A stretch of 64,000 nt of DNA from Candidatus Zixiibacteriota bacterium (GTDB taxonomy: Bacteria > Zixibacteria > MSB-5A5 > DSPP01): the NCBI GenBank assembly GCA_022614805.1, contig JAKEHY010000017.1, forward strand, positions 62,001 through 126,000. The letters run 5' to 3'. Shown here in pieces: positions 1 to 64,000 of this stretch. The translations under genes were made by a program, and so were the position numbers. Position 1 is the first letter of the stretch, and the number at the start of each line of letters is the position of its first letter. A model generated the notes under the pieces. That model made no database searches, was not told where the DNA came from, and saw only the letters and a program-made list of their open reading frames with translations.

Positions 1-35
1 AAATTGTCCGCGCCAAATTAAAAAAGGAAAGCCAA

Positions 36-1325
36 ATGCCGGTAGACAAGCGAGCTTCGAAGGAACTGACGGGGCTAATGCGGGCGCCTTCCCAGAATCA
101 CTGGCGCACCCAGAAAGACATTCGTAAAAGCCAGGCCCTGCCGGACCGCTCGAGATTCTATCGGTTGGCCGATTTCTTGAAGCTACAACTTTTCGATTGG
201 GTTTATCATTATTTCAAAAGCCGCTTCGGTTCCAAGCATCCTTTTGTCACCTACCCGACGGGAGAAAGCGGAATTTACCCGCTGGGAGCTTCCCATCCCG
301 CGGGAGGCAAAGTAAAAGTATCGCTGGTGGCCGATTGGGCCACCCGCACGAAAACCTCCGAGGAAATCGCCAAACAGGTCGGGGCATTCGACCCGGATTA
401 TACCATTCACCTGGGGGACACCTATTATGTGGGGACGCGCGATGAGATTAACCAGAATTTTTTTGACGTGGTGCAATGGCCGCTGGGGCGACTGGGGAGT
501 TTCGCCTTGAACGGCAACCACGAAATGTACGCCCGGGGAAAGGCCTATTTTAAGAATTTATTGCCCCGGCTCGGGCCGCGGGAGGAGCCCGGCGAGAAAT
601 TCCTGGAACAAAAAGCCAGTTTTTTCTGTCTACAAAACGACTTTTGGCGGATTATCGGCCTGGACACGGGCTATAAGTCGGTCGGATTCCCGATTCTTGA
701 AAAAATCTGGCCCTTCACACCGAAATGCGAATTTCCGGAGCCGCTGGTGAAATGGCTGACAAAACAGCTGAACCTGTCGGAGCAAAACGACCGTCGCGGC
801 ATGATTTTGCTCACCCATCATCAGTATGTCTCGGCTTTCGAGTCCAGCTATCACAAGCCGGGGGAGCAATTGGCCGAGGTCTTTGGCCGGGAACGCCCGG
901 CGCTCTGGTTCTGGGGCCACGAGCACCGGTTTGCGCTGTACGGGAAAACGGTCAACAAGAACGGCATTCCAGCCTACGGGCGGTGCATTGGGCACGGCGG
1001 AATGCCGGTGGAATTGGGGAAACAACCGGACATAAAGGATGCCGCCCGGTTCAAACTGGTTTTGTACGACGAGCGGCCCAACTCGAAGGCCGAAGATATG
1101 CCCGCCGACATCCAAGTAGGCTTCAACGGGTATGCCAATTTGATTTTTGAGGGAAACCAGCTTGCCATCGAATACCGGGACATCGAGAAGAACTTGCTGG
1201 TTGCGGAAGCCTGGGAAGTGGAAACTGCCACGGGGAAGCTGAACGGAAAAGCCATTACGGTGAGCGAGCTGGAACCGCCGCTGACCAAATTTGCGGGGGA
1301 CGCATCACTGGCGATACGCCCGTGA
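36..1325 (+). CDS. Calcineurin-like metallophosphoesterase family protein
   Basis: Predicted metal-dependent phosphoesterase of 429 residues. The family motifs are visible in order: a GD pair in HLGDTYY (residues 127-128), GNHE (160-163), the double His of LLTHHQY (261-262) and GHEH (294-297). The first motif is VADWA with Asp100, where most family members have D-x-H, so one metal-ligand position is changed. There is no signal peptide or membrane segment, so a cytoplasmic location is inferred. The start is supported by a purine-rich AAAGGAAA about 8 bases before the ATG. It is the first gene of the window, so an upstream operon partner may be missing. Substrate is unknown: nucleotides, phospholipids and phosphoproteins are all possible for this fold. 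Confidence 0.85.
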   Translation: MPVDKRASKELTGLMRAPSQNHWRTQKDIRKSQALPDRSRFYRLADFLKLQLFDWVYHYFKSRFGSKHPFVTYPTGESGIYPLGASHPAGGKVKVSLVADWATRTKTSEEIAKQVGAFDPDYTIHLGDTYYVGTRDEINQNFFDVVQWPLGRLGSFALNGNHEMYARGKAYFKNLLPRLGPREEPGEKFLEQKASFFCLQNDFWRIIGLDTGYKSVGFPILEKIWPFTPKCEFPEPLVKWLTKQLNLSEQNDRRGMILLTHHQYVSAFESSYHKPGEQLAEVFGRERPALWFWGHEHRFALYGKTVNKNGIPAYGRCIGHGGMPVELGKQPDIKDAARFKLVLYDERPNSKAEDMPADIQVGFNGYANLIFEGNQLAIEYRDIEKNLLVAEAWEVETATGKLNGKAITVSELEPPLTKFAGDASLAIRP

Positions 1326-1342
1326 CTTCCGGAAAAATTTAA

Positions 1343-1416
1343 TACCCCCGGGCCGATTCGAACGGCCGACCCTCTGCTTAGAAGGCAGATGCTCTATCCA
1401 CCTGAGCTACGGGGGC
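1343..1416 (-). tRNA. tRNA-Arg (anticodon TCT)
   Basis: The minus strand folds as a full cloverleaf: acceptor GCCCCCG/CGGGGGT (one G-U at the end), D arm with GCTC/GAGC, anticodon stem TCTGC/GCAGA with loop CTTCTAA, and T arm GGCCG-TTCGAAT-CGGCC. The anticodon TCT reads AGA codons. The discriminator is A and CCA is not encoded. Confidence 0.95.
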
Positions 1417-1422
1417 GCTGTA

Positions 1423-1459
1423 AGACGGAGACTATAGATTAGAGATTGGAGATTAGTTA
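1423..1459. repeat. Left arm of inverted repeat flanking the IVP gene
   Basis: A purine-rich stretch with repeated GAGATTAG/GGAGATTAG words. The reverse complement of 1849-1883, on the other side of the four-helix-bundle gene, carries the same words (GGAGATTAGAGATTAG) in the same order with a few gaps. The two arms therefore face each other across the small gene. Confidence 0.6.
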
Positions 1460-1478
1460 AAAACCAACCCTCTCCTTC

Positions 1479-1841
1479 TCAGCCAATGCTTTTCATCAAG
1501 GCGTGTATCATTTTAATCAATTCCACATAACCTTGCTGCAAACGCTCCGTTTTTTCCTTTCCGACAAGACCGCGTTCCGATGCTAAAAGCAGCCAGTAAT
1601 CCGTTTCCGTCAAGGATTTCCTGGCGTTGAACAGAAAACTCATCAATTCTTTCCCGATTCTCCCGCCATACCCTTCCGCGATGTTGGCGGGTACGGAGGT
1701 AGCGGAATGAATCAACTGCGAGGCAATTGCCCGGGCCGTCATACTGCCGTTGAAGCTTTCACAGACATCCAACACTTCTTTGGCCAACCCGTGCGCTTTC
1801 TGCCAGATTTCTAAGTCCCGATAAGACGCGATTTTCGGCAT
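1479..1841 (-). CDS. Four-helix bundle protein (23S rRNA intervening-sequence protein family)
   Basis: A 120-residue, mostly helical protein beginning MPKIASYRDLEIWQKAH. The words YRDLEIWQKA, the SVPANIAEGYG turn and the ARKSLTETDYWL segment are typical of the S23/IVP four-helix bundle family, first met as ORFs inside 23S rRNA intervening sequences but often found free in genomes. Function is unknown. The frame stays open to 2051, but that extension runs through tRNA-Pro and is not credible; starts at ATG 1841 or ATG 1877 both fit. No good ribosome binding site precedes 1841. It sits between two tRNA genes and is bracketed by an inverted repeat, which suggests insertion as a small mobile or selfish unit. 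Confidence 0.75.
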   Translation of the reverse strand: MPKIASYRDLEIWQKAHGLAKEVLDVCESFNGSMTARAIASQLIHSATSVPANIAEGYGGRIGKELMSFLFNARKSLTETDYWLLLASERGLVGKEKTERLQQGYVELIKMIHALMKSIG

Positions 1842-1848
1842 TTGATTT

Positions 1849-1883
1849 TGACTAATCTCTAATCTCCAGTCTCCCATCTCCGT
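1849..1883. repeat. Right arm of inverted repeat flanking the IVP gene
   Basis: Partner of 1423-1459 in opposite orientation, lying directly upstream of the IVP gene and next to tRNA-Pro. It overlaps the possible alternative ATG start at 1877, so part of the repeat may be translated. Confidence 0.6.
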
Positions 1884-1888
1884 TTCTA

Positions 1889-1962
<74 letters not shown>

Positions 1963-2163
1963 AATTTTTGCCGGGGCCCGTACAACGGGCCCCTATCAGA
2001 ATACTTCGTCCGTTCCATAAGAAAAGAAACCCACGCAAAAAAGGAAGTCAAGGGTGAATCCTAATCCCTCTTTTAATCTCCTCTTCAAGGTGAAGAGTTT
2101 CTAATTCAAGGCCCCTGTGAAAGACGAGGCCTTCCAACTACGCCTTTCCTCGACATTACCTTC

Positions 2164-2210
2164 GTAGGCGGCACTTCCAATGCCGCTGCCGGGATGAAAA
2201 CCCGGCCTAC
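2164..2210. repeat. REP-like hairpin pair with GTAG/CTAC ends
   Basis: Two hairpins side by side: GCGGCA/TGCCGC with a 7-base loop (2168-2186) and CCGGG/CCCGG (2189-2205). The unit starts with GTAG at 2164-2167 and ends with CTAC at 2207-2210, which is GTAG on the other strand. That is the arrangement of two inverted REP elements. It lies in the gap after rdgB. Confidence 0.6.
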
Positions 2211-2231
2211 GGATACGATGCAGAGGTTAAG

Positions 2232-2849
2232 TTACGCTGGGCTTTGGATAGTATCTCTGGCCCAGTCGGAAAGGATGGCTTTGGCTTTTTCCAAGGCCCG
2301 GCCGCGGTGGGAGATGCGGTTTTTTTGTTCGGAAGAAAGCTCCGCCAGGGTTTTTTCCAGTTCTGGAACGTAGAAAATCGGGTCGTAGCCGAAGCCGCCG
2401 GCGCCGATGGGAACGACGGTGATGGAGCCTTCCAGCCGCCCTTCCACCGAGCGTTCGTCGACGGGAGAGAAAACCATTGCGATGACGCAGCGAAAACGGG
2501 CCTTGCGCTCCTTGGCGCGAATCCCCTCTAAAAACCCCAGGACCTTCGAGACGTTTTCGGCGTAGCTGGCATCCGGCCCGGCAAAACGGGAGGAAAAAAC
2601 CCCCGGCTGTCCCCCCATCGCGTCAACTTCCAAACCGGTGTCGTCCGCCAAGGTGGGGAGGCCGGTGGCCAAGAAATATGCGCGGGCCTTCAGAAAGGCG
2701 TTTTCCTTCAAGGTAGTGCCGGTCTCCTCGACTTTGGGCAGGCCGGGAAAATCGCGGAAGGTTTTCAACTCGACGGGCAAATCCAAAAGGAGCGCGGCGA
2801 TCTCTTTGATTTTGTCCTCGTTGCCGGTGGCCAAAAACAACCTCTTCAT
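2232..2849 (-). CDS. rdgB: XTP/dITP diphosphatase (non-canonical purine NTP pyrophosphatase)
   Basis: HAM1/RdgB family house-cleaning enzyme of 205 residues. It hydrolyses ITP, dITP and XTP to the monophosphate and pyrophosphate and keeps deaminated purines out of nucleic acids; cytoplasmic. The N-terminal LFLATGNEDKIKEI, the central LADDTGLEVDAMGGQPGVFS, GFGYDPIFYVPE and the C-terminal SHRGRALEKA are the family signatures, and the length is typical. Its ATG overlaps the murI stop in an ATGA, so the two genes are translationally coupled, an arrangement seen in many bacteria. Confidence 0.95.
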   Translation of the reverse strand: MKRLFLATGNEDKIKEIAALLLDLPVELKTFRDFPGLPKVEETGTTLKENAFLKARAYFLATGLPTLADDTGLEVDAMGGQPGVFSSRFAGPDASYAENVSKVLGFLEGIRAKERKARFRCVIAMVFSPVDERSVEGRLEGSITVVPIGAGGFGYDPIFYVPELEKTLAELSSEQKNRISHRGRALEKAKAILSDWARDTIQSPA

Positions 2850-3685
2850 ACTATCGCCGGCGCTTTCGGCTGGCCAAAATATTTTTCGATGTCCACAAGC
2901 GCGGCCCGGTCAATTTTGTCCCCCAGGAAACGCTGCCCCACTTCAACAAATTTTTCGGGCGTATCAGAGACATAGTATTCGGGGAGGGGGTGACCATCCG
3001 GGCGCAATAGATTGAGGCGGGTCAACTCGTCTTTCACCTCCCCTGCCGTTTCTTCGGCCGAATCGACCAGACGGACGGCAGGTCCAACCACCCGCCCGAT
3101 AGCTTTTTTCAAGAGGGGATAGTGGGTACAGCCCAAAACCAAGGTATCGATGCTGAATTTTTTGAAAGACGCAAGATAGTCCTGGGCGATAAGCAGGGTG
3201 GCCTTGTGGTCGGCAAATCCCTCCTCCGCCAGCGGCACAAAAAGGGGGCAGGGAAGTGAAAAGACCTGAATATCGGGGGCCATACGCTTAATCGTTCGCT
3301 CGTACGAGCCGGAGCGGATGGTGCCCAGGGTGCCGATGACGCCGACATTGCGGTTTTTGGAGGCACCGGCCGCCGCGCGCGAGCCGGGCTCCACCACCCC
3401 GATGATGGGGACCGAAAACTCTGCTTGCAAAACATCGAGAGCCATCGCTGTGGCGGTATTGCAGGCGACCACGATTAGTTTTGCATCCTTTTCGAGTAAA
3501 AACCGAACCGCCTGCCGGGAGAAACGCTGAATCACCGGCTGGCTGCGCACGCCGTAGGGGTAGCGGCCGGTGTCGCCGAAGTAGATGATTTTCTCCTCCG
3601 GCAGTTGGCGGAAAAGCTCGGCGGCGACCGTCAGCCCGCCGATGCCGGAGTCAAAAACGCCTATCGGTTTGTTTTTTTCCGACAT
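2846..3685 (-). CDS. murI: Glutamate racemase
   Basis: Interconverts L- and D-glutamate to supply D-Glu for peptidoglycan. Asp/Glu racemase signatures are visible: GVFDSGIGGLTV near the N-terminus, YFGDTGRYPYG, VACNTATA with the first catalytic Cys, and LGCTHYPLL with the second. The frame runs 22 codons further upstream, but those codons lie in a palindromic repeat (3699-3753). The ATG at 3685 gives the normal length of 279 residues and puts the FDSG motif near the N-terminus, so it was chosen. Its last bases overlap rdgB, and the amidase gene lies upstream on the same strand. Confidence 0.95.
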   Translation of the reverse strand: MSEKNKPIGVFDSGIGGLTVAAELFRQLPEEKIIYFGDTGRYPYGVRSQPVIQRFSRQAVRFLLEKDAKLIVVACNTATAMALDVLQAEFSVPIIGVVEPGSRAAAGASKNRNVGVIGTLGTIRSGSYERTIKRMAPDIQVFSLPCPLFVPLAEEGFADHKATLLIAQDYLASFKKFSIDTLVLGCTHYPLLKKAIGRVVGPAVRLVDSAEETAGEVKDELTRLNLLRPDGHPLPEYYVSDTPEKFVEVGQRFLGDKIDRAALVDIEKYFGQPKAPAIV

Positions 3686-3698
3686 AGAAGTCCATATA

Positions 3699-3753
3699 GT
3701 TGTGCCGGGAGTCACTCCCGACACCGGCTCTCGGAGCAACTCCTGACGCAACC
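3699..3753. repeat. Palindromic element, family 2 (intergenic copy)
   Basis: Contains two nested palindromes: GTGCCGGGAGT-CACTCCCGACAC and the neighbouring CTCGGAGCAACTCCTGACGC. Read on the minus strand it runs GGTTGCGTCAGGAGTTGCTC, then GTGTCGGGAG, then ACTCCCGGCACA. The same words in the same order occur inside xerC at 36600-36678. It lies between the amidase and murI genes; the murI frame reads through it, giving the peptide VSGVTPGTT, close to VSGVTPDAR in XerC. Confidence 0.75.
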
Positions 3754-3790
3754 ATCAAAACTTGCTCGCCGAGCACTATCCCCCCTGCCT

Positions 3791-5278
3791 TTAAGGCGCC
3801 TGCCTCTCCACCTGGGTTTTGAAGGCCTGAATGCCGCGGTAGATGCCCCGGGCTATTTTTTCCTGAAATTCCTTTTTGCGCAGAAGTTTTTCTTCATTCG
3901 GATTGGAAATGAAGGCGGTTTCCACCAGAACCGCCGGCATATAGGCCCGGTTCAAAACGAAAAAGCCGGCCTGGTCCACGCCCTTATCCGGAATGTTGAG
4001 CGAATCGGCCAACTCCCGCTGAATCAGTTTGGAGAGCTCCTCCGACTCCTTCTGATGCTCGTTTTGCACCATATCCAGAAGGATGAACGAGAGGTCATCC
4101 ATTGCCTCAAAGTCCTCGTCCTCCTCCTGTTCGAAGCGGATGGAAGCGTTTTCCGCCACGGCCAAAGCCCGCGCCTCGTCGTTGCGAGCCACATCCAAAA
4201 AGTAAGTGGTCACTCCACAAATATGCCGTTTCCGGTTGGCGTTGGCGTGGATGGAGATAAACAGGTCCGCCCCGGCATCGTTGGCAATTTTGGTGCGGTC
4301 CCCGAGGGGAATGAATACATCCTCCTCCCGGGTCATTATCACGTCAAAGCGCCCGTCGGCTTCCAATATCTTTTTCAGCTTCAAACTGACGTCCAAAACC
4401 ACGTCCTTTTCCCTGGTTTTTTTCTTGCCGATGGCGCCATAGTCTTCTCCCCCGTGCCCGGCATCCACCACGATTTTCCGTATGATTGGCGCCAAGGCCG
4501 GTTTTTTCGGTTTTTGAGGCGGCGGGGGGGGAATAAAGGCATCGGCCGACCGGGATGTATCTTCCAGGGCCACCTGCACCCGGAAAGGGTCGGTGGCCAA
4601 CGTTTGCCGGTAGTTGGCGATGGGGCGCGCAAGCCGGAAAGCCAGCTGGGCCGAGTTGTCGAACTGGTAGGCGCGCACTTCGGTGACCAGAGGAGGGAAG
4701 GAGCGTCCGTCGAAATCGGACGGCACCAGCCGCCCGCCGAAGAGAGTGACGTTCAACCAGGGGGAGGAAAGATAGGTTTCCGCCTGCAGCCCTTCGGCGG
4801 TGACGATTTCCAGAAGGGTGCCGTTCTGCTTGCGGGAGACGTGAATGTCCAAAATGTTGGAAGCGGCTTCCTCCAGGCGCAAGACTTTCTCGTTCTCGGA
4901 ATAAAACAGCCTTCCACCGCACATTTTCTCCAAAACCGGAGCGGACGTGACCGCCGGCAGCCAGAAAGTCCCCTGGTCGAAGATGGGGGGAAACGAAAGG
5001 TTGTGGGTGACTTTGTCTAAAACGACGTACGGTGAGAAAACGGTAATCTCGAGGGTGTGGCTGCCAATTGTGAAAAGCGCCTTCTGGCTTAGGGGGTCGA
5101 AGCTCGTCTGGCCTCCCAGCGCGGCAGCCAAATCGTTCAAGAGCAGATAATCCAGTTCCCCCTGGCGGACGGACTGTATTTTGGCCCGCTCCTCCCCTTT
5201 TCGGAACTCCACCTCGTCGGCCCGTGCCGTCCAGACAGTCGCAAGGATTGCCAAAATCAGAATAAAGACTTTTTTCAT
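3791..5278 (-). CDS. N-acetylmuramoyl-L-alanine amidase with N-terminal AMIN-like region
   Basis: Exported peptidoglycan hydrolase of 495 residues that cleaves the bond between MurNAc and the stem peptide. A signal peptide (residues 1-20, ending TARA) is followed by a copper-amine-oxidase-N/stalk-like region (about 25-135), an AMIN-like beta domain (about 140-240), a proline-rich linker (250-260) and an Amidase_3 domain (267-490). The zinc and catalytic residues are present: His275 in DAGHGG, Glu290 in EKDVVLDV, His344 in SIHANA and Glu453 in VETAFISNP. AMIN-type regions usually target such enzymes to the division site or outer membrane. The ATG overlaps the smpB stop by four bases. Confidence 0.93.
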   Translation of the reverse strand: MKKVFILILAILATVWTARADEVEFRKGEERAKIQSVRQGELDYLLLNDLAAALGGQTSFDPLSQKALFTIGSHTLEITVFSPYVVLDKVTHNLSFPPIFDQGTFWLPAVTSAPVLEKMCGGRLFYSENEKVLRLEEAASNILDIHVSRKQNGTLLEIVTAEGLQAETYLSSPWLNVTLFGGRLVPSDFDGRSFPPLVTEVRAYQFDNSAQLAFRLARPIANYRQTLATDPFRVQVALEDTSRSADAFIPPPPPQKPKKPALAPIIRKIVVDAGHGGEDYGAIGKKKTREKDVVLDVSLKLKKILEADGRFDVIMTREEDVFIPLGDRTKIANDAGADLFISIHANANRKRHICGVTTYFLDVARNDEARALAVAENASIRFEQEEDEDFEAMDDLSFILLDMVQNEHQKESEELSKLIQRELADSLNIPDKGVDQAGFFVLNRAYMPAVLVETAFISNPNEEKLLRKKEFQEKIARGIYRGIQAFKTQVERQAP

Positions 5279-5742
5279 TCTCTTCTACCCCTTCTCTCCC
5301 TTTCTTCTTCTCGGCGCAAATCCCTTTCCTTTATAGCTTCCCGGCGGTCAAAAAGTTTCTTCCCAACCGCCAAGGCCAGTTCCAGCTTGGCCCGGCTGTC
5401 GGAAAAGTAGATGCGCAACGGCACCAAGGTATACCCTTTTTGAGCCGCTTTGGCAAAGAGTTTCCGAATTTCCTGCCGGTGGGCCAGAAGCTTGCGTTTC
5501 CGAATCGGGTCTAAATTCGCCCGGTTGCCCGCCTCATAGGGGGAAATGTGCAGGTTGTGGAGCCACAGCTCACCGTCCTCAATGGAGGCGTAAGCGTCGG
5601 ACATATTGGCCTTTCCCGCCCGCAGGGATTTCACTTCCGTGCCGGCCAGGACTATTCCCACCTCCAGTTTGTCCTCAATATGATACAAATGAAAGGCTTT
5701 CCGGTTGGTGGCCACCGCTTTAATTTCATCTTCCTTCTTCAC
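5275..5742 (-). CDS. smpB: SsrA-binding protein (trans-translation factor)
   Basis: SmpB binds tmRNA and brings it to stalled ribosomes. The 155-residue protein carries the OB-fold signatures: TNRKAFHLYHIEDKLEVG, GTEVKSLRAGKANM, a HISPYEAGN-type loop, and LVPLRIYF. It ends in a basic tail rich in RREEERERRGRRE, which in the family inserts in the decoding centre. The start is GTG at 5742, as no in-frame ATG is near and residue 1 is at the usual position. There is no Shine-Dalgarno, and a promoter-like -10 ends six bases before the GTG. No tmRNA gene was recognised in this window. Confidence 0.95.
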   Translation of the reverse strand: MKKEDEIKAVATNRKAFHLYHIEDKLEVGIVLAGTEVKSLRAGKANMSDAYASIEDGELWLHNLHISPYEAGNRANLDPIRKRKLLAHRQEIRKLFAKAAQKGYTLVPLRIYFSDSRAKLELALAVGKKLFDRREAIKERDLRREEERERRGRRE

Positions 5743-5748
5743 GGCTTC

Positions 5749-5777
5749 AATATATGTTTTGCCAAAACTTTGACCAA
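5749..5777 (-). promoter_or_regulatory. Putative smpB promoter placing the start site at the GTG
   Basis: On the minus strand TTGGTC (5777-5772), a 17-base spacer and TATATT (5754-5749) are followed by only six bases before the smpB GTG. Normal initiation 6-7 bases after the -10 would give an mRNA that begins at the start codon. Confidence 0.45.
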
Positions 5778-5805
5778 GAACGAATTGGATTTTATCATTG
5801 ACGAT

Positions 5806-5820
5806 TGATTCATTGAATCA
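5806..5820. promoter_or_regulatory. 15-bp perfect palindrome, possible operator
   Basis: TGATTCA-T-TGAATCA lies in the divergent space between smpB and tRNA-Leu. The flanks repeat the ATTGA word. A regulator site is possible; no regulator gene is adjacent. Confidence 0.35.
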
Positions 5821-5847
5821 TTGAAAAAAGTGGTGGGGCATTTCCGC

Positions 5848-5875
5848 TTGTTACAGGCAGAAATAGATTTATATT
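5848..5875 (+). promoter_or_regulatory. Putative promoter of tRNA-Leu(CAG)
   Basis: TTGTTA (5848-5853), a 16-base spacer and TATATT (5870-5875) end ten bases before the mature tRNA 5' end at 5885. The spacing and the A+T-rich setting fit a sigma-70-type promoter. Confidence 0.5.
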
Positions 5876-5884
5876 TGGAAACGA

Positions 5885-5967
5885 GCCGAAGTGGTGGAAC
5901 TGGCAGACACACGGTGTTCAGGGCGCCGCGCCCAAAAAGCGTGCGGGTTCGAATCCCGCCTTCGGCA
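5885..5967 (+). tRNA. tRNA-Leu (anticodon CAG)
   Basis: Class II tRNA of 83 bases: acceptor GCCGAAG/CTTCGGC, anticodon stem CGGTG/CGCCG around loop TTCAGGG, a long variable arm, and T arm with GGTTCGAATCC. Anticodon CAG reads CUG. The body is nearly the same as the second leucine tRNA at 17639. Discriminator A, no encoded CCA. Confidence 0.95.
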
Positions 5968-6020
5968 TTATAATCGATGACCTTCGCCGACAGAAAAAGC
6001 CGGGGTGTGCAAAAAAAGGG

Positions 6021-6050
6021 TTGTTAAGCCGAAATTTGGCTGCATATTAC
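6021..6050 (+). promoter_or_regulatory. Putative promoter upstream of the metalloprotease gene
   Basis: TTGTTA (6021-6026) and TATTAC (6045-6050) are 18 bases apart, and the ATG is 11 bases after the -10. The spacer holds a near-palindrome, AGCCGAAATTTGGCT, where a regulator could sit. Another case of a -10 close to a start codon with no ribosome binding site. Confidence 0.35.
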
Positions 6051-6061
6051 GTATATCCGAT

Positions 6062-7702
6062 ATGAGCGTTAATCGAACGACCGGCTGGCTTTGCCTCCTG
6101 CTTTTGACGGCAACCGCCTCAAAAGCCAGCAGCCTCGATAAAATCGAAAAGGCCCGACAGGAAGGGCGGCTCTCACCCGACCAGGCCATCCTCCTCAAAG
6201 TTCAAACCTTAAAAGGGTCAGAAAACTTGCCCAAAGAATTTCAACCGGAGGGGCTAATGGTGGAACGCTGCGGCAGCCGGATTGTTTTGGAAGCGCTGGA
6301 AAACTGGGATTCGTATTCTACCTCCACCCAAAGCGCCCTGGCGCAGGTTTTGGTTCGCCCCATCCAGCAGAAAAGCTACACCAGCCCGGACGGTACTTTT
6401 TTAATTCATTACGACACGGTCGGCGTCGACAGCGTGCCGCTGGGTGACCAAGACGCCTCCGGCGTTCCCGACTATGTGGAAAACCTGGCGCGCTACGCCG
6501 ATTCTTCCTATAGGATGGAAGTTCTGCAAATGGGTTACCGCCCTCCACTCTCTGACGGAGACGTTTTTTACGACATCTACACACAAGAAATTCCATACTA
6601 CGGTTTCTGTGAACCGGCAAGTAATCAGTGTAATCCCTGTTCGAGTTTTATAGTGGTGCATCGCAATTTCCTTGGCTTCCCTCCCAATGACGACCCGGAG
6701 GGAGACCAGAAAGGAGCGATGAAGGTAACCATCGCCCACGAACTGCACCACGCCGTTCAATTTTCTTACACCATCGCTGGTTTGGGCCTGCCTTGGTTTT
6801 TTGAATCCACCTCCACCTGGATGGAGGATGTGGTCTTCGACCCGGTCAACGACAACTATGGGTATCTTCCCTTTTTTTTCTCCTATCCCGGCGTCCCCTT
6901 AACCGACTATTCCATACATATGTACGGCTGCTTCATCTGGAACCAGTATTTGGCCCAGATCTTTGGCGCCGACATTATTCGCCAAGTCTGGGAGGAGATT
7001 CCCACAGCTTCGGCCACGACCGCGTTGGACCGGGTTTTGCGCATCCAGTACGACTCCGATTTGGCCCAAGAGTTTTCCCGCTTTGCCCTCTGGAATTTCC
7101 ACACCGGCAGCCGGGATGACGGCCTGCACTACGAGGAGGGTGCCAACTATCCCGAGATGGAACTACACTCCAATACCGGCGGCCCCCTCTTTTCCGGCCG
7201 CTCCGACACGATTCCGGCGCTGGCGGCCCAATATGAAAGTTTTCCTTCCGCCGACACCATCGAAAAAGCAGAGTTCACCTTTGCCAGCCGCGCTACGGGA
7301 GAGTGGGGGGCGCATATTGTCTTTCATAACCCGGCTACCACCCGGGCCTATCCTTTCAACCTCGTTGCCAAAAACCAGGGGGACACCACCTTTTTCGGCA
7401 TGGATTCATTTTCCCAAGCGGTGCTGGTTGCCGCACAGATAAAAACCGGCCAGCTTACCGCCACCGAGTACTTCGACTATGCCTGCAAGGCCTTTCCGTT
7501 CTATATCCGGGGGGATTTAAACGAGGACCTGGCGGTAACCGATGCGGACATCGTTTACCTGATAGACTTCGTATTTCTTGGAATACCTCCTCCTGAAAAC
7601 CGCCTCGAAGCGGCCGATTTGAACTGCAACGGAAGCCTGTCGGCGGCCGATTTGGTATTATTGTTGTATCTGTACTTTCATTTCCAGCCCCCTCCCTGCT
7701 GA
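6062..7702 (+). CDS. Secreted zinc metalloprotease (MXAN_6640-like) with C-terminal dockerin
   Basis: Exported protein of 546 residues. A signal peptide (WLCLLLLTATASKA) starts the protein when read from ATG 6062; an earlier ATG at 6005 would bury it. The catalytic motif HELHH is at residues 226-230, and a downstream Glu in WFFESTSTW (about 248) is the likely third zinc ligand, as in the putative metalloproteases labelled MXAN_6640 family. The C-terminus (about 490-545) has two EF-hand-like repeats, GDLNEDLAVTDADIVYLIDF and DLNCNGSLSAADLVLLLYLY, i.e. a type I dockerin. Dockerins of this kind are abundant in Zixibacteria-like genomes without a classical cellulosome. It probably acts outside the cell on proteins; the substrate is unknown. 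Confidence 0.85.
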   Translation: MSVNRTTGWLCLLLLTATASKASSLDKIEKARQEGRLSPDQAILLKVQTLKGSENLPKEFQPEGLMVERCGSRIVLEALENWDSYSTSTQSALAQVLVRPIQQKSYTSPDGTFLIHYDTVGVDSVPLGDQDASGVPDYVENLARYADSSYRMEVLQMGYRPPLSDGDVFYDIYTQEIPYYGFCEPASNQCNPCSSFIVVHRNFLGFPPNDDPEGDQKGAMKVTIAHELHHAVQFSYTIAGLGLPWFFESTSTWMEDVVFDPVNDNYGYLPFFFSYPGVPLTDYSIHMYGCFIWNQYLAQIFGADIIRQVWEEIPTASATTALDRVLRIQYDSDLAQEFSRFALWNFHTGSRDDGLHYEEGANYPEMELHSNTGGPLFSGRSDTIPALAAQYESFPSADTIEKAEFTFASRATGEWGAHIVFHNPATTRAYPFNLVAKNQGDTTFFGMDSFSQAVLVAAQIKTGQLTATEYFDYACKAFPFYIRGDLNEDLAVTDADIVYLIDFVFLGIPPPENRLEAADLNCNGSLSAADLVLLLYLYFHFQPPPC

Positions 7703-7768
7703 CCGGCTGGCGCCAAGCGAATCCGCTTCTTTCAAAGAAAAATCTCAATTATCGGTTGCCCGCCGCCG

Positions 7769-9583
7769 ATGGTATCCATATACTTTGGTGGGTCCAGAAA
7801 CCGAAAACCTGTGGAACAAGAGAAAGAACAAAGAGTGCAAGAAGAGATTGAAACCGCCATCGGGCGGCCGTCCATAGAAAGGCTGGCCGAACGCCTGGGC
7901 CGGCTGCACCAGGCCCGCAGCTACCGGGAGACCGCCCAAATCTTTTTGGAAATTTTACGGGAATACCATCCCCCCGACCAGCTCTGGGGCGCCCTTGTGC
8001 CTCAAGCCAAAGGGGGGCTGGCCTTTGCCGGATGGGATTTGGGGGAAAATAAACTTTTCTGGAAAAATTTGAGCCCGGAGCTGCGGGAAACCCTGCGCCC
8101 GCTGCACCTCGAAGTCCCCTCCGGCCCGGCGGCGGCTCCTCCTCTCCTGGCCGTTGAGCTTTCCCGCTGGGGCTGTCCCGAGCCCGTGCAAAAAGCCGGC
8201 TTTCCGCTCATTTCCATTCCCGGCCCGGCCGGCAACGTCGGCTTTCTGGTCGGTTTTTTCTCGGAGAGCTTGCCGGCCGAACCCGTGCGCTGGGAAAAAC
8301 TGCTTTTGGTTCTGTTCGGCCTGCATCTGGAGGGAAACCGCAAGGAGGAACGGCTGAAGTCCGAACAGCTCGGCCGGGAACTGCTCTACCAGACCGGCAA
8401 GGTTCTGGCCAGTTCGCTCGAATTGTCCGAGGTTCTGGAAGTGATTATGGACGCGCTCAAGGTGCTCATCCCCTACGATGCCGCCGGAGTTTTTCTGATA
8501 AACACGCAAAAACAGGAGGTGGAGGAAATCGTCACGCGCGGCTACGACCCTTCTTTGGAAAGCGACCTGAAGCTCAAAATCGGCCAGGGGCTCATCGGCT
8601 GGGTGGCCAAAACAGGCCAGCCGGTGATTGTGCCGGACGTGACGCAGGATTCCCGCTACGTCAACGCCCGGCTGGAAACCCGTTCGGAAATGGGGGTCCC
8701 CATCACCTCCGGTGACCGGGTCATCGGAGTTTTTAACCTGGAGTCCAATCAAGCGAATACTTTCAGCGAGGAAGACTTGCGGCTTCTGTCCGACTTTGCC
8801 GGCCAGGCGGCCCTGTCCATTGAGCGGGCCCAGCTTTTTGCCGAACGGGTGGAAAAAAGGCGGCTGGAAGGGGAGCTGGCGGTTGCCCGCCAGATCCAGC
8901 TCTCCTTTTTCCCCAAAAAAATTCCGGAAATGTCCGGCTTTGATATTTACGGCGGCAATATCTCCACGGCCGAGGTCGGAGGGGACTACTACGACTTCAT
9001 CCCGATTTTCGAAAACCAGATCGGAATCGCCATCGCCGACGTTTCCGGCAAGGGGGTTCCCTCCGCGTTGATAATGGCCGCCTTCCGGGCCAGCCTGAAA
9101 GCGGAAATCCGCAACAACTACGCCATCCGCACCATTATGGCCAAGGTCAACTCCCTGATGCACGAATCGATCGAGCCGGGCAACTACGTGACTGCCTTCT
9201 ACGGCGTTTTGGACTCCAAAAAAAAGATTTTTACTTTCTCCAACGGCGGCCACAATCCGCCCCTGGTTTTGAAAGCCGACGGCAGCCGCGAGTATCTGAC
9301 CAAAGGGGGTGTGGCGCTGGGGATTTTCGCCGACTCAACCTACAAGGAGAAACCGTATCCCCTGCGCGGAGGGGACATCCTCGTGTTCTACACCGATGGC
9401 GTGACCGAGGCGCGCAACGGGCAGGGGGAAGAATTCGGTCTGCCCCGGCTCGAGCGGCTCGTGGAGGAAAACCGGGCTTGGTCCGCTCGGGAAATGTACA
9501 CGGCCGTCGAAGGGGAGGTCATCCGTTTTCAGCATTACCGGCGCCACGATGATTTTACTTTGATTGTGTTAAAAGTTTTGTAA
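7769..9583 (+). CDS. GAF-domain SpoIIE-type serine phosphatase
   Basis: Soluble 604-residue regulator. The first 190 residues look like a degenerate sensory module; a clear GAF domain follows (about 205-355, ending IGVFNLESNQANTFSEEDL), then a short coiled linker (ELAVARQIQLSFFP) and a PP2C SpoIIE domain (380-604). Metal-binding residues are present: GGDYYDF (404-406), ADVSGKG (Asp424), YTDGVTE (Asp543) and the C-terminal HDD (594-595). In the RsbU/IcfG class such enzymes dephosphorylate anti-sigma-factor antagonists. No antagonist or anti-sigma gene is adjacent. The next gene starts nine bases later and encodes a membrane paralogue, so the two probably form one operon. Confidence 0.88.
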   Translation: MVSIYFGGSRNRKPVEQEKEQRVQEEIETAIGRPSIERLAERLGRLHQARSYRETAQIFLEILREYHPPDQLWGALVPQAKGGLAFAGWDLGENKLFWKNLSPELRETLRPLHLEVPSGPAAAPPLLAVELSRWGCPEPVQKAGFPLISIPGPAGNVGFLVGFFSESLPAEPVRWEKLLLVLFGLHLEGNRKEERLKSEQLGRELLYQTGKVLASSLELSEVLEVIMDALKVLIPYDAAGVFLINTQKQEVEEIVTRGYDPSLESDLKLKIGQGLIGWVAKTGQPVIVPDVTQDSRYVNARLETRSEMGVPITSGDRVIGVFNLESNQANTFSEEDLRLLSDFAGQAALSIERAQLFAERVEKRRLEGELAVARQIQLSFFPKKIPEMSGFDIYGGNISTAEVGGDYYDFIPIFENQIGIAIADVSGKGVPSALIMAAFRASLKAEIRNNYAIRTIMAKVNSLMHESIEPGNYVTAFYGVLDSKKKIFTFSNGGHNPPLVLKADGSREYLTKGGVALGIFADSTYKEKPYPLRGGDILVFYTDGVTEARNGQGEEFGLPRLERLVEENRAWSAREMYTAVEGEVIRFQHYRRHDDFTLIVLKVL

Positions 9584-9592
9584 TTTCCCGCC

Positions 9593-12121
9593 GTGGCTTG
9601 GAAGCTAAAACCAAAGGCGCTTTTTTTGCTTTTACTCGCCTTCTCCCTCTGGGGCGGTGTCAGCTTCTACTTCACCTTAAACGCCCCTAAAAGCTTTCAA
9701 CAGGCGTTGGACGGCGCCGATTGGAAACCGGCTCGCGGCGGGTTGGTGCCGACCAACATCCGGCCGGAAGGCCCGGCCGACCGGGCCGGTTTAATCCTCA
9801 CGGACACGCTGCTTGCCGCCAACGGGGTGAGCATTTCCAACGAGGGAACCCTGCAAGAAGTGATTGACCGGATTCCCATCGGCCGACGGGCCATCTATAC
9901 GGTGCGCCGGGGAGACCATTTGATCAAGCTGGAAGTTCCCATAGAGTGGGACTGGACCGGAGTGATTCTGCACTGGCCGCTCAAGCTGGGGGGATTTTTG
10001 TATATCTTCCTGGGCATTTTTGTTTTCGTCAAAAAACCGGGACTCCCCACCGCCCGGGTTTTCCTTTTCTTCACCGGTGCGGCCGGCTCGCTTTTGGCGA
10101 TGAGCTGGGTGAGCACGACCGGAATGAGCGATATTGTCCAGCTGCTGTTCAATCTCTGGATTGTTTTTAACGCCTGCTTCGTAGGAGCCTTCTCTCTCGA
10201 TTTTATGCGTCGGCTGATGTTTTTTGCCCCTCCGAATAGTCCCGCCAAGGGACTTACCCGCTTGACCTACCTGCCAGCTTTATCGATTGCGCTTTTCTAC
10301 TTCCTGCCCATTGCCATTGCCCTAACGAAAGGGGAAATCGAGTGGCCCACGACCGGCCCTTGGCGCCAGTTCCAGCCGTACATGATTCCCGCCTTGTATG
10401 GGATTTACCTGGTTTGGTTTATTACCGAAATAACCCTGCGGACCCGTAAAAAGGAATTCGTGTTAAACCCTCGGCAGGGGGCTTGGTTGCAATGGGGAAT
10501 GGGACTCCCCATGTCGATTTTCGTCATTTTTGGAATAATTCTTCCGGCCTTTTTCAACAACTCCCTTCTGCGCTGGAGCTTACTGGGGCTCATGCCGCCC
10601 CCGATAATACTGTCTTATTTGATACTCAAAGATAGAATGATGGATGTGGGGGTGGTCGTCAAACGCTCCCTTATTTACGCCATCTTAAGCGCATTTTTAA
10701 TCGGCACGTTTGTTCTTCTGGTAATGGCCACCAGTCAACTGGTGGTTTTTCTGACCGGTCAGGAATCCCGGCTGGCGGTCTTTGCCGCCGCGCTGTTGAC
10801 GGCCGTAGCCGGAAACCTGTACCGCGAGCGGGTGCAAAATTATCTGGACCGGTCTTTTTTCAAGGAACGCCACAACTACCAGAAAGCACTTTTGGAATTC
10901 TCCCAAGAGCTTTCCCGGCTGGAACGGCTGGACACACTTTTGGCTAAAATCTCCAAACAATTCGTCGATACCCTGCACGTAACCAACTGTCTTCCTTTTA
11001 TCCTGGACCAAAAGACAGAAAGCTATGAAGTCGTTTCCCCGTACGGGCTTACCGACCCGGTTCTGGAGAAAGTCCGCTTCTCCGGTTCCGAGTTCGGCCT
11101 GGCCACTTTGTTGGCAAAAAAGACCCGCCCGCTGGAACTGTACGACTTGGAAACCAATCCGCTTTTCGCCCACCTGCCGGTGGCCGAAAAAGTCGCCCTG
11201 AAAAAAATGGAAGCCGCGCTGGCCGTGCCGCTTTTGCTCAAAGAGAAGCTGGTCGGAATGCTCCTTTTCGGAAACAAAAAATCGGGAGACCATTTCAACT
11301 CCGAAGATGTCGATTTTTTCGCCGCCTTTTCGGCTTCACTGGCGGTGGTGGTGGAAAATTCCCGCCTGTACAAAGAGGAACTGGAAAAGCATGAAATGGA
11401 GCGGGAACTGGACGTTGCCCGTCAGATACAGGAGCGGCTGGTGGCCTGTTGCCGGCTGCCGGAGCTTTCCGGCGTCGACGTGGCCACGACCTACCTGCCT
11501 TCCAAACAGGTTTCGGGCGACCTTTTTACCGTCCTGCCGGTCAAAGGGGACAAACTGGCCCTGGCGGTGGGGGATGTGGCTGGCAAGGGCGTTCCCGCTT
11601 CGCTTTTGATGGCGACCGTGCAGTCCTCGCTGACCACTTTGGTCGAGCAGCGGCTTTCGCCGGCTGAAATTATGCAGCGTTTGAACCGGCTGGTTCACGA
11701 AAACACCGAATCCCAGCATTTCGTCACCTTCTTTTTGGGCCTCTTCGATACGGAAACCCGGCGGCTGACCTATGTAAACGCCGGGCATAATCCCCCCCTT
11801 TATTTTCCGCCGGGCGGAAAACCGAAGGAATTGGCGGAAGGGGGCCTGCTTCTGGGAATTATGCCGGAAGCCCGCTACGAGGTCGGGGAAATATTATTGC
11901 ACAAAAACGCTCCGCTCGTTTTGTACACGGACGGCATCACGGAAGCCGAAAACCATTCCGAAGAGCAGTTCGGAACGGAGCGTTTGACCGAAACCGTTGA
12001 GCAAAACCGTCATCTTCCGGCCAAGGAATTGGGGGAGCGGATTTTGTCGGGCCTTAAAAGCTTTTGTGACGGCCGGGAATTGGGGGATGACGTTTCCCTG
12101 GTGATTTTGAAGACTGTGTGA
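9593..12121 (+). CDS. Membrane PDZ-GAF-SpoIIE serine phosphatase
   Basis: An 842-residue multidomain protein. An N-terminal membrane anchor (residues 9-28) is followed by a periplasmic PDZ-like domain (about 45-115, with RPEGPADRAGLILTDTLLAANG), six to seven further membrane segments (about 122-410), a GAF domain (about 430-590) and a PP2C SpoIIE phosphatase (about 620-842). Metal residues are in SGD (643), VGDVAGKG (Asp661) and YTDGITE (Asp780). A PDZ domain joined to a SpoIIE phosphatase suggests that the state of an envelope protein is passed to a cytoplasmic phospho-switch. The start is GTG at 9593, without a clear ribosome binding site; coupling to the gene upstream is likely. Confidence 0.85.
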   Translation: MAWKLKPKALFLLLLAFSLWGGVSFYFTLNAPKSFQQALDGADWKPARGGLVPTNIRPEGPADRAGLILTDTLLAANGVSISNEGTLQEVIDRIPIGRRAIYTVRRGDHLIKLEVPIEWDWTGVILHWPLKLGGFLYIFLGIFVFVKKPGLPTARVFLFFTGAAGSLLAMSWVSTTGMSDIVQLLFNLWIVFNACFVGAFSLDFMRRLMFFAPPNSPAKGLTRLTYLPALSIALFYFLPIAIALTKGEIEWPTTGPWRQFQPYMIPALYGIYLVWFITEITLRTRKKEFVLNPRQGAWLQWGMGLPMSIFVIFGIILPAFFNNSLLRWSLLGLMPPPIILSYLILKDRMMDVGVVVKRSLIYAILSAFLIGTFVLLVMATSQLVVFLTGQESRLAVFAAALLTAVAGNLYRERVQNYLDRSFFKERHNYQKALLEFSQELSRLERLDTLLAKISKQFVDTLHVTNCLPFILDQKTESYEVVSPYGLTDPVLEKVRFSGSEFGLATLLAKKTRPLELYDLETNPLFAHLPVAEKVALKKMEAALAVPLLLKEKLVGMLLFGNKKSGDHFNSEDVDFFAAFSASLAVVVENSRLYKEELEKHEMERELDVARQIQERLVACCRLPELSGVDVATTYLPSKQVSGDLFTVLPVKGDKLALAVGDVAGKGVPASLLMATVQSSLTTLVEQRLSPAEIMQRLNRLVHENTESQHFVTFFLGLFDTETRRLTYVNAGHNPPLYFPPGGKPKELAEGGLLLGIMPEARYEVGEILLHKNAPLVLYTDGITEAENHSEEQFGTERLTETVEQNRHLPAKELGERILSGLKSFCDGRELGDDVSLVILKTV

Positions 12122-12215
12122 AGTCAGTCCCGACTGTCAATTTGTGGGATACCCTCCTTTACGACGACCTGGAAGTTGACCGGGCCCGGCTAAATTTTAT
12201 TTAACGCCAAGAAAC

Positions 12216-12243
12216 TTGCACAAACCCTTCCAGATTGTATTTT
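12216..12243 (+). promoter_or_regulatory. Putative promoter of the glycolytic gene block
   Basis: TTGCAC (12216-12221), a 16-base spacer and TATTTT (12238-12243) lie 35 bases before the pfkA ATG. It is the only strong candidate in the 156-base gap after the phosphatase genes. Confidence 0.4.
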
Positions 12244-12277
12244 CCCCAGTGGGAATGGGAAGGGATAAAAAGCAAGC

Positions 12278-13318
12278 ATGCGCATAGGGATACTTACCGG
12301 CGGGGGGGACTGCCCCGGGCTCAACGCCGTCATCCGGGCCGTCACCCGCAAGGGGTTGAAAGAGGGATGGGAAATATGGGGCATAGTGGAAGGGTGGCGG
12401 GGGCTGATGGGGGACGGCTGGTTCGAGCCGTTGCGGCTGGAATCGGTTTCCGGCATTCTGCGCCGAGGGGGAACCGTTCTGCGCACCTCCCGCGACAATC
12501 CCTTTAAAATTCCCGGAGGAGCCGACGAAGTGCTCGCCAACGTCAAAAAGAATAAAATCGACGCTTTGGTCGTTGTCGGCGGCGAAGGGACGATGAAACT
12601 TTCCAAAAAATTCTTCGACAGGGGTATCCCATTAGTGGGAGTGCCCAAAACGATTGACAACGACATTTGGGGGACTGATTTGACCTTTGGTTTCGACACG
12701 GCCGTCAATACCGCAATGGAAGTCATCGACAAACTCCACTCCACCGCCGAAAGCCACAACCGCGTTTTGGTCGTGGAGGTAATGGGGCACTACACCGGCT
12801 GGATTGCCTGGGCGGCGGGGCTGGCCTCCGGGTCGGATTTGATAATCATCCCGGAGCATCCCACCGGACTGAAGGAAATCTGCGAGGTGATTGAAGCTCG
12901 TTTTGCCCGAGGCAAGTACTTTTCCATCGTAGTGGTGGCGGAGGGGGCCAAAATTTCCTTGGAAAAAGGGAAACCGGGGGACTATATTTGGCAGCCCGGA
13001 ACGGATGCCGCCGGCCACCCCCGGCTGGGGGGAATTGGCGAGGTTTTGGCCAAAAAAATCGAGGAGAAAACCGGCTTTGAAGCCCGCCCGGTGACCCTGG
13101 GGTACATCCAGCGGGGGGGCTCTCCTTCCGCTTTTGACCGGGTTTTGGCGACCCGTTTCGGGGTTTTTGCGGTAGAAATGATAAAGGGGAAAAAATTCGG
13201 GCAAATGGTTGCCCTGAAAGGAACCGAAATCACCGCCGTCCCGTTGGAGGAAGCGGCCAAGCAGTTGAAAACAGTGCCGGAAGAATATTACAAAACCGCC
13301 GAGGTGTTCTTTGGTTAA
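12278..13318 (+). CDS. pfkA: 6-phosphofructokinase, group III type
   Basis: Phosphorylates fructose 6-phosphate at C1. The 346-residue protein begins with the nucleotide loop GILTGGGDCPGLN and has GGEGT (101-105) and PKTIDND (123-129), with MGHYTGWIA and GYIQRGGSPSAFDR further on. Gly in GGEGT corresponds to the residue that favours ATP, while Lys in PKTIDND is the residue found in pyrophosphate-using enzymes; this mix is typical of group III PFKs, so ATP use is likely but not certain. A purine-rich GGGAAGGGA upstream supports the start. It heads a run of glycolytic genes. Confidence 0.92.
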   Translation: MRIGILTGGGDCPGLNAVIRAVTRKGLKEGWEIWGIVEGWRGLMGDGWFEPLRLESVSGILRRGGTVLRTSRDNPFKIPGGADEVLANVKKNKIDALVVVGGEGTMKLSKKFFDRGIPLVGVPKTIDNDIWGTDLTFGFDTAVNTAMEVIDKLHSTAESHNRVLVVEVMGHYTGWIAWAAGLASGSDLIIIPEHPTGLKEICEVIEARFARGKYFSIVVVAEGAKISLEKGKPGDYIWQPGTDAAGHPRLGGIGEVLAKKIEEKTGFEARPVTLGYIQRGGSPSAFDRVLATRFGVFAVEMIKGKKFGQMVALKGTEITAVPLEEAAKQLKTVPEEYYKTAEVFFG

Positions 13319-13943
13319 ACCGTTGCGAAGATTGCTCCTGACCCTCCCCCTCTTTTTAGGGGTGACGGAATTGCCCCAAGCCTCCAACTTGGCCATCCGG
13401 CTGGGGCTATGGCATCTGACCAAGCCGGATTTCACCCTGGAAGGAAATTTAGACCTAAACCGGCAGAAAAATTTCTTCTATTCGGAAGTGACGCTGGAGA
13501 ATTCTCTCAATCGCTTCCTTTCGCTGGACGTGAGTTTGGGAACCCTTTTGCGCGGCACCATCCGTTACCAAACCGCTTCGGGCAACAAATTTGCCGGAAG
13601 CGCCAACGTGTTGCCGTTAAGCTTGGGGCTTTCCTTTTACCCCGTCCCTCTCTCCACAAGCATCCAGCCCTATTTTCGAGGCGGCGGGACGTTTGCCCTC
13701 GGCAACTCCAACTCCGGCAACTACGCCGGGGTGGACGCTTCCGGCAATCCGATATTCAACTCCAAAACGCGGGTGACCGGCGGATTTTTCGGTGCGGCCG
13801 GCTTGAAGCGAAAGCTTGTCTCGAAAGTTCACCTGACGGCTGAATTTGGCTATCACCAGTTGAGATTTTCCGGCCCCGTCGCCGGCATCTCCAATCATTC
13901 GGGATACAAAATTTTGGCGGGAGTAAGCGTCAATTACAAATAG
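13311..13943 (+). CDS. Predicted outer-membrane beta-barrel protein
   Basis: A 210-residue exported protein with a signal peptide (LRRLLLTLPLFLGVTELPQA) and alternating hydrophobic/polar strands that end in GYKILAGVSVNYK, as in small OmpW/OmpA-like barrels. No enzymatic motif is seen. The start used is TTG at 13311, overlapping the pfkA stop by eight bases; no better start was found, so the first residues are uncertain. Its place between pfkA and gapA is unexpected: the coupling suggests co-expression with glycolysis, but the role is unknown. Confidence 0.65.
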   Translation: MVKPLRRLLLTLPLFLGVTELPQASNLAIRLGLWHLTKPDFTLEGNLDLNRQKNFFYSEVTLENSLNRFLSLDVSLGTLLRGTIRYQTASGNKFAGSANVLPLSLGLSFYPVPLSTSIQPYFRGGGTFALGNSNSGNYAGVDASGNPIFNSKTRVTGGFFGAAGLKRKLVSKVHLTAEFGYHQLRFSGPVAGISNHSGYKILAGVSVNYK

Positions 13944-13955
13944 CTCGGAGGAACG

Positions 13956-14960
13956 ATGAAAATCGCCATCAACGGTTTCGGACGGATAGGGCGGCTGGTT
14001 CTGCGGGCCGGGCTGGACAACCGCAACCTTGATTTTATCGCCGTAAACGACATCACCGACGCCAAAACCCTGGCTCATTTGTTGAAATACGATTCCATCC
14101 ACGGCCCCCTGGACCGGCCCGTCCAAGCGGAGGGGGGCTCGATTATCGTCAATGGCAAAAAAATAGATGTACTTTCCGAAAAGGAGCCTAACCATCTTCC
14201 CTGGAAAAAGTTTGGCATTGACATCGTTGTCGAGGCCTCCGGCAAATTCACCGACCGGGACGGGGCCGCCCGGCATTTGACCGCGGGAGCCAAAAAAGTC
14301 TTAATCTCCGCCCCCGCCAAGGGGCCGGATGTAACGATAGTTTTAGGCGTAAATCACAAAAACTACGACCCGGTCAAACACAACCTTGTTTCCATCGGCT
14401 CCTGCACCACGAACTGCCTCGCGCCGGTGGCCAAGGTGCTGGACGACAATTTCGGCATCGTCAAAGGGTTTATGAACACCGTTCACGCTTTCACCAATGA
14501 CCAGCGTACGCAGGACCAGCCCCACAAGGACCTGCGCCGGGCCCGCGCCGCTTCGCTTTCGCTTATCCCCACCACCACCGGCGCCGCCAAAGCGATTTCC
14601 GAGGTTTTGCCGAACCTGAAGGGGAAACTGGACGGCATTTCCGTGCGGGTGCCGGTGGCGGACGGCTCGCTTTTGGACCTGACCTGCGTTTTGGAAAAGG
14701 AAACCACGGCCGAGGAAGTGAACGCGACGATGGAAAAAGCAGCCGTTGGGGGGCTCAAAGGCATCTTAGAATACCAGACCGATCCGATTGTCTCCGCCGA
14801 TGTCATCGGCAACCCGCATTCCGCGATTTTCGACTCGCTGTCGACCGCCGTCATCGGCAAAAACCTGGTGAAAGTCCTGGCCTGGTATGACAACGAATGG
14901 GGGTTCTCCTGCCGGATGGTGGAAACGCTGGAGATGATGGGGAAAAACTTTGCCGATTGA
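13956..14960 (+). CDS. gapA: Glyceraldehyde-3-phosphate dehydrogenase
   Basis: Oxidises glyceraldehyde 3-phosphate to 1,3-bisphosphoglycerate with NAD(P). The 334-residue protein has the N-terminal Rossmann motif INGFGRIGR, the catalytic Cys150 in SIGSCTTNC, the following HAFTNDQ, and the WYDNEWGFS signature at the end. The family length is normal. GGAGG lies seven bases before the ATG. The pgk frame starts inside its last codons, so the two genes are coupled. Confidence 0.97.
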   Translation: MKIAINGFGRIGRLVLRAGLDNRNLDFIAVNDITDAKTLAHLLKYDSIHGPLDRPVQAEGGSIIVNGKKIDVLSEKEPNHLPWKKFGIDIVVEASGKFTDRDGAARHLTAGAKKVLISAPAKGPDVTIVLGVNHKNYDPVKHNLVSIGSCTTNCLAPVAKVLDDNFGIVKGFMNTVHAFTNDQRTQDQPHKDLRRARAASLSLIPTTTGAAKAISEVLPNLKGKLDGISVRVPVADGSLLDLTCVLEKETTAEEVNATMEKAAVGGLKGILEYQTDPIVSADVIGNPHSAIFDSLSTAVIGKNLVKVLAWYDNEWGFSCRMVETLEMMGKNFAD

Positions 14961-16155
14961 AACGGCGGCCTTGAACAAGCTCTCCTTCGACCGGCTGGAC
15001 GTAAGAGGAAAGCGGGTTTTGGTCCGGGTTGATTTCAATGTGCCCGTCGAAGGAAACCAAGTTTCCGACGCCACCCGCATCAAAGAATCCCTCCCCACCA
15101 TTCAAAAACTTATCCGCGACGGCGCCAAAGTGATTCTGATGTCCCATCTGGGCCGCCCGAGAAAGGGGCCGGCACCGGAATTTTCCCTGGCCCCCGTGCG
15201 CAATAAACTGGCCGACTTTTTGGGCCAGCCAGTGGAGTTCGCCGCCGACTGCATTGGCCCAGAGGCAGAGGCCAAAGCCCAAGGCTTGAAGCCGGGGGAG
15301 GTGCTGCTTTTGGAAAATCTCCGCTTTCATCCCGAAGAGGAAAAAAACGACTTGGAATTCTCCAAAAAATTGGCCCGGCTGGGGGAAATCTATGTCAATG
15401 ACGCTTTCGGCTCGGCCCATAGGGCCCATGCCTCCACGGCCGGTGTGGCCCAATTCTTCGAAAAGCGCGCGGGGGGTTACCTGATGCAAAAGGAGTTAAA
15501 ATTTTTGGGGCAGTTGCTTTCCGACCCGGAACGGCCGTTCGTGGCTATTCTGGGAGGGGCCAAGGTTTCCGACAAAATTGCCGTTATCGAAAACCTGCTC
15601 CCCAAAGTGGACAAACTCTTAATCGGCGGCGGTATGGCCTACACTTTTGTGGCCGTACAGGGAAAAAAAGTGGGAGCTTCCATACTTGAACCGGAACGGC
15701 TTGAGTTGGCCGGAACGCTTTTGCAAAAGGGGAAGGATAAAATCGTTCTGCCAGAGGATTCGATGGTCGCCCCGGAGGTAAAACCGGACATCACCGTGCA
15801 AATTTATCCCTCCGATGAAATCCCGGACGGACTGAAGGGGCTGGATATCGGCCCCAAGGCGGCCGAAAACTTCGGCCTTATTCTGGACAAGGCCAAAACC
15901 GTGCTCTGGAACGGGCCTGTGGGGGTGTTTGAGGTTTCCCCATTCGACGCCGGCACCAAGAAAATCGGCCAAAAGTTGGCCGAGCTTACCGCCCGGGGAG
16001 CCATCACGGTGGTCGGCGGAGGGGACACTGCCGCCGCCTGCGCCCGCTTTGGCCTCTCCGACAAAATGTCGCACATCTCCACCGGCGGCGGGGCTGCGCT
16101 CGAATTTCTGGAAGGCAAAACGCTGCCCGGCGTGGCCGCTCTTTCGGACGCGTAG
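14950..16155 (+). CDS. pgk: Phosphoglycerate kinase
   Basis: Transfers the acyl phosphate of 1,3-bisphosphoglycerate to ADP. Signatures include KRVLVRVDFNVP, MSHLGRP, the LLENLRFHPEE region, GGAKVSDKI and the C-terminal VVGGGDTAAA and HISTGGGAALE. The frame opens at TTG 14950, inside the end of gapA and after GGGGAAAAAC; a second TTG at 14971 is also possible and no ATG is available. About 400 residues, normal for the family. The TAG stop is part of a REP-like palindrome (16152-16179), so the element fixes the C-terminus. Confidence 0.96.
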   Translation: MPIETAALNKLSFDRLDVRGKRVLVRVDFNVPVEGNQVSDATRIKESLPTIQKLIRDGAKVILMSHLGRPRKGPAPEFSLAPVRNKLADFLGQPVEFAADCIGPEAEAKAQGLKPGEVLLLENLRFHPEEEKNDLEFSKKLARLGEIYVNDAFGSAHRAHASTAGVAQFFEKRAGGYLMQKELKFLGQLLSDPERPFVAILGGAKVSDKIAVIENLLPKVDKLLIGGGMAYTFVAVQGKKVGASILEPERLELAGTLLQKGKDKIVLPEDSMVAPEVKPDITVQIYPSDEIPDGLKGLDIGPKAAENFGLILDKAKTVLWNGPVGVFEVSPFDAGTKKIGQKLAELTARGAITVVGGGDTAAACARFGLSDKMSHISTGGGAALEFLEGKTLPGVAALSDA

Positions 16156-16179
16156 GGGTTTAATTTATTAAACCCCTAC
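16152..16179. repeat. REP-like palindrome GTAGGGGTTT...AAACCCCTAC
   Basis: A 28-base perfect inverted repeat: GTAGGGGTTTAAT on the left, ATTAAACCCCTAC on the right. It starts with GTAG at the foot of the stem. It supplies the pgk stop codon and ends six bases before the tpiA ATG. Confidence 0.85.
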
Positions 16180-16184
16180 AAAAA

Positions 16185-16940
16185 ATGATTCGTCCTCGCC
16201 TTGTCGCCGGCAATTGGAAAATGCACACCGTCCCGGAGTCTGCGAGCAAGCTTGCTGCCGAAATCATCCAGCACAAATCTGAATTTGGTCCGGTCGAAGT
16301 GGCCCTCTTTCCTCCCTTCACTTCCCTTGCCGCCGTGCGGGAGATTGTCGGCAAATCGAAAATCCGCTTGGGCGGACAAAATATGCACTTCGAATCGGAA
16401 GGGGCCTTTACCGGCGAAGTATCGGGAACGATGCTGAAGGCCTCCGGTTGTTCGATGGTCATTTTAGGGCATAGCGAACGGCGGCTGTACTTTGGAGAAA
16501 CCGACCAGCTAATCAATCTGAAATTAGAAAAAGCCCTTGAAGGGGAGCTCATTCCGATTTTCTGCCTTGGAGAAAAATTGCCTGAAAGACAAAACGGGAA
16601 AACCTTTGAAGTACTTGAAAGGCAATTGGCCGCCGGCTTGGGAGGACTGCGCTTCGATGAAAAACAACTGGTTATCGCCTACGAACCGGTATGGGCTATT
16701 GGGACAGGAGTGAACGCCACGCCCGAACAAGCCGCTGAAGCGCATCGGTTTTTGAGGGAAAAGCTCTCGACTTTGGTCGGCCCCCCCGTTGCGGAAAAAT
16801 TGCGTATATTATATGGCGGTTCGGTGAACGCCGGAGTCGCCGGTGCGCTTTTTGCCGAAGAGGAAATTGACGGCGCGCTGGTGGGCGGCGCAAGTTTGAA
16901 AGCGGCCGAGTTTGTGGAGATAGTAAAAAAAGCGAAGTAG
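16185..16940 (+). CDS. tpiA: Triosephosphate isomerase
   Basis: Interconverts dihydroxyacetone phosphate and glyceraldehyde 3-phosphate. The 251-residue TIM barrel shows AGNWKMHT, the catalytic His in ILGHSERR, the catalytic Glu in IAYEPVWAIGTG, and the phosphate loop LYGGSVN with LVGGASL. No Shine-Dalgarno is visible because the REP palindrome occupies the space before the ATG; translation may rely on coupling or direct initiation. Its TAG stop also lies at the edge of a REP-like element (16937). Confidence 0.97.
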   Translation: MIRPRLVAGNWKMHTVPESASKLAAEIIQHKSEFGPVEVALFPPFTSLAAVREIVGKSKIRLGGQNMHFESEGAFTGEVSGTMLKASGCSMVILGHSERRLYFGETDQLINLKLEKALEGELIPIFCLGEKLPERQNGKTFEVLERQLAAGLGGLRFDEKQLVIAYEPVWAIGTGVNATPEQAAEAHRFLREKLSTLVGPPVAEKLRILYGGSVNAGVAGALFAEEEIDGALVGGASLKAAEFVEIVKKAK

Positions 16941-16976
16941 GGGTTTGCCTGCCCGGCCAGGGATTTATCAAACCCA
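16937..16976. repeat. Degenerate REP-like element after tpiA
   Basis: Starts GTAGGGGTTTG like its relatives and closes with ATCAAACCC, but the centre is replaced by a GC-rich stretch with CCTGCCCGGCCAGG. The stem is partly kept. It contributes the tpiA TAG stop and lies just before the secG ribosome binding site. Confidence 0.6.
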
Positions 16977-16998
16977 TCATTTTTAGTAAGGAGGTTCT

Positions 16999-17442
16999 GT
17001 GTACACGCTGTTAATCTTTTTGCACGTTATTGTGGCGGTTTGCCTGATTATTTCGGTTTTGATGCAGTCGTCCAAAGGCGAGGGACTGGCCGGAGCTTTT
17101 GGCGGCGGGACTTTTTCCTCCACCGTGTTCGGCGGGCGGGGCGCGGCCACCTTTTTGGTCCGCGCCACCGCGGTTTTGGCGCTCATTTTTGCGTTGACCT
17201 CCGTCGGCCTGACGGTGGTCAAGCGCGGCCCGAGGGTGGAAAGCGCCGTGCAAAAGGCGGCGGGGACGATTCCGATGCCCCAGCAGCAGACGCCGGTCAA
17301 CGTTCAGCAGGGACAGGACGCCCAACCGACGGCTGGACAGCCGGCCCAAACCGGCACGACGGCCAAAGAGCCGAACGTTTTCGACCCAAACGCCCCGGGC
17401 AGTCAAAAGCAGCCCGGGCAAAAGTCCTCGACGCCGAAGTAG
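16999..17442 (+). CDS. secG: Preprotein translocase subunit SecG
   Basis: Accessory subunit of the SecYEG channel in the inner membrane. Two membrane segments (about 3-20 and 52-72) flank the conserved cytoplasmic stretch SKGEGLAGAFGGG and the TFLVRAT segment. The tail after residue 75 is long, hydrophilic and rich in Pro/Gln, an extension often seen in this phylum range. The start is GTG at 16999 with AAGGAGG five bases upstream. tpiA-secG adjacency is common in bacteria. Confidence 0.93.
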   Translation: MYTLLIFLHVIVAVCLIISVLMQSSKGEGLAGAFGGGTFSSTVFGGRGAATFLVRATAVLALIFALTSVGLTVVKRGPRVESAVQKAAGTIPMPQQQTPVNVQQGQDAQPTAGQPAQTGTTAKEPNVFDPNAPGSQKQPGQKSSTPK

Positions 17443-17459
17443 TTCGATTCTGTTTCTTT

Positions 17460-17487
17460 GTAGGGGTTTGATTAATCAAACCCCTAC
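17460..17487. repeat. REP-like palindrome GTAGGGGTTTGATTAATC...
   Basis: Perfect 28-base inverted repeat, identical to the copies at 36297 and 41397: left half GTAGGGGTTTGATT, right half AATCAAACCCCTAC. It lies 17 bases after the secG stop and could also act as a 3' stem-loop for the secG transcript. Confidence 0.85.
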
Positions 17488-17565
17488 ATGAATCTCGCTG
17501 AAGCGTGGTTCTACGAATGCCGTTTTGCTCCCCTCGAAAAAATCATTTATATTCAAAATGAAATC

Positions 17566-17614
17566 GTAGGGGCACGGCGTGCCGTGCCCTTCCCTCTCCA
17601 CTTTGTGGAGAGGG
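17566..17614. repeat. GTAG-headed hairpin plus second perfect hairpin
   Basis: GTAG at 17566 starts a hairpin GGGCACGGC/GTGCCGTGCCC (17570-17589). Three bases on, CCCTCTCCAC-TTT-GTGGAGAGGG (17592-17614) is a perfect 10-bp hairpin. Together they fill the space before tRNA-Leu(GAG). Confidence 0.7.
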
Positions 17615-17638
17615 ATAAAGGGTGAGGTTGTAAAAATC

Positions 17639-17720
17639 GCCGAAGTGGTGGAACTGGCAGACACACCATCTTGAGGGGGTGGCGCCGTAAGGCGTGCGGG
17701 TTCGAATCCCGCCTTCGGCA
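17639..17720 (+). tRNA. tRNA-Leu (anticodon GAG)
   Basis: Class II tRNA of 82 bases: acceptor GCCGAAG/CTTCGGC, anticodon stem CCATC/GGTGG with loop TTGAGGG, long variable arm, T arm GCGGG-TTCGAAT-CCCGC. Anticodon GAG reads CUC/CUU. Acceptor, D and T arms match the CAG isoacceptor at 5885. Discriminator A, no CCA. Confidence 0.95.
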
Positions 17721-17816
17721 GATTTGTTTCTGCGGCAACGAAAATGCCGCCTTCGAAAAATCTACCTCCCCACTTCCACTTGGCAGCCTCAACCTTAGTC
17801 AAGGATAAGCTATACC

Positions 17817-17838
17817 CCGAGGCTAAAACCTCGGCTAC
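17817..17838. repeat. REP-like hairpin ending in CTAC
   Basis: CCGAGG-CTAAAA-CCTCGG followed by CTAC, i.e. a GTAG-headed hairpin on the minus strand. It is the only structured part of the 253-base gap between tRNA-Leu and glpX; the rest shows nothing recognisable. Confidence 0.6.
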
Positions 17839-17973
17839 TCAATATCACAAGAAGAACATAACCGCCCAAACCCCTATTGCTTCCAGCCTGAAATCCGGTA
17901 TTTTGGTATTGATGTCGCCACTGAAATTTCTCTGCAAAGCCGAACCTACTAGCGTATTCTCTAAGAAAGAACT

Positions 17974-18933
17974 ATGGACCGCAATTTAGGGCTGGAGCTG
18001 ATGCGGGTGACCGAGGCGGCCGCTCTTTCCGCCGCCGGCTGGATGGGGAAAGGGGATGCCCACCAGGCCGACGATGCAGCCGTGGAGGCGATGCGTAAGG
18101 CCTTCTCCGCCATACAGTTTTCTGGGGTTGTGGTAATCGGCGAAGGGGAGCGGGACGAAGCTCCTATGCTCTATATCGGCGAAAAGTTGGGGAATGGCAA
18201 ACCGCCCAAAGTGGACATTGCCTTGGACCCTCTTGAATGCACCAATTCGGTCGCCTTTGGCCGCTCCAACGCCCTTTCGGTGGTGGCGGCGGCCGAGCAC
18301 GGGCATTTTCTGCACGCGCCGGACACCTATATGGAAAAAATAGCAGTCGGGAAAGAGGCCCAAGAGGCTATTGACCTCTCCAAATCGGTGGAGGAAAACT
18401 TAAAAAATATTGCCGCTGCGAAACAACTGCCGGTGGAGAATCTGACCGTGGTGGTTCTGGACCGCCAGCGCCACGAGGAACTGGTGCGGCGGGTGCGCAA
18501 ACTGGGCTGCCGGATTCATCTGATACCGGACGGAGATGTTTCCGCCGCCATTGCGACGGCCCTGCCGGATTCGGGGGTGGATGTGCTTTTGGGCACCGGC
18601 GGAGCGCCGGAAGGGGTTCTGGCGGCGGCGGCTTTGCGCTGCTTGGGAGGAGGATTCCAGGGACGGCTGGTCTTCAGAAACGAGGAGGAAATCAAGCGCG
18701 CCAAGAAAATGGGCGTAAAAAACGTAAACAAAATCTATACCTGCGAGGAGCTGGCCCGGGGGGACAACATCATGTTCGCCTGCACCGGGGTAACCGACGG
18801 AGATTTGCTGAAAGGCGTCCATTTCTTCCACGGGGGCGCCGAGACTCATTCCCTGGTGATGCGCTCCAAAACCGGCACCTTGCGGTTTATTACGACCCGG
18901 CATACGTTTGACCGGATGCCGGACTACGAATGA
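17974..18933 (+). CDS. glpX: Fructose-1,6-bisphosphatase class II
   Basis: Hydrolyses fructose 1,6-bisphosphate in gluconeogenesis and balances the pfkA product. The 319-residue protein aligns with E. coli GlpX without gaps at the metal site: Asp33/34 (HQADD), Glu57 (VIGEGERDEAP), Asp85 and Glu88 (DPLEC). The residue after Glu88 is Cys89, where the family has Gly (DPIEGT/DPLEGT). Further signatures are LDRQRHEELV, IPDGDVSAAI and GTGGAPEGVLAA. The start has a weak AAGAAAG upstream. hpf follows 14 bases later. Confidence 0.93.
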   Translation: MDRNLGLELMRVTEAAALSAAGWMGKGDAHQADDAAVEAMRKAFSAIQFSGVVVIGEGERDEAPMLYIGEKLGNGKPPKVDIALDPLECTNSVAFGRSNALSVVAAAEHGHFLHAPDTYMEKIAVGKEAQEAIDLSKSVEENLKNIAAAKQLPVENLTVVVLDRQRHEELVRRVRKLGCRIHLIPDGDVSAAIATALPDSGVDVLLGTGGAPEGVLAAAALRCLGGGFQGRLVFRNEEEIKRAKKMGVKNVNKIYTCEELARGDNIMFACTGVTDGDLLKGVHFFHGGAETHSLVMRSKTGTLRFITTRHTFDRMPDYE

Positions 18934-18946
18934 AAGGGGAAACGCC

Positions 18947-19312
18947 ATGCAGCTTAGAATAACCGCCCGCCATTTCGATATGAACGGGAATTTGAAGGAA
19001 TTTACTGAAAAAAACTTTGCCAAGCTGGAACGGTATTTTGAAAACATCGTCGACTGCCACCTGATTTTGACCAAGGACCGCTACCAGCAGGTGGCGGAGG
19101 GGACCTTGAAGGTGTACGGCACGGTCATCACGGCCAAGGTGGCCACCAACGATATGCACGCTTCGGTGGAAAAACTGGCTGAAAAAATGGAAACCCAGCT
19201 CAAGCGCTACAAAGAGAAGCTGAAAACCAAGGACCAGAAAAAGCTGGGCCGGCTGAAAGCCGAAGCCGGGCGGGCGGCGGCCGGGGGGGAATCGCTGGAG
19301 GAAGAAGAATAG
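18947..19312 (+). CDS. hpf: Short ribosome hibernation-promoting factor
   Basis: Binds the 30S subunit in the tRNA/mRNA channel and supports 100S or idle ribosomes in starvation. The 121-residue protein has the beta-alpha fold signatures LRITARHFDM, KFAKLERYF-like FAKLERYFENI, and DMHASVEKLAEKMETQLKRYK. It ends soon after, so it is the short form that lacks the C-terminal dimerisation domain. ATG 18947 follows AAAGGGG; the earlier in-frame ATG at 18908 lies inside glpX. hprK starts four bases after its stop, as in several FCB genomes. Confidence 0.9.
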   Translation: MQLRITARHFDMNGNLKEFTEKNFAKLERYFENIVDCHLILTKDRYQQVAEGTLKVYGTVITAKVATNDMHASVEKLAEKMETQLKRYKEKLKTKDQKKLGRLKAEAGRAAAGGESLEEEE

Positions 19313-19315
19313 CCG

Positions 19316-20284
19316 ATGAACGCGCTGACGGTCGAGAGCCTGTATAACGAAAAAAAAGAATATCTCGAGCTGTCGATTTTGACCGGTCAGGCCGGCTTAT
19401 CCAAGCAAATTTTGAACAACGAAATCCACCGCCCCAGCCTCGCTTTGGCCGGCTTTACCGAGCGGTTTGCCTCCCGGCGGACCCAAATTCTGGGGGAAAC
19501 GGAAATGGCTTTCCTCGGAAGCCAGCCGCCCGACAAAAGGCGCGAAACCTGTATGCGCCTTTTTTCCTTCAACCTTCCGGTGGTGATTGTCTCCAAGGGG
19601 CAACCTCCTTCCCCGGAGCTTTTGGAGGCGGCCCGGGAATGGGACACCGCCGTTTTGAGTTCCAAGCTCACCACCACCGAGTTGGAAAGCCGCCTGGCGG
19701 TTTTTCTGGACCATGCCTTTGCCCCCACCACCACCGTGCACGGCTCGTTGATGGACGTGTACGGTGTCGGGCTTTTGTACACCGGCAAATCCGGGGTGGG
19801 GAAAAGCGAAACCGCCCTCGACCTGGTGGAGCGGGGCCATCGGCTGGTGGCGGATGATATGGTGCGCATCATCAAAAAGGCGCCGGAGGTGATTGTCGGC
19901 ACCGGCTTTGAGCTTCTGGGCCACCATATGGAGGTGCGCGGCATCGGGATTATCGACATCGAAAAACTGTTCGGCATCCGCGCCATCCGGCTGCAAAAGC
20001 GCATTGAGGTGGAGGTGCGCCTGACCATCTGGTCGGAGGAGGAGCAGTATGAACGGCTGGGGCTGGAGGAAAAACACACCGCCATCCTGGGGGTGGAAAT
20101 TCCGGTGGTCACCATCCCCCTTTCCCCGGGCAAAAACATCACGGTCATATCGGAAGTGATAGCGATGAACCATATGCTGAAAGTCTACGGCGAAAACACG
20201 GCGGAAGGGTTCGCCCAGCGCCTTTCGGAGGAAATCCACCGCCGCAAAATGACCACCCGCTACCTCGAAAGCGATTACGAGTAA
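19316..20284 (+). CDS. hprK: HPr kinase/phosphorylase
   Basis: Bifunctional Ser-46 kinase/phosphorylase of HPr-type proteins. The N-terminal half is the HprK_N fold; the C-terminal half has the catalytic VHGSLMDVYG with His142, the P-loop GKSGVGKS (157-164), VADD (180-181) and the signature EVRGIGIIDIEKLFG. The length (322) is normal. No HPr (ptsH), enzyme I or PTS permease is in this window. In Gram-negative bacteria without a full PTS the enzyme usually acts on a regulatory HPr/Npr; the partner here is unknown. The place between hpf and an MCE gene mirrors other FCB genomes. Confidence 0.93.
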   Translation: MNALTVESLYNEKKEYLELSILTGQAGLSKQILNNEIHRPSLALAGFTERFASRRTQILGETEMAFLGSQPPDKRRETCMRLFSFNLPVVIVSKGQPPSPELLEAAREWDTAVLSSKLTTTELESRLAVFLDHAFAPTTTVHGSLMDVYGVGLLYTGKSGVGKSETALDLVERGHRLVADDMVRIIKKAPEVIVGTGFELLGHHMEVRGIGIIDIEKLFGIRAIRLQKRIEVEVRLTIWSEEEQYERLGLEEKHTAILGVEIPVVTIPLSPGKNITVISEVIAMNHMLKVYGENTAEGFAQRLSEEIHRRKMTTRYLESDYE

Positions 20285-20314
20285 CCCCCTTCCTGTCGAT
20301 ACCAATAAGGGGGT

Positions 20315-21211
20315 ATGAGTCCAAAAACAGCGGAATGGAAGGTGGGGCTGGTCATTTTGGCCGCCGTCGCCCTTTTGATATACGGGATAATCTGGATACG
20401 GGGAGCCCGCTTCGGCCGGCAAACCTATCCGGTGGCGGTGATTTTTCCCAACGTCGGTTCCCTCTCCGCCGGCGACCCGGTTTCCGTTTCCGGCGTGCTG
20501 AAGGGAAAAGTAAAAAAAATCGAGCTCTATCAGGGGGATGTGCGGGTTCATTTTACCCTCGAAAAGGACGTGGTTTTGAAGAAAGACGCCCGCTTCACGG
20601 TGATGAACATCGGGCTGATGGGGGAGCGGTTCGTGGCGGTGGAAACGGGGAAATCGGATACCCTGCTTTCTCTGACTCCCTACCCCCGCGGTTACTATGA
20701 CACGGGAATCCCGGAAGTGATGGGGATGATGGGGCGGATGATGGACGAGGTCAGAAAATTGGTGGAAGCCTTGCGCGGCTCCATCGGCTCGCCCGGATAT
20801 CTGGAAAAACTGGCTTCCATCGCGGAACAGGCGGAAGATATGAGCAAAAGGATAAACCGGCTTTTGGCGAAAAATGAGGGCAAGGTGAACACGGCCTTTG
20901 ACGATTTGTCCCGCGCCGCCAGCCAGCTAAAGAATTCGATTGCTAAAAACGCCGACGCTTTCGATTCCACGCTTGGCAACTTACACACGGCCTCGCAAAA
21001 AGTTGCCCCTTTGGTGGACGGGCTCGATTCGCTTCGGCTCTCTTTCAGGCGGATTACCAACCAGATAGAAAAGCAGGAGGGGACCTTGGGCAAACTGGTT
21101 TTTGACCGGACGCTCTATGACCAGATGCGCAAAACCACTCGTGATTTGGATTCTTTGATTCTGGACGTAAAACGCAACCCCCGCCGCTATTTGACGATTA
21201 AAGTGTTTTAA
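20315..21211 (+). CDS. MlaD/MCE-family lipid transport protein
   Basis: Periplasmic, inner-membrane-anchored component of an ABC-linked lipid transporter. One membrane segment (about 8-28) is followed by an MCE domain (about 35-115, with YPVAVIFPNVGSLSAGDPVSVSG split over the typical FPNVGSLSAGDPV motif) and a long helical region (about 135-280) that may form a tunnel through the periplasm. No MlaE permease or MlaF ATPase gene is adjacent. The stop shares a base with the next start (TAATG). It ends KRNPRRYLTIKVF, like the second MCE protein at 63213 (KNPKKYVKLSIF), so the two are paralogues. Confidence 0.85.
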   Translation: MSPKTAEWKVGLVILAAVALLIYGIIWIRGARFGRQTYPVAVIFPNVGSLSAGDPVSVSGVLKGKVKKIELYQGDVRVHFTLEKDVVLKKDARFTVMNIGLMGERFVAVETGKSDTLLSLTPYPRGYYDTGIPEVMGMMGRMMDEVRKLVEALRGSIGSPGYLEKLASIAEQAEDMSKRINRLLAKNEGKVNTAFDDLSRAASQLKNSIAKNADAFDSTLGNLHTASQKVAPLVDGLDSLRLSFRRITNQIEKQEGTLGKLVFDRTLYDQMRKTTRDLDSLILDVKRNPRRYLTIKVF

Positions 21212-23274
21212 TGCCCCATTCGTTTTATTTTGCCCTACACAATCACCAGCCGGTCGGGAATTTCGATTCGGTCATCGACCTTGCGTTTGAAAAAGCCTAT
21301 CTCCCCTTCCTTCGGCTGGTAAAAAAGTTTCCGGCGTTCAAATTCGCTTTGCACAACTCCGGCATCCTGTACGAGTGGGCCGAAAAACGGAAGCCGGAGT
21401 TTTTCAAGCTCATCGAAGACCTGCTCGACCAGAAACAACTGGAACTTTTGGGGGGCGGCTTTTACGAGCCGATTCTCCCTTCCATCCCGGAGGTTGACCG
21501 AATCGGGCAGATTTTGAAAATGTCGGACTATCTCGAAAAACGCTTTGGGGAAAGACCCACAGGCATCTGGGTGACGGAACGGGTCTGGGAGCCGAGTTTG
21601 CCAAAAACCCTCGCCCAAGCGGGGATTACTTACACGATGCTGGATGACACCCTCTTCAAGTATGCCGGTTATGACGGCCCCTTGACCGCCGGGCCGCTTT
21701 TGACGGAAGACGAGGGGCGTTGGGTGTATGTTTTTCCGATTCTAAAGGAGTTGCGTTACAAAATCCCTTTCGGCCCTGTCGAGGAGGTCATCCATCAGCT
21801 TTTTTCCCAGCCCGAAAATCCCAAAAGCTGGGTCTATGCGGACGACGGCGAGAAATTCGGGAGTTGGCCGAAAACGTTCGAACACTGTTACACGAACGGC
21901 TGGCTGGAGCGGTTTTTGGCGGAAATTACCTCCCATTCCAACTCCCTGGAAATGAAATTTTTCAGTGCGGCCGCCGCCCCGCGCCAACCGGCCGACCGCA
22001 TCTACCTGCCCACGGCCGCTTACGAAGAAATGCTGGAGTGGGCCCTGCCGCCCAGGTTGCAACTGGAATACGAGGAGGTCAAGGAGCGAATTAAGCAAAC
22101 GGGCAACTGGGAAAAGGCCGCTCCTTTTTTCCGGGGTGGCTTCTGGCGCAATTTTTTGGCGAAGTACCCGGAAGTAAACCAGCTGCACAAGAAGATGCTT
22201 TTTGTAAGCGGACGGCTGCAGACGCTCAAGAATAAACCCAAAATTGACAGAAAAAGGTGGAACGAGGCGCAACACTTGCTTTTCAAAGGGCAGTGCAACT
22301 GCCCCTTTTGGCACGGGGTTTTTGGCGGGGCCTATTTGACCCATCTGCGGGCCGCCAACTACGAGGCCTTAATCGGCGCGCAAAACATCGCTTACGAGCT
22401 GGAGAACAGGAAACCGGTCGTCACCCTGGAAGCCATCGATTTTAATGCCGACGGCTGGGAGGAAACTGTAATTGAAACGCCAACCATCTTCTGCGTCATA
22501 GAACCTCGCCAAGGGGGATGTTTTAGCGAACTGGATTTCAAACCGAAGCAATTCAACTTGCAGAATACATTTACCCCCTACCCGGAGGCGTATCACAAAA
22601 AGCTGGCGGAGCAAACCGCCTCTGTTTCCGGGGCGGCCACCATCCACGCGCGCATGCAGGCAAAAGACCAGAACCTGGAAAAATATCTTCCCCCCGAAGA
22701 TGCCGCGGTTTGCCCCAATTGGAGCTTTCGTGAAAATATTGACGGCCACCCTATCCGCCTTTCTTACGAACCAAGACTCGAAAAACGCGAAACATCCGCC
22801 GCCGTTCTGCTGAAAGGAATCTGGGCAGCGGGACTTCTAATGGAAAAACGAATTGCCATTAACGCCGGCCGACCTCGATTACGGTTTGAATATCATATAG
22901 AGAACACGTCGGCTGAAAAGCGATCCATAAAGCTGGAGAGCGAGTTCAATTTCAATTTCGAAGCGCCGTATGCCACCGACCGGTATTTCAAAATCAACGG
23001 GCAAAAGCCATCCCGGCCGACTTTGGAAGTGGAGGAAAAGGCAGGGAATGTGACCACGGTTGAAATGATTGATGAATGGCGGAAGCTGACGGCACTTTTC
23101 CGGTTCGAGCAACCGATTAGCTTTGAGCGCCGCCCCATTTTCACTGTTTCACTTTCCGAGGGGGGCGCGGAGAAAACCTTTCAGGGCACCAAGCTGCTGT
23201 TCGGTTTTCCCGTCCACTTAAACCCCGGTCAATCAACCAAATCCAATTTCAGCTTGGAGCTTCTTTTGCTTTAA
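21211..23274 (+). CDS. Glycoside hydrolase family 57 (4-alpha-glucanotransferase/alpha-amylase type)
   Basis: Acts on alpha-1,4-glucans with retention. Conserved region 1 is FALHNHQP; the nucleophile is Glu123 in GIWVTERVWEP, the same number as in the Thermococcus litoralis glucanotransferase; the acid/base region is WVYADDGEKFGSWP (Asp211/212). The central LYHLRAANYEA-like segment (TNLRAANYEALIGAQNI region) and the C-terminal beta domain match DUF1925/DUF1926, so the whole architecture fits 4-alpha-glucanotransferase-type members (687 residues). No signal peptide, so it is probably intracellular and works on glycogen or maltodextrins. Its start is coupled to the MCE gene. Confidence 0.9.
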   Translation: MPHSFYFALHNHQPVGNFDSVIDLAFEKAYLPFLRLVKKFPAFKFALHNSGILYEWAEKRKPEFFKLIEDLLDQKQLELLGGGFYEPILPSIPEVDRIGQILKMSDYLEKRFGERPTGIWVTERVWEPSLPKTLAQAGITYTMLDDTLFKYAGYDGPLTAGPLLTEDEGRWVYVFPILKELRYKIPFGPVEEVIHQLFSQPENPKSWVYADDGEKFGSWPKTFEHCYTNGWLERFLAEITSHSNSLEMKFFSAAAAPRQPADRIYLPTAAYEEMLEWALPPRLQLEYEEVKERIKQTGNWEKAAPFFRGGFWRNFLAKYPEVNQLHKKMLFVSGRLQTLKNKPKIDRKRWNEAQHLLFKGQCNCPFWHGVFGGAYLTHLRAANYEALIGAQNIAYELENRKPVVTLEAIDFNADGWEETVIETPTIFCVIEPRQGGCFSELDFKPKQFNLQNTFTPYPEAYHKKLAEQTASVSGAATIHARMQAKDQNLEKYLPPEDAAVCPNWSFRENIDGHPIRLSYEPRLEKRETSAAVLLKGIWAAGLLMEKRIAINAGRPRLRFEYHIENTSAEKRSIKLESEFNFNFEAPYATDRYFKINGQKPSRPTLEVEEKAGNVTTVEMIDEWRKLTALFRFEQPISFERRPIFTVSLSEGGAEKTFQGTKLLFGFPVHLNPGQSTKSNFSLELLLL

Positions 23275-23298
23275 CGATTTTTTTCGTTTCTTTCCTCT

Positions 23299-24441
23299 AT
23301 GTCAATCGGGCTTTACATCCACTTTCCGTTCTGTTCCAAAATCTGTCCCTACTGCGATTTTTACGTTTTGCGGGAATCGAAAGCCAAACGGACAGCTTTC
23401 CTGTCCTATTACGAAAAAGAATTGAAGCTGCTCTCCGAGAGGAAACAAGAGCTTTTCAGTCAAAAACTGGAAACGATTTATTTTGGCGGCGGCACCCCTT
23501 CGCTCTTGGAAGCGGGACAATTTGCCATCCTTCTGAAACTGACAAAAAAATATTTTGCGGTCTTCTCCAATGCGGAAATTTCACTCGAAGCCAATCCCAA
23601 TGACCTGTTGGGTAACAAATCGGAGGCATTCCATCGCCTCGGCATAAACCGGCTTTCGATAGGCGTGCAGAGCTTGAACGAGAACGAACTAAAAGCACTT
23701 GGAAGAGAACATTCGGCCAGGCAAGCCGCGGAGGCCGCTCAAAATGTCAGGAATTCCGGCTTTGAGAATTTCAATATTGACTTGATCTTTGGCGTTCCCG
23801 GCCAAACGCTCATTTCCTGGGAGCAAACTTTGGAAAAGGCAGTTAAGGGGCGGCCCGCGCATATTTCGACCTACAGTTTGACTATCGAGGAACGGACTTC
23901 TTTTTACAAACTGCAACAAGCAGGCAAGCTGCAACTGCCGCCGGATGAGATTTGTCAGGAAATGTATTTAAGGGGAGTCGAATTTCTGGAAAAAGAGGGT
24001 TATGGGCAGTACGAAATTTCCAATTTTGCCCGCTCCGGTTTCCAGTCTCGGCACAACCGGAACTACTGGCAGCGGAAGAGTTATCTAGGTCTTGGCCCTT
24101 CGGCCCACTCTTTTTTCAGCAATCAACGCTGGGCCAACGTCCGCAGCCTTCCCATCTACCAGCGGAAGCTGGATGCCGGCCAGCCGCCTCGGGAGTTTGA
24201 AGAGGACATCGACCAAAGGAAAGCCATCGAAGAAGCGCTGCTTTTGGGCCTGCGGCAAAAGGAGGGGATTGGTCTGGAGAATCTGAAGGTGGAATTCGGC
24301 TATGATGTTGAGAAGGAAAAAGGAGCACTGCTTAATAGGTTGGCCGTCCAAAACTTCGTTCAGAAGGAAAACGGCCGGTTGCGGCTCACGCCGCTCGGGT
24401 TTTATGTCTCCGACAAGATAGTATCCGAACTTTTTCCGTAA
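23299..24441 (+). CDS. hemW: Radical SAM heme chaperone HemW
   Basis: The 380-residue protein has the radical SAM cluster motif CSKICPYC (Cys12, Cys16, Cys19), the YFGGGTPSLL motif, LEANPNDL, and the GVQSLNENELKALGREH stretch (read here in two parts) typical of HemW rather than coproporphyrinogen oxidase HemN. HemW binds heme and hands it to target proteins. Length fits HemW. The only cytochrome-like gene in the window is the di-heme protein at 50 kb. No strong ribosome binding site is visible. Confidence 0.9.
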   Translation: MSIGLYIHFPFCSKICPYCDFYVLRESKAKRTAFLSYYEKELKLLSERKQELFSQKLETIYFGGGTPSLLEAGQFAILLKLTKKYFAVFSNAEISLEANPNDLLGNKSEAFHRLGINRLSIGVQSLNENELKALGREHSARQAAEAAQNVRNSGFENFNIDLIFGVPGQTLISWEQTLEKAVKGRPAHISTYSLTIEERTSFYKLQQAGKLQLPPDEICQEMYLRGVEFLEKEGYGQYEISNFARSGFQSRHNRNYWQRKSYLGLGPSAHSFFSNQRWANVRSLPIYQRKLDAGQPPREFEEDIDQRKAIEEALLLGLRQKEGIGLENLKVEFGYDVEKEKGALLNRLAVQNFVQKENGRLRLTPLGFYVSDKIVSELFP

Positions 24442-24556
24442 CCACCCGGCCGTTTTTTTCCGATACTAATAATAGAAGGGTGAACAAGCGTACGGCCTCT
24501 TTTTCACCGAATAATATGGCTTGTCGGAATGCTTTTCAACTCCTTTCTTATTGGGT

Positions 24557-27370
24557 ATGGAACGGGTGACCGGCGACAGTAAAATAGTCAGGGATTTGGC
24601 CAAGCTTGTGGAAGGGGACGTGCTTTTCGACGAGCTTTCCCGTCAGGAGTACGCCACTGCTGCCTGCATTTTCAAAATCCGCCCGCTGGGAGCGGTCTGC
24701 CCTAAGAGCAAAAAAGACGTCGAGGTGCTGGTTAAATACGCCCGTGCCCATCAAATTTCACTGACACCAAGAGGCGGCGGCTCCGGTCTTTCCGGTCAGG
24801 CGCTCGGGGCCGGAATTGTGGTCGATTTCTCCCGCTATATGAACAAGGTCGTAGGTATCAATCCGGAAGAAAAGACTGTCCGCGTTCAGCCGGGATTGAT
24901 TTACACCAAGTTGAACGAGGCGGCCACCAAATACAACCTTTTTCTGCCGCCCGACCCTTCCAGCGGCTCCTACTGCACGGTGGGGGGGATGATTGCCAAC
25001 AACTCCGCCGGCGCCCACACCGTTTTTTACGGCACCACACGGGATTTTGTCGAATCGCTGGAAACCGTCGTCTCGGACGGTTTCCGGGTCGAAAGCAGCC
25101 GGCTGGCGGGCAATTCAAACCTCACGGCTGAACTTGCAAACACCTGCAAGCAAACCGAAGAGCTTCTCTTGTCAAATCGACAGGCTATTCTGGACTCTAC
25201 TGTCCAAGTCACAAAAAACTCGGCCGGATACAATCTGGACGGCGCTCTGAAAAGCGGCGGGGTCGATTTTACCCAACTTTTGGTCGGCTCGGAAGGGACG
25301 CTCGGAATTGTGACTGAAGCGACTTTTCGGTTGCTGCCCAGACTGCCCCACCGGGCCGTTACCCTTTTGTATTTTGATGACTGGGAAAAAGCCTCGCAAG
25401 CGGTAGTGGAACTGCTCAAGCTCGCGCCATCGGCCCTGGAGTTGGTGGATGAAACCTTCGTTTCTTACGTGCGCAAAGGCCGGCAGGAACTGCGCCCCTT
25501 TTTGCCGGAAAAATCGACTGCGGTGATATTGCTCGAATTCGAAGGCCAAACGCCGGAGGAAGTGAAGGAAAAAATCCCCGCCGGCGTGCGTGCGGCTGCT
25601 CCCCTTGCCTTCGGCACCCGCGCCGCCTTTGCACCTAAAGAACAAAACGCCCTCTGGGAAACCCGCCGGGCGGCCCTGCCGATTGTCTATAAAGCCAGCC
25701 CGATTAAAAAGCCGATGAATTTTATCGACGATTCCGCCGTCCCACCGCAAAATCTGGGACGTTACATCAACGGCCTGAAGCAGATTATGGGGAAGCGGGG
25801 CATTGAACTGGTCATCTTCGGTCATGCCGGCAACGGCAATGTGCACATTACCCCACTAATGGACCCGCACGAGCCGGGTTTCGAAAACCGGTTGGTGGAA
25901 ATTTCGGATGAGGCGTTTGACCTGACCTTAAAGCTGGGTGGCACTATCTCGGCCGAGCACGGCGATGGGGTGATGCGTTCACCTTATCTCAAAAGACAAT
26001 ACCCCAAGACCTATCCCCTCTTCGAGCGGCTGAAAAAAATCTGGGACCCGGAGAACATTCTCAACCCCGGCAAAATCGTTACCGATTACAACCATATCCC
26101 GGTCAACATCCTTCGTTTCCCTAAAAAATTCATCCCGACCGGCACCGTTTTCGACCAGCCCCGCTGGCGAGTCGAGATTGAAAAATGCCACGGCTGCGGC
26201 GCCTGCCGCAACTACTGCCCGGTGGCGGCCGAAACCGAAATCGAACCCGCCACCGCCCGTGCCAAGCCGAATTTGTTGATGGGCGTCATCACCGGCGAAC
26301 TTCCGGTTGACCTGCTTTTCGACGAGCGTTTCAAAAGCGTGGCTGATTTATGCTTCAACTGCCGGCTCTGTCTTTCCGAATGCCCCACCGCCGTGGACGT
26401 CCCCGATTTGGCCATTCTGACCCGAACCCTGTACGCCGAAAAGCACGGCCAGACCCTGCGCAACAAGGTGCTGTCGCACGCCGACACCAGTTCCAAGCTG
26501 GCCTCCCTGATGCCGAAGGTGACCAACTGGGCCCTTTCCCTGCGGCTCAATCGCATCTTTATGGAACGAATCTTAGGCATCCACCGGGACCGGGAGTTTG
26601 CTCCGGCGCTAAGACCTTTTCCTTTAAAACAGAAAACAAACTACGCAGGCAAAAGGAAGGTCGCCTACTTTCCGGGTTGTTTCGCCCGCTTCAACGACGT
26701 GAACGGCGAAGCGCAGGCGGCCTTGAAGGTGTTGCAGAAAAACGGCGTTGAAGTCCTGGTTCCGGAACAAAAATGCTGCGGGATTGCGATGATAACCGTC
26801 GGGAGTGAAGAAGATGCCCGAAAGAATGCCCGATTCAATGTCGAGGTCTTGGCCCCGCTGGTAAAGCAGGGGTATGAGGTCGTCGCCTCCGCCCCCTCCT
26901 GTGCTTTGGCGATTTACGAAGATTATCCCCGGCTATTGAATACGGAAGAGGCCCATCTGGTCAGCCAAGCGACCAAAGAAATTCATCAATACCTGTGGGA
27001 ACTATACCAGCGCAAGGAACTGAACCGGAGCTTCAAACCGGTCGATTTGCACTTGGTGTGGCACAACCCCTGCCATTCCAAGGCCCTGGGAGTCGAACGG
27101 GAGCCGATTGAGCTTTTGCGGCTGGTTCCCGGGGTGGTCGTGGAAGAGATTGCCGATTCCTGTTGCGGAATGGCCGGAACCTTCGGCTTCAAAACCGAAA
27201 ATTTCGACCTGTCGATGAAAATCGGAAACCGATTATTCGAGGAAATCAAGCGCACCGGCGTCACCGCCGTGGCGACCTCCTGCGGCACCTGCAACATCCA
27301 GATTGCCCAGGGGACCCGCCTGCCCGTCCGCCATACCCTCTCGATTCTGGCCGAGGCCTACCGGGATTAA
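24557..27370 (+). CDS. FAD-linked oxidase fused to Fe-S/CCG domain (D-2-hydroxyacid dehydrogenase type)
   Basis: A fusion of a GlcD-like flavoprotein and a GlcF-like iron-sulfur protein, about 937 residues. The FAD-binding PCMH domain (about 40-220) has PRGGGSGLSGQALG and PPDPSSGSYCTVGGMIANNS; the oxidase C-terminal domain follows, with HAGNGNVHI and EHGDGVM. Then come two 4Fe-4S motifs, CHGCGACRNYCP and CFNCRLCLSECP, and two CCG-type motifs, CCGIAM and CCGMAG. Proteins of this plan oxidise D-lactate, glycolate or similar acids and pass electrons to the quinone pool; the exact substrate is not shown. The frame opens at TTG 24521, but ATG 24557 is preferred. No neighbour indicates an operon. 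Confidence 0.87.
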   Translation: MERVTGDSKIVRDLAKLVEGDVLFDELSRQEYATAACIFKIRPLGAVCPKSKKDVEVLVKYARAHQISLTPRGGGSGLSGQALGAGIVVDFSRYMNKVVGINPEEKTVRVQPGLIYTKLNEAATKYNLFLPPDPSSGSYCTVGGMIANNSAGAHTVFYGTTRDFVESLETVVSDGFRVESSRLAGNSNLTAELANTCKQTEELLLSNRQAILDSTVQVTKNSAGYNLDGALKSGGVDFTQLLVGSEGTLGIVTEATFRLLPRLPHRAVTLLYFDDWEKASQAVVELLKLAPSALELVDETFVSYVRKGRQELRPFLPEKSTAVILLEFEGQTPEEVKEKIPAGVRAAAPLAFGTRAAFAPKEQNALWETRRAALPIVYKASPIKKPMNFIDDSAVPPQNLGRYINGLKQIMGKRGIELVIFGHAGNGNVHITPLMDPHEPGFENRLVEISDEAFDLTLKLGGTISAEHGDGVMRSPYLKRQYPKTYPLFERLKKIWDPENILNPGKIVTDYNHIPVNILRFPKKFIPTGTVFDQPRWRVEIEKCHGCGACRNYCPVAAETEIEPATARAKPNLLMGVITGELPVDLLFDERFKSVADLCFNCRLCLSECPTAVDVPDLAILTRTLYAEKHGQTLRNKVLSHADTSSKLASLMPKVTNWALSLRLNRIFMERILGIHRDREFAPALRPFPLKQKTNYAGKRKVAYFPGCFARFNDVNGEAQAALKVLQKNGVEVLVPEQKCCGIAMITVGSEEDARKNARFNVEVLAPLVKQGYEVVASAPSCALAIYEDYPRLLNTEEAHLVSQATKEIHQYLWELYQRKELNRSFKPVDLHLVWHNPCHSKALGVEREPIELLRLVPGVVVEEIADSCCGMAGTFGFKTENFDLSMKIGNRLFEEIKRTGVTAVATSCGTCNIQIAQGTRLPVRHTLSILAEAYRD

Positions 27371-27372
27371 CT

Positions 27373-27401
27373 GGGTTTTCGGCAGACATTTTGCGTATAA
27401 T
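27373..27401 (+). promoter_or_regulatory. Putative promoter with consensus -10 TATAAT
   Basis: A perfect TATAAT (27396-27401) lies 12 bases before the ATG at 27414; the -35 region is poor (GGGTTT at 27373 with a 17-base spacer). GGGAG between -10 and ATG is the ribosome binding site, so the leader would be very short. Confidence 0.35.
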
Positions 27402-27413
27402 TTAAGGGAGAAG

Positions 27414-28670
27414 ATGCTGAAAAAACTGCTGGTAATTTTGCTTTTAAGTCCGGCCGGAGTGCAGGCCGACAAACTTTTGATTTATATGGACGGCAAACAG
27501 ACCGACCACCTGAAGGCCTACGGCGTGGCTTACTGGATCTTAAGCCTTGGCCAAAATGTGGAGTGGCTTTTGAATTACCGGGGCGGTTCCTTTATGGCCG
27601 ACCCAGCCCCGGAGCTGGAAAAACTCTGCCGTCTGCGGGGGGTGGGGTTTGAAATCATCTCCACCGGCGACGCCAATCAAATTTACCAGACCATCGAAGA
27701 AAACAACATGGAAGTGATTTTGCTGGAAAAACCTCCGAAAATAGCCATTTACACCCCTCCCAATAAAGAACCCTGGGACGATGCCGTGACGCTCGCTTTA
27801 ACCTATGCTGAAATTCCGTACGGCACCCTGTGGGACGCCGAGGTACTGGCCGGAGAACTGGCGAAATATGACTGGATTCACCTGCACCACGAGGACTTCT
27901 CCGGCCAGTATGGAAAATTCTACGCAATGTACCGCAATGCCGATTGGTACCGGCAGGAGGTTGCCGCCAACCAGACGATGGCCCATCAATTGGGATTCGC
28001 CAAGGTATCCGTGGCGAAAAAAGCGGTTTCCCGGGCAATCAAGGACTACGTCGCCGCGGGGGGAATGCTTTTTGCGATGTGCTCCGCCACCGAAACCATC
28101 GATATTGCCTTTGCCGTCGATTCGACCGACATTGTTGACGCAGTTTTCGACGGCGACCCGCCGGACGCCGACTACAGCCGCCGGCTGAATTACAACCGGA
28201 CCTGGGCTTTCACCAACTTTCAGGTCTTTCCGGAGCCGTTCGACCACCGCCGCTCGGACATCGACGTCACCTACGACCGCAACCGCTGGGTGCCGAACCC
28301 GAAGGCCGACTTTTTCACCCTGTTTGAATTTTCCGCCAAGTTGGACCCGGTGCCGACGATGCTGGTGCAAAACCACAATGCCGCTGTGGCCGGCTTTATG
28401 GGGCTGACCACCGCTTTCCGGCGTTCGCTTCTTAAAAAATACGTCACCATCCTTGGGGAAATCCCGGAAGCCGACGAGGTGCGCTACATCCACGGCAACT
28501 TCGGGCAGGGAACCTGGACTTTTCTGGCCGGCCACGACCCGGAGGATTACGAACACCAGATTGGCGACCCCCCCACCGATTTGGCCCTGCACAAAAATTC
28601 TCCCGGCTACCGGCTGATTTTGAACAACGTCCTCTTCCCGGCGGCCCGGCAGAAAGAACGGAAAACTTGA
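27414..28670 (+). CDS. Secreted protein of unknown function (family often labelled asparagine synthetase B in Bacteroidota)
   Basis: Exported protein of 418 residues with a signal peptide (LLVILLLSPAGVQA). The stretch LLIYMDGKQTDHLKAYGVAYW followed by EWLLNYRGGSF resembles a conserved secreted family of Bacteroidota-like genomes that databases often call asparagine synthetase B, though no glutamine amidotransferase or ATP-pyrophosphatase motif is visible, so that name is probably wrong. A central region (HLHHEDFSGQYGKFY, MLFAMCSATET) looks like a ThuA/GATase-like alpha-beta fold. ATG 27414 has GGGAG upstream. The next gene overlaps its stop. Function unknown. Confidence 0.6.
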   Translation: MLKKLLVILLLSPAGVQADKLLIYMDGKQTDHLKAYGVAYWILSLGQNVEWLLNYRGGSFMADPAPELEKLCRLRGVGFEIISTGDANQIYQTIEENNMEVILLEKPPKIAIYTPPNKEPWDDAVTLALTYAEIPYGTLWDAEVLAGELAKYDWIHLHHEDFSGQYGKFYAMYRNADWYRQEVAANQTMAHQLGFAKVSVAKKAVSRAIKDYVAAGGMLFAMCSATETIDIAFAVDSTDIVDAVFDGDPPDADYSRRLNYNRTWAFTNFQVFPEPFDHRRSDIDVTYDRNRWVPNPKADFFTLFEFSAKLDPVPTMLVQNHNAAVAGFMGLTTAFRRSLLKKYVTILGEIPEADEVRYIHGNFGQGTWTFLAGHDPEDYEHQIGDPPTDLALHKNSPGYRLILNNVLFPAARQKERKT

Positions 28671-29509
28671 AAAATTTGGGTTTTTCTGCCAACCGCCGGA
28701 ATACTTCCATCGAGGAGGCCGTCGCCAAGGCGGTTGAATGGAAGCTGGAAGCGCTGGAAATAAACCTGAACCGTCCCGAATATTTTCCGGAGAATTTCGA
28801 TTCTCCCAGGAAAACCGCGATAAGAAAAACGTCCGAAAAATCGGAAATCCGGCTCCTGCTGCATGCTCCCGACGACATCAATCTCCTTTCCCGCCACAAA
28901 AACATCCGCCTGGCGGGGGTGGAGCGGTTAAAGGAGATGCTCGCTTTCGGAAAGGAGCTTGGGGCCGTTTATTTCACCTTGCATACCGGCAAAGTCGGCC
29001 TAGTGGCTACCGCTTCGGGTCGGGTCAAGATTATGCAGCATCCGACCTTCAAGCCGCTGGCGGAGAATTTTCGCGACTCGGCCCTCCGGCTTTTGGACGC
29101 GGCCGAAGGCCAGCTGGAGATGGGCTTCGAAAACACCAATCATTTCGAGGGATTTTTCGAGGAAGTCATCGCCGAATTGCTGGAGCAAACCCAGCTCAAA
29201 CTAACCTGGGATATCGGCCACTCCTTTGCCGAAACCCCGGAAAAAATCAAGCAGACGCTGCGCTTTTTCTTCACTCATCTTCACCGGGTGCGAACGGTTC
29301 ATTTGCACGACCGCAACGAGAAAACCGACCACCTGCCGGTCGGCTCCGGAACCATTCCCTGGAAACGGTTCGGCGAGGTTTTGCAAACGGACGAGATATT
29401 CAAGATTGTGGAAGTCAAGGATGCCGAAGCTATCGAGACCTCACTGAACTTTCTGCGCAAGCTGTCTTTTGGTCAAACTTTTTCAGCCCCCCCCGTCTCT
29501 AAAAAGTAG
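28667..29509 (+). CDS. Sugar phosphate isomerase/epimerase-like TIM-barrel protein
   Basis: Xylose-isomerase-like (AP endonuclease family 2) barrel of 280 residues. Visible metal-site words are LLLHAPDDIN, FTLHTG, MGFENTNHF, KLTWDIGHSF, VHLHDRNEK and KIVEVKD, which give the His, Glu and Asp ligands of the usual divalent metal site. Substrate cannot be told: family members act on sugars, hydroxypyruvate, inosose or DNA. The start is TTG 28667 and overlaps the upstream TGA (TTGA), so it is coupled to the secreted protein gene. A terminator follows at 29544. Confidence 0.75.
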   Translation: MKNLGFSANRRNTSIEEAVAKAVEWKLEALEINLNRPEYFPENFDSPRKTAIRKTSEKSEIRLLLHAPDDINLLSRHKNIRLAGVERLKEMLAFGKELGAVYFTLHTGKVGLVATASGRVKIMQHPTFKPLAENFRDSALRLLDAAEGQLEMGFENTNHFEGFFEEVIAELLEQTQLKLTWDIGHSFAETPEKIKQTLRFFFTHLHRVRTVHLHDRNEKTDHLPVGSGTIPWKRFGEVLQTDEIFKIVEVKDAEAIETSLNFLRKLSFGQTFSAPPVSKK

Positions 29510-29543
29510 CTGACAAAGGTATCGGGTAACTTTTCCCCAATAG

Positions 29544-29567
29544 GGCCTCCAAAGGGAGACCTTTTTT
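29544..29567 (+). terminator. Rho-independent terminator
   Basis: GGCCTCC-AAA-GGGAGACC with one mismatch, followed by six T (29562-29567). It closes the two-gene unit at 27414-29509 before the cupredoxin operon. Confidence 0.7.
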
Positions 29568-29635
29568 GCTGACTTTAGGCCCCTGCCAGAACGCCGATAA
29601 GATTAAGGAGGGATTCGTCTTAAAGGAGGGGAAGT

Positions 29636-30294
29636 ATGCGTCTATTCGGGTTGGTTCTTGCGGCTTTACTGCTTTCGCTCCCCCGGCTTTCGGCCGGAAC
29701 GCTGGAGGGCCGGCTGCCGGACTTCCCCCCCCGGTTACCCTTCAAAGTGTGGAGCGTTATCCCACGGGGGCCAAACCTTCGATGCCGGACACCTTTTACA
29801 AGCCGCCCGCTACGGTGGTTTATCTTGTTCCGGTCTCCGCACGAGAGCCACAAAAATTCGAGCCTCCTGCCGCCCATCCCCGAGTCGTTCAAGCGAACCG
29901 CCGTTTCATTCCGGAAGTTTTACCGGTGGTCGTGGGAACGACCGTCGATTTCCCCAACTTCGACCCCTTCTTCCACAACGCTTTTTCCTACTCCAAAACC
30001 AAAAAGTTCGATTTGGGCCGCTACCCCACCGGAAAATCCCGTGCCGTAACTTTTGACAAGCCCGGGCCGGTCCGGGTTTTCTGCGAGATCCATTCGGATA
30101 TGAACTGCGTCGTTCTGGTTCTGGAAAATCCCTACTTTACCCATCCCGACGTGGAGGGGAGCTTCAAAATTGAAAACGTGCCGGAAGGGGAGTATCTTCT
30201 GAAAGTTTGGCACAAGACCTCCGAATGGGGCACCCGACCGGTTAAAATTTCGGACGAAAAGCCTGTCGCCATCGATTTTCAGGAAAGCCGATGA
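29636..30294 (+). CDS. Secreted cupredoxin-like protein, frame broken at a C8 tract
   Basis: AAAGGAGGGGAAGT before ATG 29636 is the strongest ribosome binding site in the area, and the frame opens with a clear signal peptide (MRLFGLVLAALLLSLPRLSA). That frame leaves the conserved sequence at a run of eight C (29725-29732). The rest of the protein continues in the other forward frame (open from 29566): a blue-copper-like fold with ligands His in PFFHNAFS and Cys, His and Met in VFCEIHSDM, then a carboxypeptidase-regulatory-like tail (GSFKIENVPEGEYLLKVWH). Nine or six C would join them. It could be a sequencing error, a phase-variable tract or a recent mutation. The TGA overlaps the kinase ATG. 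Confidence 0.75.
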
Positions 30295-32090
30295 AGTTTG
30301 GTGCCAGCCGCCTGCAGCGGCAGCTTTTCTTCTCGGCCCTTGGGCTTATTCTCATGCTGGTTCTCTTTTCCCTCTTTACGATTTACCGGGCATCCAGAAA
30401 GAAGCTCACCAGCTACCTTCGGGACGAACTGGCGCAAAGTTTGCCCGTGTCCAAAAAGTTTTTGCAGCAACGCCAACGCTATCTATTGGCCGAGGGTCAA
30501 GTCATCGCCAACGACCCCCGCTTCTTCGCCGCCATGGCGGAGGGGGACGGCTCCACGGCCCAGGCTGAAGCGGAAAGGTTCCAGGCGATTGTGAACGCCG
30601 ATTTGCTGGCAGTCATCGGCCCAAGGGGGGAGCTGCTCGCCTCGGTTATGGAAAAACCCGAAGGGCGAATCAAAGAAACGGATCTCGTCCTCCTAAAGAA
30701 ATTCAATTACCGCGGCCAGAACGGAATGTTGGCCCTTTCCCAAAGAATTTATCAGTTGGTGCAAATCCCTCTGCAGGCTCCCGGCCACGGGGAAATCGGG
30801 CAGTTGCTGCTCGGCTACGCCATCGATTCGAGTCTGGCTCGGAGCTTGAAAGACATCACCCATTCGGAAGTTTGTTTCTTCCTGAATGGAGGGCCAGTCG
30901 CGACCACCCTGAACGCGGCCCGCACGGCCGAATTGGAGCGGTTTTCACCCTCCTTAAACAGGTCGGAAAAAGTCAACGAGGTTTCCATTGGAGGCGAAGA
31001 CTTCCTCGTTCTGTGCCGGAGCTTGGAGACCGGTCTGCCCTCCCAAACTCCAATTTGGTACTGCCTGCTTAAATCCGAAGATAAAGTCATCCTCCCTTTG
31101 ATGAACCAGATATTCCGTTCCTTTTTCCTGCCCGTTTTGATTGGGACGGTCATAACCATTCTCGGTTCCTATTTTCTGTCGATGAAAATCGGCCGGCGGC
31201 TTGAAAAGCTGGTGGCCGGCGCGAACCAGATAAGCTCCGGCAACCTGGATTTCACCCTGCCGCCCTCCGCCAAAGACGAAATAGGGCGTCTTTCGGAGGC
31301 TTTCAACCAAATGCGCATCTCGCTCAAAAACCGCCTGGAGGAACTGAAGGAGGCCCACGCCCAAGCGCTGCGGGAGGAGCGGCTGGGAATCGTCGGTCGG
31401 ATGGCGGCCACCATCATTCACGATTTCCGCGGCCCGATGCAGGTCATCCAAGGTTCGGCCGAGCTTTTGGCCGTGCCGGAGGCCAGCAAGGAAAAAAGGG
31501 AGCGCCACAGCGGGGTTATCGTCCAGCAGGTGGAACGGATGGCCAATATGACCCAGGAGTTGTTGGATTTCGCCAAAGGGGAAAGCCGCGCCCGGCGGGT
31601 GGTCCTGGATATTGAAGACCTGCTGACCGAAATCAACTTCCAAGCCGAAGAGCTTTGCCGCAACACCCCGGTGCGGGTGGACGTCGAACTGAAAAAACCG
31701 TTCCAGCTCTGGGCCGACAAGGAAAAGATACTGCGGGTTTTTATGAACCTGATTCGCAACGCCAAGGAAGCGATGGCGGGGGGCGGGGGAATCAAAATCA
31801 CCGCCTTTTTGGACCGGGTGGAGGGGGTTATTCAGGTCGTCGATAACGGGCCCGGAATTGCCCCGGAGCTGGTCGGTCGTCTGTTCCAGCCGTTCGCCAC
31901 CTTCGGCAAAGCCGGCGGTACCGGTCTGGGACTGGCATTGAGCAAAAAGATTGTCGAAGAACATGGGGGGGCCATTCAGTGCGACTCCGGGCCGGGAGAA
32001 GGTACCACCTTCACTATCCGGCTGCCGGCCGGCGAAAAGGTGGCTTTGGAAACCATCGCTCATACGGAAACAAGCAAGATTCTGATTTGA
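30291..32090 (+). CDS. Membrane sensor histidine kinase (Cache-like/HAMP/HisKA/HATPase)
   Basis: A 599-residue two-component sensor. Two membrane segments (about 12-32 and 276-297) enclose a periplasmic sensor region of about 240 residues; HAMP follows (about 298-350), then HisKA with His377 in [10 protein letters not shown], and an HATPase_c domain with [10 protein letters not shown] (N box), VVDNGPGI (G1), FQPFATF and GGTGLGLAL (G2). No response regulator gene is in the operon or window, so it is an orphan kinase. ATG overlaps the cupredoxin stop (ATGA). Its neighbours are a periplasmic copper-type protein and a porin, which suggests sensing of an envelope metal or redox condition (inference). 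Confidence 0.9.
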
Positions 32091-32101
32091 GGAGGGCGGA
32101 T

Positions 32102-33268
32102 ATGAACAGACAGCTGAAATGGAATTTCCTGGTTGCCGCTTTGATTTTTTCAACTCCTCTTGCAAAAGCCGAAAACCCCTTGGAAACTCACCTCCTGATT
32201 GATGTGGTGGGCCGCAACACCGGCGCCAAGAACATCTCGAATTTCACCTTCTTCGGGCAATCCAACTTCGACGCCCTCCGAATCCGGCTTTTTCTGGAAA
32301 AAAAGGTCTCCGACCGGGTGGAGGTTTTCACCCAATTGCTCTCCAACAATGCCAATTCCCCCCGGGTCTACGGGGGCTACGTGCGCCTCAAATCCGGCAG
32401 CCCCTGGGGCAACCTGGAGGCCGGGCTCGTTCGCAATCCCTTTGGCACGTGGGGACCCCGGACCTATTCGGACAAAAACCCTTTGGTCGGAATCCCGCTC
32501 GGATACGGCTACCACACCGCCTTAATCGTTTACATGGCCGCCTTGCAGAAAAGCCCGGCGGAGCTCTTCTCCTTCCGCGGCCGCGGCGGCGACCCGGCTC
32601 CCAATTACGGCATCAGTTCCGGCCTGCCGGTGGTGTATGACAACTGCTGGAACTCCGGTTTTCTGATTTTTGGCGGCAACGGAAAGATTGACTATATGCT
32701 GGGAGCGCTGGCCGGCTCGTTATCGAATCCAACCATTGAACTGGAACGTTCCCGCCCCCAGGTTTCCGGCCGCATCGGCTTTGCGCCGATGCTCGGCCTG
32801 ACGGTTGGAAGTTCCTTGGCCTACGGGCCGTACCTAACCAATGAAAGCAAATCCGAACTCCCGGCGGGAGCGGATGTCAGCGACTACTCCCAGCGGATTT
32901 TCGGATTAGACCTGAATTTCGAACGGGAAAAATTCATCGGCCATTCCGAAGCGATGGTCAATCGCTGGATTCATCCCTACATTTCCCAACCGCTGGATGT
33001 GTACACCGGATACGTGGAAGGGATGTATAAATTTGCTACTCAATTTTTCTTTGCCGCCCGCTACGACCGAATGGAATTTTCAAAAATCGCCGACCCGGCC
33101 GGCGGCGAGAGCGTATGGGACTATCCTTTGTACCGGATAGAAACGGGGCTGGGGTATCGCTTCGACCGCAACGTCACCATCAAACTGGTGGGGCAGCTGA
33201 CCCGTTTTCCGGGCCAGTCGCAATTCAACGACGGCATCCTCGCGACGCAGATTTCCACCAGCTTTTAA
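32102..33268 (+). CDS. Porin-like outer-membrane beta-barrel protein
   Basis: 388 residues with a signal peptide (WNFLVAALIFSTPLAKA). The body is made of alternating strands with short turns, aromatic girdles (GYHTALIVYMAAL, GLGYRFDRNVTIKLVGQL) and a C-terminal Phe (ATQISTSF), the usual outer-membrane assembly signal. No specific porin family is recognised. GGAGGGCGG is just upstream of ATG 32102; the frame is open to 31979 inside the kinase gene but the signal peptide fixes the start. It is the last gene of the cupredoxin-kinase-porin unit, closed by a strong terminator. Confidence 0.75.
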   Translation: MNRQLKWNFLVAALIFSTPLAKAENPLETHLLIDVVGRNTGAKNISNFTFFGQSNFDALRIRLFLEKKVSDRVEVFTQLLSNNANSPRVYGGYVRLKSGSPWGNLEAGLVRNPFGTWGPRTYSDKNPLVGIPLGYGYHTALIVYMAALQKSPAELFSFRGRGGDPAPNYGISSGLPVVYDNCWNSGFLIFGGNGKIDYMLGALAGSLSNPTIELERSRPQVSGRIGFAPMLGLTVGSSLAYGPYLTNESKSELPAGADVSDYSQRIFGLDLNFEREKFIGHSEAMVNRWIHPYISQPLDVYTGYVEGMYKFATQFFFAARYDRMEFSKIADPAGGESVWDYPLYRIETGLGYRFDRNVTIKLVGQLTRFPGQSQFNDGILATQISTSF

Positions 33269-33275
33269 TCCCACA

Positions 33276-33311
33276 AAAAAGGGAGTTGCGCTCAAGCGAA
33301 ACCCCCTTTTT
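33276..33311. terminator. Strong bidirectional terminator between convergent genes
   Basis: AAAAAGGGAGTTGCG pairs with CGAAACCCCCTTTTT around the loop CTCAAG, with two mismatches, 15-base arms, an A run on the left and a T run on the right. It can end both the porin transcript (plus) and the argF transcript (minus). Confidence 0.8.
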
Positions 33312-33319
33312 GTCATTAG

Positions 33320-33369
33320 GTAGCGGAAACCTTCAGGGTTCCATCTGGAGGTCTAAAGACCTCCACTAC
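33320..33369. repeat. REP-like hairpin pair with GTAG/CTAC ends
   Basis: GTAG at 33320 heads the hairpin GGAAACC/GGGTTCC; GGAGGTCT-AAAGACCTCC (33347-33364) is a second, perfect hairpin followed by CTAC at 33366-33369. As at 2164, two GTAG-headed hairpins face each other, here directly after the terminator downstream of argF. Confidence 0.65.
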
Positions 33370-33392
33370 GCCAAAAGCAGTTGGAGGAAAAC

Positions 33393-34313
33393 CTATTTCC
33401 TTTTTTTCGAAGACTGGACCAAGTGGGAGATAATCCCCATCTGAATCCAGAGCCGGTTTTCGGCTTGGTCAAAAACCGCCGACTGCGGCCCGTCCATAAC
33501 CTCGTCGGTGATTTCCTCCCCCCGTTTGGCGGGGAGGCAGTGCAGGACAATGGCGCCTGGCGCGGCTTTCCTCAAAAGCGCGGCGTTGACCTGAAAATCG
33601 GCCAAAAGCCGCCTTTTCTCGTCCGCGAGATGTTTCTGCCCCATCGAGGCCCACACATCCGTGTAGACAACCTCGACGCCGGAGACCGCTTCGGCCGGGT
33701 TGGAGGTGAGTTTTACCTGGCTCTTCCCTGCCTTACGGGCCGCTTTGAGAAGATTTCTGTCCGGCCAGGTGGAATCGGAAGTGCCGATTCGCAGATCGAT
33801 GGGAACTTGCGTAGCCAGCTCCAGCCAGGAGTTGGTGATATTGTTGCCATCCCCCAGATAGGCGATAGAGAACTTCTCCTTTTTCTTAAACTTTTCATAA
33901 ACCGTCAACAAGTCTCCCAGAATCTGACAGGGGTGGGATAAATCGGTCAGGGCGTTGATGACCGGGCAGGAGGCCCGGCGGGCCAGCTCCTCCACGTCGG
34001 CCTGTGAATAGGTGCGAATGACAATTAAGCCGACGTAACGGGAAAGCACCCGGGCGACATCGGCAATCGATTCCCGCTTCCCCAAATCGATTTCCTCCTG
34101 CCGAAGATAGATGGAACTGCCTCCCAATCGGGTGATGCCCACCTCAAAGGAAACCCGCGTCCGCAGGGAGGGCTTGTGAAAAATTAAGGCAGCCGTTTTG
34201 CCTGCCAAGGGCTTGGTCTTAAGCCTTCCCATTTTGAAGGCCAAGGCCATCTGCAAAACTTCCTGAATTTCCTTCGCGGAAAAATCGTTGACGGCTAAGA
34301 AATCCTTTTTCAC
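33393..34313 (-). CDS. argF: Ornithine carbamoyltransferase
   Basis: Makes citrulline from ornithine and carbamoyl phosphate in arginine synthesis. 306 residues. Carbamoyl-phosphate loop SLRTRVSFEVG (49-59; S-L-R-T-R, a common variant of STRTR), LSHPCQ (127-130), the ornithine-loop region YLGDGNN and DVWASMGQ (219-226), and HCLPAKRGEE with Cys259. The DxxxSMG and HCLP pair separate OTCase from aspartate carbamoyltransferase. It follows hslU by 28 bases at the end of a long minus-strand run; no other arginine gene is present. Confidence 0.92.
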   Translation of the reverse strand: MKKDFLAVNDFSAKEIQEVLQMALAFKMGRLKTKPLAGKTAALIFHKPSLRTRVSFEVGITRLGGSSIYLRQEEIDLGKRESIADVARVLSRYVGLIVIRTYSQADVEELARRASCPVINALTDLSHPCQILGDLLTVYEKFKKKEKFSIAYLGDGNNITNSWLELATQVPIDLRIGTSDSTWPDRNLLKAARKAGKSQVKLTSNPAEAVSGVEVVYTDVWASMGQKHLADEKRRLLADFQVNAALLRKAAPGAIVLHCLPAKRGEEITDEVMDGPQSAVFDQAENRLWIQMGIISHLVQSSKKRK

Positions 34314-34341
34314 AATCGTCTGAAGTCCTCTTTTGTCTGGT

Positions 34342-35679
34342 TTATAGAATGTAGCGGCTCAAATCTTCGTCTTCCACCACTTGTTTTAGAGTTTTTTCCA
34401 CAACTTCGGCGGTGATTTTCAGTTTTTTCAGTTTCGGGTCGGGTGCCCGGAACAGGTATTCGTCCAGAAGCGCCGTCATTACCGTGTGCAGCCGGCGGGC
34501 GCCGATGTTTTCGGTCCGCTCGTTGACCAAGGAGGCTGTTTTGGCAATGGCGAAAACGGCGTCCTCGCTGAAGCTTGTCTCAATTCCCTCCGTGGCCAAA
34601 AGCTCGGTGTACTGCTTGACCAAAGCATTCTTCGGCTCGGTCAAAATTCGGACAAAATCCTCGGTGGTCAGGCTGTCCAGTTCCACCCGGATGGGAAAGC
34701 GCCCCTGCAGCTCCGGAATCAAATCGGAGGGCTTGGCGGTGTGAAAGGCCCCGGCGGCGATGAAAAGGATATGGTCGGTCTTCACCATCCCGTATTTAGT
34801 CATCACGTTGGAGCCCTCGACAATAGGGAGCAAATCCCGCTGCACCCCTTCACGGGAAACGTCGGGGCCGGTTTTCACTTTTTCTCCGGTTATCTTGTCG
34901 ATTTCGTCCAGAAAAACGATGCCGGAGTTTTCCACCCGGTCAACCGCTTCGCCGATGACCTCATCCATATCGACCAGTTTCCCCGACTCTTCTTGCGTCA
35001 AAACCCGCTGGGCCTCCTCCACGCTCATTTTCCGCCGTTTGGTTTTTTTGGGCATCATCCCGGAAATCATCTCCTGGAAGTTTACCCCCAGTTCCTCCAT
35101 TCCGGCCGGGGAGAAAACCTCTATCATCGGAAAGGCCTGCACGGGAATTTCCACTTCCACCGGCCGTTTGGCCAGCTTCCCTTCGCGCAGTTGAACGCGA
35201 AGTTTTTCGCGCGTCGAATCCCCGTCCCCCGCTTCCACGGATGTCTCGGGGCCGACCGCTGGTCGGGCCGGCAGTAGGATGTCTAAAATCCGCTCCTCCG
35301 CCTGCCGAGTCGCTTTTTCCTGCACGCGTTGCGACATCTCTTTGCGCACCTGGGCCACGGCCAAATCGACCAGGTCCCGCACCATCGATTCCACATCCCG
35401 CCCCACGTAGCCGACTTCGGTGAACTTGGAGGCCTCCACTTTGATAAAAGGGGCATTGGCCAAAAAAGCGAGCCGGCGGGCGATTTCCGTCTTCCCCACG
35501 CCGGTGGGGCCAATCATTATGATGTTGTTCGGCATTACTTCTTCCCGCAGTTCCTCCGAAAGCTGCTGGCGCCGCCAGCGGTTGCGAAGGGAAATCGCCA
35601 CCGCCCGTTTGGCCCTCTCCTGCCCGACGATGTATTTATCCAGTTCCTTGACGATTTCTCTGGGTGTTAATTCCTTCAT
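34342..35679 (-). CDS. hslU: ATP-dependent protease ATPase subunit HslU
   Basis: AAA+ unfoldase of the HslUV protease. 445 residues: N-terminal [17 protein letters not shown], Walker [14 protein letters not shown], the GYVGRDVE pore motif, an I domain (about 110-240), Walker [12 protein letters not shown], and the C-terminal EDLSRYIL, whose last residues dock in HslV. GAGGAG lies before the ATG. The ATG overlaps the hslV stop in ATGA, which gives coupled synthesis of the two subunits. Confidence 0.97.
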
Positions 35680-36206
35680 AACTCCTCGATCGTGATTTTG
35701 TCATTGGTGTAAATGCAAATCTCGGCGGCAATTTCCAGCGAGCGGCGGACGATTTCTTTGGCTGAAAGTTTGGAATGCGCCGCCAGGGCCCGCGCCGCCG
35801 AGAGGGCGTACGGCCCGCCGGAGCCGATGGAGACGATTTTGTCGTCCGGCTCAATGACGTCCCCGTTGCCGGAAATGATTAGAGCCTGCTTGGCATCCAG
35901 AACGGCCAACAACGCTTCGAGACGGCGCAGATAGCGGTCGGTTCTCCAATCCTTGGCCAGCTCCACGGCCGCGCGGGAAAGATTCCCCTTAAATTCATCG
36001 ATTTTCGCCTCGAACCGCTCAAACAGGGTAAAGGCATCCGCCGAAGAGCCGGCAAAACCGGCTAAAATTGAGTCCCCCGCCAGCCGGCGCAGCTTTTTAG
36101 CGTTATGCTTGACGATGGTGTCCTCGAAGGTGACCTGACCATCCCCGCCCAAAGCCGCCTTGCCATCCTTAATGACCCCCACGATGGTTGTGCCGTGAAA
36201 TATCAT
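35676..36206 (-). CDS. hslV: ATP-dependent protease subunit HslV
   Basis: Proteasome-beta-like peptidase. 176 residues; after a five-residue propeptide (MIFHG) the mature protein starts with the catalytic Thr of TTIVGV. Other signatures are [28 protein letters not shown] and the [15 protein letters not shown] segment. AGGAGG is a good ribosome binding site. xerC-hslV-hslU order is widespread in bacteria. Confidence 0.97.
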
Positions 36207-36296
36207 CCAACCTCCTGCTATGCAATATAATTTTTTTCAGGGTAACCGGTAGCCCGAAAAGGGTGAACCGAAAGGTACATCCCTACGCTTGCTCTT

Positions 36297-36324
36297 GTAG
36301 GGGTTTGATTAATCAAACCCCTAC
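36297..36324. repeat. REP-like palindrome GTAGGGGTTTGATTAATC... at the xerC stop
   Basis: Same 28 bases as at 17460 and 41397. Its right-hand CTAC holds the xerC stop (TAG on the minus strand), so the element defines the end of the recombinase. It occupies the xerC-hslV gap. Confidence 0.85.
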
Positions 36325-37316
36325 CTGCGGGAAAACTTTTTATGCTGTTCTTTGAGCCACTCCGGGTCGACGGCGGTGTAAATCTGGGTGGTGGAGATTT
36401 TGCTGTGGCCCAAAAGCTCCTGCAGGGAGCGCAAATCAATGCCCCGGCGGTAGAGATGAGTGGCGAAGGTATGACGCAGGGCGTGAGGGGAAATGTCGGG
36501 CCGGCCGTCGACGGTCAGGAGCACCTTTTTGACCATCCGAGCGATGCCCCGCCGGGAAAAAGCCGTGCCATCTTCCTTGCAAAACAACATTTCGAATCTG
36601 CTGTGACGGGAGTTATTTAGGGTGAGCAGAGTCGAACCGCTCCCGACACGGGCGTCAGGAGTAACTCCGGACACAACCCTTTTTTCGGCAGTTTCGCAAA
36701 TGTCAAGATAAACCCTCAATGCCTCAACTGCCTTTTCAGTCATAGGCACTCCGCGGGCTTTCCCCCCCTTGCCCAAAACCTGCACCCAGCAACGCTCCAA
36801 GTCAAGGTCGTCCCGTTTCAGAGTTGAAAGTTCCCCCAGCCGCAGGCCGGAGGAGTAAAAAAGCTCCAAAATGGCCCGATTGCGGGCTTTTTCGAATGCC
36901 GTAGCACCCGGGCCCGGGACAACCGGTTCGTCAAAAAGTTTCTCCACCTGCCGCTCATTCAAGCTTCTCGGCGGTTTGCGGACAAATTTGGGGGAGGAAA
37001 TGTAAACGGAAAGGTCTTCCGCGCTCCGCTCCGTGCGGTAAAGGAACTTGAAAAACTGCCGCAGGGTGGAGGCCCGCCGGGAAAGCGTCCGGCCGGACTG
37101 CCCGGCTACGGCGCCCAGGCGGGTGAAATAGGCGCGGAAACTATCCGGGCCGATTTTGTCCGGCTCAAAGTCCGCCTCGAAATTTTTATACCCGAGCGCG
37201 TCAAAGAAAAGAGCCAAATCCTTACGATAGGCATTCAGGGTATTGGGTGAAACGCATTTCTTTTTCAGGTGAGTTAAAAATTCCCCCAGAACGGCTTGCA
37301 CCAATTCGGCGGACAT
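36321..37316 (-). CDS. xerC: Tyrosine recombinase XerC/XerD with an in-frame palindromic insert
   Basis: Chromosome-dimer-resolving site-specific recombinase. 331 residues, about 27-30 longer than most Xer proteins. The SAM-like N-terminal domain is intact (TLNAYRKDL). Catalytic residues are all visible: Arg159 in SGLRLGEL, the beta-strand Lys in GKGGKARGVP, His278 and Arg281 in HALRHTF, His304 in LLGHSK and Tyr313 in QIYTAV. Residues 214-240 (VVSGVTPDAR... to NNSRHSR) have no counterpart in the family and are encoded by a palindromic element (36600-36678). Removing them joins CETAEKR to FEMLFCKEDG in the normal way. The stop is provided by a REP palindrome. It lies one base after topA. Confidence 0.92.
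   Translation of the reverse strand: MSAELVQAVLGEFLTHLKKKCVSPNTLNAYRKDLALFFDALGYKNFEADFEPDKIGPDSFRAYFTRLGAVAGQSGRTLSRRASTLRQFFKFLYRTERSAEDLSVYISSPKFVRKPPRSLNERQVEKLFDEPVVPGPGATAFEKARNRAILELFYSSGLRLGELSTLKRDDLDLERCWVQVLGKGGKARGVPMTEKAVEALRVYLDICETAEKRVVSGVTPDARVGSGSTLLTLNNSRHSRFEMLFCKEDGTAFSRRGIARMVKKVLLTVDGRPDISPHALRHTFATHLYRRGIDLRSLQELLGHSKISTTQIYTAVDPEWLKEQHKKFSRR
36600..36678. repeat. Palindromic element, family 2, inside xerC
   Basis: On the minus strand: GGTTGTGTCCGGAGTTACTC, then CGTGTCGGGAG, a 26-base middle containing GGTTCGACTCTGCTCACCC, then ACTCCCGTCACA. The outer words and their order match the intergenic copy at 3699-3753, which lacks the middle. Outer arms GTGACGGGAG and CTCCCGACAC pair with one mismatch. 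The reading frame stays open through it. Confidence 0.8.
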
Positions 37317-37317
37317 T

Positions 37318-39552
37318 CTACGCCACCGGCGAGGCCGCCGGAGCCGGGGTGATTTCGGTTTTGCAGACCGGGCAGAGAAGGTAGTCCCCTTTAGTCTTGG
37401 TGGACTTCATCAACATAAAAGAGGAATCCCCCTTGGGACAGGCGGTCGGCACCGGGCGGTCCCAGGTTGCAAACTTGCACTTCGGATAGTTGGAGCAGGA
37501 ATAGAAAATCCGCCGGCTTTTGCTGCGGCGCTCGACAAGCTCCCCGCCGCATTTCTCAGGGCATTTGACGCCGGTCGATTTTACCAGCGGCTTGGTGTTC
37601 TTGCATTCCGGATAAGCCGAACAGGCCAGAAACGCGCCGTAGCGCCCACGCTTCACCACCATCGGCGAGCCGCACTTGTCGCAGACTTCGGTAACCGCCT
37701 GCGCCTCTTCCGAGCCCTCCAAGGGCTTGGTCGATTTGCACTCCGGATAGCCGGAACAGGCCAGAAACTTGCCGTGCCGTCCCCAGCGCACAACCATCGG
37801 CCGGCCGCATTTTTCGCACACCTCGTCCGTTTTCTCCTGGGTCGATTTGCGAATTTCCTTTTCCTTCTTTTTGGCGGCGGCCAGATCCTCTTCGAACGGC
37901 TCGTAAAAATCTTTCAAAACCTTAACCCAGTTATCCTTGCCATCCTCGACGGAGTCCAACTCCTCCTCCATTGTGCGGGTGAACTCGTAGTTGAAAATGT
38001 CCGGAAACTCCGCCACCAAAATCCGGTTCACGGTTTTCCCCAAATCGGTGGGGAAAAGCCGCCGCTCCCCGACCTCGACGTAATGCCGGGTTTTGATGGT
38101 GGTGATAATCGAAGCATAGGTGGAGGGCCGCCCGATGCCGCGCGCTTCCAGCTCCCGCACCAGGGCCGCTTCGGTAAAGCGGGGTGGCGGTTTGGTGAAA
38201 TGCTGGGCCGGCTCCAGCCTGTTCAAGGATAGCGGCGTGCCGACCGCGAGCACCGGAATTTCAAACTCTTCCTCTTCATCCCCGTTTTCATCCTTCAGCT
38301 CCTCATAAACCGCCAGGAAACCGGGGAACTTCAGGTTCTGCGACGTGGCCCGGAACAGATAATCGCCGCCGGTGACCTCGACGGTCAGGACGTCGAAAAT
38401 CGCCGAGGCCATCTGCGAAGCGACAAACCGGTTCCAGATAAGCTCGTATAACCGGAACAAGTCTTTTTCGAGATGTTTTTTTACCGCCTTGGGAGGGTAT
38501 TCAAAATAGGTCGGGCGAATCGCCTCGTGGGCATCCTGGGCCCCCTTTTTGGACTTGTAAAAGCGCGGCTCTTCCGGCAGATACTCTCTGCCGTACTGAT
38601 TTTGAATGAATTGGGAGGCTGCCGCCTGCGCCTCCTTGGCCACCCGCACGGAATCTGTGCGCATATAGGTGATTAAGCCGACCGTTTCCCCCTCGATGTC
38701 CACCCCTTCATACAACCGCTGGGCCAAAGTCATCGTTTTGCTGGTGGAAAAACCGAGCCGGCGGCTGGCATCCTGCTGCAGCGTGCTGGTGATGTATGGA
38801 GGATACGGGTTTTTCTGCCGTTCCTCAATTTTCTGGTGGGAGACGGCATACTTCTGCTTTTCGATGTCGGCCAAGACGGCATCGGTAGCCGCCTGGCTGC
38901 CAAGTTCAAAGTTTTCCCCCTTTATTTTGACCAGCTTGGCGGCGAAAATTTCCTTCTTTGGCGTTTCGAAGAAGGCTTTGACCGACCAGTACTCTTTGGG
39001 GACGAATTTTTCAATTTCCTCTTCCCGCTCGCACACCAACCGCAGGGCAACCGACTGCACCCGCCCGGCCGAAAGGCCGCGGTGCACGGTCTTCCAGAGA
39101 AGCGGGCTGATTTGATACCCGACCAGCCGGTCCAAAATCCGGCGGGCCTGCTGGGCTTCCACCTTATGGATGTCGATTTTGCCGGCTTCAGAAATCCCCC
39201 GCCGGACCGCTTCCTTGGTGATTTCGTTGAAAGAAGCCCGCAGCGGTTTTTTGAGTTTCAGCTGCCGGGCCACGTGGTGGGCAATCGCCTCCCCTTCCCG
39301 ATCCGGGTCGGGCGCCAGATAAACTTTATCCGCTTCTTTGGCCGCCCGTTTCAGTTCGTTGATGGTTTCCCTGCGTTTGGGGACGATTTCGTACTCCGGT
39401 TCGAATTTGTTATCCAAATCCACCCCCAGCCGGCTTTTGGGCAAATCCATAATGTGCCCCTTGGTCGCCAAAACGTTGTAGTCACGCCCTAAAATCTTTT
39501 TTAAGGTTTTGGTCTTGGTGGGTGACTCGACGATGACTAAATTTTTCGCCAT
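37318..39552 (-). CDS. topA: DNA topoisomerase I
   Basis: Type IA enzyme that relaxes negative supercoils. 744 residues: TOPRIM domain with VIVESPTKTKTL and the metal motif PDPDREGEA (81-89), the KVEAQQARRILDRLVGY region, the catalytic Tyr296 in GLITYMRTDS, and EARGIGRPSTYA. Four C-terminal zinc-ribbon repeats follow: CEKCGRPM..CSGYPEC, CDKCGSPM..CSAYPEC, CPEKCGGEL..CSNYPKC and a final one that ends CPVC. xerC follows one base after the stop. Firmicute clusters carry trmFO between topA and xerC; here it is absent. Confidence 0.97.
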   Translation of the reverse strand: MAKNLVIVESPTKTKTLKKILGRDYNVLATKGHIMDLPKSRLGVDLDNKFEPEYEIVPKRRETINELKRAAKEADKVYLAPDPDREGEAIAHHVARQLKLKKPLRASFNEITKEAVRRGISEAGKIDIHKVEAQQARRILDRLVGYQISPLLWKTVHRGLSAGRVQSVALRLVCEREEEIEKFVPKEYWSVKAFFETPKKEIFAAKLVKIKGENFELGSQAATDAVLADIEKQKYAVSHQKIEERQKNPYPPYITSTLQQDASRRLGFSTSKTMTLAQRLYEGVDIEGETVGLITYMRTDSVRVAKEAQAAASQFIQNQYGREYLPEEPRFYKSKKGAQDAHEAIRPTYFEYPPKAVKKHLEKDLFRLYELIWNRFVASQMASAIFDVLTVEVTGGDYLFRATSQNLKFPGFLAVYEELKDENGDEEEEFEIPVLAVGTPLSLNRLEPAQHFTKPPPRFTEAALVRELEARGIGRPSTYASIITTIKTRHYVEVGERRLFPTDLGKTVNRILVAEFPDIFNYEFTRTMEEELDSVEDGKDNWVKVLKDFYEPFEEDLAAAKKKEKEIRKSTQEKTDEVCEKCGRPMVVRWGRHGKFLACSGYPECKSTKPLEGSEEAQAVTEVCDKCGSPMVVKRGRYGAFLACSAYPECKNTKPLVKSTGVKCPEKCGGELVERRSKSRRIFYSCSNYPKCKFATWDRPVPTACPKGDSSFMLMKSTKTKGDYLLCPVCKTEITPAPAASPVA

Positions 39553-39579
39553 ATGGGAAACTCAACCCCCCGAAAAAAG

Positions 39580-39795
39580 TTACAGCCGCTCAAATTCCAC
39601 GTGGCCGGAAACGAGCTCTTCCAAAGCCGCCTCCGTCACCCGATGAGAGGGCAATTCCTCCTTCATCGGCGCGCCTCCTTCCTCATATTTTTTGCGGGCG
39701 CGGTTCAGCCAGCGGGCCGCCTTCGCCGCCCGGATGACCGCCTCGTAGCGCGTGCCGGCGGATTGAACCGCTTTTTCCAAATTGTTGAAGTTCAT
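39580..39795 (-). CDS. rpoZ: DNA-directed RNA polymerase omega subunit
   Basis: Small polymerase subunit of 71 residues that assists assembly of the beta-prime subunit. The helix RYEAVIRAAKAARWLN and the C-terminal VTEAALEELVSGHVEF match the omega fold. AAAGGAG precedes the ATG. Position directly after gmk, as in many bacteria, backs the assignment. Confidence 0.85.
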   Translation of the reverse strand: MNFNNLEKAVQSAGTRYEAVIRAAKAARWLNRARKKYEEGGAPMKEELPSHRVTEAALEELVSGHVEFERL

Positions 39796-39866
39796 TTACG
39801 CTCCTTTGTTTTAATCGACCAAAGTCGGGCAAACTCCAGTTCTGATGGCGGTACAACCGAAAACTT

Positions 39867-40457
39867 TCACGTTTTGTTCCCGGTCACCACCCGCGCCGGA
39901 CGGGAAAGTTCCGCGGCGATAATCGCTTCCAACCGTTTTACGCTGGCTTTCACCGTTTGGTTCACAATCCAATAATCGTATTGCCGGGCGGCCGCCAGTT
40001 CCCGCTTGGCGTCGGTCAGGCGCCGCCGCAATTCCGATTTCGATTCGGTTCCCCGGCCGGACAGCCGGGACTTAAGCGTTTTCCAGCCGGGGGGGAATAT
40101 AAAAATCAGAACGGCGTTCGGGGAAATTCTTTTTATGGCCCGCGCCCCCTGGCGGTTGACGTCGAACAAAATTACGTGCGGTTCTCTTTTTGATTGCGTA
40201 GGCCCGGCCGGCGTGCCGTAGTAAAATCCGTGAATTTTGGCCCATTCCAAAAGCCGGCCTTTCTTCCGCAGGCGCAGAAATTCCTTTTCCGAAATGAAAC
40301 TATAATCCCGGCCGTTTTTCTCCCCTTTGCGCGGTGGCCGCGTGGTCACCGACGTGGAAAAACCGAAGGCCGGATGTTTTTTTAAAATGGTTTTAACCAA
40401 CGTCGTTTTTCCGGCTCCGGAGGGAGCGGAAACGACCACCCACAGCGGATTGGACAA
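39867..40457 (-). CDS. gmk: Guanylate kinase
   Basis: Phosphorylates GMP and dGMP with ATP. 196 residues with the P-loop SAPSGAGKTTL, the GMP-binding SVTTRPPRKGEKNGRDY, and ILFDVNRQGARAI. The start is TTG at 40457 with GTGGAG upstream, overlapping the end region of yicC; there is no nearby ATG. The yicC-gmk-rpoZ order is conserved widely. Confidence 0.95.
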   Translation of the reverse strand: MSNPLWVVVSAPSGAGKTTLVKTILKKHPAFGFSTSVTTRPPRKGEKNGRDYSFISEKEFLRLRKKGRLLEWAKIHGFYYGTPAGPTQSKREPHVILFDVNRQGARAIKRISPNAVLIFIFPPGWKTLKSRLSGRGTESKSELRRRLTDAKRELAAARQYDYWIVNQTVKASVKRLEAIIAAELSRPARVVTGNKT

Positions 40458-40459
40458 AT

Positions 40460-41326
40460 CTACTCCACGTTCTGAACCTGTTCGCGCAGCTTTTCCAGTT
40501 CCTCTTTTACGGAAATCACCCGCCGGGCCACGGATGCGGCCAGCGCCTTGGAGCCGAGCGTGTTCACCTCCCGCCCCATTTCCTGAAGGAAAAACCCCAG
40601 GCGCTTGCCGACCGGCCCGTCGGCGGACAGCGCCGTGCCAAACCCTTCAATGTGGCTTTTTAAACGAACGAGCTCTTCGGTCACGTCCGACCGTTCGGCC
40701 GTCAGGGCCGTTTCCTGCTCCACCCGAACCGGGTCATACTTTCCCTCCCCCAAAAGTTCCTTGACGCGCGCCTCTAACTTTTGGCGGTAGGCCTCCTTGT
40801 GGGCCGGGATTTCCTTTTCAATCTCCACCACCTCACCGGTTATCAGACTCAATCGGTTTTGAAAATCTCCCGCCAGTCTCCGTCCCTCTTCCTGGCGGGA
40901 GCGGTTCAACTCGTTCAAGGCATTCGTCAGCACCTCCTGCACCAGTTCCAAAGCCCCTTGGGGCGCTTCCTCCAACTCCTCCTTGACCCACCAGGGCAGG
41001 TAGAGCAAATCCTCCAGTTTCGGTTCCCCCTTGAGTTTGAACTTCCTTTTTGCGGTTCTCAGCCAGTCCAAAAAGGCCTTCACCTGGGCCGGGTCGAAGG
41101 CCCAAGCCGGTCGGTCTTTTTCTTCCCAGCGGATGCTGACATTCACTTTTCCCCGCTCCATCCGTTTGCTTAAAAACTCCCGCAGGGTAAATTCCAACCC
41201 GTAAAGAAATCGGGGTAAACGGAACGAAAACTCCAGAAAACGGCTGTTCAAAGAGGCGATTTCCGCCGAAAGGCGGTGCCCCCCCTTTTCCAATTCGGCC
41301 CGGCCGAAACCGGTCATACTCTGCAT
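40460..41326 (-). CDS. yicC: YicC/YloC-family endoribonuclease
   Basis: 288-residue RNase of the YicC family. N-terminal MQSMTGFGRAE and SLNSRFLEFSFRLP, and the C-terminal ERSDVTEELVRLKSHIEGF plus GKRLGFFLQEMGREVNTLGSK are diagnostic (quoted in parts). In E. coli YicC degrades certain small RNAs such as RyhB. It heads the minus-strand run yicC-gmk-rpoZ-topA-xerC-hslV-hslU-argF; a REP palindrome lies in its upstream region. Confidence 0.93.
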   Translation of the reverse strand: MQSMTGFGRAELEKGGHRLSAEIASLNSRFLEFSFRLPRFLYGLEFTLREFLSKRMERGKVNVSIRWEEKDRPAWAFDPAQVKAFLDWLRTAKRKFKLKGEPKLEDLLYLPWWVKEELEEAPQGALELVQEVLTNALNELNRSRQEEGRRLAGDFQNRLSLITGEVVEIEKEIPAHKEAYRQKLEARVKELLGEGKYDPVRVEQETALTAERSDVTEELVRLKSHIEGFGTALSADGPVGKRLGFFLQEMGREVNTLGSKALAASVARRVISVKEELEKLREQVQNVE

Positions 41327-41396
41327 AGAAAAAAGAAGTTATAAATCCAAACGGCTTTGTCAAAAGAAAAACTTTACGGCCTGTGTTTTGACCTTG

Positions 41397-41424
41397 GTAG
41401 GGGTTTGATTAATCAAACCCCTAC
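41397..41424. repeat. REP-like palindrome GTAGGGGTTTGATTAATC... between divergent genes
   Basis: Third identical copy of the 28-base palindrome, in the 142-base divergent gap between yicC and rqcH. It could affect either promoter. No clear promoter was found beside it. Confidence 0.85.
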
Positions 41425-41468
41425 ATTACGGGATTTGACCCCTTTTCAGGTAGAGAATAAATTCCGGT

Positions 41469-43151
41469 ATGCTTCTGTATCCGCTTTTGACTAGCTGGGT
41501 GGCGCGCGAGTTGGAACAAAAAAACAAAGGGATGCGGCTGGAATCTGCCCGCACTTCCGAGGCCCGCAAGGCGGTCTGGTTGACCCTCTTCGACGCCCGC
41601 CAAACCGCCGAAAAGAAAAAACTTCATCTCTTTTTTTCCCTCCGGCCCGGTCAACAGCTTTTCTTTTTCGCCCCGGTAGGGGAAGCAAAAAACCATCCCG
41701 GGTGGGAGAATTTTGATTCCGGTCTCGGCGGGGCATTCGTAAAAACGGTTCGGCAGAAGGGAAACGACTCGGTGATTGAGATGGCTTTCACCCATCGTGA
41801 ACCTTCTTATGGTGGAGATTTTTCTCTCCGCTTCGTTCTATTCGGCAACGAAGCCCGGTTGGAGCTCCTTAAGCCGCCCGATTCCGAAAAATCGGAAAGA
41901 ATCTGGCCAAAGGAAATCTCTGGAGATTCCCCAAAAACCGTCGACGAATTCGTCCTAACCTTTTCCGGTGCCGAAAATTATCTGAACCGGCATTCGGAAA
42001 TCCCCTTGAATGAATCCCTGCGCAAGGCCTTGCGAATTCCGGCTTTCCTGTCTTTGGAGTTTCTCCACCTCGCCCAAATCGATCCGGAGGCAAGCTTTAA
42101 TGCAGTCTCCCCCGAACAGAAAAAATCTCTGCAGGAAACCATCCGGCCCCTGTTCGAGCAAAAAGATTTCACCCCGACCCTGATTTTTGAAAAAAGACAG
42201 CCCAAAGGAATTTCTCCGCTCCTGCTGCAATCAACCAAAACGGAAAAGCAGAAACAGTTCGACTTATTCCTCGATGCCTTCTCGTATGCCGCCGTCTGGA
42301 ATGAGTTGAAAAAATATGAGAAAAAGCTTGAAGTTGAAAAGAAAGATTTACAGGAGCGCAAGGGGAAAATCGAAACCGAGTTAAAAAGCTTTGAGAACCC
42401 CGAACGGTTGAGACAAATGGGAGATTTGATTCTGGCCGCAAAGGATAAAACCGCCCCGCGCTCTACCAAGTTGGTAACCGAAAACTGGTATGAAAACCCG
42501 CCGGCAGAAATTCGAATTCCTCTCGACCCGGCCAAGACCGCCAGGCAAAACGCCGAGGCCTACTTTTCCAAATTTAGAAAATCCGAAAGAGCCTTGGAGC
42601 TTTTACCGAAACGCATTAAAGAAACCGAAAATGAACTGAAAAAAGTGGAGGGCCTTCTTAACCGAATCGATGCCGAAGAAACGGTCGAGGAAAAATGGCG
42701 ATTGGTTCAGGAATTGGAAACCCTCTACCCTTCCCCGACCACTATAAAAAAGGTCAAAGCCAAAGAAAAACCGCAAATCGGCTGGACGTTTTGGACGAAG
42801 GACGGCTTTCAATTTCGGGTGGGTCGGAGCTCGGAGGAAAACGACCGGCTAACCCTTTATGAAGCCAAGAAAAACGACCTGTTTTTGCACGCCTCCCAGT
42901 CTCCCGGCTCGCACGTGATTTTGGTGGCCGAAAAACGGCCATTCCCAAAGGAAGCGATACTCGAGGCCGCCGCCGCGGCGGCCTATTTTTCCAAGGCCCG
43001 CCATTCCACCAAGGTCAATGTGGATTATACCGAGGCGCGCTACGTGCAAAAGCCGCGCAAGGCCAAACCTGGGCTGGTGGTTTTAATGCGCTCGAAGTCG
43101 GTGATGGTGTATCCTAAAAAGCCGGAACGGCAGAATAACGCGGAAACGTAA
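41469..43151 (+). CDS. rqcH: RqcH/NFACT-family ribosome quality control protein
   Basis: 560 residues. N-terminal NFACT-N-like domain, long coiled coils (about 280-330 and 370-430) and a C-terminal NFACT-R domain with FRVGRSSEENDRLTLYEAKK and the signature DLFLHASQSPGSHVIL, then HSTKVNVDYTEARYV. In Bacillus, RqcH binds stalled 50S-peptidyl-tRNA and adds C-terminal Ala tails. The N-terminal part is more diverged than usual. smpB, the other main rescue factor, is also in the window. Also known as fibronectin-binding A-like protein. Confidence 0.85.
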   Translation: MLLYPLLTSWVARELEQKNKGMRLESARTSEARKAVWLTLFDARQTAEKKKLHLFFSLRPGQQLFFFAPVGEAKNHPGWENFDSGLGGAFVKTVRQKGNDSVIEMAFTHREPSYGGDFSLRFVLFGNEARLELLKPPDSEKSERIWPKEISGDSPKTVDEFVLTFSGAENYLNRHSEIPLNESLRKALRIPAFLSLEFLHLAQIDPEASFNAVSPEQKKSLQETIRPLFEQKDFTPTLIFEKRQPKGISPLLLQSTKTEKQKQFDLFLDAFSYAAVWNELKKYEKKLEVEKKDLQERKGKIETELKSFENPERLRQMGDLILAAKDKTAPRSTKLVTENWYENPPAEIRIPLDPAKTARQNAEAYFSKFRKSERALELLPKRIKETENELKKVEGLLNRIDAEETVEEKWRLVQELETLYPSPTTIKKVKAKEKPQIGWTFWTKDGFQFRVGRSSEENDRLTLYEAKKNDLFLHASQSPGSHVILVAEKRPFPKEAILEAAAAAAYFSKARHSTKVNVDYTEARYVQKPRKAKPGLVVLMRSKSVMVYPKKPERQNNAET

Positions 43152-43204
43152 TAGTGCACCCTACCCTGCGCTCTGCAAAAAAAGTGCAGCCGAATTTCGC
43201 CGGC

Positions 43205-43549
43205 TTATTTCATTAAAGTTCGAATGCGGGCTGGAATCATAACCACCTGTGGGCGTAAATCCGTTTTCCCGCGTCTGATATCGATGCATTCTTTCGAAAA
43301 TTTGATATGCTCCCGGTCAATCTTGAAAGGGGAAGTCGTAACGTGTTCACCACTTTCCCCCTGAATGGAAAACCAGTACAAAAACTCATCCTTTCCGGCC
43401 TTCTCTCTAAAAATGACCTCAACATACATTTTTTCCCGCTTTAAAGTCCGCATAACCTCCGGCAGCCGGCTCCTTAACATTTTCATCCAGCGGTCTACGC
43501 GCTTCGATTTTCTTCTTTTAACGTAAAAACGGCTGAGTTCTATTATCAT
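43205..43549 (-). CDS. DUF6176-like small protein
   Basis: 114 residues, soluble, basic. The pattern of an N-terminal IELSRFYVKRRKSKRVDRWM, then MYVEVIFRE, LYWFSIQGE and HIKFSKECID fits the DUF6176 family as remembered; the fold is probably a ferredoxin-like dimeric alpha-beta barrel. Function unknown. GGAGG lies before the ATG. It is convergent with rqcH, and the terminator of the kinase operon lies upstream, so it is a separate unit. Confidence 0.6.
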   Translation of the reverse strand: MIIELSRFYVKRRKSKRVDRWMKMLRSRLPEVMRTLKREKMYVEVIFREKAGKDEFLYWFSIQGESGEHVTTSPFKIDREHIKFSKECIDIRRGKTDLRPQVVMIPARIRTLMK

Positions 43550-43575
43550 ATATGGCCTCCAACCGTTAACGGGTT

Positions 43576-43602
43576 AAAAAAAGGCAGCCGCCGCGGACTG
43601 CC
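43576..43602 (-). terminator. Rho-independent terminator of the PP2C-FHA-kinase operon
   Basis: On the minus strand GGCAG-TCCGCGGCGG-CTGCC followed by seven T. It lies 21 bases after the phosphatase stop. Confidence 0.75.
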
Positions 43603-43622
43603 TGTGTGAATTCGAAAAGACC

Positions 43623-44564
43623 TTAAAAAATCAGCCACTTCTTTTTCTTTTTGTCCTTCATCTCCCGGGTCGGTTCCTTGTCGTCCAAAATGAGGTCATC
43701 CTTGCCGAACATTTTCAAAAGCAGCTGGTCGGTGGCCACCGCTTCCGCTTCACTTTCCTCCGGGACGGTGACAAAAACCGGCGGGCGCGCATTCGTCTGT
43801 CCATCGGCTTCGACTACCCGCACCAAGACGACCGTGACGTTGTCGTCTCCGCCGTTGGCGTTGGCCCTTGCAATCAAACCGGCCGCCGCTTTTTCCAGGC
43901 CGGGGTTGGCCAACAAAATCTCCAAAATCTCATCGTCCGAAATCATCCCTGAAAGTCCGTCCGAGCAGAACAGGTACACATCCCCCGCTTTGACCGGTTC
44001 CAGACCCACATCCACTTTAACGGCCGGGCGTATACCCAAAGCGCGGGTGATGAAGTTGCGGTCGGGAAAGCTGGCGGCCTCCTCGGCTTTGAGTTCGCCG
44101 GAGGCAACCAGCTCCTCTATCCAGGAATGGTCGACGGTTAGGCGGCGGATGACCGAGTCGCGCAAAAGATAGCAGCGGGAATCCCCAACGTGGCAAATGG
44201 CAAACCGGCCCGGAGTGAAAATCCCCGCCACCACCGTGGTTCCCATCCCCCGCATCCGCACGGCCTGGGCCGAGGCCCGGAAAATCCGCCGGTTGGCCAG
44301 GCGGATGCCGCGTATCAGATTGCGGGTGGAAGGGGAGAGTTCTTCGCCGATTCCTTCCGGCAGGTAATCCGTCCCCGGCGGCTCGACGGCCATCATTTTT
44401 TCGAGTGCATCCACGGCCGCCCGGCTGGCGACTTCCCCCGCCTTGTGCCCCCCCATCCCGTCACAGACCGCCACCACTCCCCGTTCCGGAAGGGTTAAAA
44501 AGCTGTCCTCGTTTTGTTCCCTTTTGCGCCCTACGTCGGAGAGGGCGTACACATCCAATTTCAA
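43623..44564 (-). CDS. PP2C-family Ser/Thr protein phosphatase
   Basis: 313 residues; likely reverses the action of the kinase encoded upstream. PP2C motifs: SDVGRKREQNEDS (first metal Asp), CDGMGGHKAGEVAS, MGTTVV, HVGDSRCYL, FCSDGLSGMI and GGDDNVTVVLV. An acidic and then Lys-rich tail (DKKKKKW) follows the domain. It starts 18 bases after the FHA gene; a terminator closes the unit. Confidence 0.9.
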   Translation of the reverse strand: MKLDVYALSDVGRKREQNEDSFLTLPERGVVAVCDGMGGHKAGEVASRAAVDALEKMMAVEPPGTDYLPEGIGEELSPSTRNLIRGIRLANRRIFRASAQAVRMRGMGTTVVAGIFTPGRFAICHVGDSRCYLLRDSVIRRLTVDHSWIEELVASGELKAEEAASFPDRNFITRALGIRPAVKVDVGLEPVKAGDVYLFCSDGLSGMISDDEILEILLANPGLEKAAAGLIARANANGGDDNVTVVLVRVVEADGQTNARPPVFVTVPEESEAEAVATDQLLLKMFGKDDLILDDKEPTREMKDKKKKKWLIF

Positions 44565-44582
44565 ACGAACTCCTCGTTGTCC

Positions 44583-45605
44583 CTACTTAAGTATGATCCA
44601 ACCCAGAACTGACAATAAAATTATAATTCCGCCAATAATCCAGAAGATTTTTTGGGCGAAAAACAGATTTTTTTTGGGCTCCTTCCCCGTCCGGGGAGGG
44701 GCGAAATCGAGCCGGTCGCCGGAGGCGAGCCGGAAGATGGTGGGGACTTTCTCGCTCAAAATGCCGATTTCATCCCCGATTTTGAGAGGCAACCCCTTCT
44801 CCGGCTTGATTTTTTTTCCGTTGACCATCACCCCCAACTTGGAACCGACATCAAGGATGGAAAAATCAACGCCCCCGCCGCCGGGGGTAAAAATGTTCGA
44901 CCAGAAAAAGGAGGCGTGGCGGCGGGAGATGGAGGTATCCAGCTCCCCCTGTTCATCCTCCCGCACGACGATTTCGTTCGCCTCCTTATCCCGCCCGATT
45001 TTGGTCTCTCCCGGCTTAACCCGAAACCGCCGGCCGGCCAGAGGCCCCCAGACGGCCAAAAAATAGTATTCGTCCGCATGGGCGGGAGCTTCAAAAACGT
45101 CGCTAATCTTTGTCCGCTCCGGCCGTGCGGCTATCATCGTTTTCTCCGCCGCCGCATCGCGGGCTGCCGGACGGGAGGCCGCCGGTTCTTTTGGTTTAGG
45201 AGAAGTCGGCGACGATTGCTGAATTTGGGGAATTTTACCGGTGGGGGCTTCGGGTTCCGGCCCGGTCGAAAGAGAGGGAGGCGGCGACTCGACGGCCAAT
45301 CCCTCCGCCTCCTCCGGCAGACGGCTGAAAACCAGAATATATGGACCGATTTTTATTTCGTCCCCGTCCGAAAGCGGCCGTTCGCCGGAAATTTCCGCCC
45401 CGTTGACGATGAGTTGCGGAAAAGCTCCGGCCGGCTTGATGAAAAAACCATGCCCTTTTGGCCAGATGACGGCTTCTTCCTTCCCCACCGTCCAGTCATC
45501 GATTTTAACGTCCGCCAGCCGGTCGGAGCCGACCCGCAAGCTTTTGGCCTCGAGGCGGAATATTTGAACGATTTCGGAATCTTTTTTTAAGACAATTTTG
45601 GGCAT
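44583..45605 (-). CDS. Double-FHA membrane-anchored protein
   Basis: 340 residues. A first, degenerate FHA-like domain (about 1-95: LRVGSDRLADVKIDD), a low-complexity linker, a canonical FHA domain (about 160-275, with IGRDKEANEIVV, SISRRHASF and LGVMVNGKKI), and one C-terminal membrane segment (IFWIIGGIIILLSVLGWIIL). FHA domains bind phosphothreonine, so this protein is a likely substrate or adaptor of the kinase seven bases upstream. The C-terminal anchor would hold it at the inner face of the membrane. Confidence 0.85.
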   Translation of the reverse strand: MPKIVLKKDSEIVQIFRLEAKSLRVGSDRLADVKIDDWTVGKEEAVIWPKGHGFFIKPAGAFPQLIVNGAEISGERPLSDGDEIKIGPYILVFSRLPEEAEGLAVESPPPSLSTGPEPEAPTGKIPQIQQSSPTSPKPKEPAASRPAARDAAAEKTMIAARPERTKISDVFEAPAHADEYYFLAVWGPLAGRRFRVKPGETKIGRDKEANEIVVREDEQGELDTSISRRHASFFWSNIFTPGGGGVDFSILDVGSKLGVMVNGKKIKPEKGLPLKIGDEIGILSEKVPTIFRLASGDRLDFAPPRTGKEPKKNLFFAQKIFWIIGGIIILLSVLGWIILK

Positions 45606-45611
45606 ACGCCC

Positions 45612-47954
45612 CTACCGGCTGGAACTGGAAGACCGGCGCAACGTGCAGGGGAGCATTTTCCCCTGTCCTGCCACCACGGCAAACTCTTCCGAGAACGGCT
45701 CGAACCCCGGCGGGGATACGGTCACCCTGTACATCCCGCCGGACAACTCGGCGTAAAAGACGCCGCTGCCGTCGGTTTTTCCCTGGGCCACAATCTCGCG
45801 CGTCCTTCGACTGCGGATGGTCACCGGAGCCCCGGAAAGATTGTTTTCCCGCTCGTCTTTGACCACGATTCGGGTGCGGGAATCAGCCGGCTTTTTATCC
45901 GGAGAAGCAATGGAACGGGTTGAGCCGCCCGGGGCCGGTCTTTTTTCCGTAACCGCCACCGTCGATGAGCCCAAGGGCTTCAATTCTGCCGTATAAACCG
46001 GCTCGGTGGCTGCCTCCACGTCCAGGGTTACCTGCTTCGGCTCATAGCCGGAAAGCGCAAAGCGGAGCTTTTGTTTGCCGTAATCCAAGAGCAGGCGCGG
46101 GTTTTGGGCCGTGTTGCCGGATGGGGCAGTGTCCTTCCCCAAAAAGACGGAAGCGCCGGAGGGGTTGCTGCGAAACTCGATTTCTTTTTTAAAGTACCCG
46201 GTGACGTTAAAATTCAAAGAGGGTGTTTTGCCGGCCGCAAAACGCCACAGCCGGGCATCGGCCATATCGGCTGCCTCCCGCAGGGGGTCGAGCCGGAAGC
46301 CGGTAAGCTCCCACCCAGCCGGCCCCCGCAACTTCAACTCGAACGGCTCGTTCAACTTCCAGCGAATGGATAGGGGTGTTTTCCCCAGCTCGGCGCCGTT
46401 GACCAAAACCGCCGCCCCAGCCGGGACGGAGACCAACTGCACCGGCGCTTCAAAAACATAGGTCAGCTCTTTTCTTTGCTCCTTGGGATAAGAAAGATGC
46501 ACCATCAAATCCGGCAAACCCGGTTTGCGGAAAACGAGGTCATGCTCCCCTTCCGGAAGGTCTTTCAACTCAATGGGGGTGGCCCCCTCTTCTTTTTCGC
46601 CGTTGATGAAAACCATCGCCCCGGAGGGAACGGTGCTTAAAGTAACCGTTTTTTTGGCGAACAGCACAAACCAAAGCGCCGCCCCTACGATGAGAATTCC
46701 AGCGGCGATGCCGATAGGCCAAACTATGCTTTTCTTTTTTCCCGTAACCTCCGGAGGTCTTTTCACCGGCCTTGGCGGTGGAGTTGCCTTGAGCATCGTA
46801 GGTGCTTCGGCGCTGGCCGATTTTTTGGGTGGAGGCGCTTTGGGCGTCCCGACAGCCGAGGGAGCCGCATCGGCGCCGGCGGCCGCCTGAACGACGTCTT
46901 TCACCGGCACCTCCTCATCATCCCTTACCCCGCGGTACTGCACTTCTCGGGTGGCGATAATCTGTTTGGACTTGTCGGCAATCCGTCTCAACGTATCGGT
47001 CGTGTCTTCCTTGGGCGGCCGCTCGTCCGGCCGCAGCATCAAAAGAGAGTTGACGAAGCGGGATAATTCCGCCTGGGGGGACTCCAAGGGGGAGGTGCGT
47101 TGGTAGTTGTACAAATCTACGTACATCTCCCCGGCCGCCTGATAGCGCTCCAAGGGGTCTTTTTTGAGCGCTTTCAAAACGATGCGCTGAAGGGGAACCG
47201 GCACGTTTTTTTCCAGAAGCGGCTCGGTATCCACCCGGGCGGTGACGATGTTTTTCATCACGGAATAGTCCGACTCCCCGGAGAAAAGCTGCCGGGTGGT
47301 CAAAACTTCGTAAAGTGCAATGCCCAAGCTGAACAAATCGGAGCGGGCGTCGATTTTCTTCCCTTCCAACTGTTCCGGGGACATATAGTTGACTTTGCCT
47401 TTCAAAATGCCGGTGCGGGTTTCCTTGGCGACCCGCTGGCGGGCCTTGGCGATGCCGAAGTCAATCAATTTCACGTCGCCGGAGACCGACATCATTATGT
47501 TGGAAGGGGAAATGTCCCGGTGGATGATGTTTAAGGGATGTCCCGTGCGGCGGTCTTTGGCATGGTGGGCATAGTCCAAGGCCTTGCAGACCTCAGCGAC
47601 AATGTGCACCCCCAAATCCCGCGGGAAGAAAACCTGGTCCCGCTCGCAACGTTCCAGAGCGGAGCGGAGGTCGATGCCTTCGATGTATTCCATTATAAGG
47701 AAGACTCGGCCTTCATCGGTTTTGCGCAGGTCGAGGACTTGGATGATGTTGGAATGGGCCAGCTTGGCGGTGTTCATCGCCTCGTCTGTGAACATATCCA
47801 TATATTGCTGGTCGCCGACGAGTGAAGGGGCGATTTCCTTGATGGCCACCGGCTTGTCCAAAGTCTGATCCCAGCCGTAATAGACGAGGCCGAAGCCCCC
47901 TTCCTTCAGCTTGCGGATAAGCTCGTATTTCCCGTCTATCAATACCCTTGTCAT
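45612..47954 (-). CDS. Ser/Thr protein kinase with PEGA repeats
   Basis: 780 residues. Eukaryotic-like kinase domain (1-285): glycine loop KEGGFGLVYYG, Lys39 in VAIKEI, HRDISPSN (145-152), DFG (165-167), SPEQLEG. A Pro-rich linker leads to a membrane segment (410-433), three PEGA-like domains outside (about 435-505, 510-580, 595-670: VPSGAMVFINGEKEEGATPI is typical, quoted here to 20 residues) and a carboxypeptidase-regulatory-like domain (about 700-780). The extracytoplasmic PEGA part may bind envelope surfaces. First gene of the kinase, FHA, PP2C unit. GAGGGA lies four bases before the ATG. Confidence 0.9.
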   Translation of the reverse strand: MTRVLIDGKYELIRKLKEGGFGLVYYGWDQTLDKPVAIKEIAPSLVGDQQYMDMFTDEAMNTAKLAHSNIIQVLDLRKTDEGRVFLIMEYIEGIDLRSALERCERDQVFFPRDLGVHIVAEVCKALDYAHHAKDRRTGHPLNIIHRDISPSNIMMSVSGDVKLIDFGIAKARQRVAKETRTGILKGKVNYMSPEQLEGKKIDARSDLFSLGIALYEVLTTRQLFSGESDYSVMKNIVTARVDTEPLLEKNVPVPLQRIVLKALKKDPLERYQAAGEMYVDLYNYQRTSPLESPQAELSRFVNSLLMLRPDERPPKEDTTDTLRRIADKSKQIIATREVQYRGVRDDEEVPVKDVVQAAAGADAAPSAVGTPKAPPPKKSASAEAPTMLKATPPPRPVKRPPEVTGKKKSIVWPIGIAAGILIVGAALWFVLFAKKTVTLSTVPSGAMVFINGEKEEGATPIELKDLPEGEHDLVFRKPGLPDLMVHLSYPKEQRKELTYVFEAPVQLVSVPAGAAVLVNGAELGKTPLSIRWKLNEPFELKLRGPAGWELTGFRLDPLREAADMADARLWRFAAGKTPSLNFNVTGYFKKEIEFRSNPSGASVFLGKDTAPSGNTAQNPRLLLDYGKQKLRFALSGYEPKQVTLDVEAATEPVYTAELKPLGSSTVAVTEKRPAPGGSTRSIASPDKKPADSRTRIVVKDERENNLSGAPVTIRSRRTREIVAQGKTDGSGVFYAELSGGMYRVTVSPPGFEPFSEEFAVVAGQGKMLPCTLRRSSSSSR

Positions 47955-48421
47955 TTATCCCTCAAGGTAGTTTATCGGCCAAAGGTTGTCAATTATTGCT
48001 AAAATCGCCTCCCTCTTTAATCCTTACGGATTATGGGCAAAAAAGTTGTGGGGCGCATGTTGGAAAACTCCCGTTTCGCAGACTACAGATGCAGTGGGCA
48101 GCACCCTTCGCCATCACTTCTATGTACGGATAGCCCCTGTATTGGGTGGCCCCGGAGCCCCTGCTCCGGAGAAAAAAGGCGCCAACAAAAGCCGGCATCC
48201 TCCCTCCACCAGGCAGACACTCGAGCTTGGAGAACTGCCTGGCCGCGCTGGAATGCGCCAAATGGTGATGCCGGCGGGGAACCACCCGTTTACTGCACTA
48301 CTTTTTATACGAAACGACCCCGGTCAAGGATGCAGAAATCGGTTGGGGGGTCACACTCGAAGCTGCCGCGCTTGATGTGGATAGGAAGTAACGGCAAAAC
48401 CAGTTTAATGGCAGAACAATA
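47955..48421. other. 467-base gene-free segment: hairpin-rich, or coding remnant
   Basis: No credible ORF. Between 48152 and 48275 there are nested perfect stems: CCGGAGC/GCTCCGG (48152-48169), GCCGGCATC (48191-48199) with GATGCCGGC (48267-48275), and inside it CCAGGCAG/CTGCCTGG (48209-48242) and GCGC/GCGC (48245-48258). That favours a structured RNA. Against this, the plus strand has short protein-like stretches, LENCLAALECAKW and YETTPVKDAEIGWGVTLEAA, split by a stop and frame changes, which favours a decayed gene. No RNase P, tmRNA or SRP RNA signature was recognised. The part next to the kinase gene must hold its promoter; TTGACA occurs at 47992-47987 (minus) with a poor -10. Confidence 0.4.
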
Positions 48422-49591
48422 TCAAAAATAAGTCGCAATCCCGAACTGCAAGGCCGCCGAGCGGGTTTCGTTGTTGATGCGGTCGAACTCCCAGTTGTGC
48501 AGGTAATCGAGCTTTAGAACCGTCTCCGGCACGGGGCGCAGGTTGACGCCGAAACTAAACCGTTGCAAATCAGCCCCCTCGATATCGGCATCCAAGTCGA
48601 CGTAGTCGTAGCGGGTTACAATGGCCAGAACCGATTGCGGGAACATCGGCAAAAAGCGGTCAAATAGATTGTAAAGCGCTTGGCCGTAAAATCCCCACTG
48701 CTTTTCGGCAAAAAGCCCGACCAGCGATGGCGGAATTTCAATCGAAGCCCGAGCTATTTCCCCTTGCAGAGTCAATCGTTTGATTTCGTATTCGGCATCA
48801 AGGGCCAAAAGGGTGGCCGTGCGGGGCTCGTCCACTTCCTGCGCTTCGACTTTATAGGTGTTGTACCGGCCGGTGTGAATCGAAAGCCCTAGTTCGCCGC
48901 CGAACTCCGGACTGAATGCCAGTCGTCCCGAAAAAGCCGGGCTGCCGTTGTTGTCTTCTTCAAAAGCTTCGGGACGGCCGTCCGGCAGGGAAGTGCCGTC
49001 TCCTGCAAGAACCACGCCGTCCGTCAACCCGTTGACCAGATAGGTCTCGTAAGTAAGCCGATTCTCTCCGGCTGGATAAAACGAGCCGTAAAATCCCAGA
49101 CCGGCCTCGGACAGGGTGGCCGGAATGATGCGAGTGGAAACCAAAGGACGGTCCACAAATTCATTCTTCGGGCTGTCGTGGGCCAGGTTGAACTTGCCGA
49201 CCGGGGAAAGCAGGATGCCGCCCCGCAGGTTGAATTCCTCCCGGAACTGCAAATCGACCAGGGCCATTTCAAGCTTGATTTCCTCTGTGCCGTGTTCGAA
49301 CTCCAGCTCGGAGGTGAGCTTTATCAAATCAGAAATGGAGGAGAAAAGAAAGATGTTGAACCGCCGGGCCTCGAAGGAATACCCTTCGTGAATCCCAGCT
49401 TCGTAATCCGAGCGTAAAAGCATTTCGGCATAGCCGCCGATGGCCAGCCGCCCGCTCGGGCGAATGAGATATGGCTTGTCGTAAATCCCGCCTTTGACGA
49501 ACGGCTTTTGGGCCGTATCCGGTTCACCTTGGGGGAAGCCGAACGAGCAGGAAGTGAAGGCAATCGCGAAAGTCAGAGCGAGAATTCTCAT
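48422..49591 (-). CDS. Porin-like outer-membrane protein of the cytochrome/Rieske operon
   Basis: 389 residues. Signal peptide from ATG 49591 (MRILALTFAIAFTSCSFG); the long upstream extension of the frame overlaps the Rieske gene and is not real. The body has barrel-like strands (GGYAEMLLRSDYEAG, RRFNIFLFSSISDL, ELEFEHGTEEIKLEMALVD) and ends LQFGIATYF with a terminal Phe. It resembles phosphate-selective-porin-like (OprP/OprO) barrels in general pattern. The ATG shares a base with the Rieske stop (TGATG), so it is the third coupled gene of the operon. Confidence 0.75.
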   Translation of the reverse strand: MRILALTFAIAFTSCSFGFPQGEPDTAQKPFVKGGIYDKPYLIRPSGRLAIGGYAEMLLRSDYEAGIHEGYSFEARRFNIFLFSSISDLIKLTSELEFEHGTEEIKLEMALVDLQFREEFNLRGGILLSPVGKFNLAHDSPKNEFVDRPLVSTRIIPATLSEAGLGFYGSFYPAGENRLTYETYLVNGLTDGVVLAGDGTSLPDGRPEAFEEDNNGSPAFSGRLAFSPEFGGELGLSIHTGRYNTYKVEAQEVDEPRTATLLALDAEYEIKRLTLQGEIARASIEIPPSLVGLFAEKQWGFYGQALYNLFDRFLPMFPQSVLAIVTRYDYVDLDADIEGADLQRFSFGVNLRPVPETVLKLDYLHNWEFDRINNETRSAALQFGIATYF

Positions 49592-50034
49592 CACCCTTCC
49601 TTCAAGACGATTTCCAGAAATTCCCCCTCTTTTTTCACTGGAAAACGGGCCAAGTTTGCCGGCGCCGGGCCGCGAGTCACTTTTCCGGTCAAATCGTACT
49701 GCGAACCGTGGCAGGGGCACTCGAATTTCGATTTCGTTTTGCGAACTTCGCACCCGGCGTGGGTGCAGGTAGTGGAAATGGCAAAAATCTCTCCGGAAGA
49801 GTGCTGAAAAACAACTATAGGATGGGCAAACCCGAAGGGATAAACTTTGACGTATCCTTCCGGCTCGGAAAGCTTGGGCAGTTCCGCAAGCCAAAGCCGG
49901 ACCCGGTTCTCCTTGGCGGAAACCCGCAGCGTTTGCGAACGAACGGCGCATCCTTCGAGCAGAGCGGCAACGGGAACAAAACTGGCGGCCGCCACAGCCG
50001 TTGCGGCGCTCTGCAAAAACTCCTTGCGGGTCAT
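49591..50034 (-). CDS. Rieske [2Fe-2S] lipoprotein
   Basis: 147 residues. N-terminus MTRKEFLQSAATAVAAASFV then a lipobox-like LLEGC (Cys29): a signal with R-K in the twin-arginine position, as expected for a cofactor protein exported folded. The Rieske motifs are CTHAGC (ligands Cys90 and His92) and CPCHGSQYD (ligands Cys106 and His109), with Cys95 and Cys108 placed for the usual disulfide. It is a stand-alone Rieske protein, not a bc1 subunit with cytochrome b, as none is encoded nearby. It is coupled to the genes on either side by one-base overlaps. Confidence 0.88.
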   Translation of the reverse strand: MTRKEFLQSAATAVAAASFVPVAALLEGCAVRSQTLRVSAKENRVRLWLAELPKLSEPEGYVKVYPFGFAHPIVVFQHSSGEIFAISTTCTHAGCEVRKTKSKFECPCHGSQYDLTGKVTRGPAPANLARFPVKKEGEFLEIVLKEG

Positions 50035-51299
50035 CACAGCGATTTCAAAAATTTCAAAAGCGCTTCCTGGTCGGCGGGAGAAAGCTGAAAGAAAAGCCTC
50101 CGGCTGGAATCCGCCTCCCCTTTGTGAAATTGGATTACTTCCCGCAAATCGGACGTGCGCCCGTCGTGCAGGAAAAAGGGCTTTCCTCCCAAAACGGTTT
50201 CGATGATGCCGAGCCCCCACAAGGGGGTGGTGCGCCACTCCGTGCCGGAGGCTTCTCCTTCGACGAAGTTATCCGCCAAATCCGGTCCCATATCGTGCAA
50301 AAGCAGGTCGGAATAGAGATTGGCGGTTTTGTTGCTCAAGGCGGCAATTGGGTGCGGCCCGGTGTTCAACGCGGGGACGTGGCAGCGGGCGCAGAGAATG
50401 GCGGAAAAAAGTGAATCCCCCCGTTTTACTTGTGGGTCACCAATATTCCGGCGTAAGGGCGGCCGCAAGGTTTGCAGGTAGAAAACGACATCGTTGACCG
50501 TTCCCGCCGAAAGCTCCGGGTCCGGCACCGGGTCGCCGCCCGCCCCGCCCACCAGAGGATTGAAATTTTCTACCGGCCGGAAATCGGTAGTGATGCCGAT
50601 ATCCTGATGATAGGCATTAACTGTCTGTTGCAACAGGCTGATGGCACCAGCCTTGCGCCCGAAGCGCCCCAGATATTTGCCGCCGTACGGTCCCGAAGGC
50701 AGGTTCAAAAACTCCGGCGGGTCGATAAATTGAGGCCGCCCGGAAATGCCGTTGCTATCAGCATCCAAAGAATCAACGTTTGCCAAAATCGTGGCATCCG
50801 TAATCGCTTCGATAAGCCCTAATCCCACCACCAAAGGCCCACCCCGTTCAGAAATGGCGTTGGCCTCTGCGGGAATAACTTCTGCCGGATAGCCGGGCAT
50901 ACTGCGCTCCTGCAGCTGCGGACCGCCGTATTGTTCCAGATTGTCGAACGGGACACCAACCGAATTTCTGCCGAACCGTTTCAAATTGACGGAGGGATGC
51001 CCGCGCCCATCCCCTACGTGGCAGCGCTCGCAAGCGGTGTTGTTGAAGAGCGGCCCCAACCCCGTTTCGAAAGTGAATACCTCGCTGAACGCTTCGTCCC
51101 CCCGGGCAAAAATCCCCAGCTGTTCCGGCGTCAGGCCGTCAATGGGGGCATCCAAGCTTTCCTCCGGCTGGGGGGCCTCGGTCAAAAGCTTCTGGCACCC
51201 CGAAAGCCCGCCCAAAAGGGTGGCGACCGCGCAAAACACAACAAACGCCAAAAGTAAGCTCGATCCCAACGAAGTTTTTCTCAAAAAAGCGGCCATCAC
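50034..51299 (-). CDS. Di-heme c-type cytochrome, DUF1111 (peroxidase-like) lipoprotein
   Basis: 421 residues. Signal peptide with lipobox LSGC (Cys35), then two heme c motifs, CERCH (90-94) and CARCH (303-307). The order and the stretches FNNTACERCHVGDGRG, RFGRKAGAISLLQQ and LLHDMGPDLAD match the DHOR/DUF1111 thiol-oxidoreductase-like family, related to di-heme cytochrome c peroxidases. It probably moves electrons in the periplasm. Starts are GTG 51299 or ATG 51296; AGGAG is unusually close to both, so the true start could be slightly downstream. It is the first gene of a three-gene unit with a Rieske protein and a porin. Confidence 0.85.
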   Translation of the reverse strand: MMAAFLRKTSLGSSLLLAFVVFCAVATLLGGLSGCQKLLTEAPQPEESLDAPIDGLTPEQLGIFARGDEAFSEVFTFETGLGPLFNNTACERCHVGDGRGHPSVNLKRFGRNSVGVPFDNLEQYGGPQLQERSMPGYPAEVIPAEANAISERGGPLVVGLGLIEAITDATILANVDSLDADSNGISGRPQFIDPPEFLNLPSGPYGGKYLGRFGRKAGAISLLQQTVNAYHQDIGITTDFRPVENFNPLVGGAGGDPVPDPELSAGTVNDVVFYLQTLRPPLRRNIGDPQVKRGDSLFSAILCARCHVPALNTGPHPIAALSNKTANLYSDLLLHDMGPDLADNFVEGEASGTEWRTTPLWGLGIIETVLGGKPFFLHDGRTSDLREVIQFHKGEADSSRRLFFQLSPADQEALLKFLKSL

Positions 51300-51305
51300 T
51301 CCTTC

Positions 51306-51320
51306 TTTAGTTTAACTAAA
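51306..51320. promoter_or_regulatory. 15-bp perfect palindrome, probable operator of the cytochrome operon
   Basis: TTTAGTT-T-AACTAAA sits between the promoter-like TTGACA element and the start of the di-heme gene, at about +15 to +30 of a transcript. The place is right for a repressor. No regulator gene is adjacent. Confidence 0.45.
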
Positions 51321-51332
51321 CTTAACTCGAAT

Positions 51333-51361
51333 AATTAATCTATGTTAATTGAACTTGTCAA
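51333..51361 (-). promoter_or_regulatory. Putative promoter of the cytochrome/Rieske/porin operon
   Basis: Perfect -35 TTGACA (51361-51356, minus). The -10 is weaker: TTAATT with a 17-base spacer, or ATTAAT with 16. The region is strikingly A+T-rich compared with its surroundings. Confidence 0.45.
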
Positions 51362-51365
51362 GCCC

Positions 51366-51445
51366 AAAAAAAGCTCCCCCGGGGACTGGCACGCTTTCGG
51401 CCTTGCGGCCGAATCGACGCCTCCTTCGAAGGTCCGCCGGGGGAG
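51366..51445 (-). terminator. Branched terminator-like RNA downstream of ahcY
   Basis: On the minus strand CTCCCCCGG pairs with CCGGGGGAG (51445-51437 with 51382-51374) and is followed by T7 (51372-51366). The stem continues GGAC/GTCC. Inside are two further hairpins, CCTTCGAAGG and TCGGCC-GCAA-GGCCGA with a GNRA loop. This is larger and more branched than a simple terminator. It is the main feature of the 325-base gap between ahcY and the cytochrome operon; the rest of the gap holds the inverted repeat at 51535 and the promoter. Confidence 0.65.
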
Positions 51446-51534
51446 TCTTACAAAAATCGGATGGGCTGCAATAAACTTTAGATTTTCAAACGGTATTCAA
51501 CCCCTGCGGGAAGAAAAAAGTTCCGGTTTGTCAA

Positions 51535-51571
51535 TGTCAAAAAGCTGACAGCAAGTGTCAACTTTTTGACA
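51535..51571. repeat. 16-bp inverted repeat built from TGTCAA/TTGACA words
   Basis: TGTCAAAAAGCTGACA and TGTCAACTTTTTGACA pair with one mismatch around GCAAG. A further TGTCAA lies at 51529. It may be a 3' stem-loop of ahcY or a multi-site operator. Confidence 0.55.
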
Positions 51572-51624
51572 CTCCGTATAGAACAGGGAGCGGTGGCCGG
51601 GATTTAGGGATGGGTAAAGAAAAA

Positions 51625-52887
51625 CTACGTACCCAGTTCCCAAGAGGCCAAATACTTTTTCTGCTCGGGGGTCAATTCGTCTATCCGCAGACCCATCGAC
51701 TTAAGCTTCAGCCGGGCAATCTCCCGGTCAATCGCCTCCGGAACGGGATATACCTGCTTTTCGAGGTTCCCGCCGGAGGTAACCAGATACTCCACTCCCA
51801 GAGCCTGGTTGGCAAAGGACATATCCATCACCATTGCGGGATGCCCTTCGGCGGCGGCCAAATTGATGAGCCGCCCTTCACCAAGCAAGTGGATTTTTTT
51901 CCCACGCGGGAGGGTGAATTCCTCCACGAAGGGGCGCACCTCCCGCCTTTTTTTTGCCAGCTTTTGCAAAGCGGGCAGGTCGATTTCGGCGTTGAAGTGC
52001 CCGGAGTTGGCCAAAATCGCCCCATCCTTCATCGACAGGTAATGTTCCCGCCGCAAAACGTTCAAATTTCCGGTGACGGTCACGAAAACGTCGCCGATTT
52101 TAGCCCCCTCCCGGGAGGAAACCACCTCGTATCCTTCCATCGCCGCCTCGAGGGCCCGCAGCGGGTCCACCTCGCAGACGTAAACAACCGCCCCCATTCC
52201 CCGGAAGCGCATCGCCACCCCCCGCCCGCAAAAGCCGTAACCAAAAACCACCACTTTTGAGCCAGCTACCAGGTGGTTGGTGGCCCGCAGCACTCCGTCC
52301 ACGGTCGATTGCCCGGTGCCGTAGCGGTTGTCAAAAAGATGCTTGGTTTTGGAGTCGTTGACCGAAATGACCGGGAATAACAGAACCCCCTTCTCCTCCA
52401 TTTGACGCAGGCGCATAACGCCGGTGGTCGTCTCCTCCGTCCCGCCGATTACCCGGGCGGCATCCTTTTTACGCGAGGAATGCAAAAGCGAGACCAAATC
52501 GGCCCCGTCATCCATCGTCACCAAGGGCTTGATATCCAGGGCCGCTTCGATATGGTCGTAGTACCTTTTCTTATTCTCCCCTTTGATGGCAAAAGTCGGG
52601 ATGCTGGAGTCGAAAACCAAGGAGGCCGCCACGTCATCCTGGGTGGAAAGGGGATTGGAGGCGCACAGGCGCACCTGTGCGCCGCCCGCTTTCAAGGCCA
52701 GCATCAAATTGGCCGTTTCCGTGGTGACGTGAAGGCAGGCGGCGATGCGCACTCCCGCTAAGGGTCTTTCCTTGGCGAAGCGTTTTTGAATGCCGGCCAA
52801 AACCGGCATATGGCGGGCCGCCCAATCGATGCGCTTCCGGCCCAAGGCGGCCAGTTTTTTATCTTTTACGTCATATTCTTTTGCCAT
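51625..52887 (-). CDS. ahcY: S-adenosylhomocysteine hydrolase
   Basis: Splits SAH, the product of SAM-dependent methylation, into adenosine and homocysteine. 420 residues: [11 protein letters not shown], the [18 protein letters not shown] substrate loop (quoted within 18 residues), the NAD-binding [17 protein letters not shown] and SGHFNAEID. The protein lacks the 40-residue insert of eukaryotic and many proteobacterial enzymes, which fits the shorter bacterial/archaeal class. It follows metK by 25 bases, so production and recycling of SAM are co-expressed. Confidence 0.96.
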
Positions 52888-52912
52888 TTATTCCCCGAAA
52901 TAGCTGCCAAAA

Positions 52913-54085
52913 TTATGCCAGCCGGGCCAGCTCGGCGGCCCGGTTCGTTTTTTCCCAGGTAAATTCCGGCTCGTCCCGGCCGAAATGGCCGTAGGCGGCC
53001 GTTTTCAGATAAATCGGCCGCAGGAGCTTAAGATAATCGATAATCCCTCTCGGCGTAAGCGGGAAGAGCTTGCGCACCAGCTGGGTCAAGCGGGAATCTG
53101 GCACCCGCCCGGTTCCGTTGGTCTCAATCATCACGGAAACCGGTTCGGCCACGCCAATGGCATAGGCCAGCTGCACTGTGCATTCTTCCGCCAGGCCGGA
53201 AGCGACGATGTTTTTGGCGATGTGCCGGGCCTGGTAGCAGGCGGAGCGGTCCACTTTCGTCGGGTCCTTGCCGGAAAAGGCGCCCCCTCCGTGCGCCGCC
53301 CAGCCGCCGTAGGTGTCCACGATAAGTTTCCGCCCCGTCATTCCCGTGTCCGACTGCGGCCCCCCCACCACAAACTTGCCGGTGGGGTTGACCAGATAGC
53401 GCGTTTTCGCATCGAGGTATCGCTTTGGAATGACCGCCAAAGCCACTTTCTCCACGATTTCATCCACGGCACGGGCGGTGATTTTTTTCCCCGTCCGGTC
53501 TAAAATCTCGTCTGTATGCTGAGAGGAAACTACGACGGTATCGACCCGATACGGCGCTCCGTCACGATACTCGACGGTGACCTGTGATTTGCCATCCGGC
53601 CCCAGATAGGGCAAAATTTTCTTCTTGCGGACAACCGAAAGCCGGCGCGCCAATTCGTGCGCAAGCTGGATGGGTAAAGGCATCAACTCCCGGGTATCCC
53701 GGCAGGCGTAGCCGATCATCATCCCCTGGTCGCCCGCGCCGCCGACCGAGACCCCCTGCGCGATATCCGGCGACTGCCGCCCGATAGCATTCAGGATGGC
53801 GCAGGTTTCGTAGTTGAAGCCGTACTTGGAATGGGTGTAGCCGATGTCCCGAATCAGATTCCGCACCAACCCGGGAATATCGACGTAGGTGTGGGTGGTG
53901 ATTTCCCCGCCGACGATGACCAGACCGACGGAGATAAACGTCTCGCAGGCCACACGCGCCCGCTTGTCCCGCTTTAAAACTTCGTCCAAAACCGCGTCCG
54001 AAATCTGGTCGCAAACCTTGTCCGGGTGCCCTTCCGTGACCGATTCCGAAGTGAAAAAGAAATTTTTACCGTTTTCCCTGCGCAT
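52913..54085 (-). CDS. metK: S-adenosylmethionine synthetase
   Basis: Makes SAM from methionine and ATP. 390 residues: [44 protein letters not shown], the phosphate-binding [16 protein letters not shown] and the final [21 protein letters not shown] precedes the ATG. First gene of the metK-ahcY unit; no SAM riboswitch was seen in the short 5' region. Confidence 0.97.
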
Positions 54086-54160
54086 TAAGCTCCTTCAATA
54101 ATCCCGATACGAATGGGCTAACTTATCGAAAAGAAAATTTTTGTCAAGGAAAGTGACATA

Positions 54161-54189
54161 AAAAAGCCGCCCTCTTTCGAGAGCGGCTT
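54161..54189 (-). terminator. Rho-independent terminator of the sorting-domain protein gene
   Basis: Minus strand GCCGC-T-CTC-GAAA-GAG-G-GCGGC followed by T6; it lies 20 bases after the stop at 54210 and before metK. Confidence 0.8.
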
Positions 54190-54209
54190 TTGTTGAATGG
54201 CAGAAAGGG

Positions 54210-56315
54210 TTACTTCACAAACATCATCCTCTTGGTCGCAACCGATGCCGGCGTTGTCAATTTGTAGAAGTAGATGCCGGAAGAAACGCCGTTGCCCGAA
54301 GCATCGGTCCCGTCCCAAACCACCCGATGGTCTCCCGCCGCCTGCTCGTGGTTCACCAAGGTTTTCACTTCCTGACCTAACAGGTTATAGACCTTCAACT
54401 CCACCGGCACCGCTTCCGGCAGGGCGTAGTCGATTTGAGTCGAAGGGTTGAAGGGGTTCGGGAAGTTCTGGCCCAAAACAAAGTTTTTGGGCACACTGGC
54501 GACGACCTTGGGGGCACCTTCGATTATGGTGATATCCACCGAGCCGTAGGCCCCGCTCGGCACCGGCCGCAAATCCGTTATGTCCGGGTTTGGATTGATG
54601 TCGACCTGGTCGCGCCCATCATGCCAAGTGGCATAGACGCGCACGGTGTTGGGTCCAATCTCCCGGCTGGTGGCGTCGATGTAGTCGCCATAGTTGGGCC
54701 GAATGTTGGAAACGGTGCGCGACCAGTTGGAGGTAAAGTTGGTAATCCGCACCGGGGCTCCGAAGCTCGCCCCACCGTCGATGGAAATGGCCACATAGGT
54801 ATCCACCAGCGTGCTCCGGGTGGAAAAGCGCGTCCCCCCATCTATTCCCCGAACGGTCTCGAAGTTATTCGGATCGGGTGTAAGGTTAGCTTCGACGTCT
54901 TCCTGGTAAACCACGCTCACTACTCCTCCATCGGTGGTGCTCACGACCGGCCAGAACTGGACTTTGCCATCGCCGATGGCGCCATTCACATTGACGGGCG
55001 CGCTCCAGGTGTTCCCCCCGTCATCCGAGTATTTGATGAACGCATCCGCATCGGCCACTGCGGAAGGAAACAGCGGGCCGCCTGGGGGATTGGGGTCGAG
55101 AAGAACCGTACCCGGCAGGTCTGGGTTGCTGCCCGCATCGTGGTAGGCGACGTAAATCCGGCCTTTATAAGGCCCGGTGTGGGCCACAGCAATGCGCGGA
55201 AAGTCGTTGTACCGGGAACGGTTGTAGCCGGCCGGAGGTTTCTGGGCGGCAGGGATGATTGAAGCGACATCGACTTGCGTCCCAAAAGTGGCACCTTTGT
55301 TGGTAGAACGGGCAAACTGTATCTTAGCCGGGTTGGGAAAGTTGAATCGACCCCGTTCCCAGACCACGTACACATCCCCGTTCGTGCCGACCGCCGGCAT
55401 AGAGCCCTGCACGCCATCTGCACCAACTCCCTGCACCAAAGTCGCGCCGCTGAAGGTGGCTCCCCCATCAAGGGAACTGAAAGCCACAATACCCCCTATA
55501 GAGCTGCCACCGACGTCAAAATTGGTGGCTGTAACGTATACTTCCTGCACGTTGCCGTTCGGATTTACGGTAATGGCCTCTTTGTCCAGGCCGAACGTGC
55601 CCACGGCCGAAGGAGAAGGAATTAAACTCGGCGTGGCCCAAGAAAGAGCACCGCCGGAAACCGTACCCCGGTGAACCGTGAGCCCGGCTACGCTACGTCC
55701 ATTGCCTGGGCCGTTGCCTGGTACGTTGGCGCGCACGCCCAAGTTGGCGTACAGGAAGGTTCCGTTCCCCAGATTATCCCGCAACAGGGCCAGCCAAGGA
55801 TCGCCGGAAGTGCTAATAATGGTAGGGGGAGAAGTGGGAATAGTAGTTGTAGGGAGCCCTCCCCCGTCCACAAAGCTGGCACCGGAATTGGAGGAAAAAG
55901 CCCAGCCGGAAAGACCAGCGAGGGCGAATTGGGGCAAAAAGCCATCGGCATCGTTCCAGCCGATGACGATGTTCTCGCCGGGCAATCCGTCATCCCCATC
56001 CACGGCAATGCTCATTTCGCTTCGGCCTATCAGACCAGCGGGGGAAATGCTCTGGGGAGCGCTGACGATTTGGTTGGGTCCGACCGTGGTTTCAAATACA
56101 TCGTCCCTCCCGGGCACTGGCGGGCGCAGATAGTTGACTCCGACCGCAGTGGCCGAAGCCGGAGCAGCTCCCTCTTCCGATCCTATGTCATAGCCGTCCA
56201 GAATGGCAGTGGGAGCAAGCGGTTCTTCCACGTCGGTCGCCAAGCCGACCACCCACCATCCGGCCAGGAAACCGAAGCTAAACCCTAAAACAATCCAAAA
56301 CTTGCGAAAGCTCAT
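54210..56315 (-). CDS. Secreted BNR/sialidase-like propeller protein with type IX-style C-terminal sorting domain
   Basis: 701 residues. Signal/anchor segment (FWIVLGFSFGFLAGWWVVGLA), then a repetitive beta region with BNR-like boxes (SSNSGASF, SSLDGGATFSG, STNKGATFG, SDDGGNTWS, SIDGGASFG), the pattern of a propeller. The last 85 residues are the FlgD-like/Por-type domain: FVLGQNFPNPFNPSTQIDYA, VYNLLGQEVKTLVN, DGTDASGNGVSSGIYFYKL (in parts) and a final KRMMFVK. Such domains guide type IX-like export and surface attachment in FCB bacteria. No enzyme motif proves sialidase activity. AAGGAGG precedes the ATG. Confidence 0.82.
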   Translation of the reverse strand: MSFRKFWIVLGFSFGFLAGWWVVGLATDVEEPLAPTAILDGYDIGSEEGAAPASATAVGVNYLRPPVPGRDDVFETTVGPNQIVSAPQSISPAGLIGRSEMSIAVDGDDGLPGENIVIGWNDADGFLPQFALAGLSGWAFSSNSGASFVDGGGLPTTTIPTSPPTIISTSGDPWLALLRDNLGNGTFLYANLGVRANVPGNGPGNGRSVAGLTVHRGTVSGGALSWATPSLIPSPSAVGTFGLDKEAITVNPNGNVQEVYVTATNFDVGGSSIGGIVAFSSLDGGATFSGATLVQGVGADGVQGSMPAVGTNGDVYVVWERGRFNFPNPAKIQFARSTNKGATFGTQVDVASIIPAAQKPPAGYNRSRYNDFPRIAVAHTGPYKGRIYVAYHDAGSNPDLPGTVLLDPNPPGGPLFPSAVADADAFIKYSDDGGNTWSAPVNVNGAIGDGKVQFWPVVSTTDGGVVSVVYQEDVEANLTPDPNNFETVRGIDGGTRFSTRSTLVDTYVAISIDGGASFGAPVRITNFTSNWSRTVSNIRPNYGDYIDATSREIGPNTVRVYATWHDGRDQVDINPNPDITDLRPVPSGAYGSVDITIIEGAPKVVASVPKNFVLGQNFPNPFNPSTQIDYALPEAVPVELKVYNLLGQEVKTLVNHEQAAGDHRVVWDGTDASGNGVSSGIYFYKLTTPASVATKRMMFVK

Positions 56316-56550
56316 AAACCCTCCTTAAAGGAGAAGAAGTTTTTTGTTATACGACTCCAGTCTTGAAAGACCTCCTCGTTCTTTCAATTAAGGACAAGCC
56401 TTTTTGCGGGCCACCTCCTTTGCTCACCGGTTCAAAAAGTACTGAAAAAGGTACCTTTCACCCTAATCGGGCGAGCGCAACCGAAAGTTAAACCTTCGAC
56501 TTTCGGTGTCGCCAAAAGCTGACGGCTGCTACTAAAACTGTTAAACTGGG
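56316..56550 (-). other. Long structured 5' leader of the sorting-domain protein gene
   Basis: About 235 bases separate the putative promoter from the ATG. The leader (minus strand) contains CCGAAAGT/ACTTTCGG (56506-56481), extended by outer pairs, GCCGTCAGCTTTTGGC, the palindrome AAAGGTACCTTT and two purine-rich AGGAGG boxes besides the true ribosome binding site. A regulatory RNA or thermosensor-like leader is possible; no known riboswitch consensus was recognised. No coding region is seen in the 306-base gap 56316-56621. Confidence 0.4.
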
Positions 56551-56555
56551 AGTAA

Positions 56556-56584
56556 GGATAAACCCCGCCCCCGCTTCTTGTCAA
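56556..56584 (-). promoter_or_regulatory. Putative promoter of the sorting-domain protein gene
   Basis: Perfect -35 TTGACA (56584-56579), a G-rich 17-base spacer and TTATCC (56561-56556); with a 16-base spacer the -10 is TTTATC. Confidence 0.5.
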
Positions 56585-56621
56585 GTCCCTTTTTAAGCCT
56601 GGGGAATCGGTTTCCTCTAAC

Positions 56622-57365
56622 TTAGGTTCGCAAAACCTCTTTTTCAAAAACCATCTTGGCCAGCAGGCGGCTTTCATCCACGGGTGTTTTCACGCATAGC
56701 CGATATCCCCAAAAGATAAGTAAAATGCCAACAAACTCGGTCACGTAGAGCACCTCGGTGTGCCCCATCCGGGAAAAACTGCCGCCGATGCCGGGCAAAA
56801 TCGCCCCTACGGCGATGAAGAGGTTGCCGTAAAAGCGATGCCGGGTTCGGGGATTTTTGCTGTAGCGGTAGGCGGACAAAAAGGCGCCGCCGATGAGGAA
56901 AATTACCGCGTAGGTGTTAATAAATGGGCTCAAAAACCGCACCCAGGTCCAGCTCCCGTCCGGAGAGCCCAGAACCCGGCCGGAAAGAATTTTTGCGCCA
57001 AAAGGATATTCCTTAAGCGGCGCCAGAAGAACGGATGCGGCGGCAAAAATCAAAAACGGAACAAGGATGGAGGATAGGGTGTTTGCCGTTTTCCGCTTGA
57101 AGAGCAGATAAACCGTCCCTTGCGCCAGAGGCACCCCGCCCAAAAGCGCCCCGGAGATGTACCACATCCGAAACAAAATCGGATTCCAACCGAAGAGTGT
57201 GACCAAACTTTCAAAAAGCGTTCCCAGACCGTAGATGGCGACGCCGAAGCCCCACCACAAAAGATGCGGCCCGCTTTTACTTTCTCGATAATGCTCGAAA
57301 ATTCGGTGCGAAAAAAAAGCCGAAAAAAGGGTGGTCAAAATCGGCAGGTGCAAAACAAAATCCAT
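56622..57365 (-). CDS. Multipass membrane protein of unknown function
   Basis: 247 residues with about seven hydrophobic helices (for example LLWWGFGVAIYGLGTLF, ILVPFLIFAAASVLLA, AVIFLIGGAFLSAYRY, LYVTEFVGILLIFWGYRLCV), short loops and a basic segment RYSKNPRTRHRFYG. The layout resembles 7TM sensor or conserved integral membrane proteins, but no family is recognised. ATG 57365 has GAGG eight bases upstream; GTG and TTG codons just before it are less likely. It follows the TonB receptor gene by 16 bases and probably shares its transcript. Confidence 0.6.
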   Translation of the reverse strand: MDFVLHLPILTTLFSAFFSHRIFEHYRESKSGPHLLWWGFGVAIYGLGTLFESLVTLFGWNPILFRMWYISGALLGGVPLAQGTVYLLFKRKTANTLSSILVPFLIFAAASVLLAPLKEYPFGAKILSGRVLGSPDGSWTWVRFLSPFINTYAVIFLIGGAFLSAYRYSKNPRTRHRFYGNLFIAVGAILPGIGGSFSRMGHTEVLYVTEFVGILLIFWGYRLCVKTPVDESRLLAKMVFEKEVLRT

Positions 57366-57381
57366 CAACACAGCCTCTTCC

Positions 57382-59583
57382 CTAAAACCGGGTGGACAGC
57401 CCGATTATAAAGTTCCGCCCCGGTTCCAGAATCGGATTGAACGGGGAGGCGGCGTTCAACGGCTCACGGTAGGTCTGGTTGGTCAGGTTGTTGACGCTTG
57501 CCGTAAGCGTCCAGACCCGCCAGCTGTAGCCGGTGCGAAAACTTACGATGTTGAAGCTGGGAGTTGGCAACTGTAAAAGGGCGGAAGGGTCCGGATCCAC
57601 CCGGTTCTGCCCGAAAACGTACCGGTTGGAGAGTTCGGTCTCAAACCGTCCGCGCGGTCCCTTCCAGCCCAAACCGACCACGATTTTGGCCGGAGCCACG
57701 TAGATGGCCCGGTGGGCGGAAAGGTTGTCCCCGCTTTGATAGGAAGCGTTCAAAAAGCTGGAAAACCCCTTCGGCAGTTGCGTTTCAAACTCCCCTTCTA
57801 TACCCTGAAAGCGCACCTTGCTCACGTTTTCGTAGCTCCAGACCGCCTGCCGCCGGCCGCTGACGGTGACTGAATCGCCGGTAGCGCGCAGTTCGATGTA
57901 GTCGCGCAGTTGGTTTAGAAAAGCGGTGACCGAACCAGAAAAACGGAGGAAGCGGAACTTCACCCCGGCATCCACGGAAACGTTTTTCTCCGCTTCCAAG
58001 TCCAAGTTGGGGGTGATGATTTGCTGGTCCTGGGTGCCGGAGAAGAATTTTTCAACCAGATTGGGAACCCGAAAGCCGCTGCCCACATTGCTCCCCACGC
58101 GGATGCCTTTGACCACCTCATATTGCGCTCCAACCGAGCCGGAAAAGGAAGTCAAAACGTCGGTCTTCGGGTCCAAGGGCTGCCCCGTGCGAACATCGTT
58201 GTACCCTTCTGTTTTTTCCGCCGCCTGCCGGTACCAGTCAAAACGGGTGCCCAGCTTAAACGACAACGGCTGCGCCGGGCGAATGTCGTTTTGGGCGTAG
58301 AGACCCAAGGCGTCCATATGATTCTCCGGCACGGCCGCCGACTGTTTGACCTTGTGGGAGTTGATAAACGGGATGTGCGAAAATTCGCGGGTGAACCCGT
58401 CAATCATCTCCCGATAGTAGTCCAGCCCATACGTAAGGGTTTGATTCCCGGCCAAGCTCAAAATTTGCTGCAGATTGGTTCCGACTGTCAAGACGTTTGT
58501 ATAGGTGTGGGTGGTGTCATAAAGCGTGGCGCCCGGAAAAGGAACGCCGGGCAGTGTAATATCTGTGCGTAACTCCTTTTTGTTTTTCTGGCCGTACACG
58601 CTCGCTTTGAAACCGGCCAGCTTGGACGTCAACTGTTTCCCTTCATAGGTCAAGGAAACTTTTGAACGGTCGTGATAGGGGAAAAAGATGCCTACCGGAA
58701 AAGTCGGGTTGGGAGTTTCTGGAAAGCCGATCCCGGAGTTAAGCGAGCTTTGGGCGGAAAGCGAAAGCGAATGCTTTTCAGCCAGTTGGTAGTCTCCGAT
58801 AAAGTCCAGCCCTACGGCGCGTTTCAAATTGGAGTTGGCAATCTGCCGACCCCATTCGAAAAGTCCGCTGCCGGGAGCATGGTAGTGATTGGCGCGGCGG
58901 AACTCCGCTCCCCCCTTTAGGCGCCAGCGGTGGTTGACTAAATTCAGTCCCAAACGGCCGAAGCGTTGCTCGTCATTGGTGCTGTAGCGGCTGGAAAAAT
59001 CGCCGGAAAGCTTCCACTGGCCGGCCGGAAGGGGCGGTTTCTTGGTCAGAATGTTGACCACGCCCCCCATCGCGTTGGAACCAAAGAGCACCGAGTTGGA
59101 GCCGCGCAGAATTTCCACTTGTTGCACCAGGCCGGGGGAAACCAGCGAAAGCTCGGCGCCGGAAAAGGTGTTTTCACGGGTGTCGTTCAAACGCTGGCCG
59201 TCCACCAAAACCAAAATCCGGCTGCCGGACAATCCGCGCACGTTGGGACGGGTGCGGAACGGCCCGGCGTCGGAGATATCCACCCCCGAAACGCGGTTCA
59301 GCAAGCCGCTGATGGTGAAAGCGCCGGAACTCTGAAGTTTCTGCTCCGAGAATACCGAAACGGCGTAGGGGACTTCAAACGCCGCCCGCTCGTAGCGGTT
59401 GGCCGTGACGACCAGCTCGTCCATTTGATAAACCGGCAATTTCTCTGTTTCGCTCGTATCCTTCTCCGCACCGCTTGTTCCGAGCCGAGTCGAGGAAGCG
59501 GAGGCCGGCTCCTGTGCCCCAGCCAAAGCAAATGTCAAAAGCAAAGTTGAAACAACGCTAAAAACCGTTCTATCTGATTTCAT
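57382..59583 (-). CDS. TonB-dependent outer-membrane receptor
   Basis: 733 residues. Signal peptide (ending ALAGA), a TonB-box-like MDELVVTANRYE, plug domain (about 65-175: RPNVRGLSGSRILVLVDGQR, VEILRGSNSVLFGSNAMGGV in parts) and a 22-strand-type barrel ending in GRNFIIGLSTRF with terminal Phe. It resembles vitamin B12/siderophore receptors (BtuB/CirA class), but the ligand cannot be told. No TonB, ExbBD or periplasmic-binding gene is adjacent. The roughly 70-base leader after the putative promoter and an upstream terminator suggest control by metal or cofactor supply. Confidence 0.9.
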   Translation of the reverse strand: MKSDRTVFSVVSTLLLTFALAGAQEPASASSTRLGTSGAEKDTSETEKLPVYQMDELVVTANRYERAAFEVPYAVSVFSEQKLQSSGAFTISGLLNRVSGVDISDAGPFRTRPNVRGLSGSRILVLVDGQRLNDTRENTFSGAELSLVSPGLVQQVEILRGSNSVLFGSNAMGGVVNILTKKPPLPAGQWKLSGDFSSRYSTNDEQRFGRLGLNLVNHRWRLKGGAEFRRANHYHAPGSGLFEWGRQIANSNLKRAVGLDFIGDYQLAEKHSLSLSAQSSLNSGIGFPETPNPTFPVGIFFPYHDRSKVSLTYEGKQLTSKLAGFKASVYGQKNKKELRTDITLPGVPFPGATLYDTTHTYTNVLTVGTNLQQILSLAGNQTLTYGLDYYREMIDGFTREFSHIPFINSHKVKQSAAVPENHMDALGLYAQNDIRPAQPLSFKLGTRFDWYRQAAEKTEGYNDVRTGQPLDPKTDVLTSFSGSVGAQYEVVKGIRVGSNVGSGFRVPNLVEKFFSGTQDQQIITPNLDLEAEKNVSVDAGVKFRFLRFSGSVTAFLNQLRDYIELRATGDSVTVSGRRQAVWSYENVSKVRFQGIEGEFETQLPKGFSSFLNASYQSGDNLSAHRAIYVAPAKIVVGLGWKGPRGRFETELSNRYVFGQNRVDPDPSALLQLPTPSFNIVSFRTGYSWRVWTLTASVNNLTNQTYREPLNAASPFNPILEPGRNFIIGLSTRF

Positions 59584-59658
59584 AACAACCTATCCACCGT
59601 CCTTCCTTATGGTTTGCGCTAAACAGTTCGCCATTTTTCAAGCTGCTTCCAAGCAAGC

Positions 59659-59687
59659 CATATAGAAATTTGAGAGGCTCAACGCAA
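59659..59687 (-). promoter_or_regulatory. Putative promoter of the TonB receptor gene
   Basis: TTGCGT (59687-59682), a 17-base spacer and TATATG (59664-59659) on the minus strand, 75 bases before the ATG. It lies downstream of the terminator at 59742. Confidence 0.35.
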
Positions 59688-59741
59688 TGACTTCCGTCAT
59701 TATGATGCGGGTCATAAAGTATCGGCGGAAAGTGAGGCGAC

Positions 59742-59764
59742 AAAAAAGCCGCCCGGTAGGCGGC
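59742..59764 (-). terminator. Orphan terminator in the TonB receptor upstream region
   Basis: Minus strand GCCGCC-TACCG-GGCGGC followed by T6. No annotated minus-strand gene ends upstream of it; the next gene is divergent. So it ends either a short RNA started within 59770-59870 or acts as an attenuator of the receptor gene. Confidence 0.7.
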
Positions 59765-59869
59765 TTTCACATCTTATAGCAACGACTTGCTGGTTAATGT
59801 TTAGATTATATTTTAGTAGCCTATCGGCTCCTTGTAATTTGTTCTTTTTTTTGGGTATCTTAAGTTGCA

Positions 59870-60763
59870 ATGAATTCGTTCAAAACCATTACCGTTAAAG
59901 AACCCGACATCAGGAGGCTAATTTTAGCTAAACAGCTTTACGTGCACGGTTGCACCTACTCTGCCCATAAAGATGAAATAAGTAGGATGCTCGCTATTCT
60001 AAACTTCGACTATTCTGTAGAAATGATTTTGAAGTGCGTGGCTACTACGCACAACATTATTTCTTCTGCCAGAGGAGATTATAAATTCAAGGACTTGTGG
60101 GACGAAATTGTCAAAAAGGGACTAATTCTTCCATTAAAAGGCCAGATTTTCGCACTGCATGAACTTAGAAATATTGTCCAGCATCAAGGGAGTATTCCTT
60201 CCATAGAAGATGTAAGCAAAAACAAAACTTATACTCAAGATTTTATCGGTTCTGTTTGCAGTGAAATAATGAATTTGCCTTTTGAAAAACTATACCTTTC
60301 TGTACTTATTAAGAATGAAAAATTGAGAACTAAAATACTCGACGCCGAAAAAGCTTTAGATAAACAAGAACTTAAAAAATGTATTAAATTATGTGAAGAA
60401 GCTCTAAAGTTAGCCTTCTTTGAGGAATCAGACGTTTTTGAATTAGCGGGAGAATTAACTGGATATTTAGGCGCTTCTAAAGAACTTAAGAAAGTCATAT
60501 CCAACAACTATCCAGAACAGTACAAGGAAAAGGATTACTATCTACCTACAAGAGATTTAAGTAGAGCTTTGTTACAGCTGGGGCAAGGTGTTGCCAGCAT
60601 GCAATTTTTAGACGAATACCGGATAGATTTTCTTAAACATCGCAGAGCCTTTGAAACTCTCAATAACTTATCTGATAAGGAACTTCAAAGTTTTGCAGAA
60701 TCTTCATTAAGCTTTATAACGAACCTTTTTCTAAAATGGCAGGAAGATGAAATACTTAAATAA
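59870..60763 (+). CDS. A+T-rich gene with HEPN RNxxxH motif, unknown function
   Basis: 297 residues, almost all helical, Lys/Glu/Leu-rich, no signal peptide or membrane segment. LHELRNIVQH at residues 97-105 is the RNxxxH motif of HEPN domains (Arg100, His105), which in RNase toxins and defence proteins forms the RNA-cleaving site; DUF4145-like proteins carry the same word without proven activity. The second half may form TPR-like helices (ILDAEKALDKQELKKCIKLC). Codons are strongly A/T-ending, unlike all neighbours, which points to recent transfer. No Shine-Dalgarno; TATCTT lies just before the ATG. Its tail overlaps the convergent kbl by eight bases. No antitoxin is adjacent. Confidence 0.65.
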   Translation: MNSFKTITVKEPDIRRLILAKQLYVHGCTYSAHKDEISRMLAILNFDYSVEMILKCVATTHNIISSARGDYKFKDLWDEIVKKGLILPLKGQIFALHELRNIVQHQGSIPSIEDVSKNKTYTQDFIGSVCSEIMNLPFEKLYLSVLIKNEKLRTKILDAEKALDKQELKKCIKLCEEALKLAFFEESDVFELAGELTGYLGASKELKKVISNNYPEQYKEKDYYLPTRDLSRALLQLGQGVASMQFLDEYRIDFLKHRRAFETLNNLSDKELQSFAESSLSFITNLFLKWQEDEILK

Positions 60764-61973
60764 TTTTCAATTTCTCCCCCATTTTCTTAAACGCCTCCAG
60801 CGCTTCGTTTAAGTCACGGTGTTCGAGGGCGGCGGAGACTTGAACGCGAAGACGGGCTTCCCCTTTCGGCACGACCGGATACCAAAGCCCCTTGACATAG
60901 ACCCCTTCTTTCAAAAGCTCGGCAGAGGCATCCTGCGCCAGAGCCGCATCTCCCAGCATAACCGGCACGATGGGATGGGAACCATGCAAAATCTTGAAAC
61001 CCAGATTGACTATTTCTTTCCGGAAGTAGGCGGTATTGGAATGCAACTTTTCCACCAGCGAATAGTCACTATCAAGAATATTGAACGCCTCCAGAGAAGC
61101 CGCCAAAATTGGTGGCGGCAGGGAATTGGAAAAAATGTAGGGCCGGGAGTTCTGCCGCAGGTATTCTATCAAAGCTTTCTTGGAGGCGATAAATCCACCC
61201 GCTGCCCCGCCCAGAGCTTTGCCCAAAGTTCCGGTTAGAACATCCACTTTTCCCCAAACCCCCAACCCCTCCGCCGTCCCCTTGCCGGTATTCCCCACCA
61301 CTCCCATCCCGTGAGAATCATCCACCATCAAGATGGCCTGATATTTGTTGCAAAGCTCCACCAGCCGCGGCAGGGGGGCCAAATCCCCCTCCATACTGAA
61401 AACGCCGTCCGTGGCGACGACGCGAAAACGGTAGAGCTGGTTTTTATCCCCCTCCAGCTGCCGGGCCAAATCCTCGGCCTCCCCGTGGGCGTAAATTTTT
61501 CTATCGGTCGTTTCCGCTTTGGTCAGCCGGTTGCCGTCGATGATGGAGGCATGGTTCAGCCGGTCAGAATAAATGACGTCTTTGTACGAGTCGTAGCCGA
61601 GTTTGTCGGCAAAAAGCCCGGCAAAAAATCCCTCGTTGGCCGAAAAGCAGGACAAATAAAGTATGGCATCCTCGGTTCCGCAAAAAGCGGCTATTTTTTC
61701 CTCCAATTTCCGATGCAAAACCTGCGTCCCGCAGATAAAGCGGACGGAGGACATCCCGAAGCCGTATTCTTTTATTCCCCGAATGGCCGCTTCCCGGATT
61801 TTTGGATGAGAAGCCAGTCCGAGATAGTTGTTGGAGGCAAGCATTATGATTTCTTTCCCGCCCACTTTGACTCTTGCTCCTTGCGCGCTTTCCAGCATGG
61901 TTTCGTATTTGAAGGTCTTGGCCGCCTGCAGTTCAGACAGCACCTTTGTGATTTTGTCTAATTGGGGAATCAT
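60756..61973 (-). CDS. kbl: Glycine C-acetyltransferase (2-amino-3-ketobutyrate CoA ligase)
   Basis: PLP enzyme that cleaves 2-amino-3-oxobutanoate with CoA into glycine and acetyl-CoA. 405 residues with SNNYLGLASHP, SSVRFICGTQ, DDSHGMGVVG and the PLP-lysine motif GTLGKALGGAAGG. The alpha-oxoamine synthase family also contains BioF and ALA synthase; the neighbouring dehydrogenase gene favours Kbl. It lies after tdh on the same strand with a REP hairpin between them. Confidence 0.92.
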   Translation of the reverse strand: MIPQLDKITKVLSELQAAKTFKYETMLESAQGARVKVGGKEIIMLASNNYLGLASHPKIREAAIRGIKEYGFGMSSVRFICGTQVLHRKLEEKIAAFCGTEDAILYLSCFSANEGFFAGLFADKLGYDSYKDVIYSDRLNHASIIDGNRLTKAETTDRKIYAHGEAEDLARQLEGDKNQLYRFRVVATDGVFSMEGDLAPLPRLVELCNKYQAILMVDDSHGMGVVGNTGKGTAEGLGVWGKVDVLTGTLGKALGGAAGGFIASKKALIEYLRQNSRPYIFSNSLPPPILAASLEAFNILDSDYSLVEKLHSNTAYFRKEIVNLGFKILHGSHPIVPVMLGDAALAQDASAELLKEGVYVKGLWYPVVPKGEARLRVQVSAALEHRDLNEALEAFKKMGEKLKII

Positions 61974-61985
61974 CCTATTTTTTCT

Positions 61986-62010
61986 GTAGGGGCGGGTTTA
62001 AAACCCGCCC
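61986..62010. repeat. REP-like hairpin GTAGGGGCGGGTTTAAAACCCGCCC
   Basis: GTAG at 61986-61989 followed by the palindrome GGGCGGGTTT-A-AAACCCGCCC. It lies in the 47-base tdh-kbl gap and could stabilise or attenuate the mRNA between the two genes. Confidence 0.75.
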
Positions 62011-62020
62011 TTTGTGGAAT

Positions 62021-63205
62021 TTATTTTTCCGGCAACAGCAAAACCTTGAACGCCTCGCCGGAGCGCATTGCCGCAAACCCTTCCTCGAAGCGGGAAAGCG
62101 GCAGCTGGTGGGAAACGAACCCGGAGGAGGCAAACAATTCCGAAAGCCCGGACTTGAGCAAATCCTTCATCGTTTCCCAAGACTCGAACATGCGCCGGCC
62201 GATGATTCCCTTGACGGAAACCCCCCGGAAAATCACCCGGTCGGAAAAATTCAGATTGGTCTCTCCTTCGGGAATTCCCAAAAGCAAAACCGTACCGCCG
62301 GCGCGGACCAAATCGAAGGCGTCCGCATACGCCTTGTAGCTGCCGGACATTTCAAAAACCAAATCGACCCCGTCCCCCCCCGTTTCATGCAGGATCGTAT
62401 CGAGCATCTCCCTGCGCCCGTCCTTTAGTCCCAAATCAAAGGTGAAATTGGCGCCGAATTTGCGCGCCATCCCAAATCGTTTTTTCTCCACCTTTTCGGG
62501 AGTCAGCCCTTTCCCCGGATTGGAAACGTCGGTGACAAAAATGGTCGACGCTCCCGAATGCCGGACCACCGCCGTCGCCATCAGCCCTTGCACCCCGCAG
62601 CCGAGAACGGCCACACTCTTCCCCATCAAGGGCTCTTCCTGGGCCGTATGCACGGCGTTTCCCAATGCATCCATAAAAGCGATGATTTCAATTGGAATCT
62701 CCTTTTTGGAAAAAAGCTGCAGATTCGCCACCGGCACGGTCAAAAAACGGGTGAACGCCCCGTTTTCGTGAATTCCTTTGATGATGGTGTTGGGGCAGGC
62801 ATGTTTTTGCCCCATCCGGCAGGCCCGGCAGCGGTTGCAGGGGATGTGCATCTCCGCCGAAGCGAAGTAGTCGTTGGTTAGTTTGGAAAGAATTTCGGCA
62901 GGCTGGAAATTTCGAAACTCGGGAAAGGCCTGCAAAAACCCGAGGGCCTTTGGCCCGGCACCGACCACCCGCCCGGCGAACTCGTGGCCGATGATAACCG
63001 GGTCCACAAAGGCCCGCCGCATCTCCGCCCGGATGGAATCCTTGTTGTTGTAAATCCCCACGTCCGTGCCGCAGATGCCCGCCGCGAGGACCTCGATTTT
63101 TACTTCATCGGGCTCCAGGGAATTCGGCGAAGGCCGCTCCTCCAGCCGCAGTCCTTTCGGCCAGGGAGTCGACCCGTTTGGCCGCGTTTTAACCAGTCCC
63201 AGCAT
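62021..63205 (-). CDS. tdh: Zinc-dependent alcohol dehydrogenase, probable L-threonine 3-dehydrogenase
   Basis: Oxidises threonine to 2-amino-3-oxobutanoate for Kbl (inferred from context). 394 residues: catalytic zinc site Cys45 in AGICGTD and His74/Glu75 in GHEFAG; structural zinc Cys123, Cys126, Cys129 and Cys137 (CNRCRACRMGQKHAC); NAD fold VAVLGCGVQGLMA. Between the GHEFAG strand and the structural-zinc loop there are about 20-30 extra residues (LGFLQAFPEFRNFQPAEILS), not seen in E. coli Tdh. The MDR family is broad, so sorbitol- or glucose-type substrates remain possible. No clear ribosome binding site. Confidence 0.82.
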   Translation of the reverse strand: MLGLVKTRPNGSTPWPKGLRLEERPSPNSLEPDEVKIEVLAAGICGTDVGIYNNKDSIRAEMRRAFVDPVIIGHEFAGRVVGAGPKALGFLQAFPEFRNFQPAEILSKLTNDYFASAEMHIPCNRCRACRMGQKHACPNTIIKGIHENGAFTRFLTVPVANLQLFSKKEIPIEIIAFMDALGNAVHTAQEEPLMGKSVAVLGCGVQGLMATAVVRHSGASTIFVTDVSNPGKGLTPEKVEKKRFGMARKFGANFTFDLGLKDGRREMLDTILHETGGDGVDLVFEMSGSYKAYADAFDLVRAGGTVLLLGIPEGETNLNFSDRVIFRGVSVKGIIGRRMFESWETMKDLLKSGLSELFASSGFVSHQLPLSRFEEGFAAMRSGEAFKVLLLPEK

Positions 63206-63212
63206 AAGCCGG

Positions 63213-64000
63213 TCAGAATATACTTAGTTTGACGTATTTTTTCGGATTTTTTTGGATGTCGGCCAAAAGCCGTTTCAGTTCATTCAAAGTCTGATGGGCT
63301 TCACTGTAAAGCTTCTCGTCTTTGGCGAGAAGCCCCAAACTTCCCTCCCCCTTCTCTACGCGGGTAAAAAAGCTGTCCATTTTGGCCGTTGTACTGTTCA
63401 TGGCCGAAGCCAGACTGTCCAAATTGGCCGCCAGGGAGACCAGCCGATCTCCCACTTTTTTCTGGGTTTCATTCAAGTTGCCGGAAAGCTCTTTTATCCG
63501 CGCTATGGCATCCCGGCTTTCAACGTAAAACCGGTCGTCCCGGAAAAGTTTTCCAATGCTGCCGCGTCCGGCATCGATTTGCTCGGCTATGGATGATAAC
63601 CGGGCCAAAAGCTCATTGGCGTTTTTCAAAAGCTCCGGCGTGGAAGACAACGTGGAGGCCAAATCGACCGGCCGCTCCCCCAATATGAAATCCCCCGATT
63701 TCAGCTCCGGCGAAGCGGACGTGCCGGCGATAATTTCCACGTATTTGTCCCCCAACAAGCCGACCGTCCCCAGCCGCGCTTTGCTGTCCTGCCGCAAGAG
63801 ATTCCAGTATTTCCGATTGATACCCATTGAAACGATGATTTTCCCTTCGGCCACCAGACGGTCGAGCGCAATATCGGATACCTGACCCACTTCCACCCCG
63901 TTTATCCAGACCGGCGAGCCGACCACCAGGCCGGCCAGGGCCGGAAACCAGGTCCTGACCGTATTTTTCGGCCTCAAAACCGAGCTTCCTCCACCCATCA
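63213..64000 (-). CDS. MlaD/MCE-family lipid transport protein (5' end outside window)
   Basis: Only the C-terminal 262 or so residues are present; the gene runs off the window, and its membrane anchor and first MCE strands are missing. The MCE core is visible: LVVGSPVWINGVEVGQVSDI and LGDKYVEIIAG. A long helical region with LSSTPELLKNANELLARLSS and repeated heptads follows, ending KNPKKYVKLSIF like the MCE protein at 20315. ABC permease and ATPase genes may lie upstream, outside the window. tdh starts seven bases after its stop. Confidence 0.85.
   Translation of the reverse strand, partial: MGGGSSVLRPKNTVRTWFPALAGLVVGSPVWINGVEVGQVSDIALDRLVAEGKIIVSMGINRKYWNLLRQDSKARLGTVGLLGDKYVEIIAGTSASPELKSGDFILGERPVDLASTLSSTPELLKNANELLARLSSIAEQIDAGRGSIGKLFRDDRFYVESRDAIARIKELSGNLNETQKKVGDRLVSLAANLDSLASAMNSTTAKMDSFFTRVEKGEGSLGLLAKDEKLYSEAHQTLNELKRLLADIQKNPKKYVKLSIF

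Follow-up and report, generated by a model that had tools for sequence, protein, structure and literature searches.

We found that the xerC gene of a Zixibacteria genome carries a 78-nt palindromic block, which is best read (probability about 0.85) as a REP-type non-autonomous mobile element moved by a RAYT, preserving the frame and riding as a passenger in a working XerC. RAYTs (TnpA-REP) are REP-associated tyrosine transposases of the IS200/IS605 Y1 class. The window, i.e., the whole stretch of 64,000 nt that was analyzed, comes from a genome of 2.56 Mb in 38 contigs that is 93% complete. The features on which the argument turns are as follows:

36321..37316, minus strand: xerC, tyrosine recombinase, 331 aa, flanked by topA and hslV; best profile match TIGR02224, below its cut-off
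36600..36677, minus strand: palindromic GTTG-REP dimer of 78 nt, in frame in xerC, residues 214-239 (VVSGVTPDARVGSGSTLLTLNNSRHS)
36652..36677, minus strand: hairpin unit 1, tagged GTTG, with a stem of 9 bp in which one pair is mismatched; 35.5 bits with covariance model R1
36600..36649, plus strand: hairpin unit 2, opposed head-to-head to unit 1, with a degenerate tag (GCTG) and a loop longer by 24 nt; 16.9 bits with model R1
36614..36639, minus strand: 26-nt middle of the unit 2 loop, standing in place of 2 nt and carrying GGTTCGACTCTGCTCACC
3699..3752, plus strand: second copy in the window, intergenic GTTG-REP dimer of 54 nt, just upstream of a likely murI-like start
36297..36324, minus strand: distinct palindrome with a GTAG tag (GTAGGGGTTTGATTAATCAAACCCCTAC); its TAG serves as the stop codon of xerC

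The name XerC is supported by the local gene order, topA-xerC-hslV-hslU. The protein scored 251 bits against TIGR02224, below the equivalog cut-off of 335 bits; since the uninserted XerC of a sister genome of the same genus (G001) also fell below it with 259 bits, the insert is not the cause of this low score. All six catalytic residues (R159, K183, H278, R281, H304, and Y313) are present and invariant across the homologue alignment, the reading frame stays open throughout the inserted block, and the predicted fold matches the structures of XerA, XerH, and XerD. The recombinase probably still works. Its dN/dS against G001 is about 0.106 over the aligned part, a value that mostly reflects the time before the insertion, and 20 neighbouring genes range from 0.025 to 0.24; judged by these ratios, the aligned part of xerC appears to evolve like its neighbours.

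The block starts exactly on codon 214 and stops on codon 239. An earlier note on this DNA had recognized the block and assigned it 27 residues (214-240, 36600-36678); the block stands, and its extent is corrected to 26 residues. It consists of two head-to-head hairpins of a basic 26-nt type, in each of which a GTTG tag precedes the palindrome YGTCRGGAGTNACTCCYGACR, and shares this two-hairpin layout with the intergenic copy at 3699..3752, in agreement with the kinship already proposed between the two. The enlarged middle adds a net 24 nt, or eight codons, to the usual dimer; the 26 bases reported for it were right for the xerC copy, whereas the other copy does not wholly lack a middle, as had been thought, but has 2 nt there. 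The insert peptide reads VVSGVTPDARVGS-GSTLLTLN-NSRHS, where the eight residues GSTLLTLN are the loop enlargement, and it matches the dimer consensus translated in the xerC frame, VASGVTPDAGVGSYSRHN.

The loop word GGTTCGACTCTGCTCACC recurs in the genome, also within the loops of unrelated palindromes, and enlarged loops were seen in other copies (C4 near 26420, C19 at 64269-64327, and C26 at 20488-20542). The word G[AG]TTCG[AG]CTNCGCTCACC was observed in the loops of unrelated GTAG-type palindromes (L039, L040, and L050 around 1501-1518) and likewise in the xerC element. It looks as if the loops of such palindromes swap or gain a common filler word. A reading of GGTTCGACTCTGCTCACC as a tRNA T-arm was considered and set aside for xerC: several look-alike matches seem by eye to be tRNA genes, and the xerC copy is not one. 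No Rfam family matching the element was found in the window.

Further copies of the repeat, for which a genome search had been proposed, are present. The pattern TCNGGAGTNACTCCNGA, with up to two mismatches allowed, matched 21 sites compared with two for the reversed control, and a stricter pattern matched 11 and 8 sites on the two strands compared with none on either strand for its control. Covariance model R1, built from 16 units with the xerC copy left out, recovered hairpin 1 of xerC with an E-value of 2.1e-5 over the 2.56-Mb genome; hairpin 2, with its enlarged loop, reached an E-value of 0.04 in the window and 1.6 genome-wide. By this model, the family comprises about 12 strong and 6 weaker loci. 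In a census based on pattern and model searches plus limited stretches of sequence, the xerC copy is the only intragenic one (about 1 of 18 loci); all others were judged to lie between genes, some of them a few bases from a stop codon. The gene downstream of the copy at 3699..3752 is presumably murI-like (glutamate racemase), judging from its sequence. A pattern match within a 1005-aa ORF (L032) forms only a weak palindrome and was put down to chance.

The anatomy of these copies is that of a broadly defined REP/BIME, namely a short, repeated palindromic hairpin found mainly between genes and forming outward-tagged, head-to-head dimers. The tag is one-sided, with GTTG in 13 of 17 units and the mirrored CAAC at the opposite end in only one of 17. 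In the stem, both partners of a pair had changed in 13 cells, compared with 5.0 in shuffles; such two-sided changes concern two pairs, one alternating between T-A and C-G and the other between G-C and A-T. Four intact dimers (GTTG...CAAC or close variants) occur in addition to that of xerC; they measure 54, 54, 54, and 53 nt and are open in two to four of the six frames, and in the xerC copy the coding frame is the sole open one. The in-frame fit follows from the usual dimer being 54 nt (18 codons) long and open in two to four frames.

Comparison with relatives indicates that the block is a derived feature. The window and the G001 genome are collinear, and few gaps or none interrupt the alignments of nearly all their orthologue pairs. 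Its XerC has 306 residues and no block, being a net 23 residues shorter at this place and 2 elsewhere. Across 17 homologues of the class (G001 included), the corresponding segment has 8-20 residues, compared with 38 in the window protein, which gives the gap that an alignment had been expected to reveal. Because G001 and the other homologues lack the block, its presence is assigned to the window lineage. In the manner of an intragenic in-frame REP, the frame of a conserved gene is kept and the block is absent from close relatives. The central claim of the earlier note therefore holds with the open frame, the six catalytic residues, and the uninserted sister protein: a repeat was inserted into xerC in frame and left the gene intact. 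Of the two outcomes that the note had named as fatal, the same block in the XerC of repeat-free relatives and a lack of further copies, neither occurred. The codons flanking the block differ from those of G001, so that the exact empty site is unreadable and a target duplication is not demonstrable. Another length difference from the sister species, in a protein at 44583-45605 (FHA-like by eye), concerns a proline-rich linker that has about 35 more residues in the same-genus genome; examined as a possible repeat insertion, it was rejected, as it contains no palindrome.

The insert belongs to the catalytic domain, where it follows the Lys strand and precedes the HxxR motif, as had been noted before. 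In an AlphaFold2 model, the kind of structure modelling that had been suggested, XerC adopts a Xer-like fold with a mean pLDDT of 85.5, which drops below 50 at residues 223-236; this low-confidence loop lies between helix 194-215 and the following strand. The model thus predicts that the insert occupies a disordered, flexible loop. One alternative is recruitment, in which selection maintains an added loop that alters XerC function, for example its specificity, its FtsK response, or its contact with a partner. Its location in the catalytic domain and the coding frame being the only open one of six both speak for this idea, but a working gene needs an open frame regardless, the sister species and other homologues manage without the insert, and the sequence, predicted to be disordered, stays near the repeat consensus. 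Recruitment is hence unlikely, and the insert probably has no selected role.

The link of the family to transposases comes from related genomes. Four RAYT loci there directly adjoin model matches (G047 C24, G047 C38, G036 C39, and G056 C85), so that the arrangement of a REPtron, a RAYT gene flanked by the same hairpin, occurs at four loci; at G047 C24, matches lie on both flanks. The four hairpin-adjacent RAYTs form one group by similarity, with 40-44% identity to the G047 C24 protein, which itself exceeds the cut-off of NF047646 (the NCBI model for REP-associated tyrosine transposase). The G047 C24 locus (L135, 3600-4370) was also seen to be a REPtron in which the RAYT gene is bracketed by GTTG hairpins, including arms with a different loop, GGACTAGGTCC. 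The window genome has four RAYT-type genes of its own (C4, C25, C26, and C27), none with a copy of the hairpin within about 1.5 kb; they were accordingly rejected as mobilizers, and no cognate RAYT for the GTTG hairpin was found in this 93% complete genome. Because these genes have no hairpins nearby, we infer, rather than observe, a RAYT-driven single-strand transposition of the xerC copy.

The exact core pattern is also present in Ignavibacteria and Bacteroidetes assemblies. A second in-frame palindrome was detected in a 395-aa aminotransferase of Ignavibacteria bacterium RIFOXYC2_FULL_35_21, where it reads SGVTPD like that of XerC; alignment of this protein to YbdL (1u08) shows gaps around the palindrome position. 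It is the only one of 41 checked matches outside the window genome that lies well inside a long ORF. As a separate observation, in an Ignavibacteria MAG (L153, 5508-6004) the 3' end of an aminotransferase gene is repeated, with 97% identity at the protein level, and a GTTG-REP core stands at each boundary of the repeat with a spacing of 237-239 nt.

A palindrome of the CGTC/RPE type, i.e., the Rickettsia class without a known transposase, would be a second alternative. CGTC-tagged REPs are known from two groups of FCB bacteria, the Bacteroidetes and the Chlorobi (PMC3733652), a report that weakens the earlier suggestion of rarity in FCB-type bacteria. Here YGTC comes after GTTG, and RPEs do insert in frame. 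The parallel drawn earlier with Rickettsia palindromic elements is a fair one. CGTC REPs are, however, defined by an unpaired CGTC tag, a stem opening with A-T pairs, and a CCA tail, and their families have no transposase link (PMC3733652). In the present family, YGTC is paired with GACR at the base of the stem, the stem does not open with A-T pairs, the CCA tail is found in 0 of 17 units, and RAYT genes adjoin GTTG copies. We consider this assignment quite improbable. Least plausible is ordinary variation in loop length, with no mobile DNA involved and a likeness to the repeat that is due to chance or convergence: the loop does range from 8 to 20 residues among homologues, but the DNA fits the repeat family in both hairpins and in order, the covariance model score contradicts a chance resemblance, the reversed pattern gives almost no matches, and the peptide fits the consensus.

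For the favored reading of a REP-type element in a working XerC, the most likely route of entry would be single-strand transposition by a RAYT acting in trans. The usual dimer has a length divisible by three (54 nt) and two to four open frames out of six, so it could enter a gene without shifting the frame. The insertion may have survived in xerC by landing in a flexible surface loop already variable in length, and the added residues would then travel as passengers of a recombinase whose function selection maintains. A REP loop variant, either there before the insertion or acquired after it, may account for the 24-nt enlargement. That a RAYT moved the xerC copy appears probable.

A second palindrome of a different kind ends the gene. 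GTAG ends of REPs can supply TAG stop codons (PMC3733652), and the palindrome at the end of xerC does so; the sister-species xerC ends in TAA and has no GTAG palindrome. The gene thus bears REP-type elements of two different kinds. Another GTAG palindrome, at 16152-16179, supplies the TAG stop of the ORF at 14950-16155, and further copies were seen at 17460 and 41397.

In-frame intragenic REPs have already been published for several phyla; what differs here is the GTTG tag, the adjacent RAYT group, and the XerC target. These, together with the second in-frame case, are the added value of this work, which adds a core tyrosine recombinase to the targets of in-frame REP insertion and the Zixibacteria lineage to its hosts. 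The family and its hairpin-adjacent transposase group allow the co-evolution of tag recognition and transposase to be tested, as well as whether inserts in working proteins are mere passengers. More tentatively, the GTTG hairpins and a dedicated RAYT clade might represent a so far undescribed lineage of REPs in FCB bacteria, one that places SGVTPD in proteins again and again, this peptide being recurrent because the dimer has 54 nt and only some frames are open. If so, the GTTG dimer would repeatedly provide core genes with new loops.

Among known systems, GTAG and CGTC REPs and their head-to-head dimers were described by Di Nocera and colleagues in 2013, whose catalogue of in-frame intragenic REPs covers several phyla beyond Rickettsia (with Opitutus, Thauera, and Stenotrophomonas among the hosts), many of the copies being in DNA repair and replication genes (PMC3733652). 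With the GTAG REP/BIME-RAYT systems (PMC3733652; PMC6006769) the GTTG family shares a hairpin of 20-30 nt with a one-sided 5' tetranucleotide tag and variable loops, head-to-head dimers that are mostly intergenic near gene ends, RAYT genes with the same hairpins alongside, and occasional in-frame intragenic copies of 20-30 residues. It differs in its hosts (Zixibacteria, Ignavibacteria, and Bacteroidetes), in its low copy number of about 12-18 loci, in the cognate RAYT not found in the window genome, and in its tag: in canonical REPs the guide tetranucleotide at the foot of the hairpin is GT[A/G]G (PMC6006769), whereas the third base here is T, although the one-sided position is as expected. 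No literature on REPs of Zixibacteria was apparent among the titles and abstracts that were considered. Like RPE and CGTC REPs, the family places palindromes in frame within working genes, including those of DNA metabolism; it differs from them in tag and stem and in the RAYT link of its related genomes, and RPEs are abundant and often intragenic, in contrast to 1 of about 18 loci here. Fungal mitochondrial double-hairpin elements, in which two consecutive hairpins form one mobile unit, occur in different organisms and are likened to the GTTG dimer by their two-hairpin layout alone. Tag and hairpin structure place the element nearer to the RAYT-linked REPs than to CGTC/RPE elements, and since its tag is GTTG despite a REP/RAYT anatomy and gene association, we regard the family as a variant rather than a canonical REP.
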